A stretch of 64,000 bases of DNA from contig NZ_CP030104.1 of assembly GCF_003269425.1 (NCBI RefSeq), forward strand, positions 1,297,501 through 1,361,500, read 5' to 3'. Source of the DNA: Flagellimonas maritima. Lineage in GTDB: Bacteria > Bacteroidota > Bacteroidia > Flavobacteriales > Flavobacteriaceae. Shown piece after piece: positions 1 to 64,000 of this stretch. Position numbers and translations under genes: made by a program. Each line of letters starts with the position of its first letter. Within the stretch, counting starts at the first letter, position 1. The notes under the pieces are model-generated. The model saw only the letters and a list, made by a program, of their open reading frames with translations. It had not been told where the DNA came from and did not search any database.

Positions 1-793
1 TAAACAGCATTGAACCATCATTGTCCTTAAATGGTTTGTTCTTCATATCCACGGCAATGGTATCCGTAGATGGTTTTTGATTGGAATATGTGATGTTGAA
101 TTGGGTATCTGTTTCTTTGGAAATCTTTGGCCCTGCCTGCATATGTTCTTTTTTGAACATGGCATCGTGCTGCTCGGATATTGTAAAATGAAGATTGGCA
201 TTACCTCCTGTTTTTGCATAAAGTGCTGCTTCTTTTAAATGTTCTTCGAACGGTGTTGCACTTTGTTTGCCATAGTTATGAAATGGCAATAGCCCTTTTG
301 GATAAAACCCGTAATTAAGTCCATCTTCCATGAGCATTTCCTTTACGAACAGATAGGCTTTTTCATCTAAATTGTTCGCTTTTGCTGAGACCCTATCCAT
401 AATATGCTCGTAAAACGGAAGGTTTTCCATTTCGGACGTAAACTGTTGTACCGCTGTATCACCAGTCCTTTCAATATAAGTTGAAAGTGTTTCTTGGGAA
501 GGGTCATAGGCCTCCAAAAAATTGAACATCGCCTTAAACATTCTAGATGCCGCTCCGGAAGCTGGAACAAATTTCAGAAGTGCCAAGTCACCACGAACGC
601 TTTCAAAATATTGAATGAGCTCCTTTTCCTCTTTTTCGGAAAACTTTAAAATACCGTCTGAGATAACAGCGGCCCTTTCCAATTTCACAAATGGGATTCC
701 TTCTTTAAACGTTTCTATTTGATCGAGTACTTTTTCCTTGGAAATTCCTTTTTTTTCTAGTTGTTCTAAGTCTTGCTGACTAAAGTCGGTCAT
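1..793 (-). CDS. DUF4301 family protein, C-terminus cut by window edge
   Basis: About 264 residues are visible, beginning MTDFSQQDLEQLEKKGIS; the frame is still open at base 1, so the 3' end lies outside the window. The glycine/alanine-rich stretch FVPASGAASRMFKAMFNF and the later LLPFHNYGKQSATPFEEHL are what I associate with the DUF4301 family, common in Flavobacteriia and of unknown function. No signal peptide or membrane segment is seen. The start overlaps the stop of the upstream ATPase by 4 bases (ATGA), so the two are probably translationally coupled and part of the pnuC operon. The family call is from memory of the pattern, not a search. Confidence 0.7.
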   Translation of the reverse strand, partial: MTDFSQQDLEQLEKKGISKEKVLDQIETFKEGIPFVKLERAAVISDGILKFSEKEEKELIQYFESVRGDLALLKFVPASGAASRMFKAMFNFLEAYDPSQETLSTYIERTGDTAVQQFTSEMENLPFYEHIMDRVSAKANNLDEKAYLFVKEMLMEDGLNYGFYPKGLLPFHNYGKQSATPFEEHLKEAALYAKTGGNANLHFTISEQHDAMFKKEHMQAGPKISKETDTQFNITYSNQKPSTDTIAVDMKNKPFKDNDGSMLF

Positions 794-1353
794 TGTTCCA
801 AAAGTTTATTTATATGTTCTACTGCAGTTTTGAGCCTTGTTTTTTTATCTCCTTTCAAGATAACGAAATTCCGATTGTATTTTTTCAACGTATCATGGAA
901 ATATGCAAACATTTTTTTTCTTTCGTCGGGCTTGTCCCTAAGGTCGTCCGCTTCCCACGGGGTATCTATATAGGTCAAGAAATAAAGGTCATAGGTATTC
1001 TTCAACGCATACTTTTCCAGAACAGGGTCACAATAACCTATATAATATGCTTCGGAATATACTTTGGTTTCCAATAAATCCGTATCGCAAATCAGTAAAT
1101 CTGTAGCTTTTTTGGTCAACTCATTTTCCAAACGGATCTGTCCTTCAGCGATAGGCAACAAATCTTGCGGTTCACAGGTTTTACGTTCGTTGTTCCATTT
1201 ATCTTGTAGATACTCTCGCGCATATTCGGGCACCCACACAGTGTTATAATGTCTTGCCAGTTGTTGTGATAATGTAGTTTTTCCTGTAGACTCAGGGCCA
1301 AAAAGAACTACTTTAATAAGGTTTGAGGGCTCTTGCCCAAATTTGTCTTCCAT
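790..1353 (-). CDS. AAA/P-loop ATPase, NadR C-terminal (nicotinamide riboside kinase)-like
   Basis: 187 residues. The Walker A motif GPESTGKTT sits at about residues 19-27, right at the N-terminus, followed by VPEYAREYL and a Walker B-like LLICDTDLLETKVYSE, the pattern of the ribosylnicotinamide kinase domain of NadR (nicotinamide riboside + ATP to NMN). The N-terminal adenylyltransferase domain of full NadR is absent, so it is a stand-alone kinase-like protein. It follows a PnuC-type permease, fitting phosphorylation trapping of an imported riboside. No other ATG lies ahead of the P-loop, so its start overlaps the end of pnuC by 46 bases. Substrate is inferred; see the thiamine alternative for the operon. 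Confidence 0.8.
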   Translation of the reverse strand: MEDKFGQEPSNLIKVVLFGPESTGKTTLSQQLARHYNTVWVPEYAREYLQDKWNNERKTCEPQDLLPIAEGQIRLENELTKKATDLLICDTDLLETKVYSEAYYIGYCDPVLEKYALKNTYDLYFLTYIDTPWEADDLRDKPDERKKMFAYFHDTLKKYNRNFVILKGDKKTRLKTAVEHINKLLEQ

Positions 1354-1946
1354 GCTCTGTAACCGAAAATAGCAATTATAGTCAATAAAAAATACAGCAA
1401 AGAACTGAAAATCAGTCCTTTGTACCAGTATAGCGGCACGGTGATAATGTCACCAACGATCCAATAGACCCAGTTCTCCAATTTTTTCTTTGCCATCAAC
1501 CACATTCCCACAAAAAAGATAGCCGTAGTGAGGGTATCCACATAGGCGGTCCACGTATCGAACTTTTTAAATACAATATAAACGACCAATACAAAGACAA
1601 TGGCCCCAATGAATAAAAGCACCGACCATTTCTTTTCTTTGGAAGTGGTCTTGGTAATGGGAACAAAATGTGTAGCATCCACTTTTCGGGTCCACAGGTA
1701 CCATCCTATAATACTCATAACAAAATAATACGCGTTGATTAGCATATCGCCCAACAGACCAAAGACCAAAAGGATATATACAAAGATTCCCGTACTGATG
1801 ATGCCCGTAGGAAAGACTAGGATATTCTCGCGTTTAGAGTACCAAACACTGAGCAGTCCAAAAACCACCCCAATCATTTCCAACACGATCAAATGTGTTG
1901 GAACACCTTCGTATTGTGCAAAAATCCAATCAAAAATGTGGCTCAT
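1308..1946 (-). CDS. pnuC: PnuC-family vitamin-precursor transporter
   Basis: 212 residues with about seven hydrophobic segments. The tryptophan-rich helix pattern (IIGWYLWTRKVD, WTAYVDTLTTAIFFVGMWLMAKKKLENWVYWIVGD) is typical of PnuC transporters, which take up nicotinamide riboside by facilitated diffusion in the inner membrane. The WxxW-type ligand-binding helices are present. It overlaps the upstream thiamine-binding-family gene by 17 bases and the downstream kinase-like gene by 46 bases. Because PnuT, the thiamine-specific branch, is common in Bacteroidota, the substrate could be thiamine; the kinase neighbour favours nicotinamide riboside and the other neighbour favours thiamine. Confidence 0.85.
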   Translation of the reverse strand: MSHIFDWIFAQYEGVPTHLIVLEMIGVVFGLLSVWYSKRENILVFPTGIISTGIFVYILLVFGLLGDMLINAYYFVMSIIGWYLWTRKVDATHFVPITKTTSKEKKWSVLLFIGAIVFVLVVYIVFKKFDTWTAYVDTLTTAIFFVGMWLMAKKKLENWVYWIVGDIITVPLYWYKGLIFSSLLYFLLTIIAIFGYRAWKTNLGKSPQTLLK

Positions 1947-2190
1947 ACCCGCTTCTGTCAGATTTTACAATCTTCATATTAAGTAGTATGTGCTCGACAT
2001 TTTCAAACGTATCTTTTATTTCCTTGTGTAGGGTTTTCATCACCTCATCGTACTCACCATAGACCTGGGTACTCAATGGGTTTTCTAAAATGGTAAGTCC
2101 AGAAGCTCGAAGTTTTTGGATGAAGTTTATGATAGGTGCCTCAAAATCATCTTGTAGGGGAGTCAACGCAAGTTCAACAGATATTTTCAT
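1930..2190 (-). CDS. Thiamine-binding (YkoF/MTH1187, DUF77) family protein
   Basis: 86 residues starting MKISVELALTPLQDDFEAP; I prefer this ATG at 2190 to a TTG two codons upstream. The single ferredoxin-like fold with a central VYGEYDEVMKTLHKEI helix matches the short members of the MTH1187/YkoF-like family, some of which bind hydroxymethylpyrimidine or thiamine. It is cytosolic, with no signal peptide. It is the first gene of the pnuC operon, overlapping pnuC, which argues that the transported compound may be a thiamine precursor. The family assignment is moderately sure; ligand is not shown. Confidence 0.65.
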   Translation of the reverse strand: MKISVELALTPLQDDFEAPIINFIQKLRASGLTILENPLSTQVYGEYDEVMKTLHKEIKDTFENVEHILLNMKIVKSDRSGYEPHF

Positions 2191-2226
2191 TATCAAAAAT
2201 TAATGGCAAAGCTACTAAAGGAAATC

Positions 2227-2868
2227 CTATCCGCCTATCATACGCAAGGCATAAACGCAGGTAAAACCTTCAAACTCCAAAAACTCAACATGATAATGTG
2301 ATTCTTTCCCTTTGTACAAAATTTGAGCACTTGTTTTTCTATCATCAAACAGAAAATCAGTGACATCAATATGTCTCAAAAAACTAAGCCCTTGGGTTGC
2401 ATTAATTTTATATAGCGATTCCTTTGCACCCCAAACAATGGTCAATTTTCTAACTATGGCCTCTGTGTTTGCCAAAGTCCTATATTCTTGTATTGGAGTA
2501 AACTTGTGGGCTATGCGCAATATTTTATCCCGTTGTTTTTCAATATCTATTCCAACCTCGTCGGTATTGCTAATTATGATTCCCGTAAAATCATGGGAGT
2601 GCGTAATAGAAATGTAATTACCATCTTTTAAGTGTGGTTTCCCCACCTCGTCATAAAATAAATCACTATCCAAATAACCCGCTTCTGCCAGTAGATGCCG
2701 TATGCTCAGAAAGGCCCTTCGATGCGCTTGGGACTTCATACCGTTCATTCGATCTTGACAATGGGGCGTTAGGTGAATATTATGCTGTAGTTCCTCTTCA
2801 GGTTCGGTAACCTTCCAAATAAAAACTTGGGTAGTGGACGAGACTGTTATGGTTTTGTAAAGGGGCAC
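2227..2868 (-). CDS. 4'-phosphopantetheinyl transferase superfamily protein
   Basis: 213 residues with a GTG start at 2868. The two signature motifs are clear: DEVGIDIEKQ near residue 110, holding the Mg2+-binding aspartate and glutamate, and WGAKESLYKI near residue 150. HSHDFTGIII upstream is the usual approach to the first motif. The length fits the Sfp-like class, which transfers phosphopantetheine from CoA to carrier proteins. It lies alone, divergent from ahcY with about 70 bases between the starts. Whether it serves fatty acid ACP or a secondary pathway cannot be said; no carrier protein lies in the window. Confidence 0.9.
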   Translation of the reverse strand: MPLYKTITVSSTTQVFIWKVTEPEEELQHNIHLTPHCQDRMNGMKSQAHRRAFLSIRHLLAEAGYLDSDLFYDEVGKPHLKDGNYISITHSHDFTGIIISNTDEVGIDIEKQRDKILRIAHKFTPIQEYRTLANTEAIVRKLTIVWGAKESLYKINATQGLSFLRHIDVTDFLFDDRKTSAQILYKGKESHYHVEFLEFEGFTCVYALRMIGG

Positions 2869-2940
2869 GACTAAAAGTTAAGTAATTTGTACCTTTGCTG
2901 GCTGTTAAGCGAAACTACAAAAGTAAATTTAAAAAAAGCT

Positions 2941-4257
2941 ATGAGCACAAAGACAATTCCCTATGTACCTTATAAAGTGAAAGATATCTCTTTAGCGGAT
3001 TGGGGCCGAAAAGAAATTAACCTTGCCGAAGCCGAAATGCCCGGTCTTATGGCATTGAGAAAAGAATATAAAGATGAACAGCCTTTAAAAGGTACACGTA
3101 TTGCAGGATGTCTGCACATGACAATTCAAACAGCAGTTTTGATCGAAACCTTGGTCGAACTTGGCGCAGATGTAACCTGGAGTTCCTGTAACATATTTTC
3201 TACCCAAGACCATGCAGCGGCAGCTATTGCAGCAGCTGGAGTTCCCGTTTATGCCTGGAAAGGAATGAACGAGGAAGAATTTGATTGGTGTATTGAGCAA
3301 ACCTTGTTCTTTGGGGAAGATAGAAAGCCTCTGAACATGATTTTGGATGATGGTGGGGATTTGACCAATATGGTTCTGGATCAATATCCAGAATTGGCTT
3401 CCGGTATCAAAGGGCTTTCAGAAGAGACTACTACTGGAGTACACCGGTTGTACGAACGGGTTAAAAATGGAACACTGCCCATGCCGGCAATCAATGTCAA
3501 CGATTCCGTTACCAAATCAAAATTTGATAATAAATACGGATGTAAAGAAAGTGCCGTGGATGCCATTCGCCGTGCCACGGATACCATGCTAGCAGGGAAA
3601 CGTGTAGTGGTTGCAGGTTATGGTGATGTAGGAAAAGGAACCGCTGCTTCCTTTAGAGGGGCAGGTGCCATTGTTACCGTTACCGAAATTGACCCAATAT
3701 GCGCCTTACAAGCCTGTATGGACGGGTATGAAGTCAAAAAACTGGAAACGGTAATCGGTAAAGCCGATATTGTAATTACCACAACGGGAAACAAAGATAT
3801 TATTCGTGAAGAACATTTCCAGGCCTTAAAGGACAAGGCGATTGTCTGTAACATTGGTCATTTTGACAATGAAATAGATATGGCATGGTTAAACGGTACT
3901 TTTGGCGATACCAAGGATGAAATTAAACCACAAGTGGATAAGTATACCATTGACGGTAAGGACATTATTATCTTGGCCGAAGGTCGATTGGTAAACCTGG
4001 GCTGTGCAACGGGACATCCAAGTTTTGTAATGAGTAATTCATTTACAAATCAGACTTTGGCACAAATCGAGTTATGGAACAATAGTGACAACTATGAAAA
4101 TGATGTCTACATGCTTCCAAAACACCTGGATGAAAAAGTAGCAAAATTACATTTGGAGCGTTTGGGTGCCGAACTAACGGAGCTTAAACAAGACCAAGCG
4201 GAATATATAGGTGTAACGGTTGAAGGTCCCTTTAAACCGGAATATTACAGATATTAG
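2941..4257 (+). CDS. ahcY: Adenosylhomocysteinase
   Basis: 438 residues from the ATG at 2941 (an upstream in-frame extension to 2887 lacks family similarity). Hydrolyses S-adenosylhomocysteine to adenosine and homocysteine with bound NAD. The NAD-binding motif [19 protein letters not shown] lies near residue 220, the substrate region [15 protein letters not shown] near residue 55, and the C-terminus ends FKPEYYRY, as in the family. It is full length. A TACCTTTG box at 2890-2897 is a plausible -7 element. A strong hairpin follows the stop, so it is probably transcribed alone. Confidence 0.98.
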
Positions 4258-4300
4258 TCACTTTCCGGTTTTTGGAAGGATTTACAATAGAGATAAATCC

Positions 4301-4335
4301 AATAAACCCTTGCAGGTCTGCAAGGGTTTATTATT
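4301..4335 (+). terminator. Intrinsic terminator after ahcY
   Basis: A perfect 15-bp inverted repeat, AATAAACCCTTGCAG then CTGCAAGGGTTTATT, separated by 2 bases, lies 43 bases after the ahcY stop and is followed by an AT-rich tail. The stem is symmetrical, but the only gene reading towards it is ahcY. Confidence 0.85.
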
Positions 4336-4368
4336 ATATGCGATATTTACACTTTTAATTGTTCTCGA

Positions 4369-5472
4369 ATGAATATCATCCTTACTGGATCAACAGGGAC
4401 ACTCGGTTCTCAAATTCTTTTTTCATTACTTGAAAACAGATTTGATATTCTTGAAAAAGTATACCTCATTGTACGCAAGAAAAAATTGACTTCCCCAAAA
4501 GAAAGGGTTTTAAAAATGCTTGATAGTAGTGCAGCTCCAAAATTTATTGGGATGCATAAAGAAGAGCTTACTAAAAAAACAATCGTAATTGGTGCGGATA
4601 GGTTGTTGGAACCAAACAAATTTCTTGAGGAAAACAAAAAATATTATTTTATTCACTCGGCAGGCTACGTTAATCTTTCCGTAAATCCTGATAGTAAAGA
4701 GGAGATTTTTAGAGAAAATCTTGCACTTACCCAGTCTATATTCGAAGTGTATTCGACCTACCTTAAAAAATTCATATACATAAGCACTGCATTTTCCATC
4801 GGTAAATTAGATGGGTTATTGAACGATAATTACGTAAATGTAGAACAGAAGGAATATCGCAACTTTTACGAAGCATCAAAGCATGCAGCGGAAAAATTTT
4901 TGGTTAAAGAAGGAATCAAAAAAGAAATCCCGATTCAGATATTGCGCCCTAGTGTTTTGGGCGGAAATATTATGGACAAACCAAGTTTCTTTATTTCAAA
5001 GTACATGGTATTCTACCTTTTTGCAAAGTTCTTCTACCGTAACACCTCGGTCGATTCTGTACGGATACAGGCAAATATCGATAGTAAACTAAATATTATC
5101 CCTACGGATTATGCAGCCAAGGTAATTGCCAAAGTATTTGATACCAATGTTCAACAACTCAATATCGTTAATTCTGAAGGCACCAATATCTTTAACGGAA
5201 TTTCAAAAATCCTGGAAACGGTCAATTTTAAAAATTTTAAGCTTACGCAAGAGCTAATTACTACTGCATCTGAATTTGAAAGTTCGTTGGAACAGTTTTA
5301 TTATGAGACCATTGGGGTGCATCTTACACCATACCTGACTTCAAAACCCTATGAGTGGGATACTACGTTGTTGGAAAGTATTTTGCCCTTGCCCAAGTAT
5401 AATCTAGAGGATTATCTTGTAGCTACGGTCGAATTTGCTAAAATGAACGGTTTTAAAAATCAGCGATGGTAA
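4369..5472 (+). CDS. SDR family oxidoreductase, thioester-reductase-like
   Basis: 367 residues. The N-terminal TGSTGTLGSQ is the Rossmann GxxGxxG motif, and YEASKHAAEKFL near residue 167 gives the catalytic Tyr-x3-Lys. Strand pattern FIYISTAFSIG before it, and ILRPSVLGG after, fit the extended SDRs of the NAD_binding_4 group (thioester reductase / male-sterility-type acyl-CoA reductases), which reduce acyl thioesters to aldehydes or alcohols. There is no carrier or adenylation domain. Only 12 bases separate it from the next gene, so the two are co-transcribed. Its substrate is unknown. Confidence 0.75.
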   Translation: MNIILTGSTGTLGSQILFSLLENRFDILEKVYLIVRKKKLTSPKERVLKMLDSSAAPKFIGMHKEELTKKTIVIGADRLLEPNKFLEENKKYYFIHSAGYVNLSVNPDSKEEIFRENLALTQSIFEVYSTYLKKFIYISTAFSIGKLDGLLNDNYVNVEQKEYRNFYEASKHAAEKFLVKEGIKKEIPIQILRPSVLGGNIMDKPSFFISKYMVFYLFAKFFYRNTSVDSVRIQANIDSKLNIIPTDYAAKVIAKVFDTNVQQLNIVNSEGTNIFNGISKILETVNFKNFKLTQELITTASEFESSLEQFYYETIGVHLTPYLTSKPYEWDTTLLESILPLPKYNLEDYLVATVEFAKMNGFKNQRW

Positions 5473-5484
5473 TTTTTATAAAGA

Positions 5485-6597
5485 ATGGATAATAAATGGT
5501 TTGAAATAGAAAACGTAGAAACGATAGACTCGCCTTCAGTTGCGATCTTTAAAAACCATGTGGTGCACAATATCAAAGAAATGGTCGCTTTGGTCAATGG
5601 CAAGGTTGAAAGATTGATGCCACATGTCAAGACCAACAAAATGCCCAAAATAATGCAATTGTTGATGGATGCTGGGATCTCCAACTTTAAGGCTTCGACC
5701 ATTTCCGAGGCAGAAATCGCTGCGGAGACGGGAGCAAATTCAGTTTTGATTGCGCACCAGTTGGTAGGGCCCAAAGTAGACCGATTTCTTTCTTTGATCT
5801 CCCATTTTTCAGAAACGACGTTCTCGACTCTGATCGATTCTATTGAAACGGCCGAATTATTGAACTCCAAAGCCAGCAAAATAGATATAAAAGTCAACAT
5901 TTACATTGATATCAATAATGGTATGGACCGTTCAGGAATCAAGATTGGGACAGACTTGGATAAGCTTATTATTTTTTTGAAGGATTGCAAGGCGCTTCAA
6001 TTTAAAGGATTACATGTATATGATGGACATTTACGCGATGCTGATTTTTCAACCCGAAACGAAAAAATAGAAAATGGATTTGTAACGGTAACCGATTATT
6101 TCCAAAATCTTAAAAAAGAGTATCCTTCGATTCAGATGATTTGTGGGGGAACACCTTCTTTTACCTCTCACCTATTGAACAAAGACCGAATTACCAGCCC
6201 TGGAACCTGCGTGCTTTGGGATTGGGGATACAGTGAAAAGCTAACGGAACAAAACTTTAAGTACGCCGCACTGTTGGTAACCCGAATCATTTCCAAACCT
6301 ACCGAAGGTATTGTTACATTGGATTTAGGCCATAAATCTGTTGCACCGGAAAACCCAATCGACAAAAGGGTAAAGTTTCTTAATTTGGAAGATTATGAAT
6401 TGCTCTCGCAAAGTGAGGAGCACGGTGTTCTAAAGGTTCGGAATTGGGAAGAGCTTCAAATCGGCGATGTCCTTTATGGCGTTCCTTACCATGTTTGTCC
6501 AACCATAAACCTTCACGATGAAGTATCCGTAATCGAAAATGGTCAAAAGACCAATACCTGGGAAATCACTGCTAGAAAACGTAAAATAAACTTTTAA
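5485..6597 (+). CDS. D-threonine aldolase (D-TA) family PLP-dependent enzyme
   Basis: 370 residues with an alanine racemase-like N-terminal barrel: RLMPHVKTNKMPKI at about residues 43-56 supplies the PLP-binding lysine, and later DINNGMDRSGI, YDGHLRD and GGTPSF match the fold-type III aldolase/dehydratase family. The C-terminal part carries DLGHKSVAPENP and YGVPYHVCPTINLHDE, with the His and Cys that bind the divalent metal in D-TA enzymes. Likely cleaves or dehydrates a D-hydroxyamino acid in the cytosol. It is second in a two-gene operon; the link to the SDR is not understood. Confidence 0.88.
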   Translation: MDNKWFEIENVETIDSPSVAIFKNHVVHNIKEMVALVNGKVERLMPHVKTNKMPKIMQLLMDAGISNFKASTISEAEIAAETGANSVLIAHQLVGPKVDRFLSLISHFSETTFSTLIDSIETAELLNSKASKIDIKVNIYIDINNGMDRSGIKIGTDLDKLIIFLKDCKALQFKGLHVYDGHLRDADFSTRNEKIENGFVTVTDYFQNLKKEYPSIQMICGGTPSFTSHLLNKDRITSPGTCVLWDWGYSEKLTEQNFKYAALLVTRIISKPTEGIVTLDLGHKSVAPENPIDKRVKFLNLEDYELLSQSEEHGVLKVRNWEELQIGDVLYGVPYHVCPTINLHDEVSVIENGQKTNTWEITARKRKINF

Positions 6598-6603
6598 AAA
6601 TAA

Positions 6604-6635
6604 AAAACCTCACTGGTTAGCGAGGTTTCTTTTAT
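6604..6635. terminator. Bidirectional terminator between D-TA gene and rpmA
   Basis: AAACCTC ... GAGGTTT inverted repeat (6605-6611 / 6622-6628), A-run before and T-rich tail after, placed between two convergent genes. Confidence 0.75.
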
Positions 6636-6655
6636 ATAATAGTAAGAGGTGTTTA

Positions 6656-6916
6656 TTAAGCCTCAAACGGCTCAATGGAAACAAATGATTTTCCGCCAGC
6701 TTTCTTTTGAAATTTTACAATACCATCTACTCTTGCATGCAATGTATGATCTTTCCCTAAATATACATTTTCGCCTGGGTTGTGCTTGGTGCCACGTTGC
6801 CTAACAATGATGTTACCGGCAACGGCAGCTTGTCCACCAAAAATCTTAACGCCTAAGCGTTTTGATTCTGACTCTCTACCGTTTTTTGAACTACCTACAC
6901 CTTTCTTATGTGCCAT
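6656..6916 (-). CDS. rpmA: 50S ribosomal protein bL27
   Basis: 86 residues, [20 protein letters not shown] at the N-terminus and [15 protein letters not shown] centrally, all standard for bL27, whose N-terminal tail reaches the peptidyl-transferase centre. The tail begins directly with the mature sequence, so no prepeptide of the Firmicutes type is present. It follows rplU by 24 bases, the normal rplU-rpmA order. Confidence 0.98.
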
Positions 6917-6940
6917 GATATATAATTTTTAGTTCTTTTC

Positions 6941-7498
6941 TTATTTACTTAAAGCTTCTATCAATTCTGCTTTCTTCATTGAAGATATTCCGGAAATTCC
7001 TTTGGCTTTCGCCATTTCCTTCAATTCAGCAACCGTTTTTGCACTCAAATCCTCGGTCTTTTTGGAAGCCTCTTTTTTTGGAGCTTCAACCTTAGTTTCT
7101 TTAGCTTTCTTTGCTTCTGTAGTTTTCTTTACTTCTGTAGTCGGTTTTTCTGCCTTGGCTTTAGTTGAAGTAGCTTTTTTAGCTCCTTTGGCCAAAATAC
7201 TTTCTACAACAATCTCTGTTAAAGACTGTCTATGTCCGTTTTTTACACGGTATCCTTTACGTCTTTTCTTTTTAAAGACAATTACCTTATCACCTTTAAG
7301 GTGTTTTATTACTTTGGCCTCTACGGCCGCACCTTCTATGACCGGGGCGCCAACGGTAACGTCACCTGCGTCGTCCAAAAGAAGCACTTTATCAAAAGTT
7401 ACTTTTTTACCCTCTTCTGTCTGCAAACGGTGAACGTACACTTTCTGGTCTTTTGCAACTTTAAATTGCTGCCCTGCCATCTCTACAATTGCGTACAT
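6941..7498 (-). CDS. rplU: 50S ribosomal protein bL21 with Lys/Ala linker and C-terminal Rho-N/SAP-like domain
   Basis: 185 residues against about 103 for a usual bL21. Residues 1-100 are bL21 (YAIVEMAGQQFKVAKDQ, VIVFKKKRRKGYRVKNGHRQ). Residues about 105-150 are a low-complexity Lys/Ala/Thr/Glu linker. Residues about 151-185 (AKTVAELKEMAKAKGISG then MKKAELIEAL) look like a helix-extended-helix module of the Rho N-terminal/SAP type, able to bind nucleic acid. The same fusion is known in Bacteroidota annotations. A good promoter lies about 50 bases upstream. Function of the extension is unknown; an RNA-binding role on the ribosome surface is inference. Confidence 0.95.
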   Translation of the reverse strand: MYAIVEMAGQQFKVAKDQKVYVHRLQTEEGKKVTFDKVLLLDDAGDVTVGAPVIEGAAVEAKVIKHLKGDKVIVFKKKRRKGYRVKNGHRQSLTEIVVESILAKGAKKATSTKAKAEKPTTEVKKTTEAKKAKETKVEAPKKEASKKTEDLSAKTVAELKEMAKAKGISGISSMKKAELIEALSK

Positions 7499-7548
7499 AA
7501 TGCGTTTATTAAATTTATTTATTTGTGCTTTATCAAAATTAGCGGGTG

Positions 7549-7578
7549 CAAATATACTGCTAAATCCTTAATTCACAA
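7549..7578 (-). promoter_or_regulatory. Bacteroidota-type promoter for rplU-rpmA
   Basis: On the minus strand: TTG (7578-7576), a 19-base spacer, then TATATTTG (7556-7549), matching TTG-N19-TANNTTTG, the -33/-7 consensus of the Bacteroidota housekeeping sigma factor. It lies about 50 bases upstream of the rplU start. Confidence 0.75.
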
Positions 7579-7601
7579 GTTATATTCAACCATTTGACCC
7601 A

Positions 7602-8048
7602 TTATTTTTTTGGATTATTGGAGGTTTTAAAAAGCTGCATAAAAGACAATGTTAAAACCAAAGCAGTTGCAAATCCCATTATAGCTACCGTAAAGAAAAC
7701 TATCCCTTCGAAATTAGCATAGTCTTTTGACCAAACTTTGGAGAGTTCGTCTAAAAAATCAACATCCAACTCAGTCGCATATAGTGCAAAGAAAACAGTG
7801 AAAAGCAAGGTAGCCACAAAACCTGTTGTAACGCCTGCCGTAAAACCTTTTCCATAAGAAAATTCCTTTCCCAGTCTTAGTTTTGTATATTTTATGGTTT
7901 CATAGATTCCAAACCCCGTGATAACTCCATTAAACAAGCTAAAAAAGACATTGGTATGCTTGCCCATAAGGGATAAAATCAAAAAATAAGCCATTAGACA
8001 GGCACTGGTAACTATTCCAAAACGGATAGGCAGTGTTATATTTTTCAT
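7602..8048 (-). CDS. DUF4199 domain-containing membrane protein
   Basis: 148 residues with four hydrophobic segments (near residues 10-28, 33-50, 72-92, 115-138). The KYTKLRLGKEFSYGKGFTAG loop between helices 2 and 3 is typical of DUF4199 proteins, an uncharacterised inner-membrane family of Bacteroidota. It stands alone behind the ribosomal gene promoter region. Function unknown. Confidence 0.75.
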   Translation of the reverse strand: MKNITLPIRFGIVTSACLMAYFLILSLMGKHTNVFFSLFNGVITGFGIYETIKYTKLRLGKEFSYGKGFTAGVTTGFVATLLFTVFFALYATELDVDFLDELSKVWSKDYANFEGIVFFTVAIMGFATALVLTLSFMQLFKTSNNPKK

Positions 8049-8225
8049 TTCTTACAATTTTTGGTGGATGTTTAATTTACTGAATGTTGGTGAATTATAC
8101 TAAAAATCTTGTTAAAGACTTGGTGTGTATTCTGCTTAACCTTTATATTTTAAACTGTTTTTGTGTAACTTCCATCGCTTTATTTATACAAATACATTTA
8201 ATACATAAACACAAAGTTCGCTATT

Positions 8226-9548
8226 ATGAAAAAACTCTTACTATCAACATTTTTCATACTCACAGCAAGCAATTTTCTTGTAGCTCAAGAAGTTACTTTT
8301 GAAGAGTATGATCTAAACAATGGCCTGCATGTGATTTTACATCAGGATAATACTGCGCCAGTAGTAACTACAGCAGTTATGTACCACGTGGGGTCTAAAG
8401 ATGAAGATCCACAAAAAACAGGTTTTGCCCATTTTTTTGAACATCTCTTGTTTGAGGGAACAAAGAATATAGAACGTGGGGAATGGGACAAAATAGTCTC
8501 GTCCAACGGCGGTAGCGGAAATGCCAATACGTTTTTGGATAGAACCTATTATTACGAGACATTCCCGTCCAATAGTCTGGAAACAGGCCTTTGGTTGGAA
8601 TCTGAAAGATTGCTTCACCCCATTATAGGCCAAATAGGTGTCGATACGCAGAAAGAAGTGGTTCAAGAAGAAAGAAGGCTACGGGTGGACAATTCCCCTT
8701 ATGGAGCTTTTTTCGATGAGATTTTGAAGAACCTCTATACAAAGCATCCTTACAGATGGGGGGTAATCGGATCTTTGGACCATTTGGCAAGTGCAACGCT
8801 GGATGATTTTAAGAACTTTAATAAAGTCTACTATGTTCCGAACAATGCCGTTTTGGTAGTTGCAGGGGATATTGATAAGGAAAAGACAAAAAAATTGATT
8901 TCCGACTACTTTGGACCAATTCCAAGAGGAGCCGATATACAGCGAAAAGAAATAGTGGAAGACCCCATTACGACAACAATAAATGCTGAATACCGTGACC
9001 CAAATATTCAGATTCCTGCAATATTATTGGCTTATAGAACCCCTGGTCAAGCGGAAAGAGAGGCATATGTCATTAATATGATATCAACTTATTTAAGTGA
9101 CGGGGAAAGTTCAAAGCTTTACAAGAAATTGGTAGACGAGAAAAAAATGGCGCTTCAAATATTTTCAGTGCCAATAGATGCCGAAGATTATAGTTCTTAT
9201 ATTGTGGGAGCCCTTCCAGTGGGCGAAAATTCCATTCAGGATTTAAAGAAAGAAATTGATGAAGAAATTTTAAAGGTACAATCAGAATTGATTTCTGAAA
9301 AAGATTATCAAAAGCTACAGAATAAGTTTGAAAACAGGTTTGTAAATGCAAACAGCAGCATTCAAGGAATTGCGAATTCCCTTGCCGAAAATTATATGCT
9401 TCGTGATGATACCAACCTCATCAATACAGAGATAGATATTTACCGCTCCATTACTCGAGAAGAAATCATGGAAGTTGCTAAAAAATATCTCAATACAAAT
9501 CAAAGGTTGGAGCTAGAATATTTACCAGAACAAAAAGAAGCCAATTAA
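8226..9548 (+). CDS. M16 family zinc metallopeptidase, catalytic subunit
   Basis: 440 residues. A signal peptide (MKKLLLSTFFILTASNFLVAQ) predicts export. The inverted zinc motif HFFEH lies near residue 68 in FAHFFEHLLFEGT, and the third ligand glutamate region VVQEERRLRVDNSPYG near residue 145. Two M16 half-domains are present, as in the bacterial processing-peptidase group. It probably degrades peptides in the periplasm. Its stop is one base from the start of the next gene, which encodes the inactive partner; such alpha/beta pairs form the functional enzyme. Confidence 0.93.
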   Translation: MKKLLLSTFFILTASNFLVAQEVTFEEYDLNNGLHVILHQDNTAPVVTTAVMYHVGSKDEDPQKTGFAHFFEHLLFEGTKNIERGEWDKIVSSNGGSGNANTFLDRTYYYETFPSNSLETGLWLESERLLHPIIGQIGVDTQKEVVQEERRLRVDNSPYGAFFDEILKNLYTKHPYRWGVIGSLDHLASATLDDFKNFNKVYYVPNNAVLVVAGDIDKEKTKKLISDYFGPIPRGADIQRKEIVEDPITTTINAEYRDPNIQIPAILLAYRTPGQAEREAYVINMISTYLSDGESSKLYKKLVDEKKMALQIFSVPIDAEDYSSYIVGALPVGENSIQDLKKEIDEEILKVQSELISEKDYQKLQNKFENRFVNANSSIQGIANSLAENYMLRDDTNLINTEIDIYRSITREEIMEVAKKYLNTNQRLELEYLPEQKEAN

Positions 9549-9549
9549 A

Positions 9550-11622
9550 ATGAAAAAGTATATAATTCTTTCTTTACTATCCTTGTTTATGATGGTATCG
9601 TACGGACAAATAGATAGAACCAAACAACCAAAACCAGGACCTGCACCAAAAATAAATTTACAAGAACCAGCACGCTTCAGCTTAAATAATGGGCTAGAGG
9701 TCATGGTCGTTGAAAACCACAAATTACCAAGGGTTTCCATGCAATTGACTATTGACAACCCTCCAATTTTACAAGGAAACAAGGCGGGCGTGGCAGATTT
9801 AACATCAAGCTTAATGGGCAAAGGCTCCAAATCAATTCCTAAAGATGAGTTTTACGAAGAGGTAGATTTTCTTGGTGCAACCATAAGTATAGGTGACCAA
9901 AGTGCATCGGCACGCTGTCTCTCAAAATATTTCCCTAGAATTTTGGAGCTTATGGCAGACGCATCCATCAATCCAAATTTTACACAGGATGAATTTGATA
10001 AAGAAAAAGATAAGCTTCTTACAGGAATAAAATCACAGGAAAAAGATGTTTCTGCCATTGCTACAAGGGTTCAATTGGCTCTTGCTTACGGTAAAAATCA
10101 TCCTTATGGTGAAATTACCAGCGAGGAAACCGTTAACAATGTTAGGCTAGCAGATGTAGAACAGCATTACAGATCATACTTTGTACCTGCCAATGCTTAT
10201 CTGGTAATTATTGGGGATGTTGATTTTAACAATGTAAAGGAACTCGTGACCACGTATTTTACACCTTGGTCCAAAGCGGTTCCTCCCTCATTTAGTTATT
10301 CCAAACCAACTGATGCACAATATGCTCAAATTAACTTTGTAGATGTTCCAAATGCAGTACAGTCCGAAGTGGCCGTGCAAAATATTACCGAACTCAAAAT
10401 GAAGGACGAAGATTATTTGGATGCCCTTTTGGCCAATAGAATTCTTGGAGGTGGTTCCCAGGCAAGACTCTTCAAAAATTTGAGAGAAGATAAGGGTTAT
10501 ACCTATGGTTCCTATTCTTCCGTTAGAGATAATAAATACAGTCCTATGCGTTTCAGTGCCTACGCAGAAGTAAGAAATGTAGTTACTGATAGTGCCGTAG
10601 TCCAAATTTTGGGTGAAATCGATAATATGATTACTGCGCCGGTAAGTGATGAAGAGCTCAAAAATGCCAAGGCTAAATATGCAGGAAGTTTTGTAATGGC
10701 ACTGGAAAAGCCTGAAACAATTGCAAATTATGCTTTAAATATAGAAACTGAAGATTTACCAGAGGATTTTTACAAGACCTATTTAGAAAGAATTGAGGCC
10801 GTTACAATTGCAGATGTACAAAATGCTGCGCAAAAATACTTTTCCACTGATAATGCAAGGGTTGTGGTTACAGGCAAAGGAAGTGAAGTCTTGGAAAATC
10901 TTGAAAAGGTAAGTTTTGATGGCAAAAAATTACCTGTTCTCTATTATGATAAATATGCGAACAAAACAGAAAAGCCCGACTATGAAGCTGCGATTCCTGA
11001 AGGCATAACTGTTGACGCCATACTTGCAAAATATATAGAAGCCATAGGAGGTAAGGAAAAGCTAGAGGCTGTTGAATCTTATGCCATGATTGCAGAGGCA
11101 GAAATGCAGGGAATGAAATTGGAACTGGAAATGAAAAAAACCACCAAAGACCAATTTATGCAAGATATAAAAGTGATGGGCAACTCCATGCAAAAACAGG
11201 TTTTGGATGGAGATAAGGGCTATATGGTGGCTCAAGGTCAGCGTAAGGACCTTTCCGATGAAGAAATAGTTAAAGTAAAAGAGGAATCGGCAGCTTTTCC
11301 TGAACTGAATTATCTGGCGGCAGGCAATATAACATTGGAGGGCGTTGAACCCGTTGGTGATAAAAAAGCCTATAAACTCAAAATAACAGATGCCAAATCC
11401 GCTTTTTATGACATGGAAACCGGTCTTAAGCTTCAAGAAGTACGAACTGAAGAAGTACAAGGACAGCAAATGATAAATACGCTGGAGTATAGTGATTATA
11501 AAGATGTATCAGGAATCAAATTTCCATTTAAGTTATCACAGACTATGGGACCACAAAGTTTCGATTTTCTTGTAAAGGAAATCAAAGTTAATGAAGGAGT
11601 TTCAGCTGCTGATTTTGAATAA
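9550..11622 (+). CDS. M16 family peptidase-like protein, zinc motif lost, with extra C-terminal domain
   Basis: 690 residues with a signal peptide ending near VSYGQ. Residues about 30-450 have the two M16 domains, but at the position of the zinc motif it reads VADLTSSLMGKGSKS, with no HxxEH, so it is the non-catalytic subunit; the substrate-binding region GGGSQARLFKNLREDKGYTYG is kept. About 220 residues follow (from ILAKYIEAIGGKEKLEAVES onward) that resemble the outer-membrane lipoprotein-sorting (LolA/LolB-like) proteins seen attached to such genes. Paired with the upstream active subunit, ending at a clear terminator. Confidence 0.9.
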   Translation: MKKYIILSLLSLFMMVSYGQIDRTKQPKPGPAPKINLQEPARFSLNNGLEVMVVENHKLPRVSMQLTIDNPPILQGNKAGVADLTSSLMGKGSKSIPKDEFYEEVDFLGATISIGDQSASARCLSKYFPRILELMADASINPNFTQDEFDKEKDKLLTGIKSQEKDVSAIATRVQLALAYGKNHPYGEITSEETVNNVRLADVEQHYRSYFVPANAYLVIIGDVDFNNVKELVTTYFTPWSKAVPPSFSYSKPTDAQYAQINFVDVPNAVQSEVAVQNITELKMKDEDYLDALLANRILGGGSQARLFKNLREDKGYTYGSYSSVRDNKYSPMRFSAYAEVRNVVTDSAVVQILGEIDNMITAPVSDEELKNAKAKYAGSFVMALEKPETIANYALNIETEDLPEDFYKTYLERIEAVTIADVQNAAQKYFSTDNARVVVTGKGSEVLENLEKVSFDGKKLPVLYYDKYANKTEKPDYEAAIPEGITVDAILAKYIEAIGGKEKLEAVESYAMIAEAEMQGMKLELEMKKTTKDQFMQDIKVMGNSMQKQVLDGDKGYMVAQGQRKDLSDEEIVKVKEESAAFPELNYLAAGNITLEGVEPVGDKKAYKLKITDAKSAFYDMETGLKLQEVRTEEVQGQQMINTLEYSDYKDVSGIKFPFKLSQTMGPQSFDFLVKEIKVNEGVSAADFE

Positions 11623-11629
11623 GATAAAG

Positions 11630-12565
11630 TCAATTTTTATTGGAAGACGCCCTTTGTGGCGTCTTTTTTTTGTTCACAAGATAAACTCCCAACAAAATTA
11701 CCAGAGCTGCCAATAACTGTTTGATCGAGAATTTTTCGCCATCGATCAAGCCCCAAAAAATACCAACAATTGGAATCAAATACGTCACCGATACAGAAAA
11801 TACCGCATTGGAGATCTGAACCAATTTGTTGAACATTACTTTCGCGACACAGGTACCCATTATGCATAGAATAACGATGTAACCCAATGAGCTCAAAAAA
11901 TATGGGCCTTCAACTACTTCCTTATCCAAAAAACCTGAAAAAAACAGAATAACTATGCCTGGCAACAAAATCACAGAAAAATTTCCAACTGCGATACCCA
12001 TTGGGGAAACATCCTGAAGTTTATTTTTAATAATATTGGCGTTGCACGCATAACAAATGGTGGCAATAACTACAAATCCTGCATACCAATAATTTTGATC
12101 TGGATTCACTTTTGTCCCGAAGAAAATAAGAAAAGCTGCCCCCACTAATCCGATGGTAACCCCTAAAAACTGGTTCTTGGTAAATTTAACCCCAAAAGCC
12201 ATTAATCCAATAAATAAAGTAAAAAGAGGAACCAGGGAGTTCAATATGGATGCAATACTACTATCTATTTCGGTTTCGGCATAAGCAAACAAAAACATTG
12301 GGACAAAGCTTCCTATTATACCGGAAACCCCTACCCAAAACCATTCTTTTTTTGAAATAGTTCTTAAAGATCTAAATCCGATAATAAAAAGAAAAAGAGC
12401 TGCCATAACAATCCGTACAGCTCCCAACTGAATTGGGCTAAAACCTTCCAATCCTTTCTTTATTAATATATAGGATGTGCCCCAGATTACAGAAAGTACG
12501 ATAAGATAAACCCACTTACGGTTTTGTTTGCCCACAGTTGAATGTTGAGAGATGCAAAAGTGCAT
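11630..12565 (-). CDS. EamA/DMT-family transporter
   Basis: 311 residues with ten predicted transmembrane segments in two EamA repeats (first repeat VIWGTSYILIKKGLEGFSPI, second after about residue 160). Drug/metabolite transporter superfamily; inner-membrane export of amino acids or metabolites is usual, but the substrate is not predictable. The N-terminus (MHFCISQHSTVGKQNRK) is longer than needed and a later start is possible. The C-terminal tail KKKTPQRASSNKN is encoded by the terminator hairpin of the neighbouring operon. Confidence 0.85.
   Translation of the reverse strand: MHFCISQHSTVGKQNRKWVYLIVLSVIWGTSYILIKKGLEGFSPIQLGAVRIVMAALFLFIIGFRSLRTISKKEWFWVGVSGIIGSFVPMFLFAYAETEIDSSIASILNSLVPLFTLFIGLMAFGVKFTKNQFLGVTIGLVGAAFLIFFGTKVNPDQNYWYAGFVVIATICYACNANIIKNKLQDVSPMGIAVGNFSVILLPGIVILFFSGFLDKEVVEGPYFLSSLGYIVILCIMGTCVAKVMFNKLVQISNAVFSVSVTYLIPIVGIFWGLIDGEKFSIKQLLAALVILLGVYLVNKKKTPQRASSNKN
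11644..11671 (+). terminator. Intrinsic terminator of the M16 operon, inside the eamA coding end
   Basis: AAGACGCC (11644-11651), loop CTTTGT, GGCGTCTT (11658-11665) and a run of T to 11671. It lies 22 bases after the M16 stop and wholly inside the last codons of the convergent EamA gene. Confidence 0.9.
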
Positions 12566-12623
12566 CTTATTTGAGACTTTTTTGTGTTTTATAGCTTAAT
12601 TTAGCGTTGCTAAAGCATCAAAA

Positions 12624-12998
12624 TTGAAACATTCAATTGTATACGGATTCGTATTGCTCTACTTAATGGCCATGGTCCGCCCTATTGGCCCCATGTTGGA
12701 GTACATTATCTACGAAGACTATATTACTGAGTTTTTATGTATCAATAAGGACAAGGTGGAATTACAGTGTAATGGTAAATGTTACCTTATGCAACGCCTT
12801 TCCGAACAGAACGACGAGAAAAAACAGAACCTTCCAAAAATAGCCTTGGAAGAATACCCTATAGGTTTTGTTGATGTATTATTTTTTGACTCTAAGAAAA
12901 AGGATACGGTTCCAAAGCAAAATGATTTTGTTTACAGGAATTCCTATACCTATTTATACACTTCTTATAGCTTTCATCCACCCAGCGCCCTTTCTTAA
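12624..12998 (+). CDS. Small exported/membrane protein with Cys pair, uncharacterised
   Basis: 124 residues from a TTG at 12624; this start gives a complete N-terminal hydrophobic segment (MKHSIVYGFVLLYLMAMVRP), whereas the next ATG at 12666 would cut it. After it comes FLCINKDKVELQCNGKCYLMQRL, with three cysteines, a pattern I have seen in short Bacteroidota proteins encoded beside metal-related outer-membrane genes. The remainder is hydrophilic and ends with aromatic-rich YRNSYTYLYTSYSF. The next gene starts 78 bases downstream. Function unknown; the cysteines may bind metal or form a disulfide. Confidence 0.65.
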   Translation: MKHSIVYGFVLLYLMAMVRPIGPMLEYIIYEDYITEFLCINKDKVELQCNGKCYLMQRLSEQNDEKKQNLPKIALEEYPIGFVDVLFFDSKKKDTVPKQNDFVYRNSYTYLYTSYSFHPPSALS

Positions 12999-13076
12999 CA
13001 TAAGCTTACAAACATTTCTTTAGGTGATGCAACATATGTTGTAAAATAATCACCTACAATTCAATTTTATAAACTG

Positions 13077-14096
13077 ATGAAAAATTATATATCGGCTATT
13101 TTTCTAATAGCCACCGCTGCATTCTATGCACAAGAAACAACTGATGAATCTGAAAAATGGTCTGCGGGCAGGCCAGACGGACATGCACCCATCTCTGTGA
13201 TGGGAGACCACATGCATGGCAAAGGAGAATGGATGTTTTCCTATCGTTACATGTATATGAACATGGATGAACTCAAGCAAGGAAGTGATAATGCCTCTTT
13301 TAATGATGCCTTGGCAAATTATATGGTCACCCCAACAAAAATGCCAATGAACATGCATATGTTGGGCGTTATGTACGCCCCTAGCAACAAAGTTACTTTA
13401 ATGGCAATGTTCAATTATTTATCCATGGAGATGGACCATATTACGCGAATGGGCGGAACATTTACAACTGAAGCCAATGGTTTTGGGGACATTCAATTTT
13501 CAATCCTTTATAGGTTCTTCAATAAAAATAAGCAAACACTACATGGGCAATTTGGCATCTCAATTCCCACAGGAAGTATTACGGAAAGTGATGTTACTCC
13601 AGCTACCGCTCCAAACGAAGTTGAATTGCCTTACCCAATGCAAATTGGTAGTGGCACCTTTGATCCTAGTTTGGCATTGACTTATTTGGGTCAAAATGAA
13701 TCACTTTCTTGGGGAAGTCAAATAAGGGGAGTTTTCCGTTTTGGAGAAAATGATCGGGAATATCGTTACGGAAACCACTACAGCCTAAATAATTGGGTTG
13801 CCGTAAAAGCAAGCGATTGGGTAAGTATTTCTGCGAGATTGGAGGGACTTATTGTAGGCGAGATTGAAGGTGAAGACCCAAATTTGAACCCGATGATGGT
13901 TATAACCGCTGATACCAATAATTCTGGTGGAACTTTTATCAATTCAGGAATTGGTATAAACACTTATGTTCCAACGGGCAAGCTTAAGAATTTGAGGTTT
14001 GGCGTTGAATTTGGATATCCACTATACCAAGATTTGAATGGAATCCAATTAAGAACAAAGGAGACCATTACGTTCGGAACACAATACGCATTTTGA
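13077..14096 (+). CDS. Outer-membrane transporter-like beta-barrel, Met/His-rich
   Basis: 339 residues with a signal peptide (ending FYAQ). The mature N-terminus is rich in Met and His (MGDHMHGKGEWMFSYRYMYM, later MPMNMHMLGVMY and MDHITRMGG), followed by alternating beta-strand segments and a C-terminal Phe, as in outer-membrane barrels of the phenol-degradation MetA-like transporter group. Met/His clustering often goes with copper or silver handling; here that is inference. It is the second of four plus-strand exported proteins. Confidence 0.7.
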   Translation: MKNYISAIFLIATAAFYAQETTDESEKWSAGRPDGHAPISVMGDHMHGKGEWMFSYRYMYMNMDELKQGSDNASFNDALANYMVTPTKMPMNMHMLGVMYAPSNKVTLMAMFNYLSMEMDHITRMGGTFTTEANGFGDIQFSILYRFFNKNKQTLHGQFGISIPTGSITESDVTPATAPNEVELPYPMQIGSGTFDPSLALTYLGQNESLSWGSQIRGVFRFGENDREYRYGNHYSLNNWVAVKASDWVSISARLEGLIVGEIEGEDPNLNPMMVITADTNNSGGTFINSGIGINTYVPTGKLKNLRFGVEFGYPLYQDLNGIQLRTKETITFGTQYAF

Positions 14097-14161
14097 TTGA
14101 ATAAAGCTCGAAGACCCAGTTTTCGAACTTTAAAACATTAATCAATTCTTAAAAAAATAGA

Positions 14162-15037
14162 ATGAAAAAATCAATTATAATTATATTGGCATTAGGTTTT
14201 TTGACATGTGAGGAAAAGAAAACAGCGTCAACTGCCAATTTAGACGAAAAAAAAGAAGTTGCAGAACAAAAAACAGAACGAAATCTAAAACCTGATGGGA
14301 CACCTTATTCCGATAAAGAATTGGAAAACATGGGACACACCGAATCCATGGCCTTACTTTATGAAGTTCCTACAGATACCCTGAAAACCATTGGGATTTT
14401 CGTTTATGATGGTTTTTTTACTATGGACGCACTGGGGCCACTTTCGGTATTGAACAGCATGTATCCTACAAAAAAACTTCTGATCGGGCGGGAGAAAGGA
14501 ATTATTACAAGTAGCGATAATATAAAAATTGAAGTTGATTATGGAATTGAAGATATAGACCAGTTGGATATGTTGGTCATACCTGGTGGCTTTATCCAGA
14601 CCTACCAAGCTACCAAGGACCAAGAACTATTGGATTGGATACGTAAAATAGACCAGAACAGCAAATATACCGTTAGCGTCTGCACGGGAGCATGGATTTT
14701 AGGTGCTGCAGGACTGTTGGAAGGTAAAAAGGCCACTACGCATTGGTACCGTGCAGAGGAAAAGTTAGCTCAATACGGAGCAACTTTCGTAAAGGAACGC
14801 TATACCAATGATGGTAAGTACTGGACAAGTGCAGGTGTTTCCGCGGGCATAGATATGGGCTTGGCAATCGTAGATAAAATTTTGGGTAGAAATTACGCTG
14901 AATTTATAGCATTGAACCTAGAATATGATCCCCAACCCCCTTTTGAAAGTGGCCATCCCGACAAAGCTGACCGCGTGGTAACCATTATGACCGAGAAAAT
15001 GTTCGATGAAGGATTAAAACCATATATTGAAAAATAG
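14162..15037 (+). CDS. DJ-1/PfpI family protein, exported (lipoprotein-like)
   Basis: 291 residues. The N-terminus MKKSIIIILALGFLTCEEKK has a hydrophobic core then Cys, an imperfect lipobox, so probably anchored in the envelope. After an acidic linker (to about residue 70) the DJ-1/PfpI domain starts: IGIFVYDGFFTMDALGPLSV, then VIPGGF, then the nucleophile elbow SVCTGAWILGAAGLLEGKKA with Cys near residue 178, and THWYRAEE. This arrangement resembles isonitrile hydratase-type and AraC-less GlxA members. Reaction unknown. Exported DJ-1 proteins are unusual compared with the cytosolic majority. Confidence 0.82.
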   Translation: MKKSIIIILALGFLTCEEKKTASTANLDEKKEVAEQKTERNLKPDGTPYSDKELENMGHTESMALLYEVPTDTLKTIGIFVYDGFFTMDALGPLSVLNSMYPTKKLLIGREKGIITSSDNIKIEVDYGIEDIDQLDMLVIPGGFIQTYQATKDQELLDWIRKIDQNSKYTVSVCTGAWILGAAGLLEGKKATTHWYRAEEKLAQYGATFVKERYTNDGKYWTSAGVSAGIDMGLAIVDKILGRNYAEFIALNLEYDPQPPFESGHPDKADRVVTIMTEKMFDEGLKPYIEK

Positions 15038-15060
15038 ATACATTTGAAAAAATATGAAAA

Positions 15061-15483
15061 ATGAAATATAGTATATTTTTGGCCGCCTTCTTGTTTTTGG
15101 CAATTAGCTGCAAACAAGGAGAAAAAGCTTCTGAAAAATCAACACAGATGGAAAACGTAATGGCAATCCATGACGAAGTAATGCCAAAAATGGGGAAGTT
15201 GGGCAAATTGGTCGGTGAACTAAAAAGTAAGGTTGACACTACTGAAACCGGACAACAGTATAAAGCGGCGATGAAAGATTTACAAGAGGCCAATGTTGCA
15301 ATGATGGATTGGATGCAATCTTTTGGCAGCCGATTTGATTCTGATGAAATTCTTAATGGAAAGGAGCTCAGTGCGCAAAAACAAGAATGGTTGAATGAAG
15401 AGGAAGAAAATGTTAAGGCATTGAAGGAACAGATAAATTCCAGTATTGAAAAGGCTGAAAGTTTATTGGAAAAAGAAAAATAA
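15061..15483 (+). CDS. Small lipoprotein with coiled-coil potential
   Basis: 140 residues. MKYSIFLAAFLFLAISCKQG is a good lipoprotein signal (LAISC). The mature part is helical and charged (GKLVGELKSKVDT, LNEEEENVKALKEQINSSIE), suggesting coiled coil. Such proteins are often labelled viral A-type inclusion protein in Bacteroidota, a name without functional meaning. It follows the DJ-1 gene by 23 bases and abuts convergent gldD with 2 bases between stops. Function unknown. Confidence 0.65.
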   Translation: MKYSIFLAAFLFLAISCKQGEKASEKSTQMENVMAIHDEVMPKMGKLGKLVGELKSKVDTTETGQQYKAAMKDLQEANVAMMDWMQSFGSRFDSDEILNGKELSAQKQEWLNEEEENVKALKEQINSSIEKAESLLEKEK

Positions 15484-15485
15484 TT

Positions 15486-16043
15486 CTATTTTTTCCAACG
15501 CAATGTTTCCATAATCCTTCTGATATCTTTCTGCAAATAAACCGCTGCAGGAAGAATGGAATCATAATTGGGCTTGGCATAGAAATAGAGTGATCCGGTC
15601 ACAAAATGGTCCGTACTGTCCGTTACATAAAACTGTGATTGGGATGCTGCGTTACCGCTTACTTCATAAAACATACCATAGACTCTTTCATCAGTATTGA
15701 CAAAGGGCTGTTCCACAATATTATCCGCTTTTACCACATGCTCGTAAGATAGTTTTTGAGCATCGGTAAGCAAGGTTTTCAGATTATCTCTTACGGGCTT
15801 ATAAGTAATATAGACAGAGCCTTTCATCATAGGATAATCCAAAATTAAAGAACAGTCTTTGTTTTCTTTAAGGTTTGATAATGTATTAAGTTCAAAAGTA
15901 TACTTACAATTGGTTTTCAGATGTTGATATTGTGCATTGGGGTAATCCAAACGTAACATGGCACCAGGTTTGGGCAAAACCTCATCTCTGCAGCCTGCGA
16001 TAAAAATTAAAATAATAAGATATGCAGTCCAACTATACTTCAT
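15486..16043 (-). CDS. gldD: Gliding motility lipoprotein GldD
   Basis: 185 residues. Lipoprotein signal ILIFIAGCRDEVLPKP, followed by PGAMLRLDYPNAQY and the conserved central YPMMKGSVYITYKPV; these match GldD, needed for gliding and for function of the type IX secretion machinery in Flavobacteriia. It overlaps the gldE start region by 11 bases, the conserved gldE-gldD linkage. Full length. Confidence 0.93.
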   Translation of the reverse strand: MKYSWTAYLIILIFIAGCRDEVLPKPGAMLRLDYPNAQYQHLKTNCKYTFELNTLSNLKENKDCSLILDYPMMKGSVYITYKPVRDNLKTLLTDAQKLSYEHVVKADNIVEQPFVNTDERVYGMFYEVSGNAASQSQFYVTDSTDHFVTGSLYFYAKPNYDSILPAAVYLQKDIRRIMETLRWKK

Positions 16044-17361
16044 TTGGCAATGTTACTTTGATACGTTTTAGTCTTTTTTTGTCCAAGCTCTCTACTACAA
16101 ACCGATAATCTTTAAAAAGTACTTTCTCTCCCAACTTTGGAAAATTTCCCGAAATCTCCAAAACAAAGCCGGCAATGGTCTCGGATTCTCCCTTTTTACC
16201 TTCAAACAGCTCCTCGTTCTCTATTTTAACAACTCTGTAAAAATCTTTCAAAGTTGTTTTTCCATCAAACACATAGTTAAAGTCGTCCAATTTCGAGAAT
16301 ATCAAATCCTCGTCGTCAAACTCATCACTGATATCCCCTACAATCTCTTCGATTATATCTTCTAGAGTCACTATTCCTGATGTACCCCCATATTCATCTA
16401 CCACAACGGCCAAATGATTTTTCTTCTCTTGGAACTCCAATAGCAGATCATCCAACTTTTTATTCTCAGGGACAAAATAAGGCTCCCGTATCAAGGACAT
16501 CCAATTAAAATTTTTACGGTCAATGTAGGGCAATAGATCTTTAACATAAAGTACACCAAGAACATTGTCCATACTTTCTGAAAAAACAGGAATCCTGGAA
16601 TATCCATTTTTCTTTATTTCTTCAATGACTTCTGGAAATTTCATTTCTTCGTTAAGTGCAAAAATATCTATCCGCGGGCGCATTACCTGCTTGGTATCTG
16701 TATTTCCAAAGGTTACAATACCTTCCAATATTTTTTGCTCTTCTTTGGTTGTATCTCCTTCTGAAGCCAATTCTAAGGCTTGAGATAGATGGTTAACACT
16801 TAAGCTGGATTTCTGCTTTCCCAGTTTTTCCTCAAGGTATAGCGTTGCAGAACGCATGGGGGCGCTCAATGGGGTAAAAATCGTATTCAATACCTTTAAG
16901 GGTATGGCCACAAACTGTGAAAATTGCACCCTGTTCCTGTTGGCATATATTTTTGGCAGTATTTCCCCAAACATCAATATAAGGAAAGTTGCCACAACAA
17001 CTTCCAAAAGAAAGCGAACAGAAAGCACTCCAAAAAGGGTCTGATCAATCTCACTGAATATAGTATCACCAATAGAACTAAAAAGTAAAACGATACCAAT
17101 GTTTATGGCATTGTTCGTAATCAATATAGTTGCCAGAAGCTTTTTTGGTTTTTCCAAAAGCTGAACAATGAGCTTGCCCCTAGATGCATCCTCTTCTTCA
17201 AATTCGTTCAAATTTGTTTGGGAAAGGCCGAACACGGCCACCTCAGCACCAGAAATAAGAGCAGAGCAGCAAAGAAGCAAAAAGAGTACGATCACTTTTA
17301 TGGTGAAGATACCGCTAAAGGTGGTTAGGAAAAACGCCAAACAATAGGGGTCAGGGTCCAA
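16033..17361 (-). CDS. gldE: Gliding motility-associated protein GldE (CNNM/CorC-type)
   Basis: 442 residues. N-terminal DUF21/CNNM membrane domain with about four helices (CSALISGAEVAVFGLSQTNL, LLATILITNNAINIGIVLLF), a CBS pair from about residue 205 (VMRPRIDIFALNE; HLAVVVDEYGGTSGIVTLED) and a C-terminal CorC/HlyC transporter-associated domain (ETIAGFVLEISGNFPKLGEK). This is the GldE version of the family, found next to gldD; related proteins act in Mg2+ efflux. It lies between ssb and gldD in the usual mutY-ssb-gldE-gldD order. Confidence 0.93.
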   Translation of the reverse strand: MDPDPYCLAFFLTTFSGIFTIKVIVLFLLLCCSALISGAEVAVFGLSQTNLNEFEEEDASRGKLIVQLLEKPKKLLATILITNNAINIGIVLLFSSIGDTIFSEIDQTLFGVLSVRFLLEVVVATFLILMFGEILPKIYANRNRVQFSQFVAIPLKVLNTIFTPLSAPMRSATLYLEEKLGKQKSSLSVNHLSQALELASEGDTTKEEQKILEGIVTFGNTDTKQVMRPRIDIFALNEEMKFPEVIEEIKKNGYSRIPVFSESMDNVLGVLYVKDLLPYIDRKNFNWMSLIREPYFVPENKKLDDLLLEFQEKKNHLAVVVDEYGGTSGIVTLEDIIEEIVGDISDEFDDEDLIFSKLDDFNYVFDGKTTLKDFYRVVKIENEELFEGKKGESETIAGFVLEISGNFPKLGEKVLFKDYRFVVESLDKKRLKRIKVTLPNEV

Positions 17362-17385
17362 ATTTATAGTGCTTTAAACTTAGTT

Positions 17386-17844
17386 TTAGAATGGTAGGTC
17401 ATCGTCCTGTTCAGGTTTTTCGGTACCAGAGGGACCGGTCGTTGATCTTACGGGTTCATTCTGTGCTACTTTACCAGCTGGTTGCTGTGCGTTCTCCGTA
17501 CTTTCTTTCTTTGTGGACAAGAAAGTAAAATCTTGAACGTGTACTTCCGTAGTGTATCTGGTGTTGCCGTCCTCTCCTTGCCATTGTCTATTTTTTAACC
17601 TTCCTTCCAGATATACCTTATCACCCTTGCTCAAATACTTTTCGCAAATTTCCGCAGCTTTATTTCTTATGACAATGTTGTGCCAATCGGTGTTGGTGAC
17701 CCTTTCCCCTGTTTGCTTGTTGGTATATGTTTCGTTGGTGGCCAAAGGAAACCTTGCAATACAGTTTCCTCCTTCAAAATAATGGATTTTGACCTCGTCT
17801 CCCAAATGCCCGATCAGCATCACTTTGTTCAATGTTCCGCTCAT
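17386..17844 (-). CDS. ssb: Single-stranded DNA-binding protein
   Basis: 152 residues. OB-fold in the first 110 (MSGTLNKVMLIGHLGDEVKI, WHNIVIRNKAAEICEKYLSKGDKVYLEGRL), a Gln/Pro-rich linker and the acidic tip DDDLPF that binds partner proteins. Full length. Placed between mutY and gldE; 23 bases from mutY. Confidence 0.97.
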   Translation of the reverse strand: MSGTLNKVMLIGHLGDEVKIHYFEGGNCIARFPLATNETYTNKQTGERVTNTDWHNIVIRNKAAEICEKYLSKGDKVYLEGRLKNRQWQGEDGNTRYTTEVHVQDFTFLSTKKESTENAQQPAGKVAQNEPVRSTTGPSGTEKPEQDDDLPF

Positions 17845-17867
17845 AATTCTTTAATTTGTCAAAAGTA

Positions 17868-18905
17868 CTAAATTTTATATGTCTTAATGAAATCGGCAAT
17901 CAAAACAGGAACTGGAAAAGAACTGATATTTTCCCAAGAAACTCCATCTTTTAAAGCATCTTCTGTATTTAAAATCCAAAATTTGGTATACAGGTGTTGA
18001 TGGGAAAGTTTGTGGACTATAGGTTGCTCGTTATACAATAGGGTACTATTGTGCTTGGGAATTCCCTTTTGGTGTTTTATGAGTGCTTTTATTTCTGATT
18101 TATCCAATATCCTTTCGGATTCCAACAGGGGAAATTGATATAGGTTCTGCCAGATACCCCTGCCTTTTCGTTGTTCGAGCATAGTCTTTCCTGTATCGTC
18201 CTGAAAAACCAAATAGTTAAAAAACCTATTCTTAACTTTTGTTTTATTGAGCTTTACGGGCAGGGCACTCACTTTGTTTTCTTGAAGCGCCACACAACTA
18301 TTGTTCAAAGGACATAACAAGCAGTACGGTTTCTTGGGAGCGCATTGAATTGCTCCAAATTCCATGATGCCCTGATTATAGTCCCGAATATTATTGGCAT
18401 CCATTACTTCGCGCGCCAATTCTTTAAAGTATTTGATTCCCTTTGTACTGTTAATGGGCAAATCCACACCAAAATATCTGGCCAGCACGCGATAAACATT
18501 CCCATCTACAACAGGTTCTGGCTCATTAAAACATATTGAAGCTATGGCACTGGCAGTATAATCCCCAACACCTTTCAATGATTTGAGCTCTCTATAGGTA
18601 GTGGGAAATTTTCCTTTATACTCTTCAACCACAATTTTTGCCGTAGCATGGAGGTTTCTAGCTCTGGAATAGTATCCCAGACCTTGCCAAAGTTTTAGTA
18701 CTTGTTCTTCTTCAGCATTTGCTAAATCGTAAACTGTTGCGAAAGCCTTTAAAAACTTATGATAATAGGGTGTTCCTTGGGCAACACGTGTTTGCTGCAG
18801 CATAATCTCTGAAAGCCAAATTTTATAGGGGTCATTGGTTGATCTCCATGGAAGTTCACGCTTATGCTCACTGTACCATTTCAAAATTTTTTGGGAAAAA
18901 GACAT
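17868..18905 (-). CDS. mutY: A/G-specific adenine DNA glycosylase
   Basis: 345 residues from the ATG at 18905. Removes adenine opposite 8-oxoguanine. The HhH-GPD core LKGVGDYTASAIASICFN and VDGNVYRVLARYFGVD are present, and the 4Fe-4S ligands show perfect MutY spacing in CAPKKPYCLLCPLNNSC (C-x6-C-x2-C-x5-C). The C-terminal NUDIX-like 8-oxoG recognition domain is also there. First gene of the mutY-ssb-gldE-gldD cluster and divergent from the HU gene. Confidence 0.97.
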   Translation of the reverse strand: MSFSQKILKWYSEHKRELPWRSTNDPYKIWLSEIMLQQTRVAQGTPYYHKFLKAFATVYDLANAEEEQVLKLWQGLGYYSRARNLHATAKIVVEEYKGKFPTTYRELKSLKGVGDYTASAIASICFNEPEPVVDGNVYRVLARYFGVDLPINSTKGIKYFKELAREVMDANNIRDYNQGIMEFGAIQCAPKKPYCLLCPLNNSCVALQENKVSALPVKLNKTKVKNRFFNYLVFQDDTGKTMLEQRKGRGIWQNLYQFPLLESERILDKSEIKALIKHQKGIPKHNSTLLYNEQPIVHKLSHQHLYTKFWILNTEDALKDGVSWENISSFPVPVLIADFIKTYKI

Positions 18906-18986
18906 CAAGGAAAATACTAATGGTTAAATGTAATAGTTTATATACTTAAAATTAAAGGGTTTAAACAAAAGATTAATTTTAATTTT

Positions 18987-18994
18987 TATATTTG
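18987..18994 (+). promoter_or_regulatory. -7 box of the HU gene
   Basis: TATATTTG fits TANNTTTG and lies 33 bases before the HU start in an AT-rich region. No clear TTG is seen at the -33 position, so this is a half match. Confidence 0.5.
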
Positions 18995-19027
18995 CAAGCC
19001 TAAAAAATAAGAAAATAATAATACGAA

Positions 19028-19318
19028 ATGACGAAAGCAGATATTGTAACTAGAATCTCGGAAAAACTAGGTATTGAAAAAGGAGACGTACAAGCAACAG
19101 TTGAATCTTTTATGGAGGAGGTAAAAACTTCATTGGAGAATGGTGATAATGTTTATTTAAGAGGTTTTGGGAGCTTTATCATAAAGACGAGAGCAGAAAA
19201 GACCGGTAGAAACATTTCAAAGAACACTACCATAAAAATCCCTGCGCACAACATACCTGCCTTTAAACCCGCAAAGGTTTTTGTTGAGGGTGTAAAAAGC
19301 AACGTTCAAGTAAAATAA
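19028..19318 (+). CDS. HU/IHF-family DNA-binding protein
   Basis: 96 residues. Starts MTKADIVTRISEKLGIEKGD, with the helical dimerisation core and the beta-arm region GFGSFIIKTRAEKTGRNISKN then IPAHNIPAFKPAKVF, where the intercalating proline lies. A nucleoid protein that bends DNA. Divergent from mutY, followed 27 bases later by the bS22-like gene, with which it is probably co-transcribed. Confidence 0.95.
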   Translation: MTKADIVTRISEKLGIEKGDVQATVESFMEEVKTSLENGDNVYLRGFGSFIIKTRAEKTGRNISKNTTIKIPAHNIPAFKPAKVFVEGVKSNVQVK

Positions 19319-19345
19319 TATAATTAATATAAAAGAAAGAGCCAT

Positions 19346-19435
19346 ATGCCGAGTGGTAAAAAAAGAAAAAGACACAAGGTAGCTACCCATAAGCGTAAAA
19401 AGCGCAGGAGAGCTAACCGACACAAGAAAAAGTAG
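19346..19435 (+). CDS. bS22-like (AURKAIP1/COX24 domain) small ribosomal protein, 29 aa
   Basis: A 29-residue, extremely basic peptide: it starts MPSGKKRKRHKVATHKRKKR and ends NRHKKK. The K-x-K-R-H-K ... H-K-R-K-K-R pattern is that of the AURKAIP1/COX24 domain (mitochondrial mS38; mycobacterial bS22), which binds 16S rRNA near the decoding centre. Its constant place after an HU gene and before RNase G in Flavobacteriia supports it as real. The stop codon lies inside the stem of the terminator that follows. Easily missed because of its size. Confidence 0.85.
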   Translation: MPSGKKRKRHKVATHKRKKRRRANRHKKK

Positions 19436-19453
19436 TTGTAACAACTACTTTTT
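19427..19453 (+). terminator. Terminator overlapping the bS22-like stop codon
   Basis: AAAAAGTAGTTG (19427-19438) pairs perfectly with CAACTACTTTTT (19442-19453) across a 3-base loop, followed by T-rich sequence. The 5' arm contains the last codons and TAG of the small ribosomal gene. Confidence 0.85.
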
Positions 19454-19587
19454 CATTTTAAGCACAAACGTTCTTTGACATAGAGATTCAACAAAAGAAT
19501 TTCAGTCGGTTTGCAATAAAACCGATCTACATATATTTTTTAATCATTTATCCCGATCATTAGACGGATAAATTAAAATCGATTCAG

Positions 19588-21135
19588 GTGAATAGAGAAT
19601 TAATCGTAAGATCTAGTCCTGATGCAGTCGATTTTGCCTTACTAAAAGATGGAAAATTAATAGAATTGCATAAAGATGAGGATGACAACAACTTTTCTGT
19701 TGGGGATATCTTCCTAGCCAAGATAAGAAAACCCGTCACTGGTTTAAATGCGGCATTCGTAAACGTAGGTTATGAAAAAGATGCATTTCTGCATTACCAT
19801 GACCTGGGACCACAATTGTCCTCCATGTTACAATTCATTAAAAAAGTTAGGACAGGAAAGCTCAAGGACTTTTCGCTAAAAAATTTTCCATTTGAAAAAG
19901 ATATAGACAAGAATGGCAGTATTAACGAAGTTATTAAGGCCAATCAGTCATTATTGGTACAAATTGTAAAAGAACCCATATCAACCAAAGGACCAAGAAT
20001 TAGTTCAGAGCTTTCACTAGCGGGACGTTACTTGGTCATGGTCCCATTTTCTGACCGTGTTTCCGTATCACAAAAAATAGGGAGCAAGGAAGAAAAAGAT
20101 AGGCTTATAAGACTTGTAAAAAGTATTAAGCCAAAAGGATTTGGAGTTATTATACGTACCGTTGCAGAAGGCAAAAAAGTTGCAGAACTGGATAGAGATC
20201 TTCAGAACTTGTCATCCAAATGGATGACAATGTGCATGAAATTGCAAAAAGCATCCCATCCATCCAAAGTTTTGATAGAGCTCAACAGGGCCTCTTCCAT
20301 ACTAAGAGATGTGTTCAACGATTCCTTTACTGGAATACATGTTGACGATGAAACACTTTACAATCAAATCAAAGATTATTTGCATGAAATTGCGCCCCAA
20401 AAAGAGTCTATTGTAAAATTATATTCTGGCTCGTCCCCTATATTTGAAAAATTTGGAATTGAGCGCCAGATCAAGACCTCTTTTGGCCGTACGGCTTCCA
20501 TGAGTCGCGGAGCATATCTTGTGATAGAACATACTGAAGCACTTCATGTAATTGATGTGAACAGTGGTAACCGTTCCAACAAGGCTAAAAATCAAGAGGA
20601 TACTGCTTTGGAAGTTAATCTTTCCGCAGCATCCGAAATTGCAAGACAACTTAGACTGCGCGATATGGGTGGAATTATCGTTATTGATTTCATCGATATG
20701 GTCAAAGGTGATCACAGAAGAAAATTGTTTGATCACTTAAGAGACGAAATGAAGGACGATAGGGCAAAACACAAGATTTTGCCACCAAGTAAATTTGGTC
20801 TGGTTCAAATTACCAGACAACGGGTTCGTCCAGAAATGAACATCAAGACCAGTGAGGAAAATCCCAATGGTTCAGGTGCCGAAGTAGAGGCTCCTATCGT
20901 GTTGATAGATAAAATCAATCATGATTTAGAGCGAATTATGAAAGGAAATCAGAAGAACAATGGTGTTGTTCTGAACATACATCCCTTTATAGCGGCTTAT
21001 CTTACAAAAGGATTTCCATCTCCACGTTATAAGTGGTTTGTGGAATATAAGAAATGGGTTAAGATCCAACCCAGAGATGCTTATACTTACCTTGAATATC
21101 GTTTTAAGGATAAAGACGGTAAAACCATAAGATAA
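19588..21135 (+). CDS. rng: Ribonuclease E/G family protein (RNase G type)
   Basis: 515 residues from a GTG. The S1-like RNA-binding part (VGDIFLAKIRKPVTGLNAAFVNVG) is N-terminal, the catalytic metal-binding aspartates lie in LHVIDVNSGNRSNK and GIIVIDFIDMVKGD, and KILPPSKFGLVQITRQR follows. The length fits RNase G, without the long scaffold tail of RNase E. The CPxC zinc-link expected after the ITRQR motif is absent: the sequence continues VRPEMNIKTSEENPNGSG. The 150-base leader contains a small hairpin (TCGGTTT/AAACCGA, 19505-19524). A terminator follows directly. Confidence 0.93.
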   Translation: MNRELIVRSSPDAVDFALLKDGKLIELHKDEDDNNFSVGDIFLAKIRKPVTGLNAAFVNVGYEKDAFLHYHDLGPQLSSMLQFIKKVRTGKLKDFSLKNFPFEKDIDKNGSINEVIKANQSLLVQIVKEPISTKGPRISSELSLAGRYLVMVPFSDRVSVSQKIGSKEEKDRLIRLVKSIKPKGFGVIIRTVAEGKKVAELDRDLQNLSSKWMTMCMKLQKASHPSKVLIELNRASSILRDVFNDSFTGIHVDDETLYNQIKDYLHEIAPQKESIVKLYSGSSPIFEKFGIERQIKTSFGRTASMSRGAYLVIEHTEALHVIDVNSGNRSNKAKNQEDTALEVNLSAASEIARQLRLRDMGGIIVIDFIDMVKGDHRRKLFDHLRDEMKDDRAKHKILPPSKFGLVQITRQRVRPEMNIKTSEENPNGSGAEVEAPIVLIDKINHDLERIMKGNQKNNGVVLNIHPFIAAYLTKGFPSPRYKWFVEYKKWVKIQPRDAYTYLEYRFKDKDGKTIR

Positions 21136-21142
21136 TAAATAC

Positions 21143-21178
21143 AAAGCGACTCCAGAGATGGGGTCGCTTTTTTTGTTT
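21143..21178 (+). terminator. Terminator after RNase G gene
   Basis: AAAGCGAC (21143-21150) pairs with GTCGCTTT (21163-21170) over a 12-base loop, followed by a T run. Confidence 0.85.
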
Positions 21179-21219
21179 TTAGTATATTGAAACCGCTTAT
21201 AAAGCCTATCTGATTTACA

Positions 21220-21477
21220 ATGGAAAAAGAAAAATTGGAATCTCAGTCCTCTAACGAGTTAAGACAAAAAATAAAGACCATAAAGGTAATTGTAGGTATG
21301 CTGGCAGGAACCTCCATATTGCTATTGGTTGTAGTCCTATATCTTTTAATAGTCAAGAAGAACAATTCAATGTTGGCCCTTTTAGTAGTAGCTTTTTCTT
21401 CAATCCCAATAATTCTGTTCAATCTAAAACAGGCCAAACAAATGCAGGCCGAGCTAGATTTAAGAGAAAAATCATAA
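21220..21477 (+). CDS. Small two-helix membrane protein, unknown
   Basis: 85 residues: charged N-terminus (MEKEKLESQSSNELRQKIKT), two hydrophobic segments (about residues 24-45 and 50-66) and a charged C-terminus (KQAKQMQAELDLREKS). It sits between the RNase G terminator and recX, 18 bases from recX, so probably co-transcribed with it. I do not recognise the family; nothing indicates function beyond membrane location. Confidence 0.6.
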   Translation: MEKEKLESQSSNELRQKIKTIKVIVGMLAGTSILLLVVVLYLLIVKKNNSMLALLVVAFSSIPIILFNLKQAKQMQAELDLREKS

Positions 21478-21495
21478 ACCCTTTTTTTTATCGAT

Positions 21496-21966
21496 TTGAC
21501 ACACAATAGAGCGTATAGCCTTACCGAAGCAAAAAGAAAGTTGGAAAGTTATTGTGCTTATCAAGAGCGGTGCCATAAGGACGTACAGGAAAAATTAAGG
21601 GCAATGCGCATGATTCCCGAAGCAGTGGATCAAATCATGACCCATCTTATCCAGGAAAATTATTTGAACGAGGAACGTTTTGCCAAAAGTTTTGCCAGAG
21701 GAAAGTTCAACATAAAAAAATGGGGCAGAAACAGAATTATCAATGAACTCAAATTTCGTCAGATCTCCAGATATAATATAAATAGTGCATTATCAGAAAT
21801 AAACGAGCAAGATTATCATACCACTCTCGATGAGCTGGCCAAAAAGCGATTGGCACAAATCAGTGAATCCAATATTTTAAAAAGAAGAAAGAAGCTCGCC
21901 GATTATTTACTCTACCGTGGTTGGGAAAGTAATTTGGTTTATGAAAAACTTAGGGAACTGATATAA
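21496..21966 (+). CDS. recX: Regulatory protein RecX
   Basis: 156 residues from a TTG start. Three-helix RecX repeats are visible: YSLTEAKRKLESYCAYQERC, then LIQENYLNEERFAKSFARGK and KWGRNRIINELKFRQIS. RecX binds RecA filaments and limits recombination. No recA in the window. Size is standard. Confidence 0.92.
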   Translation: MTHNRAYSLTEAKRKLESYCAYQERCHKDVQEKLRAMRMIPEAVDQIMTHLIQENYLNEERFAKSFARGKFNIKKWGRNRIINELKFRQISRYNINSALSEINEQDYHTTLDELAKKRLAQISESNILKRRKKLADYLLYRGWESNLVYEKLRELI

Positions 21967-21985
21967 ATATTAGGTATATCCATAA

Positions 21986-22855
21986 TCATTTTCCAAATAG
22001 GAGATTATGGGTGCGCGTAATTGCCCGTTCATTCTTCCAATCAATCCATTTTTGCCCTTTGATTCTTCGCATGACACCATCAAAGTGACGCATAAACAGA
22101 ATATTATAGACCGCTTTCCCAAAATTTTGCGGCTTTCTAGCGATAGCCCGTAAACTCATTGCAAAACCTGGCGTAATATACTTCATATGATGCCAGTATC
22201 CTTCTGGGATATATAAAACATTACCATGCTCCAACTGAGCAATGTGGCCTTTTGCATTTTTTAGCGCAGGCCATTTTTCCAAATCAGGATTGGCAAAATC
22301 AATATCTTCCCGTGTAATAAGTGAATGCGGGATTTTATAGAGAAACTTGGTTTCGGATTGAGGAAAAAGAATACATTGTTTCTTCCCTTCAAAATGAAAA
22401 TGGAAAATATTTGCAAGGTCGATATCGTAATGCATAAAAGTGTGGGAATCGTAACCTCCAAAAAAAAGCATGGGCAATCCCTTCATCAAACGCAACCCGA
22501 AATCCGGGTATGTAAAATCCTTTTGTAACTGGGGCACTTCCTTCAATATGTTCCAAAGAAAAATTCTGAACTTGGTCGGCTCGGTTTTTAGAAGATTGAC
22601 ATAATCCGACATCTTCATTGTAGCATGCGGCTCGTTAAAGCCTTCGTCATGTTTTACGGGCCTGTCATCATACAACGGAACCGTCTTTTGTCCGGCAACT
22701 TCTTTGATATAATCAAGATTCCATTTGGAGTATGCGGGCCAGTCCTCAATAAAGCGTTCAATTACAACTGGCTTTTGTGGTTTGAAGTATTCTGAAAGAA
22801 ACTCCTCTTTGGAAAGTGTCTTTACTCTGGGGATTTGTTTAAGGTCAAGTTCCAA
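21986..22855 (-). CDS. Cupin-like / JmjC-type (Cupin_8) Fe(II)/2OG oxygenase
   Basis: 289 residues. After an N-terminal segment (KPVVIERFIEDWPAYSKWNL) the metal-binding site HTFMHYDIDLANIF near residue 145 gives His-x-Asp, and the distal His lies in VLYIPEGYWHHMKY near residue 215; the 2OG lysine region is FEGKKQCILFP. This is the cupin_8 group related to JmjC protein hydroxylases such as FIH. It probably hydroxylates a protein or small molecule; the target is unknown. Lone gene, convergent with recX. Confidence 0.85.
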   Translation of the reverse strand: MELDLKQIPRVKTLSKEEFLSEYFKPQKPVVIERFIEDWPAYSKWNLDYIKEVAGQKTVPLYDDRPVKHDEGFNEPHATMKMSDYVNLLKTEPTKFRIFLWNILKEVPQLQKDFTYPDFGLRLMKGLPMLFFGGYDSHTFMHYDIDLANIFHFHFEGKKQCILFPQSETKFLYKIPHSLITREDIDFANPDLEKWPALKNAKGHIAQLEHGNVLYIPEGYWHHMKYITPGFAMSLRAIARKPQNFGKAVYNILFMRHFDGVMRRIKGQKWIDWKNERAITRTHNLLFGK

Positions 22856-22915
22856 AATTTAAAGTATTTTGAAACAGTAAAATTACTAAAAGGTTTTTAA
22901 ACTGTATCCCAAAGG

Positions 22916-24016
22916 TTAATCCTCTGAGACCAATTTAGCTTTTTGCTTTGCCTCTTCGTTTCGCTCAATGGTATGCCCTGGCCGTGACCATTTTGGTTTT
23001 TCACCCAATGATTGGTATTGGGAATCGGCGGATTCAACTGTTTTGGGCTGTGAAATTTTGGTAAAGGGTTTTTGTGGATTCAACCCCAATAGCTTAAACA
23101 TTTCCATATCCTCATTTACATCTGGATTAGGGGTCGTCAACAATTTATCGCCGGCAAAAATGGAATTGGCCCCGGCAAAAAAGCACATAGCCTGCCCTTC
23201 CCTGCTCATTTCGGTTCGGCCTGCCGATAATCTAACCTGGGTTTCCGGCATCACAATTCTAGTTGTGGCAACCATACGGACCATTTCCCAAATTGAAATT
23301 GGTTCTATATCTTCCATAGGAGTTCCTTCAACTGCTACCAAAGCGTTAATGGGAACTGATTCTGGTTGAGGGTTCAATGATGATAATGCGACCAGCATTC
23401 CTGCACGGTCTTCCAATTTCTCTCCCATCCCAATAATACCACCACTACAAACGGTTACATTGCTTTTCCGTACATTTTCTATAGTGTCCAAGCGATCTTT
23501 GAAAGCTCGTGTGGAGATAACATCTTTGTAATAATCTTCAGAGGTATCCAGATTATGATTGTAGGCGTACAGTCCTGCTTCGGCCAGTCGTTTTGCTTGA
23601 TTTTCAGTAATCATTCCCAAAGTACAGCAAACCTCCATATCCAACTTATTTATGGTCCGAACCATTTCCAGAACCTGATCAAACTCTGGACCATCTTTGA
23701 CGTTACGCCATGCGGCTCCCATACAAACTCTTGAACTTCCAGAAGATTTGGCTCTTAATGCTTGTGCCTTTACCTGCTCAACACCCATTAAATCATTTCC
23801 TTCAATATCGGTATGGTATCTTGCTGCCTGTGGACAATAACCACAATCTTCTGAGCAACCCCCTGTTTTAATGGATAACAAGGTAGAAACTTGGACTGTA
23901 TTGGGGTCATGGCGTTTTCGATGTACAGTTGCTGCATCGTACAATAACTCCATTAAAGGTTTGTTATAAATTTCTAGAATTTCTTTTTTGGTCCAGTTGT
24001 GTCTTAATTCGCTCAT
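22916..24016 (-). CDS. bioB: Biotin synthase
   Basis: 366 residues. Radical SAM cysteines in GGCSEDCGYCPQAARYH (C-x3-C-x2-C) and the 2Fe-2S ligands further on (VCMGAAWRN, VCCTLGMIT, SGGIIGMGE). Converts dethiobiotin to biotin. A C-terminal tail of about 30 residues extends beyond the shorter E. coli protein. It is last in the bioA-ketosynthase-small membrane protein-bioB operon, 127 bases after the 54-aa gene. Confidence 0.97.
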   Translation of the reverse strand: MSELRHNWTKKEILEIYNKPLMELLYDAATVHRKRHDPNTVQVSTLLSIKTGGCSEDCGYCPQAARYHTDIEGNDLMGVEQVKAQALRAKSSGSSRVCMGAAWRNVKDGPEFDQVLEMVRTINKLDMEVCCTLGMITENQAKRLAEAGLYAYNHNLDTSEDYYKDVISTRAFKDRLDTIENVRKSNVTVCSGGIIGMGEKLEDRAGMLVALSSLNPQPESVPINALVAVEGTPMEDIEPISIWEMVRMVATTRIVMPETQVRLSAGRTEMSREGQAMCFFAGANSIFAGDKLLTTPNPDVNEDMEMFKLLGLNPQKPFTKISQPKTVESADSQYQSLGEKPKWSRPGHTIERNEEAKQKAKLVSED

Positions 24017-24143
24017 AAACTTAGGCTGTATCTACTTTCAAAAATAGGCCAATTCAACTAGAAATTATAATTCAGGGATTTTAATTCTTCTTGGACAAGA
24101 ATGAATATACTAAAAAAATAAGTAGCTATATTCTATCGCTGAT

Positions 24144-24308
24144 TTACTTTTTTTCATTTCTAAGGAGCAAAAAACCTCCAATTAAAAAAATTAATTGGGA
24201 AATCCACAGGATATGTGTGTATTCACTGTTTTTTAAAATAGTCCATTTTAAAATCATTGCCAGAGCTGCCAAACCTATTAAAATGTAACCAATAATTCTC
24301 TTGTTCAT
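24144..24308 (-). CDS. 54-aa two-helix membrane protein in the biotin operon
   Basis: Begins MNKRIIGYILIGLAALAMIL and ends FLLLRNEKK; two hydrophobic helices separated by KWTILKNSEYTHILWIS. The start is 10 bases after the ketosynthase stop and on the same strand as bioA, the ketosynthase and bioB, so it is likely translated from the same message. I do not recognise a family. The opposite-strand reading frame (24091-24288) is less convincing because it is not hydrophobic in a regular way and has no operon context. Confidence 0.6.
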   Translation of the reverse strand: MNKRIIGYILIGLAALAMILKWTILKNSEYTHILWISQLIFLIGGFLLLRNEKK

Positions 24309-24318
24309 ATCATAAGTT

Positions 24319-25614
24319 TTAGGGCGTCCATTTAGAAAGTAAAACGGAAACTGCGTTCCCCCCGAACCCTACGGCATTGACCATTACTCTTTGTATGGAT
24401 TCTTTCTTTACTTCTTGTTGATATAATGGAGGTTGAATATGTTTTTGATATTGGAGCATCAAAATGGCCATTTCTATACTCAACATCCCCGAGGCTCCAA
24501 AAGTGTGTCCCACTTTCCATTTATTGGTAGTTAAAAAAGGTAATTTTTTACAAAACACTTTTTCAATTGCTTTCAATTCTGATAAATCACCCTTCACGGT
24601 TCCTGGGGAATGCATCACAATTACATCTACGTCTTCTGGGGATAAACTGCCAAGAGCCATTTTCATGGATTGTTGAAAGCACTGTGCATCTGTAGAGATA
24701 GATACATTATGTTTTAGAGGTTCCGTGGCATACCCTATACCTTGAATCAATGCCAGTGCATTTGATTGTTTTCCGCTCTCCAAACAAGCCATTGCTGCTC
24801 CTTCTCCCAATACCATGGAGTTTTTTTTCTTGTTAAAATTTAAGGCTTGGCAGGGGTAGCTTCGACTACGCTCAGCTACCTTATTTTCTGTTCCTGTGCT
24901 TCGACTACGCTCAGCTACCTCATTGTCCTGTTTTGGATTATCTCCTTGGGAGCTGAGCAGAGTCGAAGCTATCAAATTTTTACCCTGAGCGGAGTCGAAG
25001 GGGGCATAAATTTTTAAAGCCTGCATCTGGGCTATGGTAAAAGGTGTTAATGGAGCCTCACTGCCTCCAACCAAAAACTTAGCTGTCATGCCAGACTGAA
25101 TCCACGCAATACCGTTCAACAAAGCGTGTAATGCCGTGGAGCAGGTAATGGAATGTGAGATTTCCGGGCCTTTGGATTTTAAATCGTGCGCTACCCAAGA
25201 TGAGATATTCCCTAAGGTCGTTGTTGGGGAAGATAAGGTAGATGATTTTCCCCGTTTTAGAAATTCTTCATGGTATTTCTCAAAAAGTGAAGTCGCCCCA
25301 CGTGAAGAACCGATATTGATTCCAAAATCAACTGTGCCTCTCCAACCTGCACTATCAATGGCTTTTCTTGCCGAAAAAATGGCGAAAAGTACAGATTCAT
25401 CCAAATTTTTATAAGTATCGTTAGAATTTTTTAAGGCTTCTATTTTAGATATAGTGTTTTCAGGCAGAGGAGATGCCCAAACATACTGCTCACCAATCCT
25501 GGTTTTTGATAAATTATGGTTGTCATTTAGATAGGAGTTCCATATTTTTTCGAGAGAATCCCCTAATGAAGAAATCGAAGCTATTGCGGTAATGGAAATT
25601 GGTTCTTTCAACAT
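24319..25614 (-). CDS. Beta-ketoacyl synthase in the biotin operon, carrying an internal repeat insertion
   Basis: 431 residues, thiolase-fold ketosynthase. The nucleophile Cys is near residue 158 (SITCSTALHALLNG), and the two catalytic histidines occur in VIVMHSPGTVKGD and WKVGHTFGASGML, so it looks active. VLGEGAAMACLESG and AVGFGGNAVSVLL are family motifs. Residues about 204-253 are an extra, low-similarity loop made by four short palindromic DNA repeats in the gene (AERSRS twice). It lies between bioA and bioB; no bioC/bioH is near, so a role in making the pimeloyl precursor is plausible but inferred. Confidence 0.85.
   Translation of the reverse strand: MLKEPISITAIASISSLGDSLEKIWNSYLNDNHNLSKTRIGEQYVWASPLPENTISKIEALKNSNDTYKNLDESVLFAIFSARKAIDSAGWRGTVDFGINIGSSRGATSLFEKYHEEFLKRGKSSTLSSPTTTLGNISSWVAHDLKSKGPEISHSITCSTALHALLNGIAWIQSGMTAKFLVGGSEAPLTPFTIAQMQALKIYAPFDSAQGKNLIASTLLSSQGDNPKQDNEVAERSRSTGTENKVAERSRSYPCQALNFNKKKNSMVLGEGAAMACLESGKQSNALALIQGIGYATEPLKHNVSISTDAQCFQQSMKMALGSLSPEDVDVIVMHSPGTVKGDLSELKAIEKVFCKKLPFLTTNKWKVGHTFGASGMLSIEMAILMLQYQKHIQPPLYQQEVKKESIQRVMVNAVGFGGNAVSVLLSKWTP
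24855..25002. repeat. Four small palindromic repeats inserted in the ketosynthase gene
   Basis: Copies at 24855-24880, 24898-24919, 24951-24970 (inverted) and 24983-25002 (inverted). Core forms are CTTCGACTACGCTCAG and its reverse complement CTGAGCGGAGTCGAAG. The first copy is flanked by GGTAGC/GCTACC, the last by CCC/GGG arms. These are usually intergenic elements; here they keep the reading frame open and encode about 50 residues. Confidence 0.85.
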
Positions 25615-25617
25615 GAA

Positions 25618-26913
25618 TCATATCATTTCAATGGCGGACTTTACAGCGCTATAAATTTGTTCCATTTCTTTTTTGGTTGTTGTAAATGGTGCCAGAATAT
25701 AAATAGTATTTCCAAGTGGGCGAAGAAAAACACCATTGTCCATAAAATGTTTGAAAAGTTTGTCCCTTAAATTACCATAACGTTCCATTTTTACGTTCAA
25801 ATCCAAAGCGTATATAACTCCCAATTGGCGGGTAGCAGCTATTTTAGGATGATTTTTGATCGATTCATTAAATTGTTTGTGCCACTGGATAATGTTTTCA
25901 ATATTATCCTGAACTTCATCGGTCTGGAGTAATTCCAAGGCTGCCAAAGCCGCTGTACATGCCAAAGGGTTAGCAGTATAGGTATGTCCATGAAACAATC
26001 CTTTGGCCATCTCGTCACTATAAAATGCACTGTATACATCTTGCGTACAGGTAGTAAGCCCCATTGGTAATAATCCTGCGGTCAGTGCTTTTGAAAGGCA
26101 TATAACATCCGGTTTTGTTTCTATGTGATCGGATGCAAAAAATTTTCCGGTTTTTCCGAATCCCGTCATTACCTCATCAGCAATTGTGAGTACATTGTGC
26201 TCTTTTAAAAGAGATAAAATCATGTTAAGACCAACAGGGCAATGCATTTTCATTGCTGCTGCACCTTGTACCAAAGGTTCGTAGATAAAACCAGCTACGG
26301 AACTATTCTTCAATCTATCTTTTAGTATCTCTAGAACATCCTCAATATTTTCTGGAGTTGGTACGGGAATCCGCTTCACCTCAATAAAGAAATCCTCGAA
26401 AGGACCATTATAAACGGATAGACCGGAAACCGACATGGCTCCAAATGTATCTCCATGAAACGCCTCATCAAAAGCCAAAAGTACATTTCGTTTTTCCCCT
26501 TTATTAAAATGGTATTGCAGGGCCATTTTAATCCCAATCTCGGTAGCAGTGGAACCATTGTCGGAAAAGAAGAGTTTTTCTTGATTGACAGGAAGGATTT
26601 TGATGAGTTCTTCGGAAAGCTTTACCGCTGGTTCGTGCGTGAAACCACTGAAAACTACTTGATCCAGTTTTTGCATCTGGGCACTCACTTTTTTCAGAAT
26701 ATAAGGATTGCAATGCCCATACATGCATGTATACCATGAAGAAATTCCATCCACGTATTCTTTTCCTTCCTCATCGTAAAGAATTGTTCCTTTTGCACTC
26801 GAAATTGCCAACATTTCTGAATGGATTTTATGTTGGGTAAGTGGATGCCATAAGTGTTTTTTGTCCCTTTCGGCAATTTTTTTCGATGTAACAGGTTTAG
26901 TCAAACGCTTCAA
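25618..26913 (-). CDS. bioA: Adenosylmethionine-8-amino-7-oxononanoate transaminase
   Basis: 431 residues from a TTG start. Class III PLP aminotransferase: HLWHPLTQHK at the N-terminus (substrate-binding), GISSWYTCMYGHCNPYI, FSDNGSTATEIGIKMALQYH, DEVMTGFGKTGKFFA and the PLP lysine in CLSKALTAGLLPM. Converts KAPA to DAPA with SAM as amino donor. First gene of the minus-strand operon; 4 bases separate it from the ketosynthase. Confidence 0.97.
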   Translation of the reverse strand: MKRLTKPVTSKKIAERDKKHLWHPLTQHKIHSEMLAISSAKGTILYDEEGKEYVDGISSWYTCMYGHCNPYILKKVSAQMQKLDQVVFSGFTHEPAVKLSEELIKILPVNQEKLFFSDNGSTATEIGIKMALQYHFNKGEKRNVLLAFDEAFHGDTFGAMSVSGLSVYNGPFEDFFIEVKRIPVPTPENIEDVLEILKDRLKNSSVAGFIYEPLVQGAAAMKMHCPVGLNMILSLLKEHNVLTIADEVMTGFGKTGKFFASDHIETKPDVICLSKALTAGLLPMGLTTCTQDVYSAFYSDEMAKGLFHGHTYTANPLACTAALAALELLQTDEVQDNIENIIQWHKQFNESIKNHPKIAATRQLGVIYALDLNVKMERYGNLRDKLFKHFMDNGVFLRPLGNTIYILAPFTTTKKEMEQIYSAVKSAIEMI

Positions 26914-26966
26914 TTTATCTATCTTGCAAAGATCGTGATTAAAACGTAAAAAACTCTATCCTAAAA

Positions 26967-28451
26967 GTGCTTAAAAAGGTTAACGAATTCCTTGTTCCTG
27001 ATTACAAAAATCTAAATTGGAAAACAGTTTTTCTACTACTATTATTGATTGCTCTTTTTATTAGATTCCCATTCTTTTTTAGGGATTATATAGACCGGGA
27101 CGAAAGTACTTTTATCATAATGGCACAATCGTGGGTAGAAGGGCATTTGCCATACACAGAACTTTGGGATCTAAAACCCCCGATAACATTTCTGTCTTTT
27201 GCAATGGTTATCTATTTTTTTGGCAAAAGTTTTATTGCCATTCGTTTTTTTGGAACTCTCATTGTGGCAATTACAGCTCTTTTTACATTTTGCATTGCTA
27301 CAAAACTGACATCTAAAAAAATTGCTTTTTGGTGTGCTGTTTTCTGTGTTTTTTTACAAAGTCTTTTTGGTAGTCTGCAAGGAGTCATGTCCGAACACAT
27401 TTCTATTCTATTCTTTGTTATGGGCATTTATGTTTTGTTCACCAAAAAACATATGGTTTGGTATCTTTTTGTTGGTTTAAGCTTTGGGCTTTCCGTGCTA
27501 TCAAAATTGAATATGGCTTACCCATTACTTATCTTGAGTATTTATCTGATCTGGAAAGGAATTAATGAAAAGCAGTTTTGGATGTATTTCAAACATCTTT
27601 TTTTTATAGGTATAGGATTTATTTTATTGGTAATACTAACTGCTATACCCTACTATTTACAAGGTGAAATATCAACATGGTGGCAATCTATTTTTGAGGC
27701 TCCTTTGGCATATTCCAGTTCAAAACACCATTCAATTTCAAAAACCTTACCATTTGTTTTTATAGTACTGCTTTTGTTGGTTGTTGGATTGAAGACAAAG
27801 ACCATAAATTTTAAATCCAAGCCCATACAAATCCTGGCTGTTATCATTATCGGGGTTTTACTTTCCTTCATGCAAGCTGGGAAAGTAAACGGGCATTATT
27901 TGATTCAAATCTATCCTTTTTTACTGATTCTAGCGGGTATAGCCGCAAGCAAGGTTTCCGCTATACCCAAAAAGTTTATAGGTGTCATTATATTACTGCT
28001 GTTCCTGCTACCCATTGAAGCATACTTGGAATATGTGAATATCATTTCCAATAAAACAGAAAAGGGTACTTATTATAACGGAGAGGGCATTGAAGTTCCT
28101 AACTATATCAGTGAAAATAATTTAGAGACCAAAAATATATTCTTTACGGAATATCATATTGGATATTGGGTTTTGGGAGTAAACCCACCAACCAAAGCTG
28201 CCACGCATCCCAGTAGTATAGCCAGGGAAGAGCTTTTCCCATTTATGAAAAACCCAAGAAAAACTGGGATGCAAGAACTGCGCTATATTTTAGAGGTTTT
28301 ACAGCCAAAAATTATTGTCGCACGAAATGGGAAAAGGATTTTCGACAAAAAATTGGTAGATTTCAATTTTTACATAGATTTATATTTGGCCCAACATTAC
28401 ACTTTAGTAAAAACTATAGATCGAGGATTGATTTACCAAAGACTAGAATGA
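26967..28451 (+). CDS. Glycosyltransferase family 39-like membrane protein
   Basis: 494 residues from a GTG. Many hydrophobic segments (about eleven), with the periplasmic motif FRDYIDRDESTFIIMAQSWVEGHLPYTELWDLKPP near residue 40, in which the acidic DRDES pair corresponds to the catalytic region of GT39/PMT and ArnT-like enzymes that use polyprenyl-phosphate sugars. A soluble C-terminal part follows. It interrupts the biotin locus on the opposite strand and overlaps the end of bioD by 9 bases. Acceptor unknown. Confidence 0.75.
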   Translation: MLKKVNEFLVPDYKNLNWKTVFLLLLLIALFIRFPFFFRDYIDRDESTFIIMAQSWVEGHLPYTELWDLKPPITFLSFAMVIYFFGKSFIAIRFFGTLIVAITALFTFCIATKLTSKKIAFWCAVFCVFLQSLFGSLQGVMSEHISILFFVMGIYVLFTKKHMVWYLFVGLSFGLSVLSKLNMAYPLLILSIYLIWKGINEKQFWMYFKHLFFIGIGFILLVILTAIPYYLQGEISTWWQSIFEAPLAYSSSKHHSISKTLPFVFIVLLLLVVGLKTKTINFKSKPIQILAVIIIGVLLSFMQAGKVNGHYLIQIYPFLLILAGIAASKVSAIPKKFIGVIILLLFLLPIEAYLEYVNIISNKTEKGTYYNGEGIEVPNYISENNLETKNIFFTEYHIGYWVLGVNPPTKAATHPSSIAREELFPFMKNPRKTGMQELRYILEVLQPKIIVARNGKRIFDKKLVDFNFYIDLYLAQHYTLVKTIDRGLIYQRLE

Positions 28452-29057
28452 TTCCAATCCGGTTTTTAACTGATCAGCATATTTCTTCACGATCATTTTA
28501 TTAAAAGCATCTTCTTCATTGATCCTGCCGAGAAATGAAACTCCTGTCTTGTTCAAAATAATACTTTCTGTAGTTGGGTGTTCATTTCCGCTGAAAATAA
28601 TCCCTATCTCCAAATTTTTTTCCTGCAATTTTTCAATAGTTAAAAGTGAATGGTTGATACTGCCCAAATAGTGCCTGGAAACTACAATGACCTTATAGTC
28701 TGGTCGAATTAAATCAAAAATGGTGTCCGTATTGTTCAATGGAACCAATAGTCCCCCCGCTCCTTCTATAACCAAATGATTCTCGGTTTGTGGCGGAACT
28801 ATTTTTTTTAAGTCAATTTTTATCCCATCAATATCAGCTGCTCCGTGTGGACTCATGGGTGTATGGAGGGCATAGCTGTTCTTGTGGATTTTGGATTTGT
28901 TATTCGAAATTAGCTCTTTAACTTTATGACTATCCGAATATTCCAAGTCCCCAGCCTGTATAGGTTTCCAATAATCAGCTTCAAGAGCTTCTACAATTAT
29001 GGCTGAAGCAAGCGTCTTACCAACGTCGGTGGATATTCCGGTAATAAAAAAATTCAT
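28443..29057 (-). CDS. bioD: Dethiobiotin synthetase
   Basis: 204 residues. MNFFITGISTDVGKTLASAI is the P-loop, YWKPIQAGDLE the substrate loop and VIEGAGGLLVPLN the Walker B-like motif. Closes the ureido ring of DAPA with CO2 and ATP. The length is slightly short but motifs are complete. Its start overlaps the DUF2007 gene by 4 bases; its 3' end overlaps the opposing glycosyltransferase gene. Confidence 0.96.
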   Translation of the reverse strand: MNFFITGISTDVGKTLASAIIVEALEADYWKPIQAGDLEYSDSHKVKELISNNKSKIHKNSYALHTPMSPHGAADIDGIKIDLKKIVPPQTENHLVIEGAGGLLVPLNNTDTIFDLIRPDYKVIVVSRHYLGSINHSLLTIEKLQEKNLEIGIIFSGNEHPTTESIILNKTGVSFLGRINEEDAFNKMIVKKYADQLKTGLESF

Positions 29058-29440
29058 TGGTTTGGTTTGGTTATGAAGTTACATTGTGCACATTTATATT
29101 TTCTGGGCTCAAAAAAAGGGAAGAGTTTATAAAATATACTATTTCTTGAATAGTATATTTCTGATTTAGCGGCACTGCAGTTAGGGCAGATAATAGGTTT
29201 TCCATCCTTGTCCGTCGCATAATTACGAATGTCGTCATATATTGTCCTGGCCCTATCCTTATCAACAGAATATACCAATAACTTTACTCCACCAATAGCT
29301 GCACTGATCAATGGGTCTGAGTTTATAGTATTCTCATCTTTTAAAAAAACTTGTATACCCTCAGATTCAAGTTTACCTTTTATGATTTGTACATCAGCAG
29401 GAAACTCAAAACTGCCAAGTATATAAAATTCTTGTTTCAT
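29054..29440 (-). CDS. DUF2007-type signal-transducing protein with zinc ribbon
   Basis: 128 residues. N-terminal DUF2007-like domain (YILGSFEFPADVQIIKGKLESE ... GGVKLLVYSVDKDRARTIY, shown here in parts) and a C-terminal ribbon with two cysteine pairs, CPNCSAAKSE and KCAQCNFI. It sits inside the bioF-bioD operon with one- and four-base overlaps on either side, so expression is tied to biotin synthesis. A role there is not known. Confidence 0.75.
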   Translation of the reverse strand: MKQEFYILGSFEFPADVQIIKGKLESEGIQVFLKDENTINSDPLISAAIGGVKLLVYSVDKDRARTIYDDIRNYATDKDGKPIICPNCSAAKSEIYYSRNSIFYKLFPFFEPRKYKCAQCNFITKPNQ

Positions 29441-30594
29441 TATCCAATTAGATTTTTTAAGCTTGATAAAGCTCCTGATATTTCTTTATCAGTATTATAT
29501 GAATGTAAACAAAATCTTAGTCGTTCCCGTCCCTTCTTTACCGTTGGAGAAATAATCGCCTTCACATCAAATCCATCTTTTTGAAGGTTTTTTGAAACCT
29601 GCTTTATTTTCTCGTTTTCTGGGATTATCATACAATGGATCGCAGAATCACTTTCTATGAAATCATTTGCTAAGTTCAGCACTTTAACCTTTTCCTTAAA
29701 GAAAAGAATATTCTCTTGTAGTTTTGACCGCTCATTTATGCCCCTTAATTCTAGATATTGATAGGCAGATAGTATGGATGCCAAGGTATGTGGGGAAAGG
29801 GCCGTAGTATAAATAAGACTCCTGGCAAAATTAACTAAATACTTTTTTAACGTTGAGCTTCCCAAAACCGCGGCTCCGTGGTTACCCAAGGCCTTTCCAA
29901 AAGTGATGATTCTGGCAAAAACCCCATCTTCAATACCTAACCCAGAGACTAAATCTCTTCCATTTCCCATTATTCCAGTAGCATGGGCCTCATCAACAAT
30001 TAAATGATAACCGTGTTCTTTGCAAAAATTTAAAAATACTTTCAAATCCGGGGAATCTCCATCCATGGAAAAAACGGATTCGGTAACGACATAAATCTCT
30101 GATTTGCCATCGGTAGTGTTTAGAATACGCTCAATACTCAATTTCAAATCTTCCAAATTATTGTGCCCAAATTTGAAGGCATTGGCATTGCCCATTTTTA
30201 TGCCATCACGTATACTGGCATGTATCAATTCATCATAAAAAACCAAATCTCCCCGTTGAGGTACGGATGAGAAAAATCCAATATTTGCATCGTATCCAGA
30301 GTTAAAAACCAGTGCTGATGCTGACCGATGGTAAGAAGCTAGGAAGTCTTCAAGTTTTTTGTACAATCTATGATTTCCTGTAAGTAACCGGGAGCCAGAG
30401 GCTCCATTTTTAAGGACATCAAATTCTTCCAATAAGTTTGCTGCTTGTATGGAAAACTCTTTTTTCTTTGCAAACCCCAAATAGTCGTTGGAAGAAAAGT
30501 CGATTAATCGCTGTGGTTCAGGTAACGCCCTTAAAGCGTTTTCCTGCTTTCTTTTCTCAAGTTTTCGCTGCAGCTTTTTGGGGAAGTTTGCCAT
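29440..30594 (-). CDS. bioF: 8-amino-7-oxononanoate synthase
   Basis: 384 residues. Alpha-oxoamine synthase family: IDFSSNDYLGFAKKKEF, GSGSRLL-type glycine motif (ASGSRLLTGNHRLYKKLE), DEAHATGIMG and the PLP lysine in IITFGKALGNHGAAVLGS. Condenses pimeloyl thioester with alanine. First gene of the bioF-DUF2007-bioD operon, divergent from the broken acetyltransferase gene with 37 bases between starts. Confidence 0.95.
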   Translation of the reverse strand: MANFPKKLQRKLEKRKQENALRALPEPQRLIDFSSNDYLGFAKKKEFSIQAANLLEEFDVLKNGASGSRLLTGNHRLYKKLEDFLASYHRSASALVFNSGYDANIGFFSSVPQRGDLVFYDELIHASIRDGIKMGNANAFKFGHNNLEDLKLSIERILNTTDGKSEIYVVTESVFSMDGDSPDLKVFLNFCKEHGYHLIVDEAHATGIMGNGRDLVSGLGIEDGVFARIITFGKALGNHGAAVLGSSTLKKYLVNFARSLIYTTALSPHTLASILSAYQYLELRGINERSKLQENILFFKEKVKVLNLANDFIESDSAIHCMIIPENEKIKQVSKNLQKDGFDVKAIISPTVKKGRERLRFCLHSYNTDKEISGALSSLKNLIG

Positions 30595-30631
30595 GTTCCA
30601 AATGTACTATCTTTATTGAAATTTGTAGCGC

Positions 30632-31161
30632 ATGGTTACCTACAAGCAAGCATCTTCAAAAAAGGAACTTGAGCAAATTCTTCTTTTACAAAAACAAAAT
30701 CTTGCCAAAAATCTAACTGAAAAGGAAAAATCCTATCAAGGTTTTTTAACAGTAGAACACTCTTTTGTTGTCTTGAAAGCGATGAATGATGCATGCGGCC
30801 ATATTCTAGCTATTGAAAATGACTTGATTATTGGTTATGCGTTGTGCATGCATCCCAGGTTTGCAGATTCTGTTGAAATATTGAAACCTATGTTCAGAGA
30901 AATTTCAAAAGTGGTAAATATGAACACCAACTACATGGTTATGGGTCAAATTTGCATTGCTAAACATTATAGAGGCAAAGGTGTTTTTAGAAATCTATAT
31001 AAAGAGATGAAAAAAGTCTGCCAAAGGGTTTTGATATCATTATTACGGAAGTGGATACCAGCAATAAACGTTCTTTGTATGCAAACAAGGCAATTGGATT
31101 TAAGGAACTAAAGCAATATTGCACCCAAGATAAACAATGGTCACTTATTGCACTAAAATAA
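30632..31161 (+). pseudogene. GNAT-family acetyltransferase, frameshifted
   Basis: The first frame encodes about 132 residues of a GNAT protein, including the acetyl-CoA-binding loop CIAKHYRGKGVFRNLYKEMK. Near base 31033 the frame is lost: the natural continuation FDIIITEVDTSNKRSLYANK and the typical GNAT beta-7 end continue in the next frame to the stop at 31159-31161. One extra A in the AAA run at about 31033-31035 would restore one protein of 176 residues. Either a recent pseudogene or a sequencing error. Confidence 0.8.
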
Positions 31162-31195
31162 AGAAGCCGCTCTCATTGAACGGCTTCTTTTATCA
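31161..31195. terminator. Hairpin between acetyltransferase remnant and atpC
   Basis: AAGAAGCCG (31161-31169) pairs with CGGCTTCTT (31181-31189), then TTATCATTTTT; it can act for both converging transcripts. The left arm begins at the last base of the plus-strand stop codon. Confidence 0.8.
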
Positions 31196-31213
31196 TTTTT
31201 GATTATGAATAGT

Positions 31214-31492
31214 CTAATCTGCTAAGACAATCACTTTATTTTCTTTCATTTCAATAGTTCCACTGGATATAGGCAGCATGGCTTCTCCATTTGCCCCTTT
31301 GGAAAATTTATTTTGAAAATCTTCATCGATAGTAATATTTCCTTGAAACTTTACATTGCCTTCTTGAAGTAAAGAAACTATCGGCGCGTGATTCTCCAAC
31401 ATTTGAAATTCACCATTTATCCCTGGAACAGTAACTGAAGTTACTTCTCCTGAAAATAAGGTGGCTTCTGGTGATACTATTTCTAAATACAT
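31214..31492 (-). CDS. atpC: F1Fo ATP synthase epsilon subunit, short form
   Basis: 92 residues: MYLEIVSPEATLFSGEVTSV and PGINGEFQMLENHAPIVSLL are the beta-sandwich domain. The C-terminal two-helix domain of E. coli epsilon (about 135 residues) is absent, so the ATP-inhibiting arm is lacking; short forms are usual in Bacteroidota. It follows atpD by 81 bases that include a tandem repeat. Confidence 0.95.
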   Translation of the reverse strand: MYLEIVSPEATLFSGEVTSVTVPGINGEFQMLENHAPIVSLLQEGNVKFQGNITIDEDFQNKFSKGANGEAMLPISSGTIEMKENKVIVLAD

Positions 31493-31497
31493 GACTC

Positions 31498-31539
31498 TAG
31501 TATTAAGTAGTTAGTATTAAGTAGTTAGTATGGAGTAGT
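31498..31539. repeat. Three tandem 14-bp repeats between atpD and atpC
   Basis: TAGTATTAAGTAGT occurs at 31498-31511 and 31512-31525, and TAGTATGGAGTAGT at 31526-31539. The following ACTACTAATTACTC (31551-31564) is a partial inverted copy and could fold with the repeats in the atpDC message. Confidence 0.85.
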
Positions 31540-31573
31540 TCTGATTACTCACTACTAATTACTCTGTGCTATA

Positions 31574-36032
<4,459 letters not shown>

Positions 36033-36192
36033 TGGTCTCGAATTAGAGTTAAATTAGTTTTAAGCAAATGTAAATCATTGGAAGCGGAAGATACATTTTT
36101 TTTCATTTGCATGCTGTAAAATTGAAAAAAATTATGCATGCATAGTACTTATTTGCCAAAAAAAAATGACAATCTCTACGATTTTAACAAAA

Positions 36193-36216
36193 AAAAGCAC
36201 TGATATCAGTGCTTTT
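36193..36216 (-). terminator. Terminator after glmS
   Basis: A perfect 24-base palindrome, AAAAGCACTGAT then ATCAGTGCTTTT, followed on the minus strand by eight T; 26 bases after the glmS stop. Confidence 0.85.
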
Positions 36217-36241
36217 ATAAGTATTTCTTGTTTTTATAAAG

Positions 36242-38089
36242 TTACTCTACGGTAACCGATTTGGCCAAATTTCTGGGCTGATCTACATTGCATCCCCTCA
36301 TTACCGCTATATGATAAGAGAGTAGTTGTAGGGGTATTGTTGTTAGCAATGGCGTAAGACTTTCTGATGTTTCGGGAACTTCAATCACATGGTCTGCCAA
36401 CTCTTTAACGGTTTTATCGCCTTCGGTCACCACAGCAATGATTTTCCCACTTCTGGATTTTATCTCTTGGATATTGCTCACTACCTTTTCATAGTGTCCC
36501 TTTTTTGTAGCTATAACGATCACTGGCATTTGTTCGTCAATCAAGGCGATAGGTCCGTGCTTCATCTCTGCTGCCGGATAACCCTCTGCATGGATATAGC
36601 TGATTTCCTTTAGCTTGAGGGCTCCTTCAAGAGCAACGGGGAAATTATATCCCCTACCAAGATATAGGCAGTTTGTTGAATCCTTATATATTTCTGATAT
36701 TTTCTCTACAATTTCATTGGATTCGAGTGTTTTCTCCACTTTTGAAGGTATTCCTTCCAGTTCCGTTAAATATTCGTGGTATTTTGACTGTGAAAAAACT
36801 CCCTTCTCATGGGCCAATTTCAAAGCAATCAGTGTAAGCACGGTAATTTGTGTTGTAAATGCTTTTGTTGAAGCCACTCCAATTTCAGGACCGGCATGGG
36901 TATAAGCTCCAGCTTGGGTCTCTCTGGCAATTGAAGAGCCCACAACATTACAAACACCAAAAACAAATGCACCTTTTTCCTTGGCCAGTTTTATGGCCGC
37001 GAGTGTATCTGCTGTTTCACCAGATTGCGAAATAGCTATAAGAACGTCGTTTTCTGTTATTACGGGATTTCTGTACCTAAACTCGGAAGCATATTCAACT
37101 TCTACAGGTATTCTAGCAAGGTCTTCAAAGATATATTCGGCTACGAGTCCAGCATGCCATGAGGTACCGCACGCAACAATAATAATTCTGTTTGCATTCA
37201 AAAATTTCTCCAGATTCTGGTCTATGCCCGCCATTTTAACCAACCCTTGGTCGGCTAATAAACGTCCTCTATAGGTATCCAAAATAGCTCTGGGTTGCTC
37301 ATAAATCTCTTTGAGCATAAAATGATCGTAGCCACCCTTTTCAATTTCTTCAAGGTTCATTTGAAGCTCAAGAATATTAGGGTAGGCGATGGCATCATCC
37401 TTAATTTTACGCATTTTTATTTCCTTGCCAATACGGACAATGGCCATTTCTTCGTCTTCCAAATAAACGGCATTATTGGTGAATTCAATAAAAGGCGACG
37501 CATCCGAAGCAATAAAGTATTCATTTTCCCCTATTCCAATTGCAAGTGGGCTACCCAATTTTGCAACCACTATCTCATCTGGCTTGTTTTTATCGAATAC
37601 TGCAATAGCGTATGCTCCTACAACTTGATTAAGGGCTATTTGAACCGCTTTTCCAAGTTTGACACCTTCTTTTTTCTTGACTTCTTCTATAAGGTTGACC
37701 AAAACCTCCGTATCCGTATCCGATTCAAACGTATAGCCACGTTTTATCAATGCTTTTTTTATGGACTCGTAATTCTCTATTATTCCATTATGGATGATAA
37801 CCAAATCTCCAGAATTGGAATAATGCGGGTGGGAATTAGTATCATTTGGAACACCATGAGTTGCCCATCTTGTATGGCCAAGACCAAGTTTGCCGTTTAT
37901 CGATATTGTAGCTTCAGACTTTTTCCTTAAATCCTCTACCTTCCCCTTTGTTTTTGAGAGATGTGTGTTTTCTCCATCAAAAAGGACGATTCCTGCACTA
38001 TCGTATCCGCGATATTCCAGTCTTTGCAATCCTTTAATTATTATGGGATAAGCATCCCTATGACCGATGTAACCAACAATTCCACACAT
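36242..38089 (-). CDS. glmS: Glutamine-fructose-6-phosphate aminotransferase (isomerizing)
   Basis: 615 residues. Starts MCGIVGYIGHRDA with the N-terminal nucleophile Cys; glutaminase motifs GHTRWATHGVPN and HNGIIENY; two SIS domains (CGTSWHAGL, SQSGETADT, EVASTKAFTTQ-type GVASTKAFTTQ) and the C-terminal NLAKSVTVE. Makes glucosamine-6-phosphate for cell wall and LPS. A TACCTTTG -7 box lies 46 bases upstream. Confidence 0.98.
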   Translation of the reverse strand: MCGIVGYIGHRDAYPIIIKGLQRLEYRGYDSAGIVLFDGENTHLSKTKGKVEDLRKKSEATISINGKLGLGHTRWATHGVPNDTNSHPHYSNSGDLVIIHNGIIENYESIKKALIKRGYTFESDTDTEVLVNLIEEVKKKEGVKLGKAVQIALNQVVGAYAIAVFDKNKPDEIVVAKLGSPLAIGIGENEYFIASDASPFIEFTNNAVYLEDEEMAIVRIGKEIKMRKIKDDAIAYPNILELQMNLEEIEKGGYDHFMLKEIYEQPRAILDTYRGRLLADQGLVKMAGIDQNLEKFLNANRIIIVACGTSWHAGLVAEYIFEDLARIPVEVEYASEFRYRNPVITENDVLIAISQSGETADTLAAIKLAKEKGAFVFGVCNVVGSSIARETQAGAYTHAGPEIGVASTKAFTTQITVLTLIALKLAHEKGVFSQSKYHEYLTELEGIPSKVEKTLESNEIVEKISEIYKDSTNCLYLGRGYNFPVALEGALKLKEISYIHAEGYPAAEMKHGPIALIDEQMPVIVIATKKGHYEKVVSNIQEIKSRSGKIIAVVTEGDKTVKELADHVIEVPETSESLTPLLTTIPLQLLSYHIAVMRGCNVDQPRNLAKSVTVE

Positions 38090-38134
38090 AAGATTGATAT
38101 TAAGCCCAGTAAACCTTTATTGGTTTTGAGAACG

Positions 38135-38142
38135 CAAAGGTA
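38135..38142 (-). promoter_or_regulatory. -7 box for glmS
   Basis: Reads TACCTTTG on the minus strand, matching TANNTTTG; the -33 element is not clear. Confidence 0.5.
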
Positions 38143-38210
38143 TAATCTATTAAAGAAAACCTGCTATTCTACATGTTATAAAACAAAAAAAATCTATAAA
38201 TGGTATATCC

Positions 38211-40067
38211 TTAATTGGCCTGGGTATAAAATATTTCCAACTTCAATTTCTTATCTTCATTTGCGGGAGTTACATTACTGCCGAACAAAACGGTGCCCAA
38301 AGGATTGATTGTAGACATTAAAGGAACGTCTATTGTAGTTTGATTTGCACCCATGGCTTCCGAAACAGCAGGAATTCGAATATCTGAAGTCAATGTAAGT
38401 GCCAACTTGGCATTTGTAGAATCCCTGACAATTATATCGTTGATATGATCGGTGATTCTAATTTTGTATTGAATTCCTTGGCCACTTTCTTTCTGTAAAA
38501 TTCCATCATAATTCAAAAAACGTCCAAGGGGTTCGTCTGTTTCATCTCTTTCCGTTGATGCGTTGTATATGGCCTGATTGGTTTCACCGTTGTAAAGATA
38601 AAGTCTAGGTGGCTCTATAACACTGCCTGAAGCTGCATCCAAAGTCGTCCGATCAACAGAAAAAACCAGATTGGCTTCGTTAATAATCCAATTATTGGCT
38701 TTAATTTGATCAATAAACTCCTGACCACGCACTTTGGAATCCTCTTCTTCACCAAATAATCTTATCTCTGTAATCGCTCCCGGACCTCCTTTTATGTAAA
38801 TTCTGGAAGCATTCTCATCACTTTCCAATGCATTGGAAATATCCGCTGGGAATGTTTCATTGTCAAAAGTATTAACTGCATTACCTATTACACCTCCGGC
38901 ACCGTCTAATGCAAGAAAACCCAAGACAAAATCCCGCTCCACAGTTTCTTCTTCTTCCTCTGTTGTGTTGTAATCTTGAAATTTATACGTAATGGTAATA
39001 GTCGCCTGAGCAAGATTTAACAAGAACATCAACTCTTCGGTATCTGAACCTGGAACGAGCTGTATCCCCCTAAAATAGTCGTTAAAATTAGCTTGGCTTA
39101 AAAGTTCAGACTGTCCTTCTTTGTCCAAAATCTCTTGGAAAAGGTCAGTATTCAAATCTATGCTTATACCTGGCGGAATTCTGTTAGCTATCTGGGTAGA
39201 CTCATCCTCATCCGTTTCAGGATCGTCCTCTTCATAAACCAATTCCTCTACATTATTTACCAAAATTGGATCTTGTCCTTCTACACCACTAGTACTGTCA
39301 AAAAGAACATCTCCCCTAAAAGCACTGAAATCTTGACTTGAGAAATATTGTTGCTGTTCTTCAAAATTACTGTTGGGGTCTAAATCCCTAAGAAAAAAAG
39401 TTGAACGAAACACCTTTAAGTCAAAAGGCTTGCTCCTGTCACCAAAAATACTATCCAAATCGAACGTTATCGGAAAATTATTGGGAACAAAATCGTCTCC
39501 GGTCCCGTCTTCCTCTGGGTCAAATGGGTCTGAACCTAAAATGCGTTCGTCATTATCAACAACTCCGTCCCCATCTTCATCAGAATTAGGGTCGTCAGGG
39601 TCATTATCGAGCCCATCTTCCACACCATCCCCATCTCTGTCTCTCAAAGTAGCTGGTGGTCTCTGAAACGGTATATATAAAGTAACCTTTGCTACTTCTT
39701 CGTTTTCTGGTATGGTAGATGCGGAATCATCGTTATCGGCATTATCTTCGGTAGCTTGTGAGGAATCACCAAATGTCGGATTTCCCTGCCCACCTGGCAA
39801 GGTAAGCTGAGATGTGATACTTGCTACTCTTTTCCCGTAAATGGGATCATTGAACACGCCCAGTTGATATAAAGGCAGTCCGTTGGTCTGCACCGCATCA
39901 ATTCCCTTATTGTATGCAAAAACCTCAAAAATCTCACTATCAGTGGTAAAAGGCTCACCGGCCACCACACCTTCTCCTAAAGTTTCCAATTCTTCTTCAC
40001 AAGAAGCCATTAATATGAGGAAAGTCCCAACTAAAGTTGAAAACTTGATAATCCTAAAAAAAACCAT
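38211..40067 (-). CDS. DUF4270 lipoprotein with Asp-rich thrombospondin type-3-like repeats
   Basis: 618 residues. Lipoprotein signal [20 protein letters not shown]. The DUF4270 pattern runs through the protein ([36 protein letters not shown] near the start). At about residues 140-190 lies a calcium-binding-type stretch with [17 protein letters not shown] and [19 protein letters not shown], typical of TSP3 repeats. DUF4270 proteins are envelope lipoproteins of unknown function in Bacteroidota. It follows the GT5 gene by 5 bases, so the two share an operon. Confidence 0.85.
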
Positions 40068-40072
40068 GCAAT

Positions 40073-40882
40073 TTATTTTAAAACTTCCGTATTATAGAAA
40101 TTTGTGTATGCCTCCTCCGCTTCTTGCAGCGATACGTAAGGCAGTACTGGCTTGGAAAGACTTTCAATATGATTTTTTAACTCATCCGAGACCTCTTCCG
40201 AGGCTAAAATAATCGCATCGGAATAATCTACTGCAACTTTTAACAAATTATTATAGTCAGGAGTTGACAACGAGGCTATACTTTCTTCTGAAATGCCATC
40301 AAAAGCAATTTTCTTCTTCATTTCACCATCCAGCTCGCCCTCATAACCTTTATCGTAAACCGAAGTCACAATTTTACTATCAGCGAACAAAGGTTCATCT
40401 GCATAATAGTTTCTTAAGTATAAAGGTAGCAAGGATGCCATCCAACCATGCACGTGAATGATATCAGGAGACCAATTCAATTTTTTAACTGTCTCCACAA
40501 CTCCTTTCGCAAAGAAAATGGCGCGTTCGTCATTATCTGAAAACAAATTTCCGTTAGCGTCAGTGAATGTCGCTTTTCTTTTGAAGTATTCTTCGTTATC
40601 TATAAAATATACTTGAATACGTTCTTTTGGGATTGATGCAACTTTTATGATCAAAGGCATATCCATATCATTGATGACCAAATTCATCCCCGAAAGGCGA
40701 ATTACCTCGTGCAATTGATGCCTTCTTTCATTGATATTTCCATATCTAGGCATGAAAATACGTATCTGTCCCCCATTGCTGTTGACCATTCTTGGGGTTT
40801 CATAGGACATTAGGGAAACTTGATTCTCTGGGAGGTAGGGTACTAGTTCAGAAGATACAAACAATATCTTTTTACCATTCAT
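40073..40882 (-). CDS. Glycogen/starch synthase-like protein, GT5 N-terminal domain only
   Basis: 269 residues from the ATG at 40882. [20 protein letters not shown] and [20 protein letters not shown] are the N-terminal Rossmann domain of glycogen synthases (ADP-glucose class). The C-terminal GT-B domain with the second nucleotide-binding half is missing, so the protein is about half the length of GlgA; this short form is frequent in Flavobacteriia and is annotated as glycogen/starch synthase. Activity without the second domain is doubtful. Divergent from panC. Confidence 0.85.
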
Positions 40883-40984
40883 AAACACTTTATTTTGCTT
40901 GTCTGAAAAACGTAGCTGCAAAAGTACAAAAATTATGCTGATTAGCAGTATTTATAGTATTTTTGCACGTTTTGGAATAACTTT

Positions 40985-41833
40985 ATGCACGTATTTGACC
41001 ACAAAGGGGAACTTAGATCTTACATAAAAGAAAAGAAGGACGGCAAAAATATTATTGGTTTGGTTCCAACCATGGGAGCGTTGCACCAAGGTCATGTTTC
41101 CTTAATAAAGCAAGCGCTTTTCCAGAACGATTTGGTTGTGGTAAGTATATTTGTTAATCCTACACAGTTCAACAAAAAAGCTGATCTGGAAAAATATCCC
41201 AGAAATTTACAAGGGGATTTGATCATTTTGGAACACCAATCGGACAATATTATTGTTTTTACTCCCACCGTCGATGAAATCTATGGTGAAAGTATTGTTT
41301 CAAACACTTATCAGTTCGATGGGTTGGACAAAGTTATGGAAGGTGAGTTTAGGGAAGGACATTTTGAAGGTGTTGCAACTATTGTTGAGTTGCTGTTGTT
41401 AACAATTTCACCGGACAGGGCGTATTTTGGAGAAAAAGACTTTCAACAGCTCCAGATCATCAAAAAGATAGTTGAATCCAAGAACATGCCCATTGAAATA
41501 GTTGGTTGCCCAATCGAGCGTGAGCCACATGGGCTTGCCATGAGTTCGCGCAACGAAAGACTATCAAAAGAAGTAAGGATAGAGGCAGGTTTACTATACA
41601 AAGTATTGTTATCTGCCAAGAGAAAATTTGGCACAGAAAGTGCAGATGAAATTACAGATTGGGTGAAGTCCCAGTTCAAAAAAAATACTTTATTGGATTT
41701 AGAGTATTTTCAGATTGCAGATGAAGCTACTTTGACCCCAATCCTTAAAGTACAACCTAAAAAAAAATATAGGGCATTCATTGCCGTTTATGCGGATGAT
41801 GTTCGTTTAATAGACAATCTAAGATTGAATTAA
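40985..41833 (+). CDS. panC: Pantothenate synthetase
   Basis: 282 residues. VPTMGALHQGHVSLIKQA holds the HxGH-type ATP motif; FVNPTQFNKKADLEKYPR and the later FGEKDFQQLQIIKKI and SSRNERLS complete the signature. Joins pantoate and beta-alanine. TATTTTTG at 40959-40966 is a possible -7 box. It is followed 13 bases later by panD, giving the second half of pantothenate synthesis. Confidence 0.97.
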   Translation: MHVFDHKGELRSYIKEKKDGKNIIGLVPTMGALHQGHVSLIKQALFQNDLVVVSIFVNPTQFNKKADLEKYPRNLQGDLIILEHQSDNIIVFTPTVDEIYGESIVSNTYQFDGLDKVMEGEFREGHFEGVATIVELLLLTISPDRAYFGEKDFQQLQIIKKIVESKNMPIEIVGCPIEREPHGLAMSSRNERLSKEVRIEAGLLYKVLLSAKRKFGTESADEITDWVKSQFKKNTLLDLEYFQIADEATLTPILKVQPKKKYRAFIAVYADDVRLIDNLRLN

Positions 41834-41846
41834 TTAATTTTGCACA

Positions 41847-42197
41847 ATGCAAATAGAAGTTGTAAAATCCAAAATCCATAGAGTAAAGGTTACCGGTGCT
41901 GATTTAAATTATATTGGCAGCATTACTATCGATGAAGATTTGATGGATGCGGCCAATGTCATCAAAGGTGAAAAAGTCCAAATTGTAAACAACAATAATG
42001 GTGAGCGATTGGAAACTTATGCAATACCCGGGCCAAGGGGTTCCGGTGAACTAACGCTTAATGGCGCGGCAGCCCGCAAGGTGGCTGTTGGCGATATCCT
42101 TATTTTAATAACTTACGCAAGAATGGATATTGAAGAGGCAAAATCATTCAATCCCGCTTTAGTTTTCCCCAACGAAGAAACCAATCTCCTAAAATAG
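41847..42197 (+). CDS. panD: Aspartate 1-decarboxylase
   Basis: 116 residues. Self-cleaving pyruvoyl enzyme; cleavage is expected between Gly24 and Ser25 in [32 protein letters not shown] near residue 85 is conserved. Supplies beta-alanine to PanC. The stop is one base before the TTG of the next gene. Confidence 0.97.
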
Positions 42198-42198
42198 T

Positions 42199-43164
42199 TT
42201 GAGCCGCTCACTCAAGAAATTCCTTAAAATAGCTGTGCCCATACTTATAGGGGCAGGTTTGGTTTTTTATTCTTTTTCTTCAACCTCTCCGGAAGATAGA
42301 ACTAAAATTCTCGAGTCTATTCAAAATGCGGATTTAAAATGGGTTTTTTTATCAATATTAATTGGTATCCTAAGCCATATATCAAGAGCGGTTCGCTGGA
42401 ACTATCTTTTAAGTCCTTTAGGGTATAAGCCTAGGTTGATTAACAACGTTCTTATAATTCTTACAAGCTATTTTGCCAATACCTTGGTGCTAAGGTCTGG
42501 AGAATTTTTAAGAGCTACCGCATTGACCACTTATGAAAGCGTTCCTTTTGAAAAAGGCTTTGGAACCATTGTTACAGAACGGATTATCGATGTCATCATG
42601 CTTATGCTGATTATAGTTACCGCGCTGCTATTTCAGACAGACGTAATCTTGGGGATTCTTCAGGAAAAGGGAATAGGTTTGGTAGGCTCACTGGCGCTCT
42701 TGGTTACAGGTATTCTTGGACTTTTGATAGCTATTCGCATTATCAAAAAATCAACTTCCAACTTTGCAGTTAAAGTCAAGAACTTTCTTAGCGGACTTTT
42801 GGAAGGCGTTCTAAGCATCTTCAAGATGAAGAACAAATGGGCTTTCATTTTTCACACTTTTTTTATTTGGATTTGTTATATCGCTATGTTCTGGGTCATT
42901 AAGTTCACGGTGCCCGAAACCACAAATCTTCCATTAGGTGCTTTTTTGGTTGCATTTGTAGCTGGTGCATTTGCAATGGCGGCCACCAATGGAGGTTTGG
43001 GACTTTTTCCTATCGTAGTAACCGCAGCTTTATCGGTCTATGGCGTTAGCAAGACCTCTGGCGATGCTTACGGTTGGATCATGTGGACCGCCCAAACATT
43101 GATGGTCGTCATTTTTGGTACAATATCCTTTATTGTATTACCGTTATTAAATAGAAACAGGTAA
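42199..43164 (+). CDS. Flippase-like / lysylphosphatidylglycerol synthase transmembrane family protein (UPF0104)
   Basis: 321 residues from a TTG right behind the panD stop. About eight membrane segments; the conserved SHISRAVRWNYLLSPLG and FANTLVLRSGEFLRATAL match the N-terminal membrane domain of MprF/YbhN-type proteins, with GFGTIVTERIIDVIMLM. No synthase domain, so lipid translocation is more likely than lipid lysylation. Position after panCD is common in Flavobacteriia. Confidence 0.85.
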   Translation: MSRSLKKFLKIAVPILIGAGLVFYSFSSTSPEDRTKILESIQNADLKWVFLSILIGILSHISRAVRWNYLLSPLGYKPRLINNVLIILTSYFANTLVLRSGEFLRATALTTYESVPFEKGFGTIVTERIIDVIMLMLIIVTALLFQTDVILGILQEKGIGLVGSLALLVTGILGLLIAIRIIKKSTSNFAVKVKNFLSGLLEGVLSIFKMKNKWAFIFHTFFIWICYIAMFWVIKFTVPETTNLPLGAFLVAFVAGAFAMAATNGGLGLFPIVVTAALSVYGVSKTSGDAYGWIMWTAQTLMVVIFGTISFIVLPLLNRNR

Positions 43165-43191
43165 ACCCCAACCACCTAAAACTTGACCAAA

Positions 43192-44334
43192 ATGAAAAGA
43201 TGTCTATTTTTATTAATAGGCCTACTGTGTTTTAATCTTGGCGCACAGGTAAAAAAAGAGATTTTTGAATCGTTCAAACTCCAGGAAAGAAGAAACGTTT
43301 CCTATTATTTTCCAGAAGATTATTCCGAAGAAAAAAAGTATCCCTTGATTTTGGTATTGGATGCCGAATATCTTTTTGACCAAGTAGTGGCCATTTCAAA
43401 ATTCAACAGTCAATTCCAAGGAATGCCACAGACCATAATTGTTGGCATAGACCAGCTGGAAGATGAACAGCGTTGGGAAGACTGTGCCTTCGATGAAGCA
43501 AGTGGTCTGCCTTCAGAAAAAGGAAAACTTTTCTTTGAGTTTTTGGGCATGGAAATCATCCCTTATTTAGATACACAGTACAGCACGGCACCGTTCAAAA
43601 TGATTATAGGGTATGATGTTACGGCAAACTTTATAAACTATTGGCTTTTTAAGGAGCGTTCACTTTTTAATTCCTATGTGGGCATTTCCCCCCTTTTGGC
43701 CCCAGAAATGGAAAGCAGGATTCCAGAGCGTTTATCTACAATGGACAAGCATATTTTCTATACTATTATAGCAGCGGGCAATAGGGATAAAATCACCAAT
43801 AACCTTCTACAATTGGACAGGGGAATTAAAAGTTTGGCCAAAGAAAACATCCATTACGCTTTGGATGAATATGCTGATGCGAACGAAATTTCCGTTATCA
43901 CCTACGGTCTGGGAAAGGCTTGGGAAAGAACCTTTAAAATGTTCAAACCCATCAGTCCAAAAGAATATAAGACGGAGATATTGACTTCCGACGAACCGGT
44001 CTTTAAATATTTGGAAGATAGATATAACATGATCGAAGAACTGTTCGGTTTTCAAAAACCTGTGGAACTTAATGACATTATGGCCATCTATGCCGCCAGT
44101 TTAAAAAAGGACGATGTTGAATCGCTTAAACCGTTGGCTGAACTTTGCAAAAAACAATTTCCTGATACCATGTTGGGCTTTTATATTGAAGGAGAATATT
44201 ATGAAGAGTTGGGAGAACCCAAAAAAGCGTTCAAAACATTTGAAAAAGCTTTTCAGATGAAAGAAATAGACTTTTTGACCAAGGATATGGCCCTTGAAAA
44301 AATAGATGCCCTCAAAGCGGATTTTGGATATTAA
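43192..44334 (+). CDS. Exported esterase-like alpha/beta hydrolase with C-terminal helical repeat
   Basis: 380 residues from the ATG at 43192 (a TTG three codons earlier is also possible). Signal peptide MKRCLFLLIGLLCFNLGAQ. The middle part resembles the esterase D/enterochelin-esterase fold (YPLILVLDAEYLFD, QTIIVGIDQ), but the nucleophile elbow expected as GxSxG reads MIIGYDVTANFINYWLF, i.e. GYDVT, with Asp in place of Ser. The C-terminal 70 residues (YYEELGEPKKAFKTFEKAFQ) look TPR-like. Last gene of the panCD unit. Possibly non-catalytic. Confidence 0.65.
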   Translation: MKRCLFLLIGLLCFNLGAQVKKEIFESFKLQERRNVSYYFPEDYSEEKKYPLILVLDAEYLFDQVVAISKFNSQFQGMPQTIIVGIDQLEDEQRWEDCAFDEASGLPSEKGKLFFEFLGMEIIPYLDTQYSTAPFKMIIGYDVTANFINYWLFKERSLFNSYVGISPLLAPEMESRIPERLSTMDKHIFYTIIAAGNRDKITNNLLQLDRGIKSLAKENIHYALDEYADANEISVITYGLGKAWERTFKMFKPISPKEYKTEILTSDEPVFKYLEDRYNMIEELFGFQKPVELNDIMAIYAASLKKDDVESLKPLAELCKKQFPDTMLGFYIEGEYYEELGEPKKAFKTFEKAFQMKEIDFLTKDMALEKIDALKADFGY

Positions 44335-44643
44335 TTTGGTCAATTGGATTGTTTAGCTGTTCAGATTTCTTGATGTTTGGATTATTGATATTCTAGATTC
44401 TTAGAAATTCGACCTGAACTCGTTGTAGGTTCGCATATGACTTTAATTTTTAATCTGCCAATAGTCATATGGTTATATTCTTGAATTCCCTGATTTTTTG
44501 GATAGTTGGAATATCCTTATCGAACAAGTGAACATGAAACATTAGGTTGAGCGACCTAATAATCCAGGCTTCCAAAAATCGAATAATCCAAGCCTCTAAA
44601 AATCCATCAAAACCAGTATCTTTAGCCAAAACCAAAACGGTTC
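44335..44643. other. Gene-free stretch with short direct repeats
   Basis: 309 bases before radA. From about 44557 it holds two imperfect tandem copies of about 24 bases, AATAATCCAGGCTTCCAAAA and AATAATCCAAGCCTCTAAAA. Earlier it has several GATTNTTGAT-like AT-rich repeats. No reading frame or RNA recognised; probably a decayed repeat region carrying the radA leader. Confidence 0.5.
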
Positions 44644-46005
44644 ATGGCAAAGACCAAGACAGCTTTTTTCTGCCAAAATTGTGGTGCACAATACCCAAAA
44701 TGGACAGGGCAATGTTCTTCTTGCAAACAATGGAATACGATTGTTGAGGAAGTAGTCCAAAAAGAGGATAAAAAAGGTTGGAAAAACACTACAAGTTCTG
44801 CCAAGAAAGCTCCAAAACCTCTAAAAATATCCGAAATAACCAATGAGCGTGAAATCCGAATGGATACAAGGGACCAAGAGTTCAATAGGGTCTTGGGTGG
44901 AGGTATTGTTCCTGGCTCATTGATTTTATTGGGAGGAGAACCCGGTATTGGAAAAAGTACGTTGCTTTTGCAAATTGCTTTGAAACTTCCCTACAAAACA
45001 CTCTACGTTTCCGGTGAGGAAAGTCAAAAACAGATAAAAATGCGGGCAGATCGAATTCATCCCGATAGTGAAAGTTGCTATATCCTTACCGAGACCAAAA
45101 CACAAAATATTTTCCAACAAATCGGTGCTTTGGAACCGGATTTAGTGGTTATCGACTCCATACAAACTTTACATACTGATTATATTGAATCTGCTGCAGG
45201 CAGTATATCACAAATACGAGAGTGTACGGCCGAGCTAATCAAATTTGCCAAAGAAAGCAATACTCCCGTTGTTTTGGTCGGTCATATCACCAAAGATGGA
45301 ACCATTGCCGGACCAAAGATTTTAGAACATATGGTGGATACCGTTCTTCAATTTGAAGGGGATAGAAATTATGTATACCGGATTCTTCGCTCTCTTAAAA
45401 ACAGGTTTGGTTCTACTGCAGAATTGGGAATTTATGAAATGCAGGGAAGCGGATTGCGCGAAGTGAACAATCCATCTGAAGTACTCATTTCTAAAAATGA
45501 AGAAGATCTTAGTGGTACGGCAATTGCAGCAACCGTTGAAGGCATGCGACCATTGTTGATTGAAATTCAGGCCTTGGTAAGCACGGCAGTCTATGGAACT
45601 CCGCAACGCTCTGCAACGGGCTTTAATGCCAAACGCCTGAATATGCTTTTGGCCGTTCTTGAAAAAAGGGCAGGCTTTAAGTTGGGAGCAAAAGACGTGT
45701 TCCTAAATATTACAGGTGGAATTTCTGTTGATGATCCCGCTATTGATTTAGCTGTGGTTGCGGCCATATTGTCCAGCAATGCAGATATTCCCATAGAAAA
45801 GGGGACCTGTTTTGCCGCAGAGGTAGGACTTGCGGGAGAAATACGGCCGGTGCAGCGGGTAGATCAGCGTATTCTTGAAGCCGAAAAATTGGGATTTACT
45901 ACAATCTATGTGTCCAAAAGCAATAAAATTGGTATTAAAAACACCTCCATTCGGTTACGGTTGGTATCAAAGATTGAGGATGTGGTCAATGTCCTGTTCA
46001 TTTGA
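44644..46005 (+). CDS. radA: DNA repair protein RadA
   Basis: 453 residues. Zinc finger CQNCGAQYPKWTGQCSSCKQW at the N-terminus, Walker A GGEPGIGKSTLLLQ, the RadA-specific KNRFGSTAELGIYEM near residue 257, and a Lon-like C-terminal domain. A RecA-like branch-migration helicase in recombination. Full length. Confidence 0.97.
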   Translation: MAKTKTAFFCQNCGAQYPKWTGQCSSCKQWNTIVEEVVQKEDKKGWKNTTSSAKKAPKPLKISEITNEREIRMDTRDQEFNRVLGGGIVPGSLILLGGEPGIGKSTLLLQIALKLPYKTLYVSGEESQKQIKMRADRIHPDSESCYILTETKTQNIFQQIGALEPDLVVIDSIQTLHTDYIESAAGSISQIRECTAELIKFAKESNTPVVLVGHITKDGTIAGPKILEHMVDTVLQFEGDRNYVYRILRSLKNRFGSTAELGIYEMQGSGLREVNNPSEVLISKNEEDLSGTAIAATVEGMRPLLIEIQALVSTAVYGTPQRSATGFNAKRLNMLLAVLEKRAGFKLGAKDVFLNITGGISVDDPAIDLAVVAAILSSNADIPIEKGTCFAAEVGLAGEIRPVQRVDQRILEAEKLGFTTIYVSKSNKIGIKNTSIRLRLVSKIEDVVNVLFI

Positions 46006-46047
46006 TTTTACATGGGTTCAATATCAAATAAACAAAATCGATATTAC

Positions 46048-46112
46048 TTCGAGCGCAGCCGATAAGTCTTTAAAATGAGACCTCTTCAATAGGTCTCGAC
46101 TGCGCTCGACCT
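46048..46112. repeat. Inverted pair of TCGA-type palindromic repeats
   Basis: TTCGAGCGCAGCCGA at 46048-46062 and AGGTCTCGACTGCGCTCGAC at 46091-46110 are inverted copies of the same small element as in the ketosynthase; GAGACCT/AGGTCTC (46078-46084/46091-46097) forms an extra stem. Lies between the convergent ends of radA and the aldo/keto reductase gene and may serve as a terminator. Confidence 0.75.
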
Positions 46113-46174
46113 GATAAAATTTTAAATAGTTGAAAAAAAATCAAACACCGGAATACATATAGAACTGATGTAAG

Positions 46175-47215
46175 TTAAGGTGCTGGATTTGGAATGTCGT
46201 TATGAATCTCCTCAATGCCCTTTAAAACCTCATCGGAAAGTTCAACATCGATACTCCCAATGTTTTCCTTTAACTGCTCCATGGTCGTGGCACCTATAAT
46301 GTTACTGGTAATAAAAGGTCTCGTATTTACAAAAGCTAAAGCCATCTGTGTAAGGCTCAAATCATTATCCTTGGCCAATTGGTTATATTTTTCGGTAGCC
46401 CGTGTAGCATTGTCCCCACTGTACCTGTTATAATTGGGAAAAAGCGTAATCCGTGCCTTCCTAGGTTTGACTTCGTCGAGATATTTTCCACTCAGCACTC
46501 CAAAACCAAGTGGGGAATAGGCCAAAAGCCCAATATTTTCACGCATGGAAACTTCAGACATTCCAACTTCAAAGAGCCTATTCAACAGATTATATGGATT
46601 TTGAACGGTCAGCATTCTGGGCAAACTTCTGTGCACTTTGCTTTCTTCCAAAAAACGCATGGTGCCCCAAGGACTTTCGTTGGAAATTCCAACTTGCCTA
46701 ATTTTTCCTTCGGAAACCAAATCACGTAATGTCTCCAAAACTTGATGAATGTTGTCCTCCCAAGCATCAATGGCATGTGCATTGTATCCTCGCTGTCCAA
46801 AATAATTGGTGTTTCGTTCCGGCCAATGAAGCTGATAAAGGTCAATATAATCGGTTTGCAATCTTTCAAGACTGCCCTCGACCGCATTGATAATCGCGTC
46901 TTTTCTAAAACCTGTTGTTCTTATAAATTGGGCCGGACCACCTCTTCCCGCTATTTTAGTGGCCAATACCACCTTATCCCTGTTTCCTGTTTTTTTGAAC
47001 CAGTTTCCTATCAACTCTTCGGTGACCGCGTAAAGCTCTTTTTTGGCAGGGATGGGATACAGCTCTGCCGTATCAAAAAAATTGATGCCCTCCTCCAGAG
47101 CATAATCCATTTGTTCATGGGCCTCTTCTTCATTGTTCTGTCTTCCCCAGGTCATGGTGCCCAAACAGATTTTGCTCACTTTGATGTCAGTATGCGGGAG
47201 TCTGGTGTATTTCAT
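46175..47215 (-). CDS. Aldo/keto reductase (Tas/YghZ-like)
   Basis: 346 residues. Barrel motifs ICLGTMTWGRQNNEEEAHEQ, EGINFFDTAELYP (catalytic Asp and Tyr), VVLATKIAG (Lys) and YQLHWPERNTNYFGQRGYN (His), as in the Tas group of NADP(H)-dependent reductases. C-terminal ITSNIIGATTMEQLKENI binds the cofactor. Lone gene, convergent with radA and 62 bases downstream of xth, possibly co-transcribed with it. Confidence 0.92.
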   Translation of the reverse strand: MKYTRLPHTDIKVSKICLGTMTWGRQNNEEEAHEQMDYALEEGINFFDTAELYPIPAKKELYAVTEELIGNWFKKTGNRDKVVLATKIAGRGGPAQFIRTTGFRKDAIINAVEGSLERLQTDYIDLYQLHWPERNTNYFGQRGYNAHAIDAWEDNIHQVLETLRDLVSEGKIRQVGISNESPWGTMRFLEESKVHRSLPRMLTVQNPYNLLNRLFEVGMSEVSMRENIGLLAYSPLGFGVLSGKYLDEVKPRKARITLFPNYNRYSGDNATRATEKYNQLAKDNDLSLTQMALAFVNTRPFITSNIIGATTMEQLKENIGSIDVELSDEVLKGIEEIHNDIPNPAP

Positions 47216-47277
47216 CTAGCTATCTTTTTAGAATTGCAAAAATACTCAATAGTTGAACCCAACATTTAAAGCAATTG

Positions 47278-48042
47278 TTATTTTTCAATTTCCAACAAAA
47301 TTGGACAATGATCGCTATGCTTGGCATCAGATAAAATAACAGATCTTTTCAATCTATTTTTTAAGGTCTCGTTTACCATACCATAATCCAGTCGCCAGCC
47401 CTTATTGTTGGCTCGCGCATTGGCACGATAGCTCCACCAGGTATAATTGTCCGGTTCTGTATTAAAATGTCTAAAACTGTCAATAAAGCCGCTATCAATA
47501 AAATTCCCTATCCATTCCCGCTCCACGGGCAAAAACCCGGATACATTTTTATTCCGAACGGGGTCGTGAATGTCAATGGCCTCATGGCAAATATTGTAGT
47601 CCCCACAAACTATCAAATTGGGACGCTCTTTTCTAAGTACATCGGAATATTTTTGAAAATCTGCCATATACGTTAGTTTGTGTTCCAACCGAACAATATT
47701 GGTACCAGAGGGAAGGTACATACTCATTACGGAAATATCCTCAAAATCAGCTCGGATATTCCTCCCTTCAAAATCCATATAGTCGACCCCCGTACCATAT
47801 TCTACGTGGTCCGGTTTTTTCTTGCATAACAGTGCCACCCCACTATATCCTTTCTTCTGGGCACTGAACCAGTAATGAAAATTATACCCGGCCGCTTCAA
47901 AAAGAGAAACATCCACTTGTTCTTTCATGGCCTTGATCTCTTGAAGGCAGACCACATCCGGGTCCACAGCTTGTAACCATTCGATAAAACCTTTGTTCAA
48001 GGCCGCTCTAATTCCGTTGACATTGTAGGATACGATCTTCAT
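47278..48042 (-). CDS. xth: Exodeoxyribonuclease III
   Basis: 254 residues from the ATG at 48042 (MKIVSYNVNGIRAALNKGFI); the nine extra codons upstream are not conserved in type. EEP-fold AP endonuclease: VCLQEIKAM, YNVNG, ICGDYNICHEAIDIHDP and DHCPILLEIE carry the catalytic Asn, Glu, Asp and His. Acts in base excision repair. Confidence 0.95.
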   Translation of the reverse strand: MKIVSYNVNGIRAALNKGFIEWLQAVDPDVVCLQEIKAMKEQVDVSLFEAAGYNFHYWFSAQKKGYSGVALLCKKKPDHVEYGTGVDYMDFEGRNIRADFEDISVMSMYLPSGTNIVRLEHKLTYMADFQKYSDVLRKERPNLIVCGDYNICHEAIDIHDPVRNKNVSGFLPVEREWIGNFIDSGFIDSFRHFNTEPDNYTWWSYRANARANNKGWRLDYGMVNETLKNRLKRSVILSDAKHSDHCPILLEIEK

Positions 48043-48170
48043 CTTCAAATTTTTGTTAAAAATAGCCATTGTGTTTCGCTATTTAAAATTCGACTTTTCA
48101 ACGGACATGGTTTAAATTTGAATTGTGGAACGTTAATTGATTCCTACTGCTGGATTTAAAAACGAAAATC

Positions 48171-48686
48171 ATGAAAAAACTCTTTTTCTTAGGTCTTTTT
48201 CTTTCTTGTTATTTCATGAATGCGCAAGCCTATCCAAGATTTGACAACGACCACGAAGTAAAATTGAACGCTGGTCTTTTTCTGGTTACAGGTGCCGTAG
48301 AGGGTTCGTACGAATATTTTCTTGGTGAGGATACCAGTATTGGCGGTACGGTATACTTTAATAGCGATGCCACGGAATACAACGGCGACTTTGGAATTGG
48401 TACCAATTTTAGGGCCTATTTTGGTTACCAGCCCCGTAGTGGTTTTTTTGCCGAAGCTTTTGGCCTGTATTACACCGGCGAGGATGAAGTTGATGACCCT
48501 AATGCCCTTAGGAACAACGACTATAGTACATTAGCACTGGGTCTGGGTCTGGGAAATAAATGGGCAACACGAAGCGAAAAATTTACCTTGGAAATCTTCG
48601 GTGGTTTTGGAAGAAACATCAATCCAGAGGATTTTCAGGATACCTTTATGTATCGAGGTGGACTCGCCATTGGTTTTAGGTTTTAA
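48171..48686 (+). CDS. Small outer-membrane beta-barrel protein
   Basis: 171 residues, signal peptide ending MNAQA, then eight or so amphipathic strands with Gly/Tyr/Phe alternation (GYQPRSGFFAEAFGLYY, LALGLGLGNKWATR) and the C-terminal GLAIGFRF with terminal Phe. Resembles the OmpA/OmpW-size barrels of Bacteroidota. Function unknown. Confidence 0.7.
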   Translation: MKKLFFLGLFLSCYFMNAQAYPRFDNDHEVKLNAGLFLVTGAVEGSYEYFLGEDTSIGGTVYFNSDATEYNGDFGIGTNFRAYFGYQPRSGFFAEAFGLYYTGEDEVDDPNALRNNDYSTLALGLGLGNKWATRSEKFTLEIFGGFGRNINPEDFQDTFMYRGGLAIGFRF

Positions 48687-48714
48687 TACCTATTTTTAAA
48701 TTTAATTTCTTTCC

Positions 48715-49269
48715 ATGACTGCCCTATTATTGATCGATGTACAGCTAGGTTTACAAGAAACCGATTACTATGGAGAAGAACGTAGTAATTTAAATGCAGA
48801 AAAAAACTGTAGCAAACTACTTGATGAATTCAGAAAGGGAAACTTGCCCTTATTTCATGTTCAACACTGCTCCACAAACCCTGAATCTCCCTTACACCCC
48901 ACCAAAAAAGGAAATGCGTTTCATCCTTTGGTTGCGCCAAAAGATGATGAACCGATCATACAGAAAAACGTGAACAGCGCTTTTATAGGAACCGTACTGG
49001 AATCCCAACTTAAGGCAAAAGGGATTACACATTTGGTCATCGCCGGATTGACCACGGAGCATTGTGTTTCTACCTCAACGCGAATGGCTTCAAATCTTGG
49101 CTTTAAAACAACATTGATTTCAGATGCCACGGCCTCCTTCAATAAAATTGGAATTGATGGGGAACCCATATCCGCAAAGACCGTTCATCAAATTGCGTTG
49201 GCCAATCTTAAAGACGAATTTGCAACTATAAAAGATACAGCGACACTCCTGCAAGAACTGGACAATTAG
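48715..49269 (+). CDS. Isochorismatase-like cysteine hydrolase
   Basis: 184 residues. ALLLIDVQLGL holds the catalytic Asp near residue 8, QKNVNSAFIGTVLE the Lys near residue 86, and VIAGLTTEHCVSTSTRMASN the nucleophile Cys near residue 119. Cytosolic hydrolase family including nicotinamidases; the substrate cannot be assigned. Follows the small barrel gene by 28 bases. Confidence 0.9.
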   Translation: MTALLLIDVQLGLQETDYYGEERSNLNAEKNCSKLLDEFRKGNLPLFHVQHCSTNPESPLHPTKKGNAFHPLVAPKDDEPIIQKNVNSAFIGTVLESQLKAKGITHLVIAGLTTEHCVSTSTRMASNLGFKTTLISDATASFNKIGIDGEPISAKTVHQIALANLKDEFATIKDTATLLQELDN

Positions 49270-49320
49270 TCGTAATTTTATTTCGTCTTCATTATGGATT
49301 CATGAATTAATATTGTGAGA

Positions 49321-49462
49321 CCCTGAAATGAATTCAGGGTGACGCCTTAACCTTTATAACTATAAAAAGAAATGATTCTATATTATTATACCAGTATTAA
49401 ATCCAACTGTCACATCGAGCGCAGTCGAGATGTTTTTGTCAACCTTTCGACTGCGTTCAAGG
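49321..49462. repeat. Intergenic palindromic repeat cluster
   Basis: CCCTGAAATGAATTCAGGG at 49321-49339 is a hairpin with flanking GA/TGAC. GTCACATCGAGCGCAGTCGA (from 49409) and CCTTTCGACTGCGTTCAAGG (49443-49462) are inverted copies of the TCGA-type element. They fill most of the 291-base gap after the hydrolase gene; no gene is seen here. Confidence 0.8.
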
Positions 49463-49560
49463 AGACAAAAAGCACATTACAAAAGTATTATAATAGTTTC
49501 TGGTACAATTTCGGATAAGAAAAAAGAAATTTAAACACTCCCCATCATTCAAGACCTTTT

Positions 49561-50667
49561 ATGTTTCGCTTAGCCATTGTTTCCTTTTTAAGTTTCATCA
49601 TGAATTTTTTACCAGTATCAGCCCAAGAAAAACCACTTAGAATTGGTGTTGCAGGGCTTACCCATACCCACGTGCACTGGATTTTGGGACGGGACGATAT
49701 CGGTGATATCGAAATCGTGGGAATTGCGGAACCCAACCGGGAGCTGGCCGAACGCTACGCAAAACAGCACGGCTACTCCATGGATTTGGTGTACAACTCC
49801 CTTGAAGAAATGATCATCGCAACACAACCCGAGGCAGTGACCGCCTTTGGTACCATCCATGAGCATTTGGAAGTGGTCGAAACCTCTGCCCCAAAAGGAA
49901 TCCATGTAATGGTTGAAAAACCGTTGGCGGTCAGTTTGGCACATGCCAAAAAAATGAAAACCTTGGCGGAAGAAAACAGCATTCACCTTTTGACCAATTA
50001 TGAAACCACTTGGTATCCTACCAATCACAAAGCAAAGGAATTGTTGAAAGCGGGCAGCATAGGTGATTTGAGAAAGGTCACGGTTCGTGACGGGCACCGA
50101 GGTCCTGCAAAACTGGGAATCAACAGTGAGTTTTTGGATTGGTTGTTGGACCCGGACGCCAACGGAGGAGGCGCCATCATGGATTTTGGATGTTACGGAG
50201 CCAATTTATTGACTTGGTTGAAAAATGGTGAAAAACCAAATACGGTAACTGCGGTAACCCAACAGTTGCAGGCGAAGAACAACCCAAAGGTAGATGATGA
50301 GGCTACCCTTATTCTCACCTATAATGATTCTCAGGCAATAATAGAGGCCTCTTGGAACTGGCCCATTGGTAGAAAGGATATGGAAATCTATGGTATTACC
50401 GGAGCACTTTATGCGGACAATAGAAATGAATTACGTATTCGTATCGCGGAAGGTTATGATGGTTTTTCCGAAGAAAAAATGAACCTTGCTGAGCGGGAAT
50501 ATCCATTGAACGACCCCTTTTCCCTATTGGCGACCGTAGTAAAAGGGCAACACCAACTTGCTCCCTACGATTTGTCCTCTTTGGAAAACAATATGGTGGT
50601 CATGGAAATTTTGGACGCTGCAAGGGAAAGTGCCAAAAAAGGAAAAACAATCAACCTGAAGAAATAG
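49561..50667 (+). CDS. Exported Gfo/Idh/MocA family oxidoreductase
   Basis: 368 residues with a signal-like N-terminus (MFRLAIVSFLSFIMNFLPVS then AQE). LRIGVAGLTHTHVHWILG is the Rossmann start, HVMVEKPLAVSLAHAKKM holds the catalytic EKP motif, and GGGAIMDFGCYGANLLTWL the substrate His-loop equivalent. NAD(P)-dependent sugar or inositol dehydrogenase-like. Export of this family is unusual but frequent in Bacteroidota. Its stop shares a base with a possible GTG of the TonB receptor gene, so the two are an operon. Confidence 0.88.
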   Translation: MFRLAIVSFLSFIMNFLPVSAQEKPLRIGVAGLTHTHVHWILGRDDIGDIEIVGIAEPNRELAERYAKQHGYSMDLVYNSLEEMIIATQPEAVTAFGTIHEHLEVVETSAPKGIHVMVEKPLAVSLAHAKKMKTLAEENSIHLLTNYETTWYPTNHKAKELLKAGSIGDLRKVTVRDGHRGPAKLGINSEFLDWLLDPDANGGGAIMDFGCYGANLLTWLKNGEKPNTVTAVTQQLQAKNNPKVDDEATLILTYNDSQAIIEASWNWPIGRKDMEIYGITGALYADNRNELRIRIAEGYDGFSEEKMNLAEREYPLNDPFSLLATVVKGQHQLAPYDLSSLENNMVVMEILDAARESAKKGKTINLKK

Positions 50668-50681
50668 TGTTCCCCCAGCCC

Positions 50682-52742
50682 ATGAGAAATCTTTGTCTAA
50701 GTCTTTGTTTTTTATTTTTTATTAAAAGTTGGTGTCAGCAAGTAAAAAACGATACCCTCACCCGCTTGGATGAAATCATCTTGACCGAGGAGGTTATTTC
50801 AAAAAAAGCAGTTGGGATTACTCCTTCCTCAGCTATCGGCACCGAAACTTTTGAACGGTTCAACCCCGTGGACATTCCTTCGGGGATAAATCAAATATCT
50901 GGGGTTTATGTACTTTCAGGTGCGCTCAACACCAATCGTATCACCATTCGTGGGGTTGGGGCACGCACGCCTTTTGGCACCGACAAACTGCGTCTATATT
51001 TTAATGGAATTCCCGTGACCAACGGAACGGGTTTCTCTACCATTGAAGCTTTTGACTTGGAAAATTTGGGATCGCTTGAAGTTATTAAAGGACCCAAAGG
51101 AACAGCCTACGGTGCCAATCTGGGTGGCGCCATTCTCTTGAATACCAAACTTGCCCGCGAAGGAACAACCCGATTGGGTAACAATTTTACCGCAGGTTCC
51201 TACGGTATGTTCAAAAACAATGTCTCCGTCAGTCATCAAGATAAGGGATTCGGCATTAAAGTGAGCTACAATCGTTTGGAGACAGATGGTTTTCGGCAGA
51301 ACAATCGCTTTGTTCGGGATGGGATTCTGGTCAATTCCAATCTTGCCCTGAGTTCAAAAAGCACCCTCGGCATTTTGGTCAACCATATCGATTACAATGC
51401 ACAAATTCCCAGTTCTTTAGGGGAAACCGATTTTAGGGAAGACCCACGCAGGGCGGCCGCCAATTGGTTGGCCGCAAGAGGTTTTGAAGCCAATAAATAT
51501 ACCTTGACCGGCTTGTACCATCACTATCAAATTACGGATAAGCTAAAGAACACTACCAGCGTTTTCTATACCTATCTCGATAAAAATGAACCGCGACCGT
51601 TCAATATTCTGGAAGAAATTACCAACGGGTTTGGGCTACGAAGTCTTTTTGAAGGAAATTTTGGGAAGGCAGAATACGTTCTGGGCGGGGAACTGTACAA
51701 GGACGAATACGAATGGAGCACTTTTAGGAATCTATTTAGAGACCGTGATGGTGATGGTAGCTTTAGGGGGAATCAAATCAGTGAAAACAAGGAATTTAGG
51801 ACGCAGCTCAACCTCTTTGGAACGCTAACCTATCCATTTTCGGCACAATTCTCGGCACAAATGGGGCTTACTTATAACAAAACGGATTACGACTTTCGGG
51901 ACTTGTTCAACACGGGTGCGGACAACACCTCTGCCGAACGAAACTTTGATGATATCCTGCTCCCCAGTTTTGGCTTGCGCTATACCTTCGCCAACGGAAA
52001 TATATACGCCAATGTGAGCCGTGGATTTTCCAACCCCAGTTTGGAGGAAACCCTTACCCCGGACGGCATCATCAATCCCGATATTGCCCAAGAAACGGGA
52101 ACCAGTTATGAATTGGGCAGTAAAATCAATCTTTTTGACCGAAAATTGGTCATTGGAGCAACGCTCTACCGGATGGATATTAAAAATCTTTTGGTCGCCC
52201 AACGCGTGGGCGAAGACCAATTTGTGGGCCGAAATGCGGGGGAGACCCGCCACCAGGGTCTGGAACTGGATGCCAAATACCAAATCCCCATTGCCAAAAA
52301 GATATTGCTTTCCCCGTATATTGGCTATACCTTGAACGACCATCGCTTTGTGGATTTTGTAGATGGTGATGCTGATTTTTCGGGCAATCCGTTGACAGGT
52401 GTTCCAAGACACCGTATTAGCTCGGGTATTGATTTTATGTATATGGAAGGACTTCGTGCAAGCTTGACCCACCTGTATGTGGACGAAATTCCATTGACCG
52501 ATGCCAACACCTTACAAAGTGAGGCGTTTCATGTTTTTAATACCCGCTTAAATTACCGCACCCCTATTGGCAAACATTTCTCCTTAGGCTTAAATTTTGG
52601 CGCCAATAACCTCTTCAATACCCGGTTTGCGCAATCGGTGTTGATCAATGCCAATAGTTTTGGTGGAGCGGAACCCCGTTACTTTTATCCTGGGAACGAT
52701 AGGAACTATTTTGGTGGAGTGCGGTTGGGGTATCTTTTTTAA
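50682..52742 (+). CDS. TonB-dependent receptor
   Basis: 686 residues from the ATG at 50682 (an in-frame GTG at 50667 overlapping the previous stop would add five codons). Signal peptide MRNLCLSLCFLFFIKSWCQ. No carboxypeptidase-like domain. Plug: ISGVYVLSGALNTNRITIRG and LGSLEVIKGPKGTAYGANLG; barrel to the terminal Phe (RLGYLF). A DRDGDGSFRGNQ loop near residue 348 is calcium-loop-like. Siderophore/cofactor type by length. Its last 39 bases are repeated 906 bases downstream. Confidence 0.93.
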   Translation: MRNLCLSLCFLFFIKSWCQQVKNDTLTRLDEIILTEEVISKKAVGITPSSAIGTETFERFNPVDIPSGINQISGVYVLSGALNTNRITIRGVGARTPFGTDKLRLYFNGIPVTNGTGFSTIEAFDLENLGSLEVIKGPKGTAYGANLGGAILLNTKLAREGTTRLGNNFTAGSYGMFKNNVSVSHQDKGFGIKVSYNRLETDGFRQNNRFVRDGILVNSNLALSSKSTLGILVNHIDYNAQIPSSLGETDFREDPRRAAANWLAARGFEANKYTLTGLYHHYQITDKLKNTTSVFYTYLDKNEPRPFNILEEITNGFGLRSLFEGNFGKAEYVLGGELYKDEYEWSTFRNLFRDRDGDGSFRGNQISENKEFRTQLNLFGTLTYPFSAQFSAQMGLTYNKTDYDFRDLFNTGADNTSAERNFDDILLPSFGLRYTFANGNIYANVSRGFSNPSLEETLTPDGIINPDIAQETGTSYELGSKINLFDRKLVIGATLYRMDIKNLLVAQRVGEDQFVGRNAGETRHQGLELDAKYQIPIAKKILLSPYIGYTLNDHRFVDFVDGDADFSGNPLTGVPRHRISSGIDFMYMEGLRASLTHLYVDEIPLTDANTLQSEAFHVFNTRLNYRTPIGKHFSLGLNFGANNLFNTRFAQSVLINANSFGGAEPRYFYPGNDRNYFGGVRLGYLF
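52704..52742 (+). repeat. 39-bp direct repeat, copy 1 (receptor 3' end)
   Basis: Last 39 bases of the TonB receptor gene including its TAA; identical to 53610-53648. It encodes NYFGGVRLGYLF-stop. Confidence 0.95.
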
Positions 52743-52828
52743 TATAGATAGGATTAACTCCATAAAATCTTATGCTTTTCTACTATATTTATAGATGTCT
52801 AGATAAACCAATTTTAATAAAATAAAGT

Positions 52829-53521
52829 TTGCTAAATGCTATGAATAGAAATCTCTTGGTTTTAGTCACTCTCTTAGTTTGTTTTCTTTATTCCTTTGGG
52901 CAAAATTCCGAGACTACAACTATCCAAACTGATACACTTTTTTATCCTAATTACCCCGAAGGAGTTTATGTTAACAAGTCCGATTTTATAAAAAAGACTC
53001 CAAGTCAATTTGATGGCGTATAAGCAGTAAGCCTTTTTGGAAGAGACAGGCTTCCTGAAACTTCCAAAGTGCATAATTGCTATTTCTTTTCAGAGAAAAC
53101 CTCTCAAAAGATTAAAAATGTATTTGCCATATCTTACAACGGTAACCTGTATTTCCAAATTAAAGCAATACTCAAAAACCGGAACAAAGATGATAGAGCT
53201 CAAAGTTCAAGCTTACAGAATTCATTTGTAAGGGCCATCATGGGTGGTGAAAACTATTTATATACCGAAGCCGAATTGGTCAACAAATGGGCTGCAGGTA
53301 CTGCCGTAAACTTTGGAGTCGCTGGAGGGGCGGTTTATCAAGGTCTTATAAAAGGAAAAGGAATAGTTTGGGACTTCAAAAATAAGGAGTTCAATATTTT
53401 TAAATCCTGTAAGGACTATAATGAATTTATTGAACCCAAACTTGAAAATGCTGTACAGCAATGTGAAAAACATCAACCAGATATGCTGCAAGTAAGAGAA
53501 GCTATTTCAATAATCAAATGA
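52829..53521 (+). pseudogene. Exported protein gene broken by an in-frame stop
   Basis: One frame of 231 codons interrupted only by TAA at 53021-53023. The first part is a signal peptide (MNRNLLVLVTLLVCFLYSFG region) and VYVNKSDFIKKTPSQFDGV; after the stop the same frame continues AVSLFGRDRLPETSKVHNCY, then YNGNLYFQIKAIL and a C-terminal AISIIK. A single substitution explains it. I do not recognise the family. It lies inside the unit bounded by the 39-bp repeats. Confidence 0.75.
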
Positions 53522-53609
53522 TTCGTTTAGAACAACGATACCTATCAGGCCTTTACTATTTGATTAAAGAGGCTTTCTTTACGATCCATAAACTATAATT
53601 ATAGAGCTT

Positions 53610-53648
53610 AACTATTTTGGTGGAGTGCGGTTGGGGTATCTTTTTTAA
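53610..53648 (+). repeat. 39-bp direct repeat, copy 2
   Basis: Identical to 52704-52742. Here it is not part of a gene; a 13-bp inverted-repeat structure starts at its right end. Confidence 0.95.
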
Positions 53649-53735
53649 GCATACATTTCTTACTTATATGCGCCCAAGCTGAACCGGGATAACTGGGTAT
53701 TTTTAAAAGGATGTGGACAACGGTATGCTTAAAAA
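53642..53735. repeat. Hairpin at the left edge of the cassette region
   Basis: TTTTTAAGCATAC (from 53643) pairs with GTATGCTTAAAAA (ending about 53735), a perfect 13-bp inverted repeat about 65 bases apart, followed by GTGTTGAT. It could be a decayed attC-like site. The 459-base gap 53522-53980 otherwise shows AT-rich DNA with no gene. Confidence 0.6.
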
Positions 53736-53980
53736 GTGTTGATAATCAAAAAAGAATAGGTTATCATAATTTACCTAAAAACGTGTAAGATAACCTAAGA
53801 TTCTCTTTGGATATACTTACCTTTTTGGCTAGGTTTATATATACAAACGATGATGTCGAATTCGGCTGAACGTTATAATATTATACTGACTTACTGAAAT
53901 CTCTTTATTTTTTTCCCTTCTTTTTTTAGCTTGTTTACGGATTAAAAAGAATTTCAAATAAAATTAAAACCCTATATAAT

Positions 53981-54685
53981 ATGAAATCACTTGAAATTAT
54001 TTTTAGTCTTATAGCTGCAATTTTAACCGCTTTTGTATCATATAAGTGGAAAAACATAGACATACTAGGTAAAATCACATTAATAGCTGTTATAATTGCT
54101 ACGATATTTATTGCTATAAACTCTTTCAGACAAACAAAAAAGGAAGCCTTAATTGAAAGGGTAAATGCTAAATTTGGGGATATTAAAACTAGCAGCTCAC
54201 CAAGAATGCAAATAAAACTGGGAGATAAAGAGTGGGCTGCAGGGTTTGTTACTGTTAGTGGTGTGTTTAGAATAGGTAATTATGGCCCTTGGTTTAAATT
54301 AGGTTATGAAAATAATACATTATTAATTAATTTCATAATAAGAGATTTAAACGGAAAAGTTATAGCAGTAATAGAAGATAACGTATGGACTATTTTTGAT
54401 AATAACTATGAATATAATAATGACGACACTACCTTTGAAATGGTTACTAAAGGAGAAAGAAAGGTGTTTTTTCAAATTAAATATAGAAAAGGGGAGGCTT
54501 ATTTAACTGGATTTTTATTAGATGAAAAAGCTAATGGATTTGCTATTTATGGTATGGAGAAGGGTAAAGGCACTAAGGTAAAACCGATAGGAGAAAACAA
54601 GCAAAATGCTCCAACTCCAACCGATTTAAATATCCCTCGAATATTCAAGTATCCGAGGGGTAAATATTTAGGTGTTAAATTATGA
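53981..54685 (+). CDS. Membrane-anchored protein of unknown function, AT-rich
   Basis: 234 residues. Two N-terminal hydrophobic helices (SLEIIFSLIAAILTAFVSY and LGKITLIAVIIATIFIAI) then a soluble beta-rich domain (VSGVFRIGNYGPWFKLGYEN, LLINFIIRDLNGKVIAVIED, WTIFDNNYEYNN). The base composition is clearly more AT-rich than the chromosome before 52.7 kb, suggesting transfer. I do not recognise a family. It is probably the first gene of the cassette array, between the 53.7-kb hairpin and the attC-like site at 54.9 kb. Confidence 0.7.
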   Translation: MKSLEIIFSLIAAILTAFVSYKWKNIDILGKITLIAVIIATIFIAINSFRQTKKEALIERVNAKFGDIKTSSSPRMQIKLGDKEWAAGFVTVSGVFRIGNYGPWFKLGYENNTLLINFIIRDLNGKVIAVIEDNVWTIFDNNYEYNNDDTTFEMVTKGERKVFFQIKYRKGEAYLTGFLLDEKANGFAIYGMEKGKGTKVKPIGENKQNAPTPTDLNIPRIFKYPRGKYLGVKL

Positions 54686-54772
54686 TTTTTTATTGTTTTT
54701 CAACGCTATCTGAATATTGATAAGCATTAGTAATAAACAAATTACTGCTAAATATATTTTAATTATTTCCAT
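54680..54772 (-). CDS. Possible 30-aa single-helix peptide
   Basis: Reads MEIIKIYLAVICLLLMLINI then a basic tail KNNKKS on the minus strand, overlapping the end of the 234-aa gene by 6 bases. A hydrophobic helix with Lys tail resembles membrane peptides of type I toxin systems, but AT-rich DNA gives such frames by chance. No RNA antitoxin evidence. Confidence 0.25.
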   Translation of the reverse strand: MEIIKIYLAVICLLLMLINIQIALKNNKKS

Positions 54773-54910
54773 AGTTTTATCTTTTTAAATTGTTATTATA
54801 AATAATTATATAGATTTTGTTATCTTTTGCTTCCGACTGTCAGCAATCTGCCCTCCCTCAAAAAATAAAGTATTCAGTATGTCAATGAACTTTTGAACTG
54901 ATAAAGTACT

Positions 54911-55047
54911 GTCAACAACATGGTATATAATTAATTGCTAGTTCAGTTCTTACTTACGAAAATTCTTCCGAATTTTCTAGTCCGTTTTTATTTGCTATTT
55001 TAGTGGTTTAACCACGCAACGAAATCATACACAAACAAGTTCAGGTC
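54911..55047 (+). other. attC-like site c0
   Basis: Starts GTCAAC-AACATGGTATATAATT and ends CATACACAAACAA-GTTCAGGTC. The interior is homologous to site c2: TAATTGCTNGTTC, an apical stem AAAATTC..GAATTTT (54959-54976) and ACCACGCAAC near the 3' side. Marks the end of the 234-aa cassette. R'' to cassette-start match is weak here. Confidence 0.6.
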
Positions 55048-55318
55048 AATTCGGCCGGTGCCGACCCGCGTTGCTATATTTTGCTTCGCAAAATCCCGCC
55101 CCACGGGAAATCGACCTGAACGGAAGCACTGTACCAAATTGGTTTTCCCCCTCTCCAGGTCCGGCGCACGGCCGGATAAGACAGCGCGCAGGGTCGAACT
55201 GACACGAACACCTGGCCATAAGCAATTTGGCACGGCCTTACCCGTATTTTGCCCTTTATGGCTATCTTGGATACCCAACAGAACAAAATCCACGGCCGCA
55301 CTGCGTATAGCGCTTCCG
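55040..55318 (+). other. ORF-less GC-rich cassette c1
   Basis: Begins at GTTCAGGTC (55039-55047) and reaches its own reverse complement GACCTGAAC at 55113-55121, so the cassette body is only about 70 bases and holds no gene. The whole block to 55318 is strikingly GC-rich and palindromic compared with the AT-rich neighbours. Frames across 55000-55337 on both strands are by-products of this composition. The gene-free gap 54686-55386 is made of site c0, this cassette and site c1. Confidence 0.7.
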
Positions 55319-55326
55319 TTGTGTGC
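55113..55326 (+). other. attC-like site c1 (long)
   Basis: R'' GACCTGAAC (55113-55121) is the 9/9 complement of the cassette start at 55039. Arms AACGGAAGC (55119-55127) and GCTTCCGTT (55312-55320) are perfect inverted copies. The inner part has CCAAATTG/CAATTTGG. Site ends in GTTGTGTGC. At 214 bases it is the longest of the array. Confidence 0.75.
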
Positions 55327-55341
55327 AATTTGAGCAAAATT

Positions 55342-55371
55342 TTGTTATAATACCAATTTTTGGTATATTTG
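55342..55371 (+). promoter_or_regulatory. Promoter with operator palindrome of the parDE cassette
   Basis: TTG (55342-55344), 19-base spacer, TATATTTG (55364-55371) is a full Bacteroidota promoter, 16 bases before the antitoxin start. The perfect palindrome ATACCAA-TTT-TTGGTAT (55350-55366) covers the spacer and the -7 box, as expected for an operator bound by the ParD antitoxin. Confidence 0.8.
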
Positions 55372-55386
55372 AGAAAAATATGTCAA

Positions 55387-55638
55387 ATGAACAAAAACAC
55401 ATCAATATCACTCGGAAACTATTTTGACCAATTCGTTCAAAGCCGAATAAGTGAAGGAAGATTTAAAAACGTTAGTGAGGTCATACGTGCTGGACTAAGA
55501 CTTTTAGAGGAAGAAGAAAGTAAAGTCATTGCATTAAAAAACGCAATACAAGAAGGAATTGACAGCGGAATTGCTCACGATTTTGACCCAAAAAAACATT
55601 TGGAATCTTTAAAAGCGAAAAAGCGCTCGAATGGTTGA
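55387..55638 (+). CDS. parD: ParD-family antitoxin (type II)
   Basis: 83 residues from the ATG at 55387 (an upstream in-frame start at 55360 would overlap the -7 box). Ribbon-helix-helix: TSISLGNYFDQFVQSRISEG, then VSEVIRAGLRLLEEEESKV; the C-terminus wraps the toxin (DFDPKKHLESLKAKKRSNG). Autoregulates through the palindrome at 55350. It overlaps the toxin gene by 8 bases. The pair forms one cassette, which would resist loss from the array. Confidence 0.93.
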   Translation: MNKNTSISLGNYFDQFVQSRISEGRFKNVSEVIRAGLRLLEEEESKVIALKNAIQEGIDSGIAHDFDPKKHLESLKAKKRSNG

Positions 55639-55930
55639 ATATAAACTGACCAACAAAGCTGTCGAGGATTTATCTAAGATTTGGGACTATACATTTGAAG
55701 TCTGGTCTGAAAAACAAGCTGACAAATATTACGATGGACTAATTTCTAACTGTGAAGAAATCGCAGAAAATCCAGAGTTGGGAAAAAACTATGAAGGAAT
55801 ATCCAAACAACTTCTCGGAATGAAAACAAATCGACACATAATATTTTACAGAACGGCGGAAAAAAATTATGTTGAAATAACGAGGATATTGCACGAACGA
55901 ATGGATTTAAAGAACAGAATAACCGAATAA
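55631..55930 (+). CDS. parE: ParE/RelE-superfamily toxin
   Basis: 99 residues: VEYKLTNKAVEDLSKIWDYT, YDGLISNCEEIAENPELGKN and the C-terminal NRHIIFYRTAEKNYVEITRI with LHERMD, typical of ParE toxins (gyrase-targeting) in the RelE fold. Six bases after the stop the cassette-end repeat GCACACAAC begins. Confidence 0.93.
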   Translation: MVEYKLTNKAVEDLSKIWDYTFEVWSEKQADKYYDGLISNCEEIAENPELGKNYEGISKQLLGMKTNRHIIFYRTAEKNYVEITRILHERMDLKNRITE

Positions 55931-55935
55931 AAACT

Positions 55936-56070
55936 GCACACAACAATGGCTATAAGTAATTGCTTGTTCTCGCCTACTTCTGAAAATCCTCACGGATTTT
56001 CAGTTCGGTGTGTACTTGCAAAAGTTAGTGCTAAACCACGCAACTGTTCATAGCCGAGACCGTTAGCCAC
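55936..56070 (+). other. attC-like site c2
   Basis: R'' GCACACAAC (55936-55944) is the exact 9/9 complement of the start of this cassette, GTTGTGTGC at 55318. Inner arms GGCTAT (after AAT) and ATAGCC (before GAGACC) pair. Apex TGAAAATCC..GGATTTTCA (about 55980-56001). Ends in GTTAGCCAC (56062-56070). 135 bases. Confidence 0.88.
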
Positions 56071-56081
56071 AATTAGAAAAA

Positions 56082-56594
56082 ATGAACGGAATAACATTTA
56101 TAGAGAATTATATTGACAATCCAACCGAATTGTTTAATAGTTTAAAAAACAATGTTGAATGGGATGAGAGAATGTCTGCTCGCAAAACAGCGAGTTACGG
56201 AAAAGCATATAATTATTCTCAAATTAGTTATCCTTTTCAAGAGTTTACGGCTGAATTGAATGAAATAATTGAAAAGATAAATAACACACTGAATTTCAAA
56301 CCGAATAATTGTTTAATTAATTACTATTTGGGCGGTAAATCTAAAATGGGATTTCACTCTGACCAAACAGATATTTTAGAGGAGAATACAGGAGTTGGAA
56401 TAGTTTCTATTGGAGAAACCAGAATATTAAGGTTTAGGAATATTGAAAATCGCGATATAATAAAAGACTTTGAACTTCCTTCAGGTTCATTCATTTATAT
56501 GACAAATGAATTACAAGACGAATGGCAACACTCAATTCCGAAATCTGAAACTGAAAACGGAAGAATGAGTTTGACATTTAGAAAGATAAAATAA
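56082..56594 (+). CDS. AlkB-like Fe(II)/2-oxoglutarate dioxygenase
   Basis: 170 residues. NCLINYYLGGKSKMGFHSDQ carries the His-x-Asp iron ligands, EWQHSIPKS the distal His, and MSLTFRKIK the Arg that binds 2OG at the C-terminus. GIVSIGETRILRFRN is the jelly-roll centre. AlkB-type proteins remove alkyl groups from nucleic acid bases; this one is short, so the exact target is open. A single-gene cassette whose start codon is 12 bases after the GTTAGCCAC repeat; no own promoter seen. Confidence 0.85.
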   Translation: MNGITFIENYIDNPTELFNSLKNNVEWDERMSARKTASYGKAYNYSQISYPFQEFTAELNEIIEKINNTLNFKPNNCLINYYLGGKSKMGFHSDQTDILEENTGVGIVSIGETRILRFRNIENRDIIKDFELPSGSFIYMTNELQDEWQHSIPKSETENGRMSLTFRKIK

Positions 56595-56596
56595 CT

Positions 56597-56753
56597 GTGG
56601 CTAACAATGGCTATAAGTAATTGCTAGTTCTCGCCTACCCTTCGGCTCCGCTCAGGGCTGGCTAAATCCACTCGGAATTGCTAAAGTCCGTGCCAAACCG
56701 AAAAACAGTAACTTAAAAACCGTAACCTACGGCTATACGAGACCGTTAGCCTT
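56597..56753 (+). other. attC-like site c3 (chimeric)
   Basis: R'' GTGGCTAAC (56597-56605) is the exact complement of GTTAGCCAC that opens this cassette. The left half resembles site c2 (AATGGCTATAAGTAATTGCT) but the right half resembles c4 (CTACGGCTATACGAGACC), so the second arms do not pair. The apex contains CCCTTCGGCTCCGCTCAGGG (56638-56657). Ends GTTAGCCTT (56745-56753). Confidence 0.82.
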
Positions 56754-56774
56754 CATTCAACCAAACTTAACTCA

Positions 56775-57182
56775 ATGAAAAAAAATATCTACGGAATTAT
56801 AATTACTATTATCAGTATCATAAATATGCTCTTTATGATTTTCTGCTTCTTGGTTTACGATATGGGACTGAATAACAATATCTACATAATTGGCGGAACT
56901 ATAATTTCAATCGGACTTTTAATTTTATTGTTCAAAAACAACGTCTATGGATACATTGGAACTATAATCTTTTATGGAATTCAAATGTTCGGAACTGAAT
57001 TGATTTTCGAAAATTTTCGATATGGATTAATTCTGCGTTCTGAATCTGATGGTAGCGTAAATTCGACTGACTTTCAATTGGATTTAAATACAACAGCGAT
57101 ACTTTTGGTTATTTTAGGAATATTGGGCTATTTGAGATATAAAAAACTGACTGAATTAAAAGCGGAATCTAAAACTGAATAA
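56775..57182 (+). CDS. Four-helix membrane protein, unknown
   Basis: 135 residues with four hydrophobic segments (about residues 6-30, 36-52, 57-72 and 108-122) and a basic/acidic tail LTELKAESKTE. AT-rich codon use. Nothing recognisable. Single-gene cassette between sites c3 and c4; the start lies 22 bases inside the cassette. Confidence 0.65.
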   Translation: MKKNIYGIIITIISIINMLFMIFCFLVYDMGLNNNIYIIGGTIISIGLLILLFKNNVYGYIGTIIFYGIQMFGTELIFENFRYGLILRSESDGSVNSTDFQLDLNTTAILLVILGILGYLRYKKLTELKAESKTE

Positions 57183-57189
57183 AAAACGA

Positions 57190-57347
57190 AAGGCTAACAA
57201 TGTATAACCGCAATTACGGCGGATTCGACTACCCTTCGGCTACGCTCGGGGCTGGCTGAATCCACTCGGAATTGTTAAAGTCCGTGCCAAACCAAAAAAC
57301 AGTAACTTAAAATCCGTAACTGACGGTTATACGAGACCGTTGTACAC
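57190..57347 (+). other. attC-like site c4
   Basis: R'' AAGGCTAAC (57190-57198) is the exact complement of the cassette start GTTAGCCTT (56745). Arms GTATAACCG..TTACGG and CCGTAA..CGGTTATAC pair well, with unpaired AAT on the left and GAGACC on the right, before GTTGTACAC (57339-57347). Apex CCCTTCGGCTACGCTCGGGG (57232-57251). Confidence 0.9.
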
Positions 57348-57352
57348 CATCA

Positions 57353-58105
57353 ATGAAAAACCTGCTTGCAAGTATAATTACCCTTCTGATTTTTAATAAT
57401 TCCTTTGCTCAAAAAAGTGAATCTGAATTATTGAAAAATTATGAATTCTATGTTGAGAAAAACATAGAAATGGGAAAATGGAGTTCTAAATTTTATCTTA
57501 TAAACGGAATTGTTTCAGTACGAGAAAATTATTGGAAAAATGAACTACGAAGCCGAACGGAATTTGAATACGACCGATTTGGAAATGTAGAACGTGAAAC
57601 AAATACCTTTGACATCAACAAAGGACAGATAAACGATATTTCAAACCTTAAATTGGAATATTATGACTCATTGCTTGTAAGAAAGAAATTTGATTTTGGA
57701 ATGACCGAAAAATATTCTGACTTCAACAAATTGGGAAAACCCAAACTGATTGAAAGAATTGAGGAATCTGATTTCAAAGCTTGGCCTTATAAAGAACTGG
57801 TGGAATATGATAAAAAAGGAGATATTATTAAATCAACAGAATTCAGTACTTACGACGATTTGAACGGAAAAACTGTCAACGAAAAAGCTACATCATATTA
57901 TAAATATGACGACCGAAATAGTGTGATTGAAATTCACAGAGAATATGAACCAACACAAGAATTTCCAATCCCAATGACAGGAGGACCTTTTTTGTATGAG
58001 TATGAGTATTTCAGATACAAATATAACAGGATTGGCCTTTGGACTAAAAAGTATAAATCAGTAAATGGAAAAGAATATCTTGTTGCTAGAAGAAAATATA
58101 AATAA
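57353..58105 (+). CDS. Exported protein with YD-like repeats, unknown
   Basis: 250 residues. Signal peptide MKNLLASIITLLIFNNSFAQ. The mature part has repeated short strands of the form EFEYDRFGNVERETN, LVEYDKKGDIIKSTEF, YYKYDDRNSVIEIHREY and YKYNRIGLWTKK, reminiscent of RHS/YD repeats, so probably a beta-rich envelope protein. Single-gene cassette with only six bases between the attC end and its ATG. Confidence 0.7.
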   Translation: MKNLLASIITLLIFNNSFAQKSESELLKNYEFYVEKNIEMGKWSSKFYLINGIVSVRENYWKNELRSRTEFEYDRFGNVERETNTFDINKGQINDISNLKLEYYDSLLVRKKFDFGMTEKYSDFNKLGKPKLIERIEESDFKAWPYKELVEYDKKGDIIKSTEFSTYDDLNGKTVNEKATSYYKYDDRNSVIEIHREYEPTQEFPIPMTGGPFLYEYEYFRYKYNRIGLWTKKYKSVNGKEYLVARRKYK

Positions 58106-58107
58106 CA

Positions 58108-58265
58108 GTGTACAAAATTCTATAACCGCAATTACGGCGGATTCGACTACCCCTCGACTACACTCGGGGCTGGCTGAATCCACTCGGAATTGATAACGTC
58201 AGTGCTAAGACGAAAATTGACGCATATTAACCCGTAACTGACGGTTATACGAGACTGTTATGTCT
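58108..58265 (+). other. attC-like site c5
   Basis: R'' GTGTACAAA (58108-58116) matches the complement of the cassette start GTTGTACAC in 8 of 9 positions. Arms TATAACCGCAATTACGG and CCGTAACTGACGGTTATA pair; GAGACT precedes GTTATGTCT (58257-58265). Apex CCCCTCGACTACACTCGGGG (58150-58169). Confidence 0.85.
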
Positions 58266-58294
58266 TATTTTTGAATAAAAAAGTATAAAGAATT

Positions 58295-59152
58295 ATGAAA
58301 CACATATTAATATTCTTCACTATGCTTAGTGTTTTAGTAACAAATGCCCAAGAAAAATTTGCAGACGGTATTATCTGCACCGTTGACTATAATGAATATG
58401 GGCTTACATTCATAACTGAAAATTGGATCTGTTTTACTAAATCTGAGGATAGAAATACACTCATGTTTTCTAGGTATGAAAATAATTCATGGACAAAACC
58501 AATCATAGCTCCATTCTCAGGAGTATATCCTGATGAATATCCTAGATTTGATAGAACTACAAGCAGATTATTTTTTGCATCTAAAAGACCATCCGAGAAT
58601 GACAAAATTAAAGCCTCCAATGACATCTGGTATGTAGAGTTGAAAAATGATATGTGGTCAAAGCCAATTCATTTGGAAGGAAATTTCTCCACCAATGGAA
58701 TTGAGAGTGGAGCGGAAAGTTCTAATGGCATAATCTATTTCCATTCGGATCGAAAAGGAAAAGGATTGAATGACGTTGATATATACTCATTACCGTTAGG
58801 AGCAACAGAAGATTCGGCAAAGTATATATCAGTAAGTAGTGAAAAAGTTGATGGCGAACCGTATATTTTTAATAATGGTAATGCAATGCTATTTATGAGC
58901 GCGGGACATAATACTGTAGGTAATGGCGATATTTTTTTAACTCTTTTTGAAAATGATGAATGGACGACCCCGACTCCAGTCGATACAACAGGCAAGGTAA
59001 ATACAATTGATTGGGAATATTCGCCTGTTCTTTCTCCTGATTTGAAAACTCTCTATTTCACGAGATACGTAAATGGACAAGCAGACATATTTCAAATTGA
59101 TGTTAAATTATTATCAAATAAGGAACTGCAAAATATTGCTAATCTAAATTAA
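58295..59152 (+). CDS. Exported PD40 (WD40-like beta-propeller) repeat protein
   Basis: 285 residues, signal peptide ending VTNAQ. PD40/TolB-like blades are seen in YPRFDRTTSRLFFASKRPSE, GIIYFHSDRKGKGLNDVDIY, AMLFMSAGHNTVGNGDIFLT and SPDLKTLYFTRYVNGQADIF. Probably periplasmic binding or scaffold. Cassette gene; its last bases run directly into the end repeat AATAAGACATAAC, which overlaps the stop region. Confidence 0.82.
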   Translation: MKHILIFFTMLSVLVTNAQEKFADGIICTVDYNEYGLTFITENWICFTKSEDRNTLMFSRYENNSWTKPIIAPFSGVYPDEYPRFDRTTSRLFFASKRPSENDKIKASNDIWYVELKNDMWSKPIHLEGNFSTNGIESGAESSNGIIYFHSDRKGKGLNDVDIYSLPLGATEDSAKYISVSSEKVDGEPYIFNNGNAMLFMSAGHNTVGNGDIFLTLFENDEWTTPTPVDTTGKVNTIDWEYSPVLSPDLKTLYFTRYVNGQADIFQIDVKLLSNKELQNIANLN

Positions 59153-59225
59153 TAAGACATAACACTGTATATAAAATCATAGCACCATGCGGGATGCTAC
59201 GCTTCATATACTAAACGTTGTATCC
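59151..59225 (+). other. attC-like site c6 (short)
   Basis: AATAAGACATAAC (59151-59163) is the 13/13 complement of the start of this cassette, GTTATGTCTTATT at 58257. Arms GTATAT and ATATAC follow ACT and precede TAAAC, then GTTGTATCC (59217-59225). About 71 bases, the size of classical attC sites. Confidence 0.9.
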
Positions 59226-59268
59226 AATAGCCCCAAACCCTTAATAATTAATTCGGTACCTTTTCAGA

Positions 59269-60951
59269 ATGAAATATTCTAAAAGCGCACTGCTCATTCT
59301 GGGAACTATCCTTTTTTTTTCGATTTCTTCATGTAAAAACAACACACCGAATCCAAATTTAACATCATTAAACCTATTGCGAGGAGAACTACAATTATGT
59401 GGTAACGGACAATTTGGAGATGTCAACTTTTCTGAATCCTGTAGCTACGAAACAAGAGAAACCTTTAATCTTGCCATTTCTTTGCTCCACTCCTTTGAAT
59501 ATATTGAAGCAGAAAAAGCATTTGTTAAAATAATAGACAAAGACCCAGATTGTGCCATGGCTTACTGGGGCGTAGCAATGAGTATTTATCATGGATTATG
59601 GGCACCTCCAACGAACTCCGTTTTAGAAAAAGGAGTAAAGCTTATAGCAATAGCTCAAAAATTACCTAAATCTAAAAAAGCGAAACAATATTTAGACGCC
59701 ATAGGTTCTTTTTATAAGAACTGGGAATCAGTCGATAACCAAACCCGAAAGCTTGCTTATGCCCAAAAAATGAAAGAGATGTATGAAGAAAATAGCGAGG
59801 ATACCGAAGTAGCTGTATTCTATGCCTTGGCGCTTCGTGCATCTGCAATAGCCTCAGACAAAACCTATTCAAAACAACGTGAAGCTGGAAAAATTTTAGA
59901 AGATTTGTTCAAAAAGGAACCGAACCATCCGGGTATTGCACACTATATTATTCATTCCTATGATTATCAAGAATTGGCCAAACTAGGATTGAGTACAGCC
60001 AGACGCTATGCAGATATTGCTCCAAATTCTGCCCACGCCCAACATATGCCATCACATATTTTTACACGTTTGGGACTTTGGGATGAATCAATTGACACTA
60101 ATCTCAATTCTGCCGAATCAGCAGTTTGTTATGCTGAAAGTATTTCACCCGGAGCACATTGGGATGAAGAAGTACATGCCATGGGATATTTGGTTTATGC
60201 CTATCTGCAAACAGGGAATAATAAACTTGCTTATGAACAATACGAGTATCTTAAATCTTTTAAGGAAATCTTTCCGCCTAACTTTAAAATTGCATATACA
60301 GCAGCGGCGATTCCTGCTCGTTTAGCCGTGGAAAACAAAAATTGGAAAGAGGCTGCACATCTTGAATTGCCTCAATTTGCGGGATTAGAGTGGCAACAAT
60401 TCCCCTGGCAAAAAGCATTACTTCATTATGCAAAAGCTCTGGGAAATATTCATGTTAATAATATAGAAGCGGCTCAAAACGAACTTGATTTGCTACGTTC
60501 TTTTGAAAAGGAGTTGATAGATTTGAAGGACGCTTATAAAGCAAATCAAGTCGCTATCCAAATTAAAACCATAGAAGCATGGCTCCAACTAAAAAAAGGG
60601 AATAATGACGAAGCCATATCCTTAATGATTACTGCGGCAGATATGGAAAGTTTAACCTCAAAACATCCTGTAACTCCGGGTGAAATCTTACCAGCGGATG
60701 AACTTTTAGCTGATATGCTCTTGGCTTTAAATAAACCTCAAAAAGCTTTAACTGCTTACGAAGTAAATTTAGATAGACGTCCAAACAGATTCAATGGCAT
60801 TTATGGTGCAGCAATAGCAGCGAAACAATCTGGTAACATGGAAAAAGCAACATTATATTTTGAAAGTTTACTTGCACTAACAGAAAACGTAGTTAGCGAT
60901 AGACCAGAAATTAAAGAGGCAAAAGATTTTCTTAAGAAGAAAATTATTTGA
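59269..60951 (+). CDS. TPR-containing lipoprotein
   Basis: 560 residues. Lipoprotein signal LILGTILFFSISSCKNN. TPR-like helices are frequent: LLHSFEYIEAEKAFVKIIDK, CAMAYWGVAMSIYHGLW, HAQHMPSHIFTRLGLWDESI, HYAKALGNIHVNNIEAAQNE and the C-terminal LLALNKPQKALTAYEVNLDR. These resemble the exported TPR proteins that accompany SCO-type genes in Bacteroidota. Its stop is one base from the SCO gene, so the pair is co-expressed. Confidence 0.85.
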   Translation: MKYSKSALLILGTILFFSISSCKNNTPNPNLTSLNLLRGELQLCGNGQFGDVNFSESCSYETRETFNLAISLLHSFEYIEAEKAFVKIIDKDPDCAMAYWGVAMSIYHGLWAPPTNSVLEKGVKLIAIAQKLPKSKKAKQYLDAIGSFYKNWESVDNQTRKLAYAQKMKEMYEENSEDTEVAVFYALALRASAIASDKTYSKQREAGKILEDLFKKEPNHPGIAHYIIHSYDYQELAKLGLSTARRYADIAPNSAHAQHMPSHIFTRLGLWDESIDTNLNSAESAVCYAESISPGAHWDEEVHAMGYLVYAYLQTGNNKLAYEQYEYLKSFKEIFPPNFKIAYTAAAIPARLAVENKNWKEAAHLELPQFAGLEWQQFPWQKALLHYAKALGNIHVNNIEAAQNELDLLRSFEKELIDLKDAYKANQVAIQIKTIEAWLQLKKGNNDEAISLMITAADMESLTSKHPVTPGEILPADELLADMLLALNKPQKALTAYEVNLDRRPNRFNGIYGAAIAAKQSGNMEKATLYFESLLALTENVVSDRPEIKEAKDFLKKKII

Positions 60952-60952
60952 T

Positions 60953-61588
60953 ATGAGACTCAATATATCACATTCAATATTTATTGTCTTTGCAATTTGT
61001 TGTGTATTTTCTTGTAATCAAATAAAAGAGTTACCAGTTTATAATCCATCAGATTTTAATCCAGAATTGGTAGATGTAAGTTTACATAACACAAATAAAA
61101 ATCATACGGTTGGAGACTTTGAATTGATAAATCAGAATGGAGATACGATAACTCAAGACCATTATAAAGATAAAATATATGTGGTCGATTTCTTTTTTAC
61201 GAGTTGCCCAACCATTTGTCCAATAATGACAACTAATATGGCTGAACTTCAAAATGAATTTTTAAAAAATGAAGACATTATGTTCTTGTCACTATCCGTA
61301 ACACCTGCTATCGATAGTATTTCAGTTCTAAAAAAATATGCCAAAGAAAATGATGTGATAGACTCTAAATGGAATATAACTACCGGCAATAAAAAACACA
61401 TTTATGAATTAGCCAGAAAAAGTTATTTCGCTGTTGTAGAGCAAGGCGATGGAGGTCTCCAAGATTTTATTCATACACCTAACTTTATATTGGTGGACAA
61501 GAAAAAACAAATACGCGGAATGTATGATGGAACAAATGACAAAGAAATCGAACGGTTAGTAAATGACATGCGTATTTTGACAAACTAA
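60953..61588 (+). CDS. SCO1/SenC family copper-binding thioredoxin-like protein
   Basis: 211 residues. Lipoprotein-like start (VFAICCVFSCNQIKEL). Thioredoxin fold with the copper-binding Cys pair in FFFTSCPTICPIMTTNMAEL (C-x3-C) and the His ligand in QDFIHTPNFILVDKK. SCO proteins deliver copper to cytochrome oxidase or act as redox chaperones. Downstream of the TPR lipoprotein; no oxidase gene is near. Confidence 0.92.
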   Translation: MRLNISHSIFIVFAICCVFSCNQIKELPVYNPSDFNPELVDVSLHNTNKNHTVGDFELINQNGDTITQDHYKDKIYVVDFFFTSCPTICPIMTTNMAELQNEFLKNEDIMFLSLSVTPAIDSISVLKKYAKENDVIDSKWNITTGNKKHIYELARKSYFAVVEQGDGGLQDFIHTPNFILVDKKKQIRGMYDGTNDKEIERLVNDMRILTN

Positions 61589-61606
61589 TTATTATCAAAT
61601 TCTACT

Positions 61607-61738
61607 GGGTATAACACCGTGCATAGCTCATTGCAGCTAAATTCTCAATCATAATTCTTTGCAAATTACTATCTTTCGGTCACTGCAGTAAATAATAGCT
61701 CACTTACCGCAATAAGCCGTATACAAAGCGTTGAGCCA
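61607..61738 (+). other. Degenerate attC-like site c7
   Basis: GGGTATAAC (61607-61615) is a 7/9 complement of the cassette start GTTGTATCC (59217); both mismatches would be G-T pairs. Ends in GTTGAGCCA (61730-61738). Inner arms are unclear. The gap 61589-61888 holds this site, the remnant at 61730-61825 and the ECF promoter. Confidence 0.5.
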
Positions 61739-61825
61739 CAATCCCTGCGGTCGCTCAGACCGTCCCGAACACATCGGGGACTGCTCTCTGGGCTATTGTG
61801 GTACAAAGGCCAGGCTGTTAGGCAC
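61730..61825 (+). other. Palindromic remnant at the right edge of the array
   Basis: GTTGAGCCACAAT ... ATTGTGG and a second GTTAGGCAC (61817-61825); GCCACAAT/ATTGTGG is inverted, and CCGTCCCGA..TCGGGGAC forms the apex. Looks like an attC-type site without a cassette gene. Confidence 0.5.
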
Positions 61826-61840
61826 AAGCTGAAAAAAACG

Positions 61841-61870
61841 TTGTAACACCATTAAAAAATTTGCATCTAA
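61841..61870 (+). promoter_or_regulatory. Predicted ECF promoter of the sigma gene
   Basis: TTGTAACACC (61841-61850), 11 bases, TGCATCTAA (61862-61870). Same elements and spacing as at 62821 and 63469. The ATG at 61871 touches the -10 element, so translation must start further down. Confidence 0.8.
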
Positions 61871-61888
61871 ATGATAAACCAACACAAG

Positions 61889-62761
61889 ATGCATAATCCA
61901 CTCGAAAAAATAGACCTAAAGAATACAGACTTTGAATTAGTGAAAAGTTCCTTGAATGGAGACCGAATAGCACTAGATAAACTGATAAAAAAGCATCAAC
62001 CATTTATTTATAATGTTGCTTGGAAAATGTCACACAATCCAAACGATGCCAAAGATTTAACACAAGAAGTTTTGATTAAGGTAATAACCAATCTCTCAAA
62101 ATTCTCTTTTAAAAGTGCTTTTCCAACTTGGCTGTACCGAATTGTAGTGAATGAATTTCTACAAACAAAAAGAAAGAATAAAAATCCCCAGTTTGAATCT
62201 TTCGAACATTATGGAAATACGCTAGACAATATCCCCAATCCAGAGCTCAACAAACAAGAAGAGATAGCATATGCAGAGCTTTCAAAAGAAATGCAAATTA
62301 GTTGTATGTCTGGAATGTTGATGTGTTTAAATGAAGAGCAAAGGCTTATTTATATTTTAGGCGATACATTCAATATCGACCACAATTTAGGAGCAGAGAT
62401 TTTTGAAATTTCCCCACAAAACTTTCGAATAAAGTTACATAGGTCAAGAAAAGAACTTTACAACTTCATGAATAATAAATGTGGTTTGGTCAATAAGGCT
62501 AATCCTTGTCGTTGTCCAAAGAAAACCAAAGCGCTCAAAAAAATTGGCTTTTTAAATGAAAACAAGATGCTTTTTAATGTTAAGACAGCTAAAAAAATTA
62601 AAGATTTTGCATCAGAAAATCACGTAGAACTGATGGAGACAATTGAAGACAAATACACTTTGCTATTTAGAAATCATCCTGCTAAAAAACATTTTGGTAA
62701 AGAGACCATAATTGACGAATTATTAAATGATGATGACCTAATGAAGCATTTGCGACCTTAA
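61889..62761 (+). CDS. ECF-type RNA polymerase sigma factor with Cys-rich C-terminal extension
   Basis: 290 residues from the ATG at 61889; the ATG at 61871 abuts the predicted -10 element and would lie upstream of the transcript start. Sigma region 2: LVKSSLNGDRIALDKLIKKH, NPNDAKDLTQEVLIKVITNL; region 4: YILGDTFNIDHNLGAEIFEI, SPQNFRIKLHRSRKELYNFM. After it, about 95 residues follow with CGLVNKANPCRCPKKTKALK (three Cys) and a helical tail. The Cys motif may bind zinc or sense redox state. No anti-sigma gene is adjacent. A terminator follows. It probably drives itself and the two next genes. Confidence 0.9.
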   Translation: MHNPLEKIDLKNTDFELVKSSLNGDRIALDKLIKKHQPFIYNVAWKMSHNPNDAKDLTQEVLIKVITNLSKFSFKSAFPTWLYRIVVNEFLQTKRKNKNPQFESFEHYGNTLDNIPNPELNKQEEIAYAELSKEMQISCMSGMLMCLNEEQRLIYILGDTFNIDHNLGAEIFEISPQNFRIKLHRSRKELYNFMNNKCGLVNKANPCRCPKKTKALKKIGFLNENKMLFNVKTAKKIKDFASENHVELMETIEDKYTLLFRNHPAKKHFGKETIIDELLNDDDLMKHLRP

Positions 62762-62783
62762 AAAGGTACAATCCATTTTATGT

Positions 62784-62820
62784 AAAGCCTTTTGAATTCA
62801 AATCAAAAGGCTTTTTTGTT
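62784..62820 (+). terminator. Terminator between sigma gene and dinB
   Basis: AAAGCCTTTTGA (62784-62795) pairs with TCAAAAGGCTTT (62803-62814), then TTTTGTT. It separates the sigma transcript from the next ECF promoter, which starts at 62821. Confidence 0.88.
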
Positions 62821-62850
62821 TTGTAACACCACCAGCAATCTTGTATCCAA
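62821..62850 (+). promoter_or_regulatory. Predicted ECF promoter of the dinB gene
   Basis: TTGTAACACC (62821-62830), 11 bases, TGTATCCAA (62842-62850), 24 bases before the dinB start. Confidence 0.82.
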
Positions 62851-62874
62851 CTAATAAACTCAAAACAGTTTGTT

Positions 62875-63474
62875 ATGAAAACAATGATATCAATAATGTT
62901 AATAATCATAACAAGCTGTACGAATGCGCAAATAAAAAAACCAAAAACTATGCTTGCAGACAAAATTATGCCAAATGAATATGGACAAGCCATTCTATTC
63001 TATACTGATAAAGCAGATAAAGGAACAACCATCTTAGAAGTATTAGAAAATTCAAAACAAGCAATGAAACAATACCTTCAATCTATTCCAGATGATAAAA
63101 TAGATTATCAATATGCTAACGGTAAATGGACCGTAGCAGAAGTAATACAACATATAATAAGTTATGAACTGATAATGACGGAAAGAGCCTTGGTTGTAGC
63201 AGGCATCAAAACCGACTCGCTAAAATTTACATTCTATACACAATCAACTACCGTAGCAGGAGCAAAAAATAAATCAAAGCAAGAACTACTCGAAGAGTTT
63301 ACAAATGTACGAGAGAATACCATCGAAGCTTTTAAGTCATTAACAGATGGAGAACTTAAAACTGTTGGAACCTTGGATGGCAACATAGCTTCTGTACGAA
63401 TGATTGGACTTTGTATTTCTGGACATCAAACCCATCATTTTAATGTTTTGAAAAACCGATATGGACTTTTGTAA
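62875..63474 (+). CDS. Exported DinB-family protein
   Basis: 199 residues, signal-like start MKTMISIMLIIITSCTN with a possible lipobox (IITSC). DinB_2 four-helix bundle: YLQSIPDDKIDYQYANGKWT, AEVIQHIISYELIMTERAL and the metal-binding end CISGHQTHHFNVLKN. The three-His site is preserved. Thiol-transferase-like family; substrate unknown. Preceded by its own ECF promoter and followed by a third one that overlaps its stop. Confidence 0.85.
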   Translation: MKTMISIMLIIITSCTNAQIKKPKTMLADKIMPNEYGQAILFYTDKADKGTTILEVLENSKQAMKQYLQSIPDDKIDYQYANGKWTVAEVIQHIISYELIMTERALVVAGIKTDSLKFTFYTQSTTVAGAKNKSKQELLEEFTNVRENTIEAFKSLTDGELKTVGTLDGNIASVRMIGLCISGHQTHHFNVLKNRYGLL

Positions 63475-63498
63475 CACCTCTCTAACTCTTGTATCTAA
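63469..63498 (+). promoter_or_regulatory. Predicted ECF promoter of the NTF2-like gene
   Basis: TTGTAACACC (63469-63478), 11 bases, TGTATCTAA (63490-63498), 26 bases before the ATG at 63525. The -35 element includes the last codon and stop of dinB. Confidence 0.82.
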
Positions 63499-63524
63499 AC
63501 TATGAACATAAAAATAATATAAGT

Positions 63525-63881
63525 ATGACTACACAACTAATTGCTGAAAAGCTCACTTCACTTCTACGAGAAGGTAAATTTGAAGAAATTTATGACACCT
63601 TGTTTGACCAAGAAAAGGTTAAACACGTTGAACCACAATCACCTCATTTTCCGGATGTAACAGGAGTAAATGCACTTAAGGAAAAAGATAGTGTTATGGC
63701 AGGAAATATTGCCGAAGTTCATTCAATGGAAATTGGCGATGCCATTACCAGCAAAGATTTTATTGCACTACCCTACAAAATGTCTTTCAAAATGAAAGAC
63801 GGCAACAAAGCAGAGCTTGATGAACTGATTGTTTACCAAGTAGAAAACGGGAAAATAATCCTTGAACAATTCTTTTATTAA
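63525..63881 (+). CDS. NTF2/SnoaL-like protein
   Basis: 118 residues from the ATG at 63525 (MTTQLIAEKLTSLLREGKFE); an upstream in-frame start at 63489 falls within the promoter. The cone-shaped NTF2 fold is suggested by EEIYDTLFDQEKVKHVEPQS, GVNALKEKD and YKMSFKMKDGNKAELDELIV. Such small proteins bind hydrophobic ligands or isomerise substrates. Third member of the ECF regulon. Confidence 0.8.
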   Translation: MTTQLIAEKLTSLLREGKFEEIYDTLFDQEKVKHVEPQSPHFPDVTGVNALKEKDSVMAGNIAEVHSMEIGDAITSKDFIALPYKMSFKMKDGNKAELDELIVYQVENGKIILEQFFY

Positions 63882-63898
63882 TTTATAAATATTTAAAA

Positions 63899-64000
63899 AT
63901 GAATAATTTAATTAACACAATAACAGTAACTACTCTTTTAATGTTGGGTGGTTTAAACGTGAACGCACAAAACAGTAAAGCAGATTTAAGCTATGTATCA
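63899..64000 (+). CDS. Exported protein, start only (cut by window edge)
   Basis: 34 codons visible: MNNLINTITVTTLLMLGGLN then VNAQNSKADLSYVS, a signal peptide with cleavage after NAQ. Eighteen bases after the NTF2-like gene, so probably in the same transcript. The product cannot be named. Confidence 0.6.
   Translation, partial: MNNLINTITVTTLLMLGGLNVNAQNSKADLSYVS

Follow-up and report, generated by a model that had tools for sequence, protein, structure and literature searches.

Chromosomal integrons consist of a recombinase, an adjoining attI at which the first cassette stands, and an array of one- or two-gene cassettes running in the same direction; the cassettes start at a GTT core (consensus GTTRRRY in classical sites), each start complements the cassette's own end, and the imperfectly palindromic sites mostly fold better on the bottom strand. 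A cluster of such sites without a neighbouring integrase is called a CALIN. In the passages concerned, an IntI-specific additional domain is regarded as the mark of integron integrases (PMC9668308; PMC8352920; PMC2426708). According to parts of one paper, this I2 domain and single-strand recombination co-occur exclusively, in integron integrases, and IntI1 loses its function when I2 is deleted (PMC7790495). A passage in another paper calls the insertion "not fully conserved" in an integron-like subgroup (PMC8138268); therefore, part of the picture described below may already be known to specialists. We found no report of I2-less integrons in the open-access literature, outside which most subscription papers and all preprints lie.

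In this study, we followed up a 64,000-nt stretch of the Flagellimonas maritima genome (GCF_003269425.1, NZ_CP030104.1, positions 1,297,501 to 1,361,500; hereafter the window), in which a first-pass annotation had described an integron-like array with no integrase in view. A cassette array is located at 53.8-61.8 kb of the window, behind an attI-like sequence:

53805..53849 (approximate), plus strand: attI-like sequence at the array head, TTTTTGGCTAGGTTTATATATACAAACG; its 13-nt core with similar flanks also occurs at L013 11084 and L191 2365
53850..55038, plus strand: first unit, ORF 53981-54685 and site c0 (about 54910-55038)
55039..55317, plus strand: gene-less mini-cassette of 279 nt with its own long site (55112-55317); ten full-length copies in the genome
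55318..56061, plus strand: ParD-ParE cassette (Pfam), ORFs 55390-55638 and 55631-55930, site c1; start GTTGTGTGCA, end TGCACACAAC
56062..56744, plus strand: 2OG-Fe(II) oxygenase (AlkB-like) cassette (Pfam), ORF 56082-56594, site c2; start GTTAGCCACA, end TGTGGCTAAC
56745..57338, plus strand: membrane protein cassette, ORF 56775-57182, site c3; start/end complement of 9 nt
57339..58256, plus strand: exported protein cassette, ORF 57353-58105, site c4; 8 pairs at positions 2-9, end AAA instead of AAC
58257..59216, plus strand: PD40 protein cassette (Pfam), ORF 58295-59152, short site c5; start and end complementary
59217..61729, plus strand: two-gene TPR and SCO1 cassette (Pfam), ORFs 59269-60951 and 60953-61588, site c6 (about 61609-61729); 10 pairs including 2 G.T
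61730..61816, plus strand: degraded mini-unit GTTGAGCCACAAT ... ATTGTGGTACAAA ahead of the last GTT at 61817; inverted ends seen in the sequence, degenerate and unscored

The units and palindromic sites proposed in the first pass are real, with all unit genes on the plus strand, but the array starts further upstream than proposed, at the attI-like sequence, which was called by its likeness to the heads of two other arrays (L013 and L191). Two sites of that annotation need correction: the supposed long c0 comprises a site plus the mini-cassette, which has a long site of its own (55112-55317), and the last one is c6 followed by the degraded mini-unit. The start of the first unit is degenerate, and a search for a start/end match in this unit found none. 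By Pfam, the cassettes contain ParD, ParE, 2OG-Fe(II) oxygenase, PD40, TPR and SCO1. No Pfam match was obtained for the 53981 ORF or for the membrane and exported proteins, and Rfam had no match in the window. Sites c2-c4 are alike in sequence. The bottom strand folds better in seven of the eight window sites (c3 is the exception). None of the seven unit starts from 55039 to 59217 fits GTTRRRY, and neither do most cassettes of related arrays (4 of 96 fit), so the departure from the consensus is a general trait and a difference from chromosomal integrons. We consider it highly probable that the window array is what remains of a Bacteroidota system resembling an integron, with a Xer-like recombinase that lacks I2, and that the array was stranded when this recombinase decayed.

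Congeners keep the complete form, in which a recombinase is followed by attI and then by cassettes. The suspicion of a related, poorly described mobile cassette system was well founded: unlike the integrases of chromosomal integrons, the recombinases that accompany these arrays in relatives are missing the stretch specific to IntI in the alignment. Between two motifs they have 58-59 residues (63 in L108) versus 100-105 in canonical IntI, and 66 residues of 2a3v face 23 of L053; the recombinases of L199 and L200, which have arrays, escaped this motif search. Six array-linked recombinases scored 192-209 bits with the curated integron-integrase model TIGR02249 (cut-off 265 bits). With NF040815 (XerA-type "site-specific tyrosine recombinase/integron integrase", cut-off 220), L051 passed with 234 bits and the other five had 190-219 bits. 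The best solved relative of L053, a protein of 277 residues, is the archaeal Xer-like protein 4a8e (134 bits). Overall architecture and the short connector resemble XerA, XerC and XerD, but these recombinases adjoin attI and a cassette array, and in several of them the N-terminus is extended by about 100 residues. One copy (L037) has an in-frame stop.

In the tree, all 24 array-linked rows were placed outside the 13-row IntI clade (support 100/100), which contained no I2-less row. The tree was calculated without L054, L119, L150, L151 and L168 (mostly long branches), the duplicate L193 and the non-IntI row of L182. Two of three IntI rows were also dropped, and the set was thinned by twenty more loci that were near-copies but also included L093, L095, L097, L103, L105, L115, L123 and L126. 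Potentially, the I2-less recombinases belong to the IntI lineage, as a secondary loss or an early branch, and do not mark a separate origin of integron function. Both the layout and the logic of the sites match integrons, and the AU test did not reject IntI and I2-less rows as one clade (p = 0.064; 43-row clade support 88/66). However, XerD, Patescibacteria and archaeal Xer-like rows were closer to IntI than the I2-less rows in the best tree, and we regard this descent as unlikely, though it is the alternative to be taken most seriously.

In line with the first pass, the window contains no tyrosine recombinase: the six PF00589 matches of the genome are all elsewhere. Five are XerD (over the cut-off), a XerC-like protein and three arm-type recombinases. 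The search beyond the window found a single array-type recombinase in the genome, a C-terminal remnant (1636733-1636963) about 275 kb away at a sister array, one of two further arrays that begin at the same attI-like sequence. The label of an integrase-less CALIN therefore fits the window array in that no recombinase adjoins it; unlike in a CALIN, its sites belong to a non-IntI recombinase system and the attI-like sequence is kept. An ordinary CALIN from a classical IntI integron, with divergent attC sites, might be supposed from the remnant's best NCBIfam model, the integron integrase (103.7 bits, positions 239-315), from its best solved structure, VchIntIA (73.1 bits), and from the abundance of canonical IntI elsewhere in the phylum (TIGR02249 matches in 108 of 395 Bacteroidota genomes, in 105 over the cut-off). 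This origin is very improbable: TIGR02249 exceeded its cut-off in none of 249 genomes of the family and none of 60 of the genus, and complete congener loci have an I2-less recombinase at attI. Of all recombinases fetched, the complete I2-less protein of the congener locus L053 matches the remnant best, with 122 bits versus 82 for the highest-scoring canonical IntI. Canonical IntI was likewise not found in 10 named array-bearing genomes. Since the remnant starts beyond the stretch that would hold most of the insertion, its own lack of I2 is inferred from relatives.

In long-type loci, where the array lies downstream of the recombinase and in line with it, unlike in chromosomal integrons, the recombinase stop lies 126-127 nt from the junction in 11 of 11 cases, each with a different first cassette, which is the integron arrangement of attI and first cassette next to the integrase. 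The left 30 columns of their alignment were conserved at 0.88 and columns 4-40 past the junction at 0.56 (random 0.46). Three different cassettes follow one and the same 127-nt attI in L037, L038 and L039. Fixed distances from the open-frame edge were also seen in other subfamilies: 54 nt (L044, L195, L196, L202, L203), 142 nt (L041, L047) and 42 nt (L197, L204). The first self-paired cassette was at most 450 nt from the recombinase in 37 of 71 entries versus 22 of 284 random placements. These observations bear on the idea that the neighbouring recombinases are passengers and that cassette movement is the work of host XerC/XerD or of some other enzyme. This genome does encode XerD and a XerC-like protein, and for CTXphi a part of PMC7790495 describes Xer as able to use folded DNA; but attI is conserved as far as the junction and no further, with the recombinase a constant distance away, and attI sequences differ between subfamilies, so that we give this idea little credence.

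In seven window units, the first nucleotides pair with the unit's own last nucleotides before the site: at positions 4-10, with G.T allowed, 46 of 49 pairs form (mean after random reassignment 25.9), and only the identity among 5040 permutations reaches 46. Full-length copies of the 279-nt mini-cassette occur at least ten times in the genome; nine of them are 93-96% identical to the window copy, and ten copies have ten different neighbours on each side. A strict array caller, requiring strong hairpins on both sides, found 95 chains across 55 loci versus a mean of 2.0 in shuffles. Part of this count comes from identical mini-cassettes of L191 that pair with one another repeatedly, from other repeats (L173, L196, L198), from the overlap of the loci L035/L193 and from some chance pairs. 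In the window the caller recovered one of seven units and one chance pair outside the array; it is specific yet insensitive. It counts against the proposed system that many loci with an I2-less recombinase show no array. Among named loci of this kind above 6 kb, 32 of 45 had no strict chain, including all outside Bacteroidota except L130, whose single chain is possibly fortuitous. Of the 32 such loci in the genus, 10 had none, although attI together with a cassette start is present in six or more of them.

A de-duplicated set of 84 cassettes, with a 9-nt pairing as entry condition and orientation assigned by the analyst from the recombinase or attI side of 31 loci, had the longest ORF on the plus strand in 72 of 74. 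Unlike in chromosomal integrons, the spacers are asymmetric, mostly 2-3 nt on the AAC side and 5-6 on the GTT side, the AAC-side spacer being shorter in 74 of 84. The bottom strand was more stable in 74 of 84 sites, a preference typical of imperfectly palindromic integron sites for which base composition could be partly responsible. A 10-nt own-end pairing was considered as a unique mark of the system and dropped, since a few cassettes in the canonical-IntI loci L182, L186, L189 and L190 reach 10-12 nt; 7 of 18 canonical-IntI loci had at least one strict chain, some by chance. In the present system, the pairing extends over about ten nucleotides, is interrupted at position 11 by an A.C mismatch and then resumes for about three pairs; the frequent mismatch at position 11 is possibly a remaining mark.

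The palindromes might instead be taken for dispersed repeats or terminators of the ordinary kind, standing between vertical genes that are unrelated to one another. For this reading one might cite the likeness of c2-c4, the many chance start/end pairs that a loose caller gives outside the window array and a site-end IUPAC pattern that with one mismatch is no commoner in the genome (18 matches) than its backwards control (27). It is, however, already refuted by the own-end pairing and practically eliminated by the mini-cassette boundaries, the excess of strict chains, the confinement of all seven exact site-end matches to the three arrays and the rarity of the AlkB-like gene. Had these been vertical loci, related genomes should keep the genes in the same order, an expectation that could be applied in part. 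A search of 70 genus genomes found the AlkB-like gene in two, in differing contexts; it therefore does not behave as a vertical locus. At the flanking sigma gene, neither a syntenic array locus to compare nor an empty site was found in the two closest genus homologues fetched (G270, G293).

For the I2-less system, we propose the following course. A complete system has a tyrosine recombinase of Xer-like type, devoid of the IntI-specific insertion (the I2 helix), beside attI, where circular cassettes presumably enter at the GTT core and build up a same-direction array, each closed by an imperfect palindromic site. As the first 9-10 nt of a cassette complement its own last nucleotides, the ends would pair with each other only in the free circular cassette. 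The folded bottom strand is the probable substrate, and the neighbouring recombinase probably performs the reaction; the exact crossover point, the circular intermediates and single-stranded recombination are likewise inferred. The sequences themselves show the array, its unit boundaries, the fixed attI distance in relatives, the type of recombinase, the biases in strand and orientation and the multiplication of one cassette. The mini-cassette copies at different junctions are indirect evidence of circle excision and insertion. In this genome, the recombinase appears to have decayed to the C-terminal remnant at one of three arrays, which would have left the window array stranded and CALIN-like. 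As judged from sequence, the system looks and is built like a variant of the integron, yet its recombinase does not pass a test by which the integron family is defined.

A bolder proposal, which we hold tentatively and think somewhat likelier to be wrong than right, is that Bacteroidota widely harbour another kind of integron, which evolved independently and in which I2-less Xer-like recombinases recombine folded single-stranded cassette sites. If so, hairpin recombination would not require I2, and the long own-end pairing may replace I2 in recognising or orienting the folded cassette. Arrays beside I2-less recombinases either break the rule that ties I2 to single-strand recombination or represent cassette movement as double strands, and either answer bears on integron origins. 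At least two published surveys, by their own passages on selection, picked IntI by the I2 domain itself (PMC8352920; PMC2426708), so that I2-less systems would either go unnoticed or be classed as lacking an integrase. Therefore, a mobile-gene pool of Bacteroidota may be uncounted.

Judged from its sequences, the cassette system represented in the window works like an integron. The first-pass annotation had described palindromic sites between units pointing in the same direction, and such an array indeed occupies window positions 53.8-61.8 kb. Its elements are as follows.

53834, attI-like sequence heading the array
55039, unit start (gene-less mini-cassette, 55039-55317)
55318, unit start
56062, unit start
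56745, unit start
57339, unit start
58257, unit start
59217, unit start
61730, unit start (degraded)

In seven units the first nucleotides are complementary to the last nucleotides of the same unit before its site, for example GTTGTGTGCA at 55318 and TGCACACAAC ending at 55944. Over positions 4-10, own ends form 46 of 49 pairs against a mean of 25.9 under random reassignment, and among the 5040 permutations of the seven units 46 pairs are attained by the identity alone. Ends facing each other across a site share just 2, 2, 5, 2, 5 and 4 of 7 pairs. Pairing is thus kept within the unit and not across the junction, as would be expected of units that existed as circles. The TPR-SCO1 unit retains ten pairs (two of them G.T); in this unit and two others in the window, ten pairs are followed by a mismatch at position 11 and then by three further pairs. 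Pfam identified ParD, ParE, a 2OG-Fe(II) oxygenase, PD40, TPR repeats and SCO1/SenC in the array, and gave no match for three of its ORFs. A search of 70 genus genomes at E <= 1e-25 detected the oxygenase gene in two, the present genome and G298 (69% identical); the 15 kb surrounding it in G298 contain no chained cassette. In PADLOC, the oxygenase (56082-56594) hits the 2OG portion of the model CARF_2OG (E 2.9e-15). Directly upstream of the attI-like sequence lies an insert with an ORF (53069-53521), flanked by a repeat of about 33 nt (52711-52743 and 53615-53647, about 905 bp apart) that derives from the end of a TonB-type gene.

The window had been said to encode no tyrosine recombinase, and none of the six PF00589 places on the single 3.77-Mb contig falls inside it. 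Five are full-length proteins, namely XerD (over its cut-off), an XerC-like protein whose best model is XerC, yet below cut-off, and three proteins with an arm-binding domain. The sixth (chromosome 1636733-1636963) is a C-terminal recombinase remnant that covers positions 239-315 of the TIGR02249 integron integrase model; an attI-like sequence and then an array follow it in divergent layout. One attI-like sequence heads this array, the window array and a third array (L191 2365, at about 3.537 Mb). All seven exact matches of one site-end pattern in the genome lie inside the three arrays; with one mismatch allowed, the pattern was not enriched (18 matches vs 27 for a backwards control). The remnant scores best with L053, a complete recombinase of a congener (122 bits), and lower with the best canonical IntI (82) and the best member of the group that includes XerD (81).

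At least ten full-length copies of the 279-nt mini-cassette are spread over the three arrays (L191 4860-17849; 12001 and 17000 in L013, the other sister array; window 55039), a lower bound since ten of 15 candidates were scored. The nine besides the query are 93-96% identical, and both neighbours differ among all ten. Among 71 genus genomes it was detected in its own alone, and it may be a selfish or a spacer cassette. Several of the L191 copies are separated from one another by gene cassettes. An IS110-family element (PF02371, PF01548; L013 ~14134-15508) sits within one cassette site, between AACAATGGCT and GCTATAAGTAATTGC, resembling the insertion habit of IS1111-attC elements.

Complete loci were found in the genus. 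TIGR02249 matched in 32 of 60 genomes (E <= 1e-24); each of the matches listed aligns to roughly 2-181 or 239-315 without bridging the intervening stretch, and no protein in the 60 exceeds the cut-off. Loci were fetched from 26 of the 32 genomes. Strict chains, that is, cassettes called by their own start/end pairing with strong hairpins on both sides (a specific but insensitive caller), yielded at least one cassette in 19 of 26 genomes and 22 of 32 loci. Ten loci gave none (L036-L040, L049, L051, L054, L194, L201); in five of them (L036-L040) both an attI and the start of a cassette can be seen, and the first cassette is self-paired in L036, L051 and L201. In 11 loci with a long recombinase, 126-127 nt past the stop codon are conserved, with conservation falling after GTT, and the first cassettes are all different. 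Three genomes (L037, L038, L039) share identical 127 nt with differing cassettes, and the recombinase carries an in-frame stop in L037 and is open in L038. The long-subfamily attI (up to 127 nt after the stop in L035-L040, L043, L045, L046, L048 and L050) is a nested palindrome, outer TATACTGAAC / GTTCAGTATA around inner TTGGGCATA / TATGCCCAA. For short recombinases the attI lies on the opposite side, at a subfamily-specific fixed distance, 54 nt in five loci and 142 in two, again with differing cassettes; L203 has a second candidate cassette start besides the fixed-distance one. Self-paired starts lie within 450 nt of the recombinase in 37 of 71 entries (many from outside the phylum, one locus counted twice) vs 22 of 284 random placements.

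Strict chains numbered 95 in 55 loci (repeats and 18 canonical-IntI control loci included) vs a shuffle mean of 2.0. We oriented 84 cassettes from 30 loci by recombinase or attI. The plus strand carries the longest ORF (at least 60 residues) in 72 of 74, and in 74 of 84 each the AAC-side spacer is shorter and the bottom strand more stable. Because entry required 9 nt of pairing, this set is uninformative on the first nine positions. Among 96 cassettes entered at 7 nt, against nine such cassettes obtained in shuffles, matches reach 0.90 at positions 8 and 9, 0.55 at position 10 and 0.09 at position 11. At start position 11, 83 of 84 oriented cassettes have A, opposite C in 58, a frequent mismatch between paired stretches.

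Beyond the genus, a scan of named genomes kept 80 loci among at least 590 matching stretches. Of these, 45 exceed 6 kb and carry a Xer-like recombinase without the IntI-specific insertion (I2 helix); at least two chained cassettes were called in eight, one in five and none in 32, many of the 45 being cut by contig ends. The eight belong to Flammeovirgaceae UBA6059, Flavobacterium aciduliphilum, Rufibacter sp. SYSU D00344, Algibacter onchidii, Winogradskyella ursingii, a Sphingobacteriales MAG, Seonamhaeicola aphaedonensis and Bacteroidetes GWF2_41_31. Four of them (L099, L102, L107, L120) gave no first cassette within 450 nt of the recombinase, their called chains being one to several kb distant from it. 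Algoriphagus ornithinivorans and Aquiflexum each combine one chain with a first cassette near the recombinase. TIGR02249 was found in none of these ten genomes, whose completeness is not given (E <= 1e-40), nor in 249 genomes of the window's family; across Bacteroidota it matched 108 of 395 genomes at E <= 1e-50 and 105 over cut-off. The Rufibacter locus (L102 10889-16435) has seven chained cassettes, several with very short sites (~54 nt vs 71-216 nt in the window). A Spirochaetota MAG (L105 8746-9822) carries a recombinase lacking I2, and a candidate first cassette with self-pairing begins 101 nt downstream; this case outside Bacteroidota may reflect binning, transfer or chance.

The array-linked recombinases fail the test that defines integron integrases. 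The IntI stretch is missing from them in alignment, and six scored 192-209 bits with the integron model, all below the cut-off of 265; the XerA-type model NF040815 was passed by one of the six and failed by five. For L053 (277 residues) the best solved structures are archaeal Xer-like 4a8e (134 bits), XerA (122) and VchIntIA 2a3v (109), and its alignment with 2a3v sets 23 residues against 66. Two catalytic motifs are 58-59 residues apart in the array-linked recombinases caught by the search and 63 in L108, 65-68 in the group to which the XerD of this genome belongs, and 100-105 in canonical IntI; none of 158 entries, duplicates included, falls between 68 and 100. A tree of 78 rows places its 13 IntI rows in a single clade (support 100/100), and all 24 array-linked rows lie inside a clade of 43 Bacteroidota and genus rows (88/66). 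XerD, Patescibacteria, archaeal and Firmicutes rows are nearer to IntI than this clade. Uniting the 43-row clade with IntI is not rejected by an AU test (p = 0.064), so two separate origins of IntI and the I2-less array recombinases are likely rather than certain.

Passages of three papers take the additional domain as diagnostic of integron integrases (PMC9668308, PMC8352920, PMC2426708). Passages of PMC7790495 call I2 and single-strand recombination exclusive to these enzymes and report that I2 deletion abolished IntI1 function. PMC8138268 describes the insertion as "not fully conserved" within an integron-like subgroup. Canonical IntI in 105 of our 395 Bacteroidota genomes far exceeds the one complete integron that a passage of PMC9024848, covering complete genomes only, gives for Bacteroidetes proper. 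Arrays beside I2-less recombinases are not described in the passages cited from these papers or from a review of integron distribution (PMC8618304). The relic in the window is unremarkable per se; the system to which it points is not ordinary.
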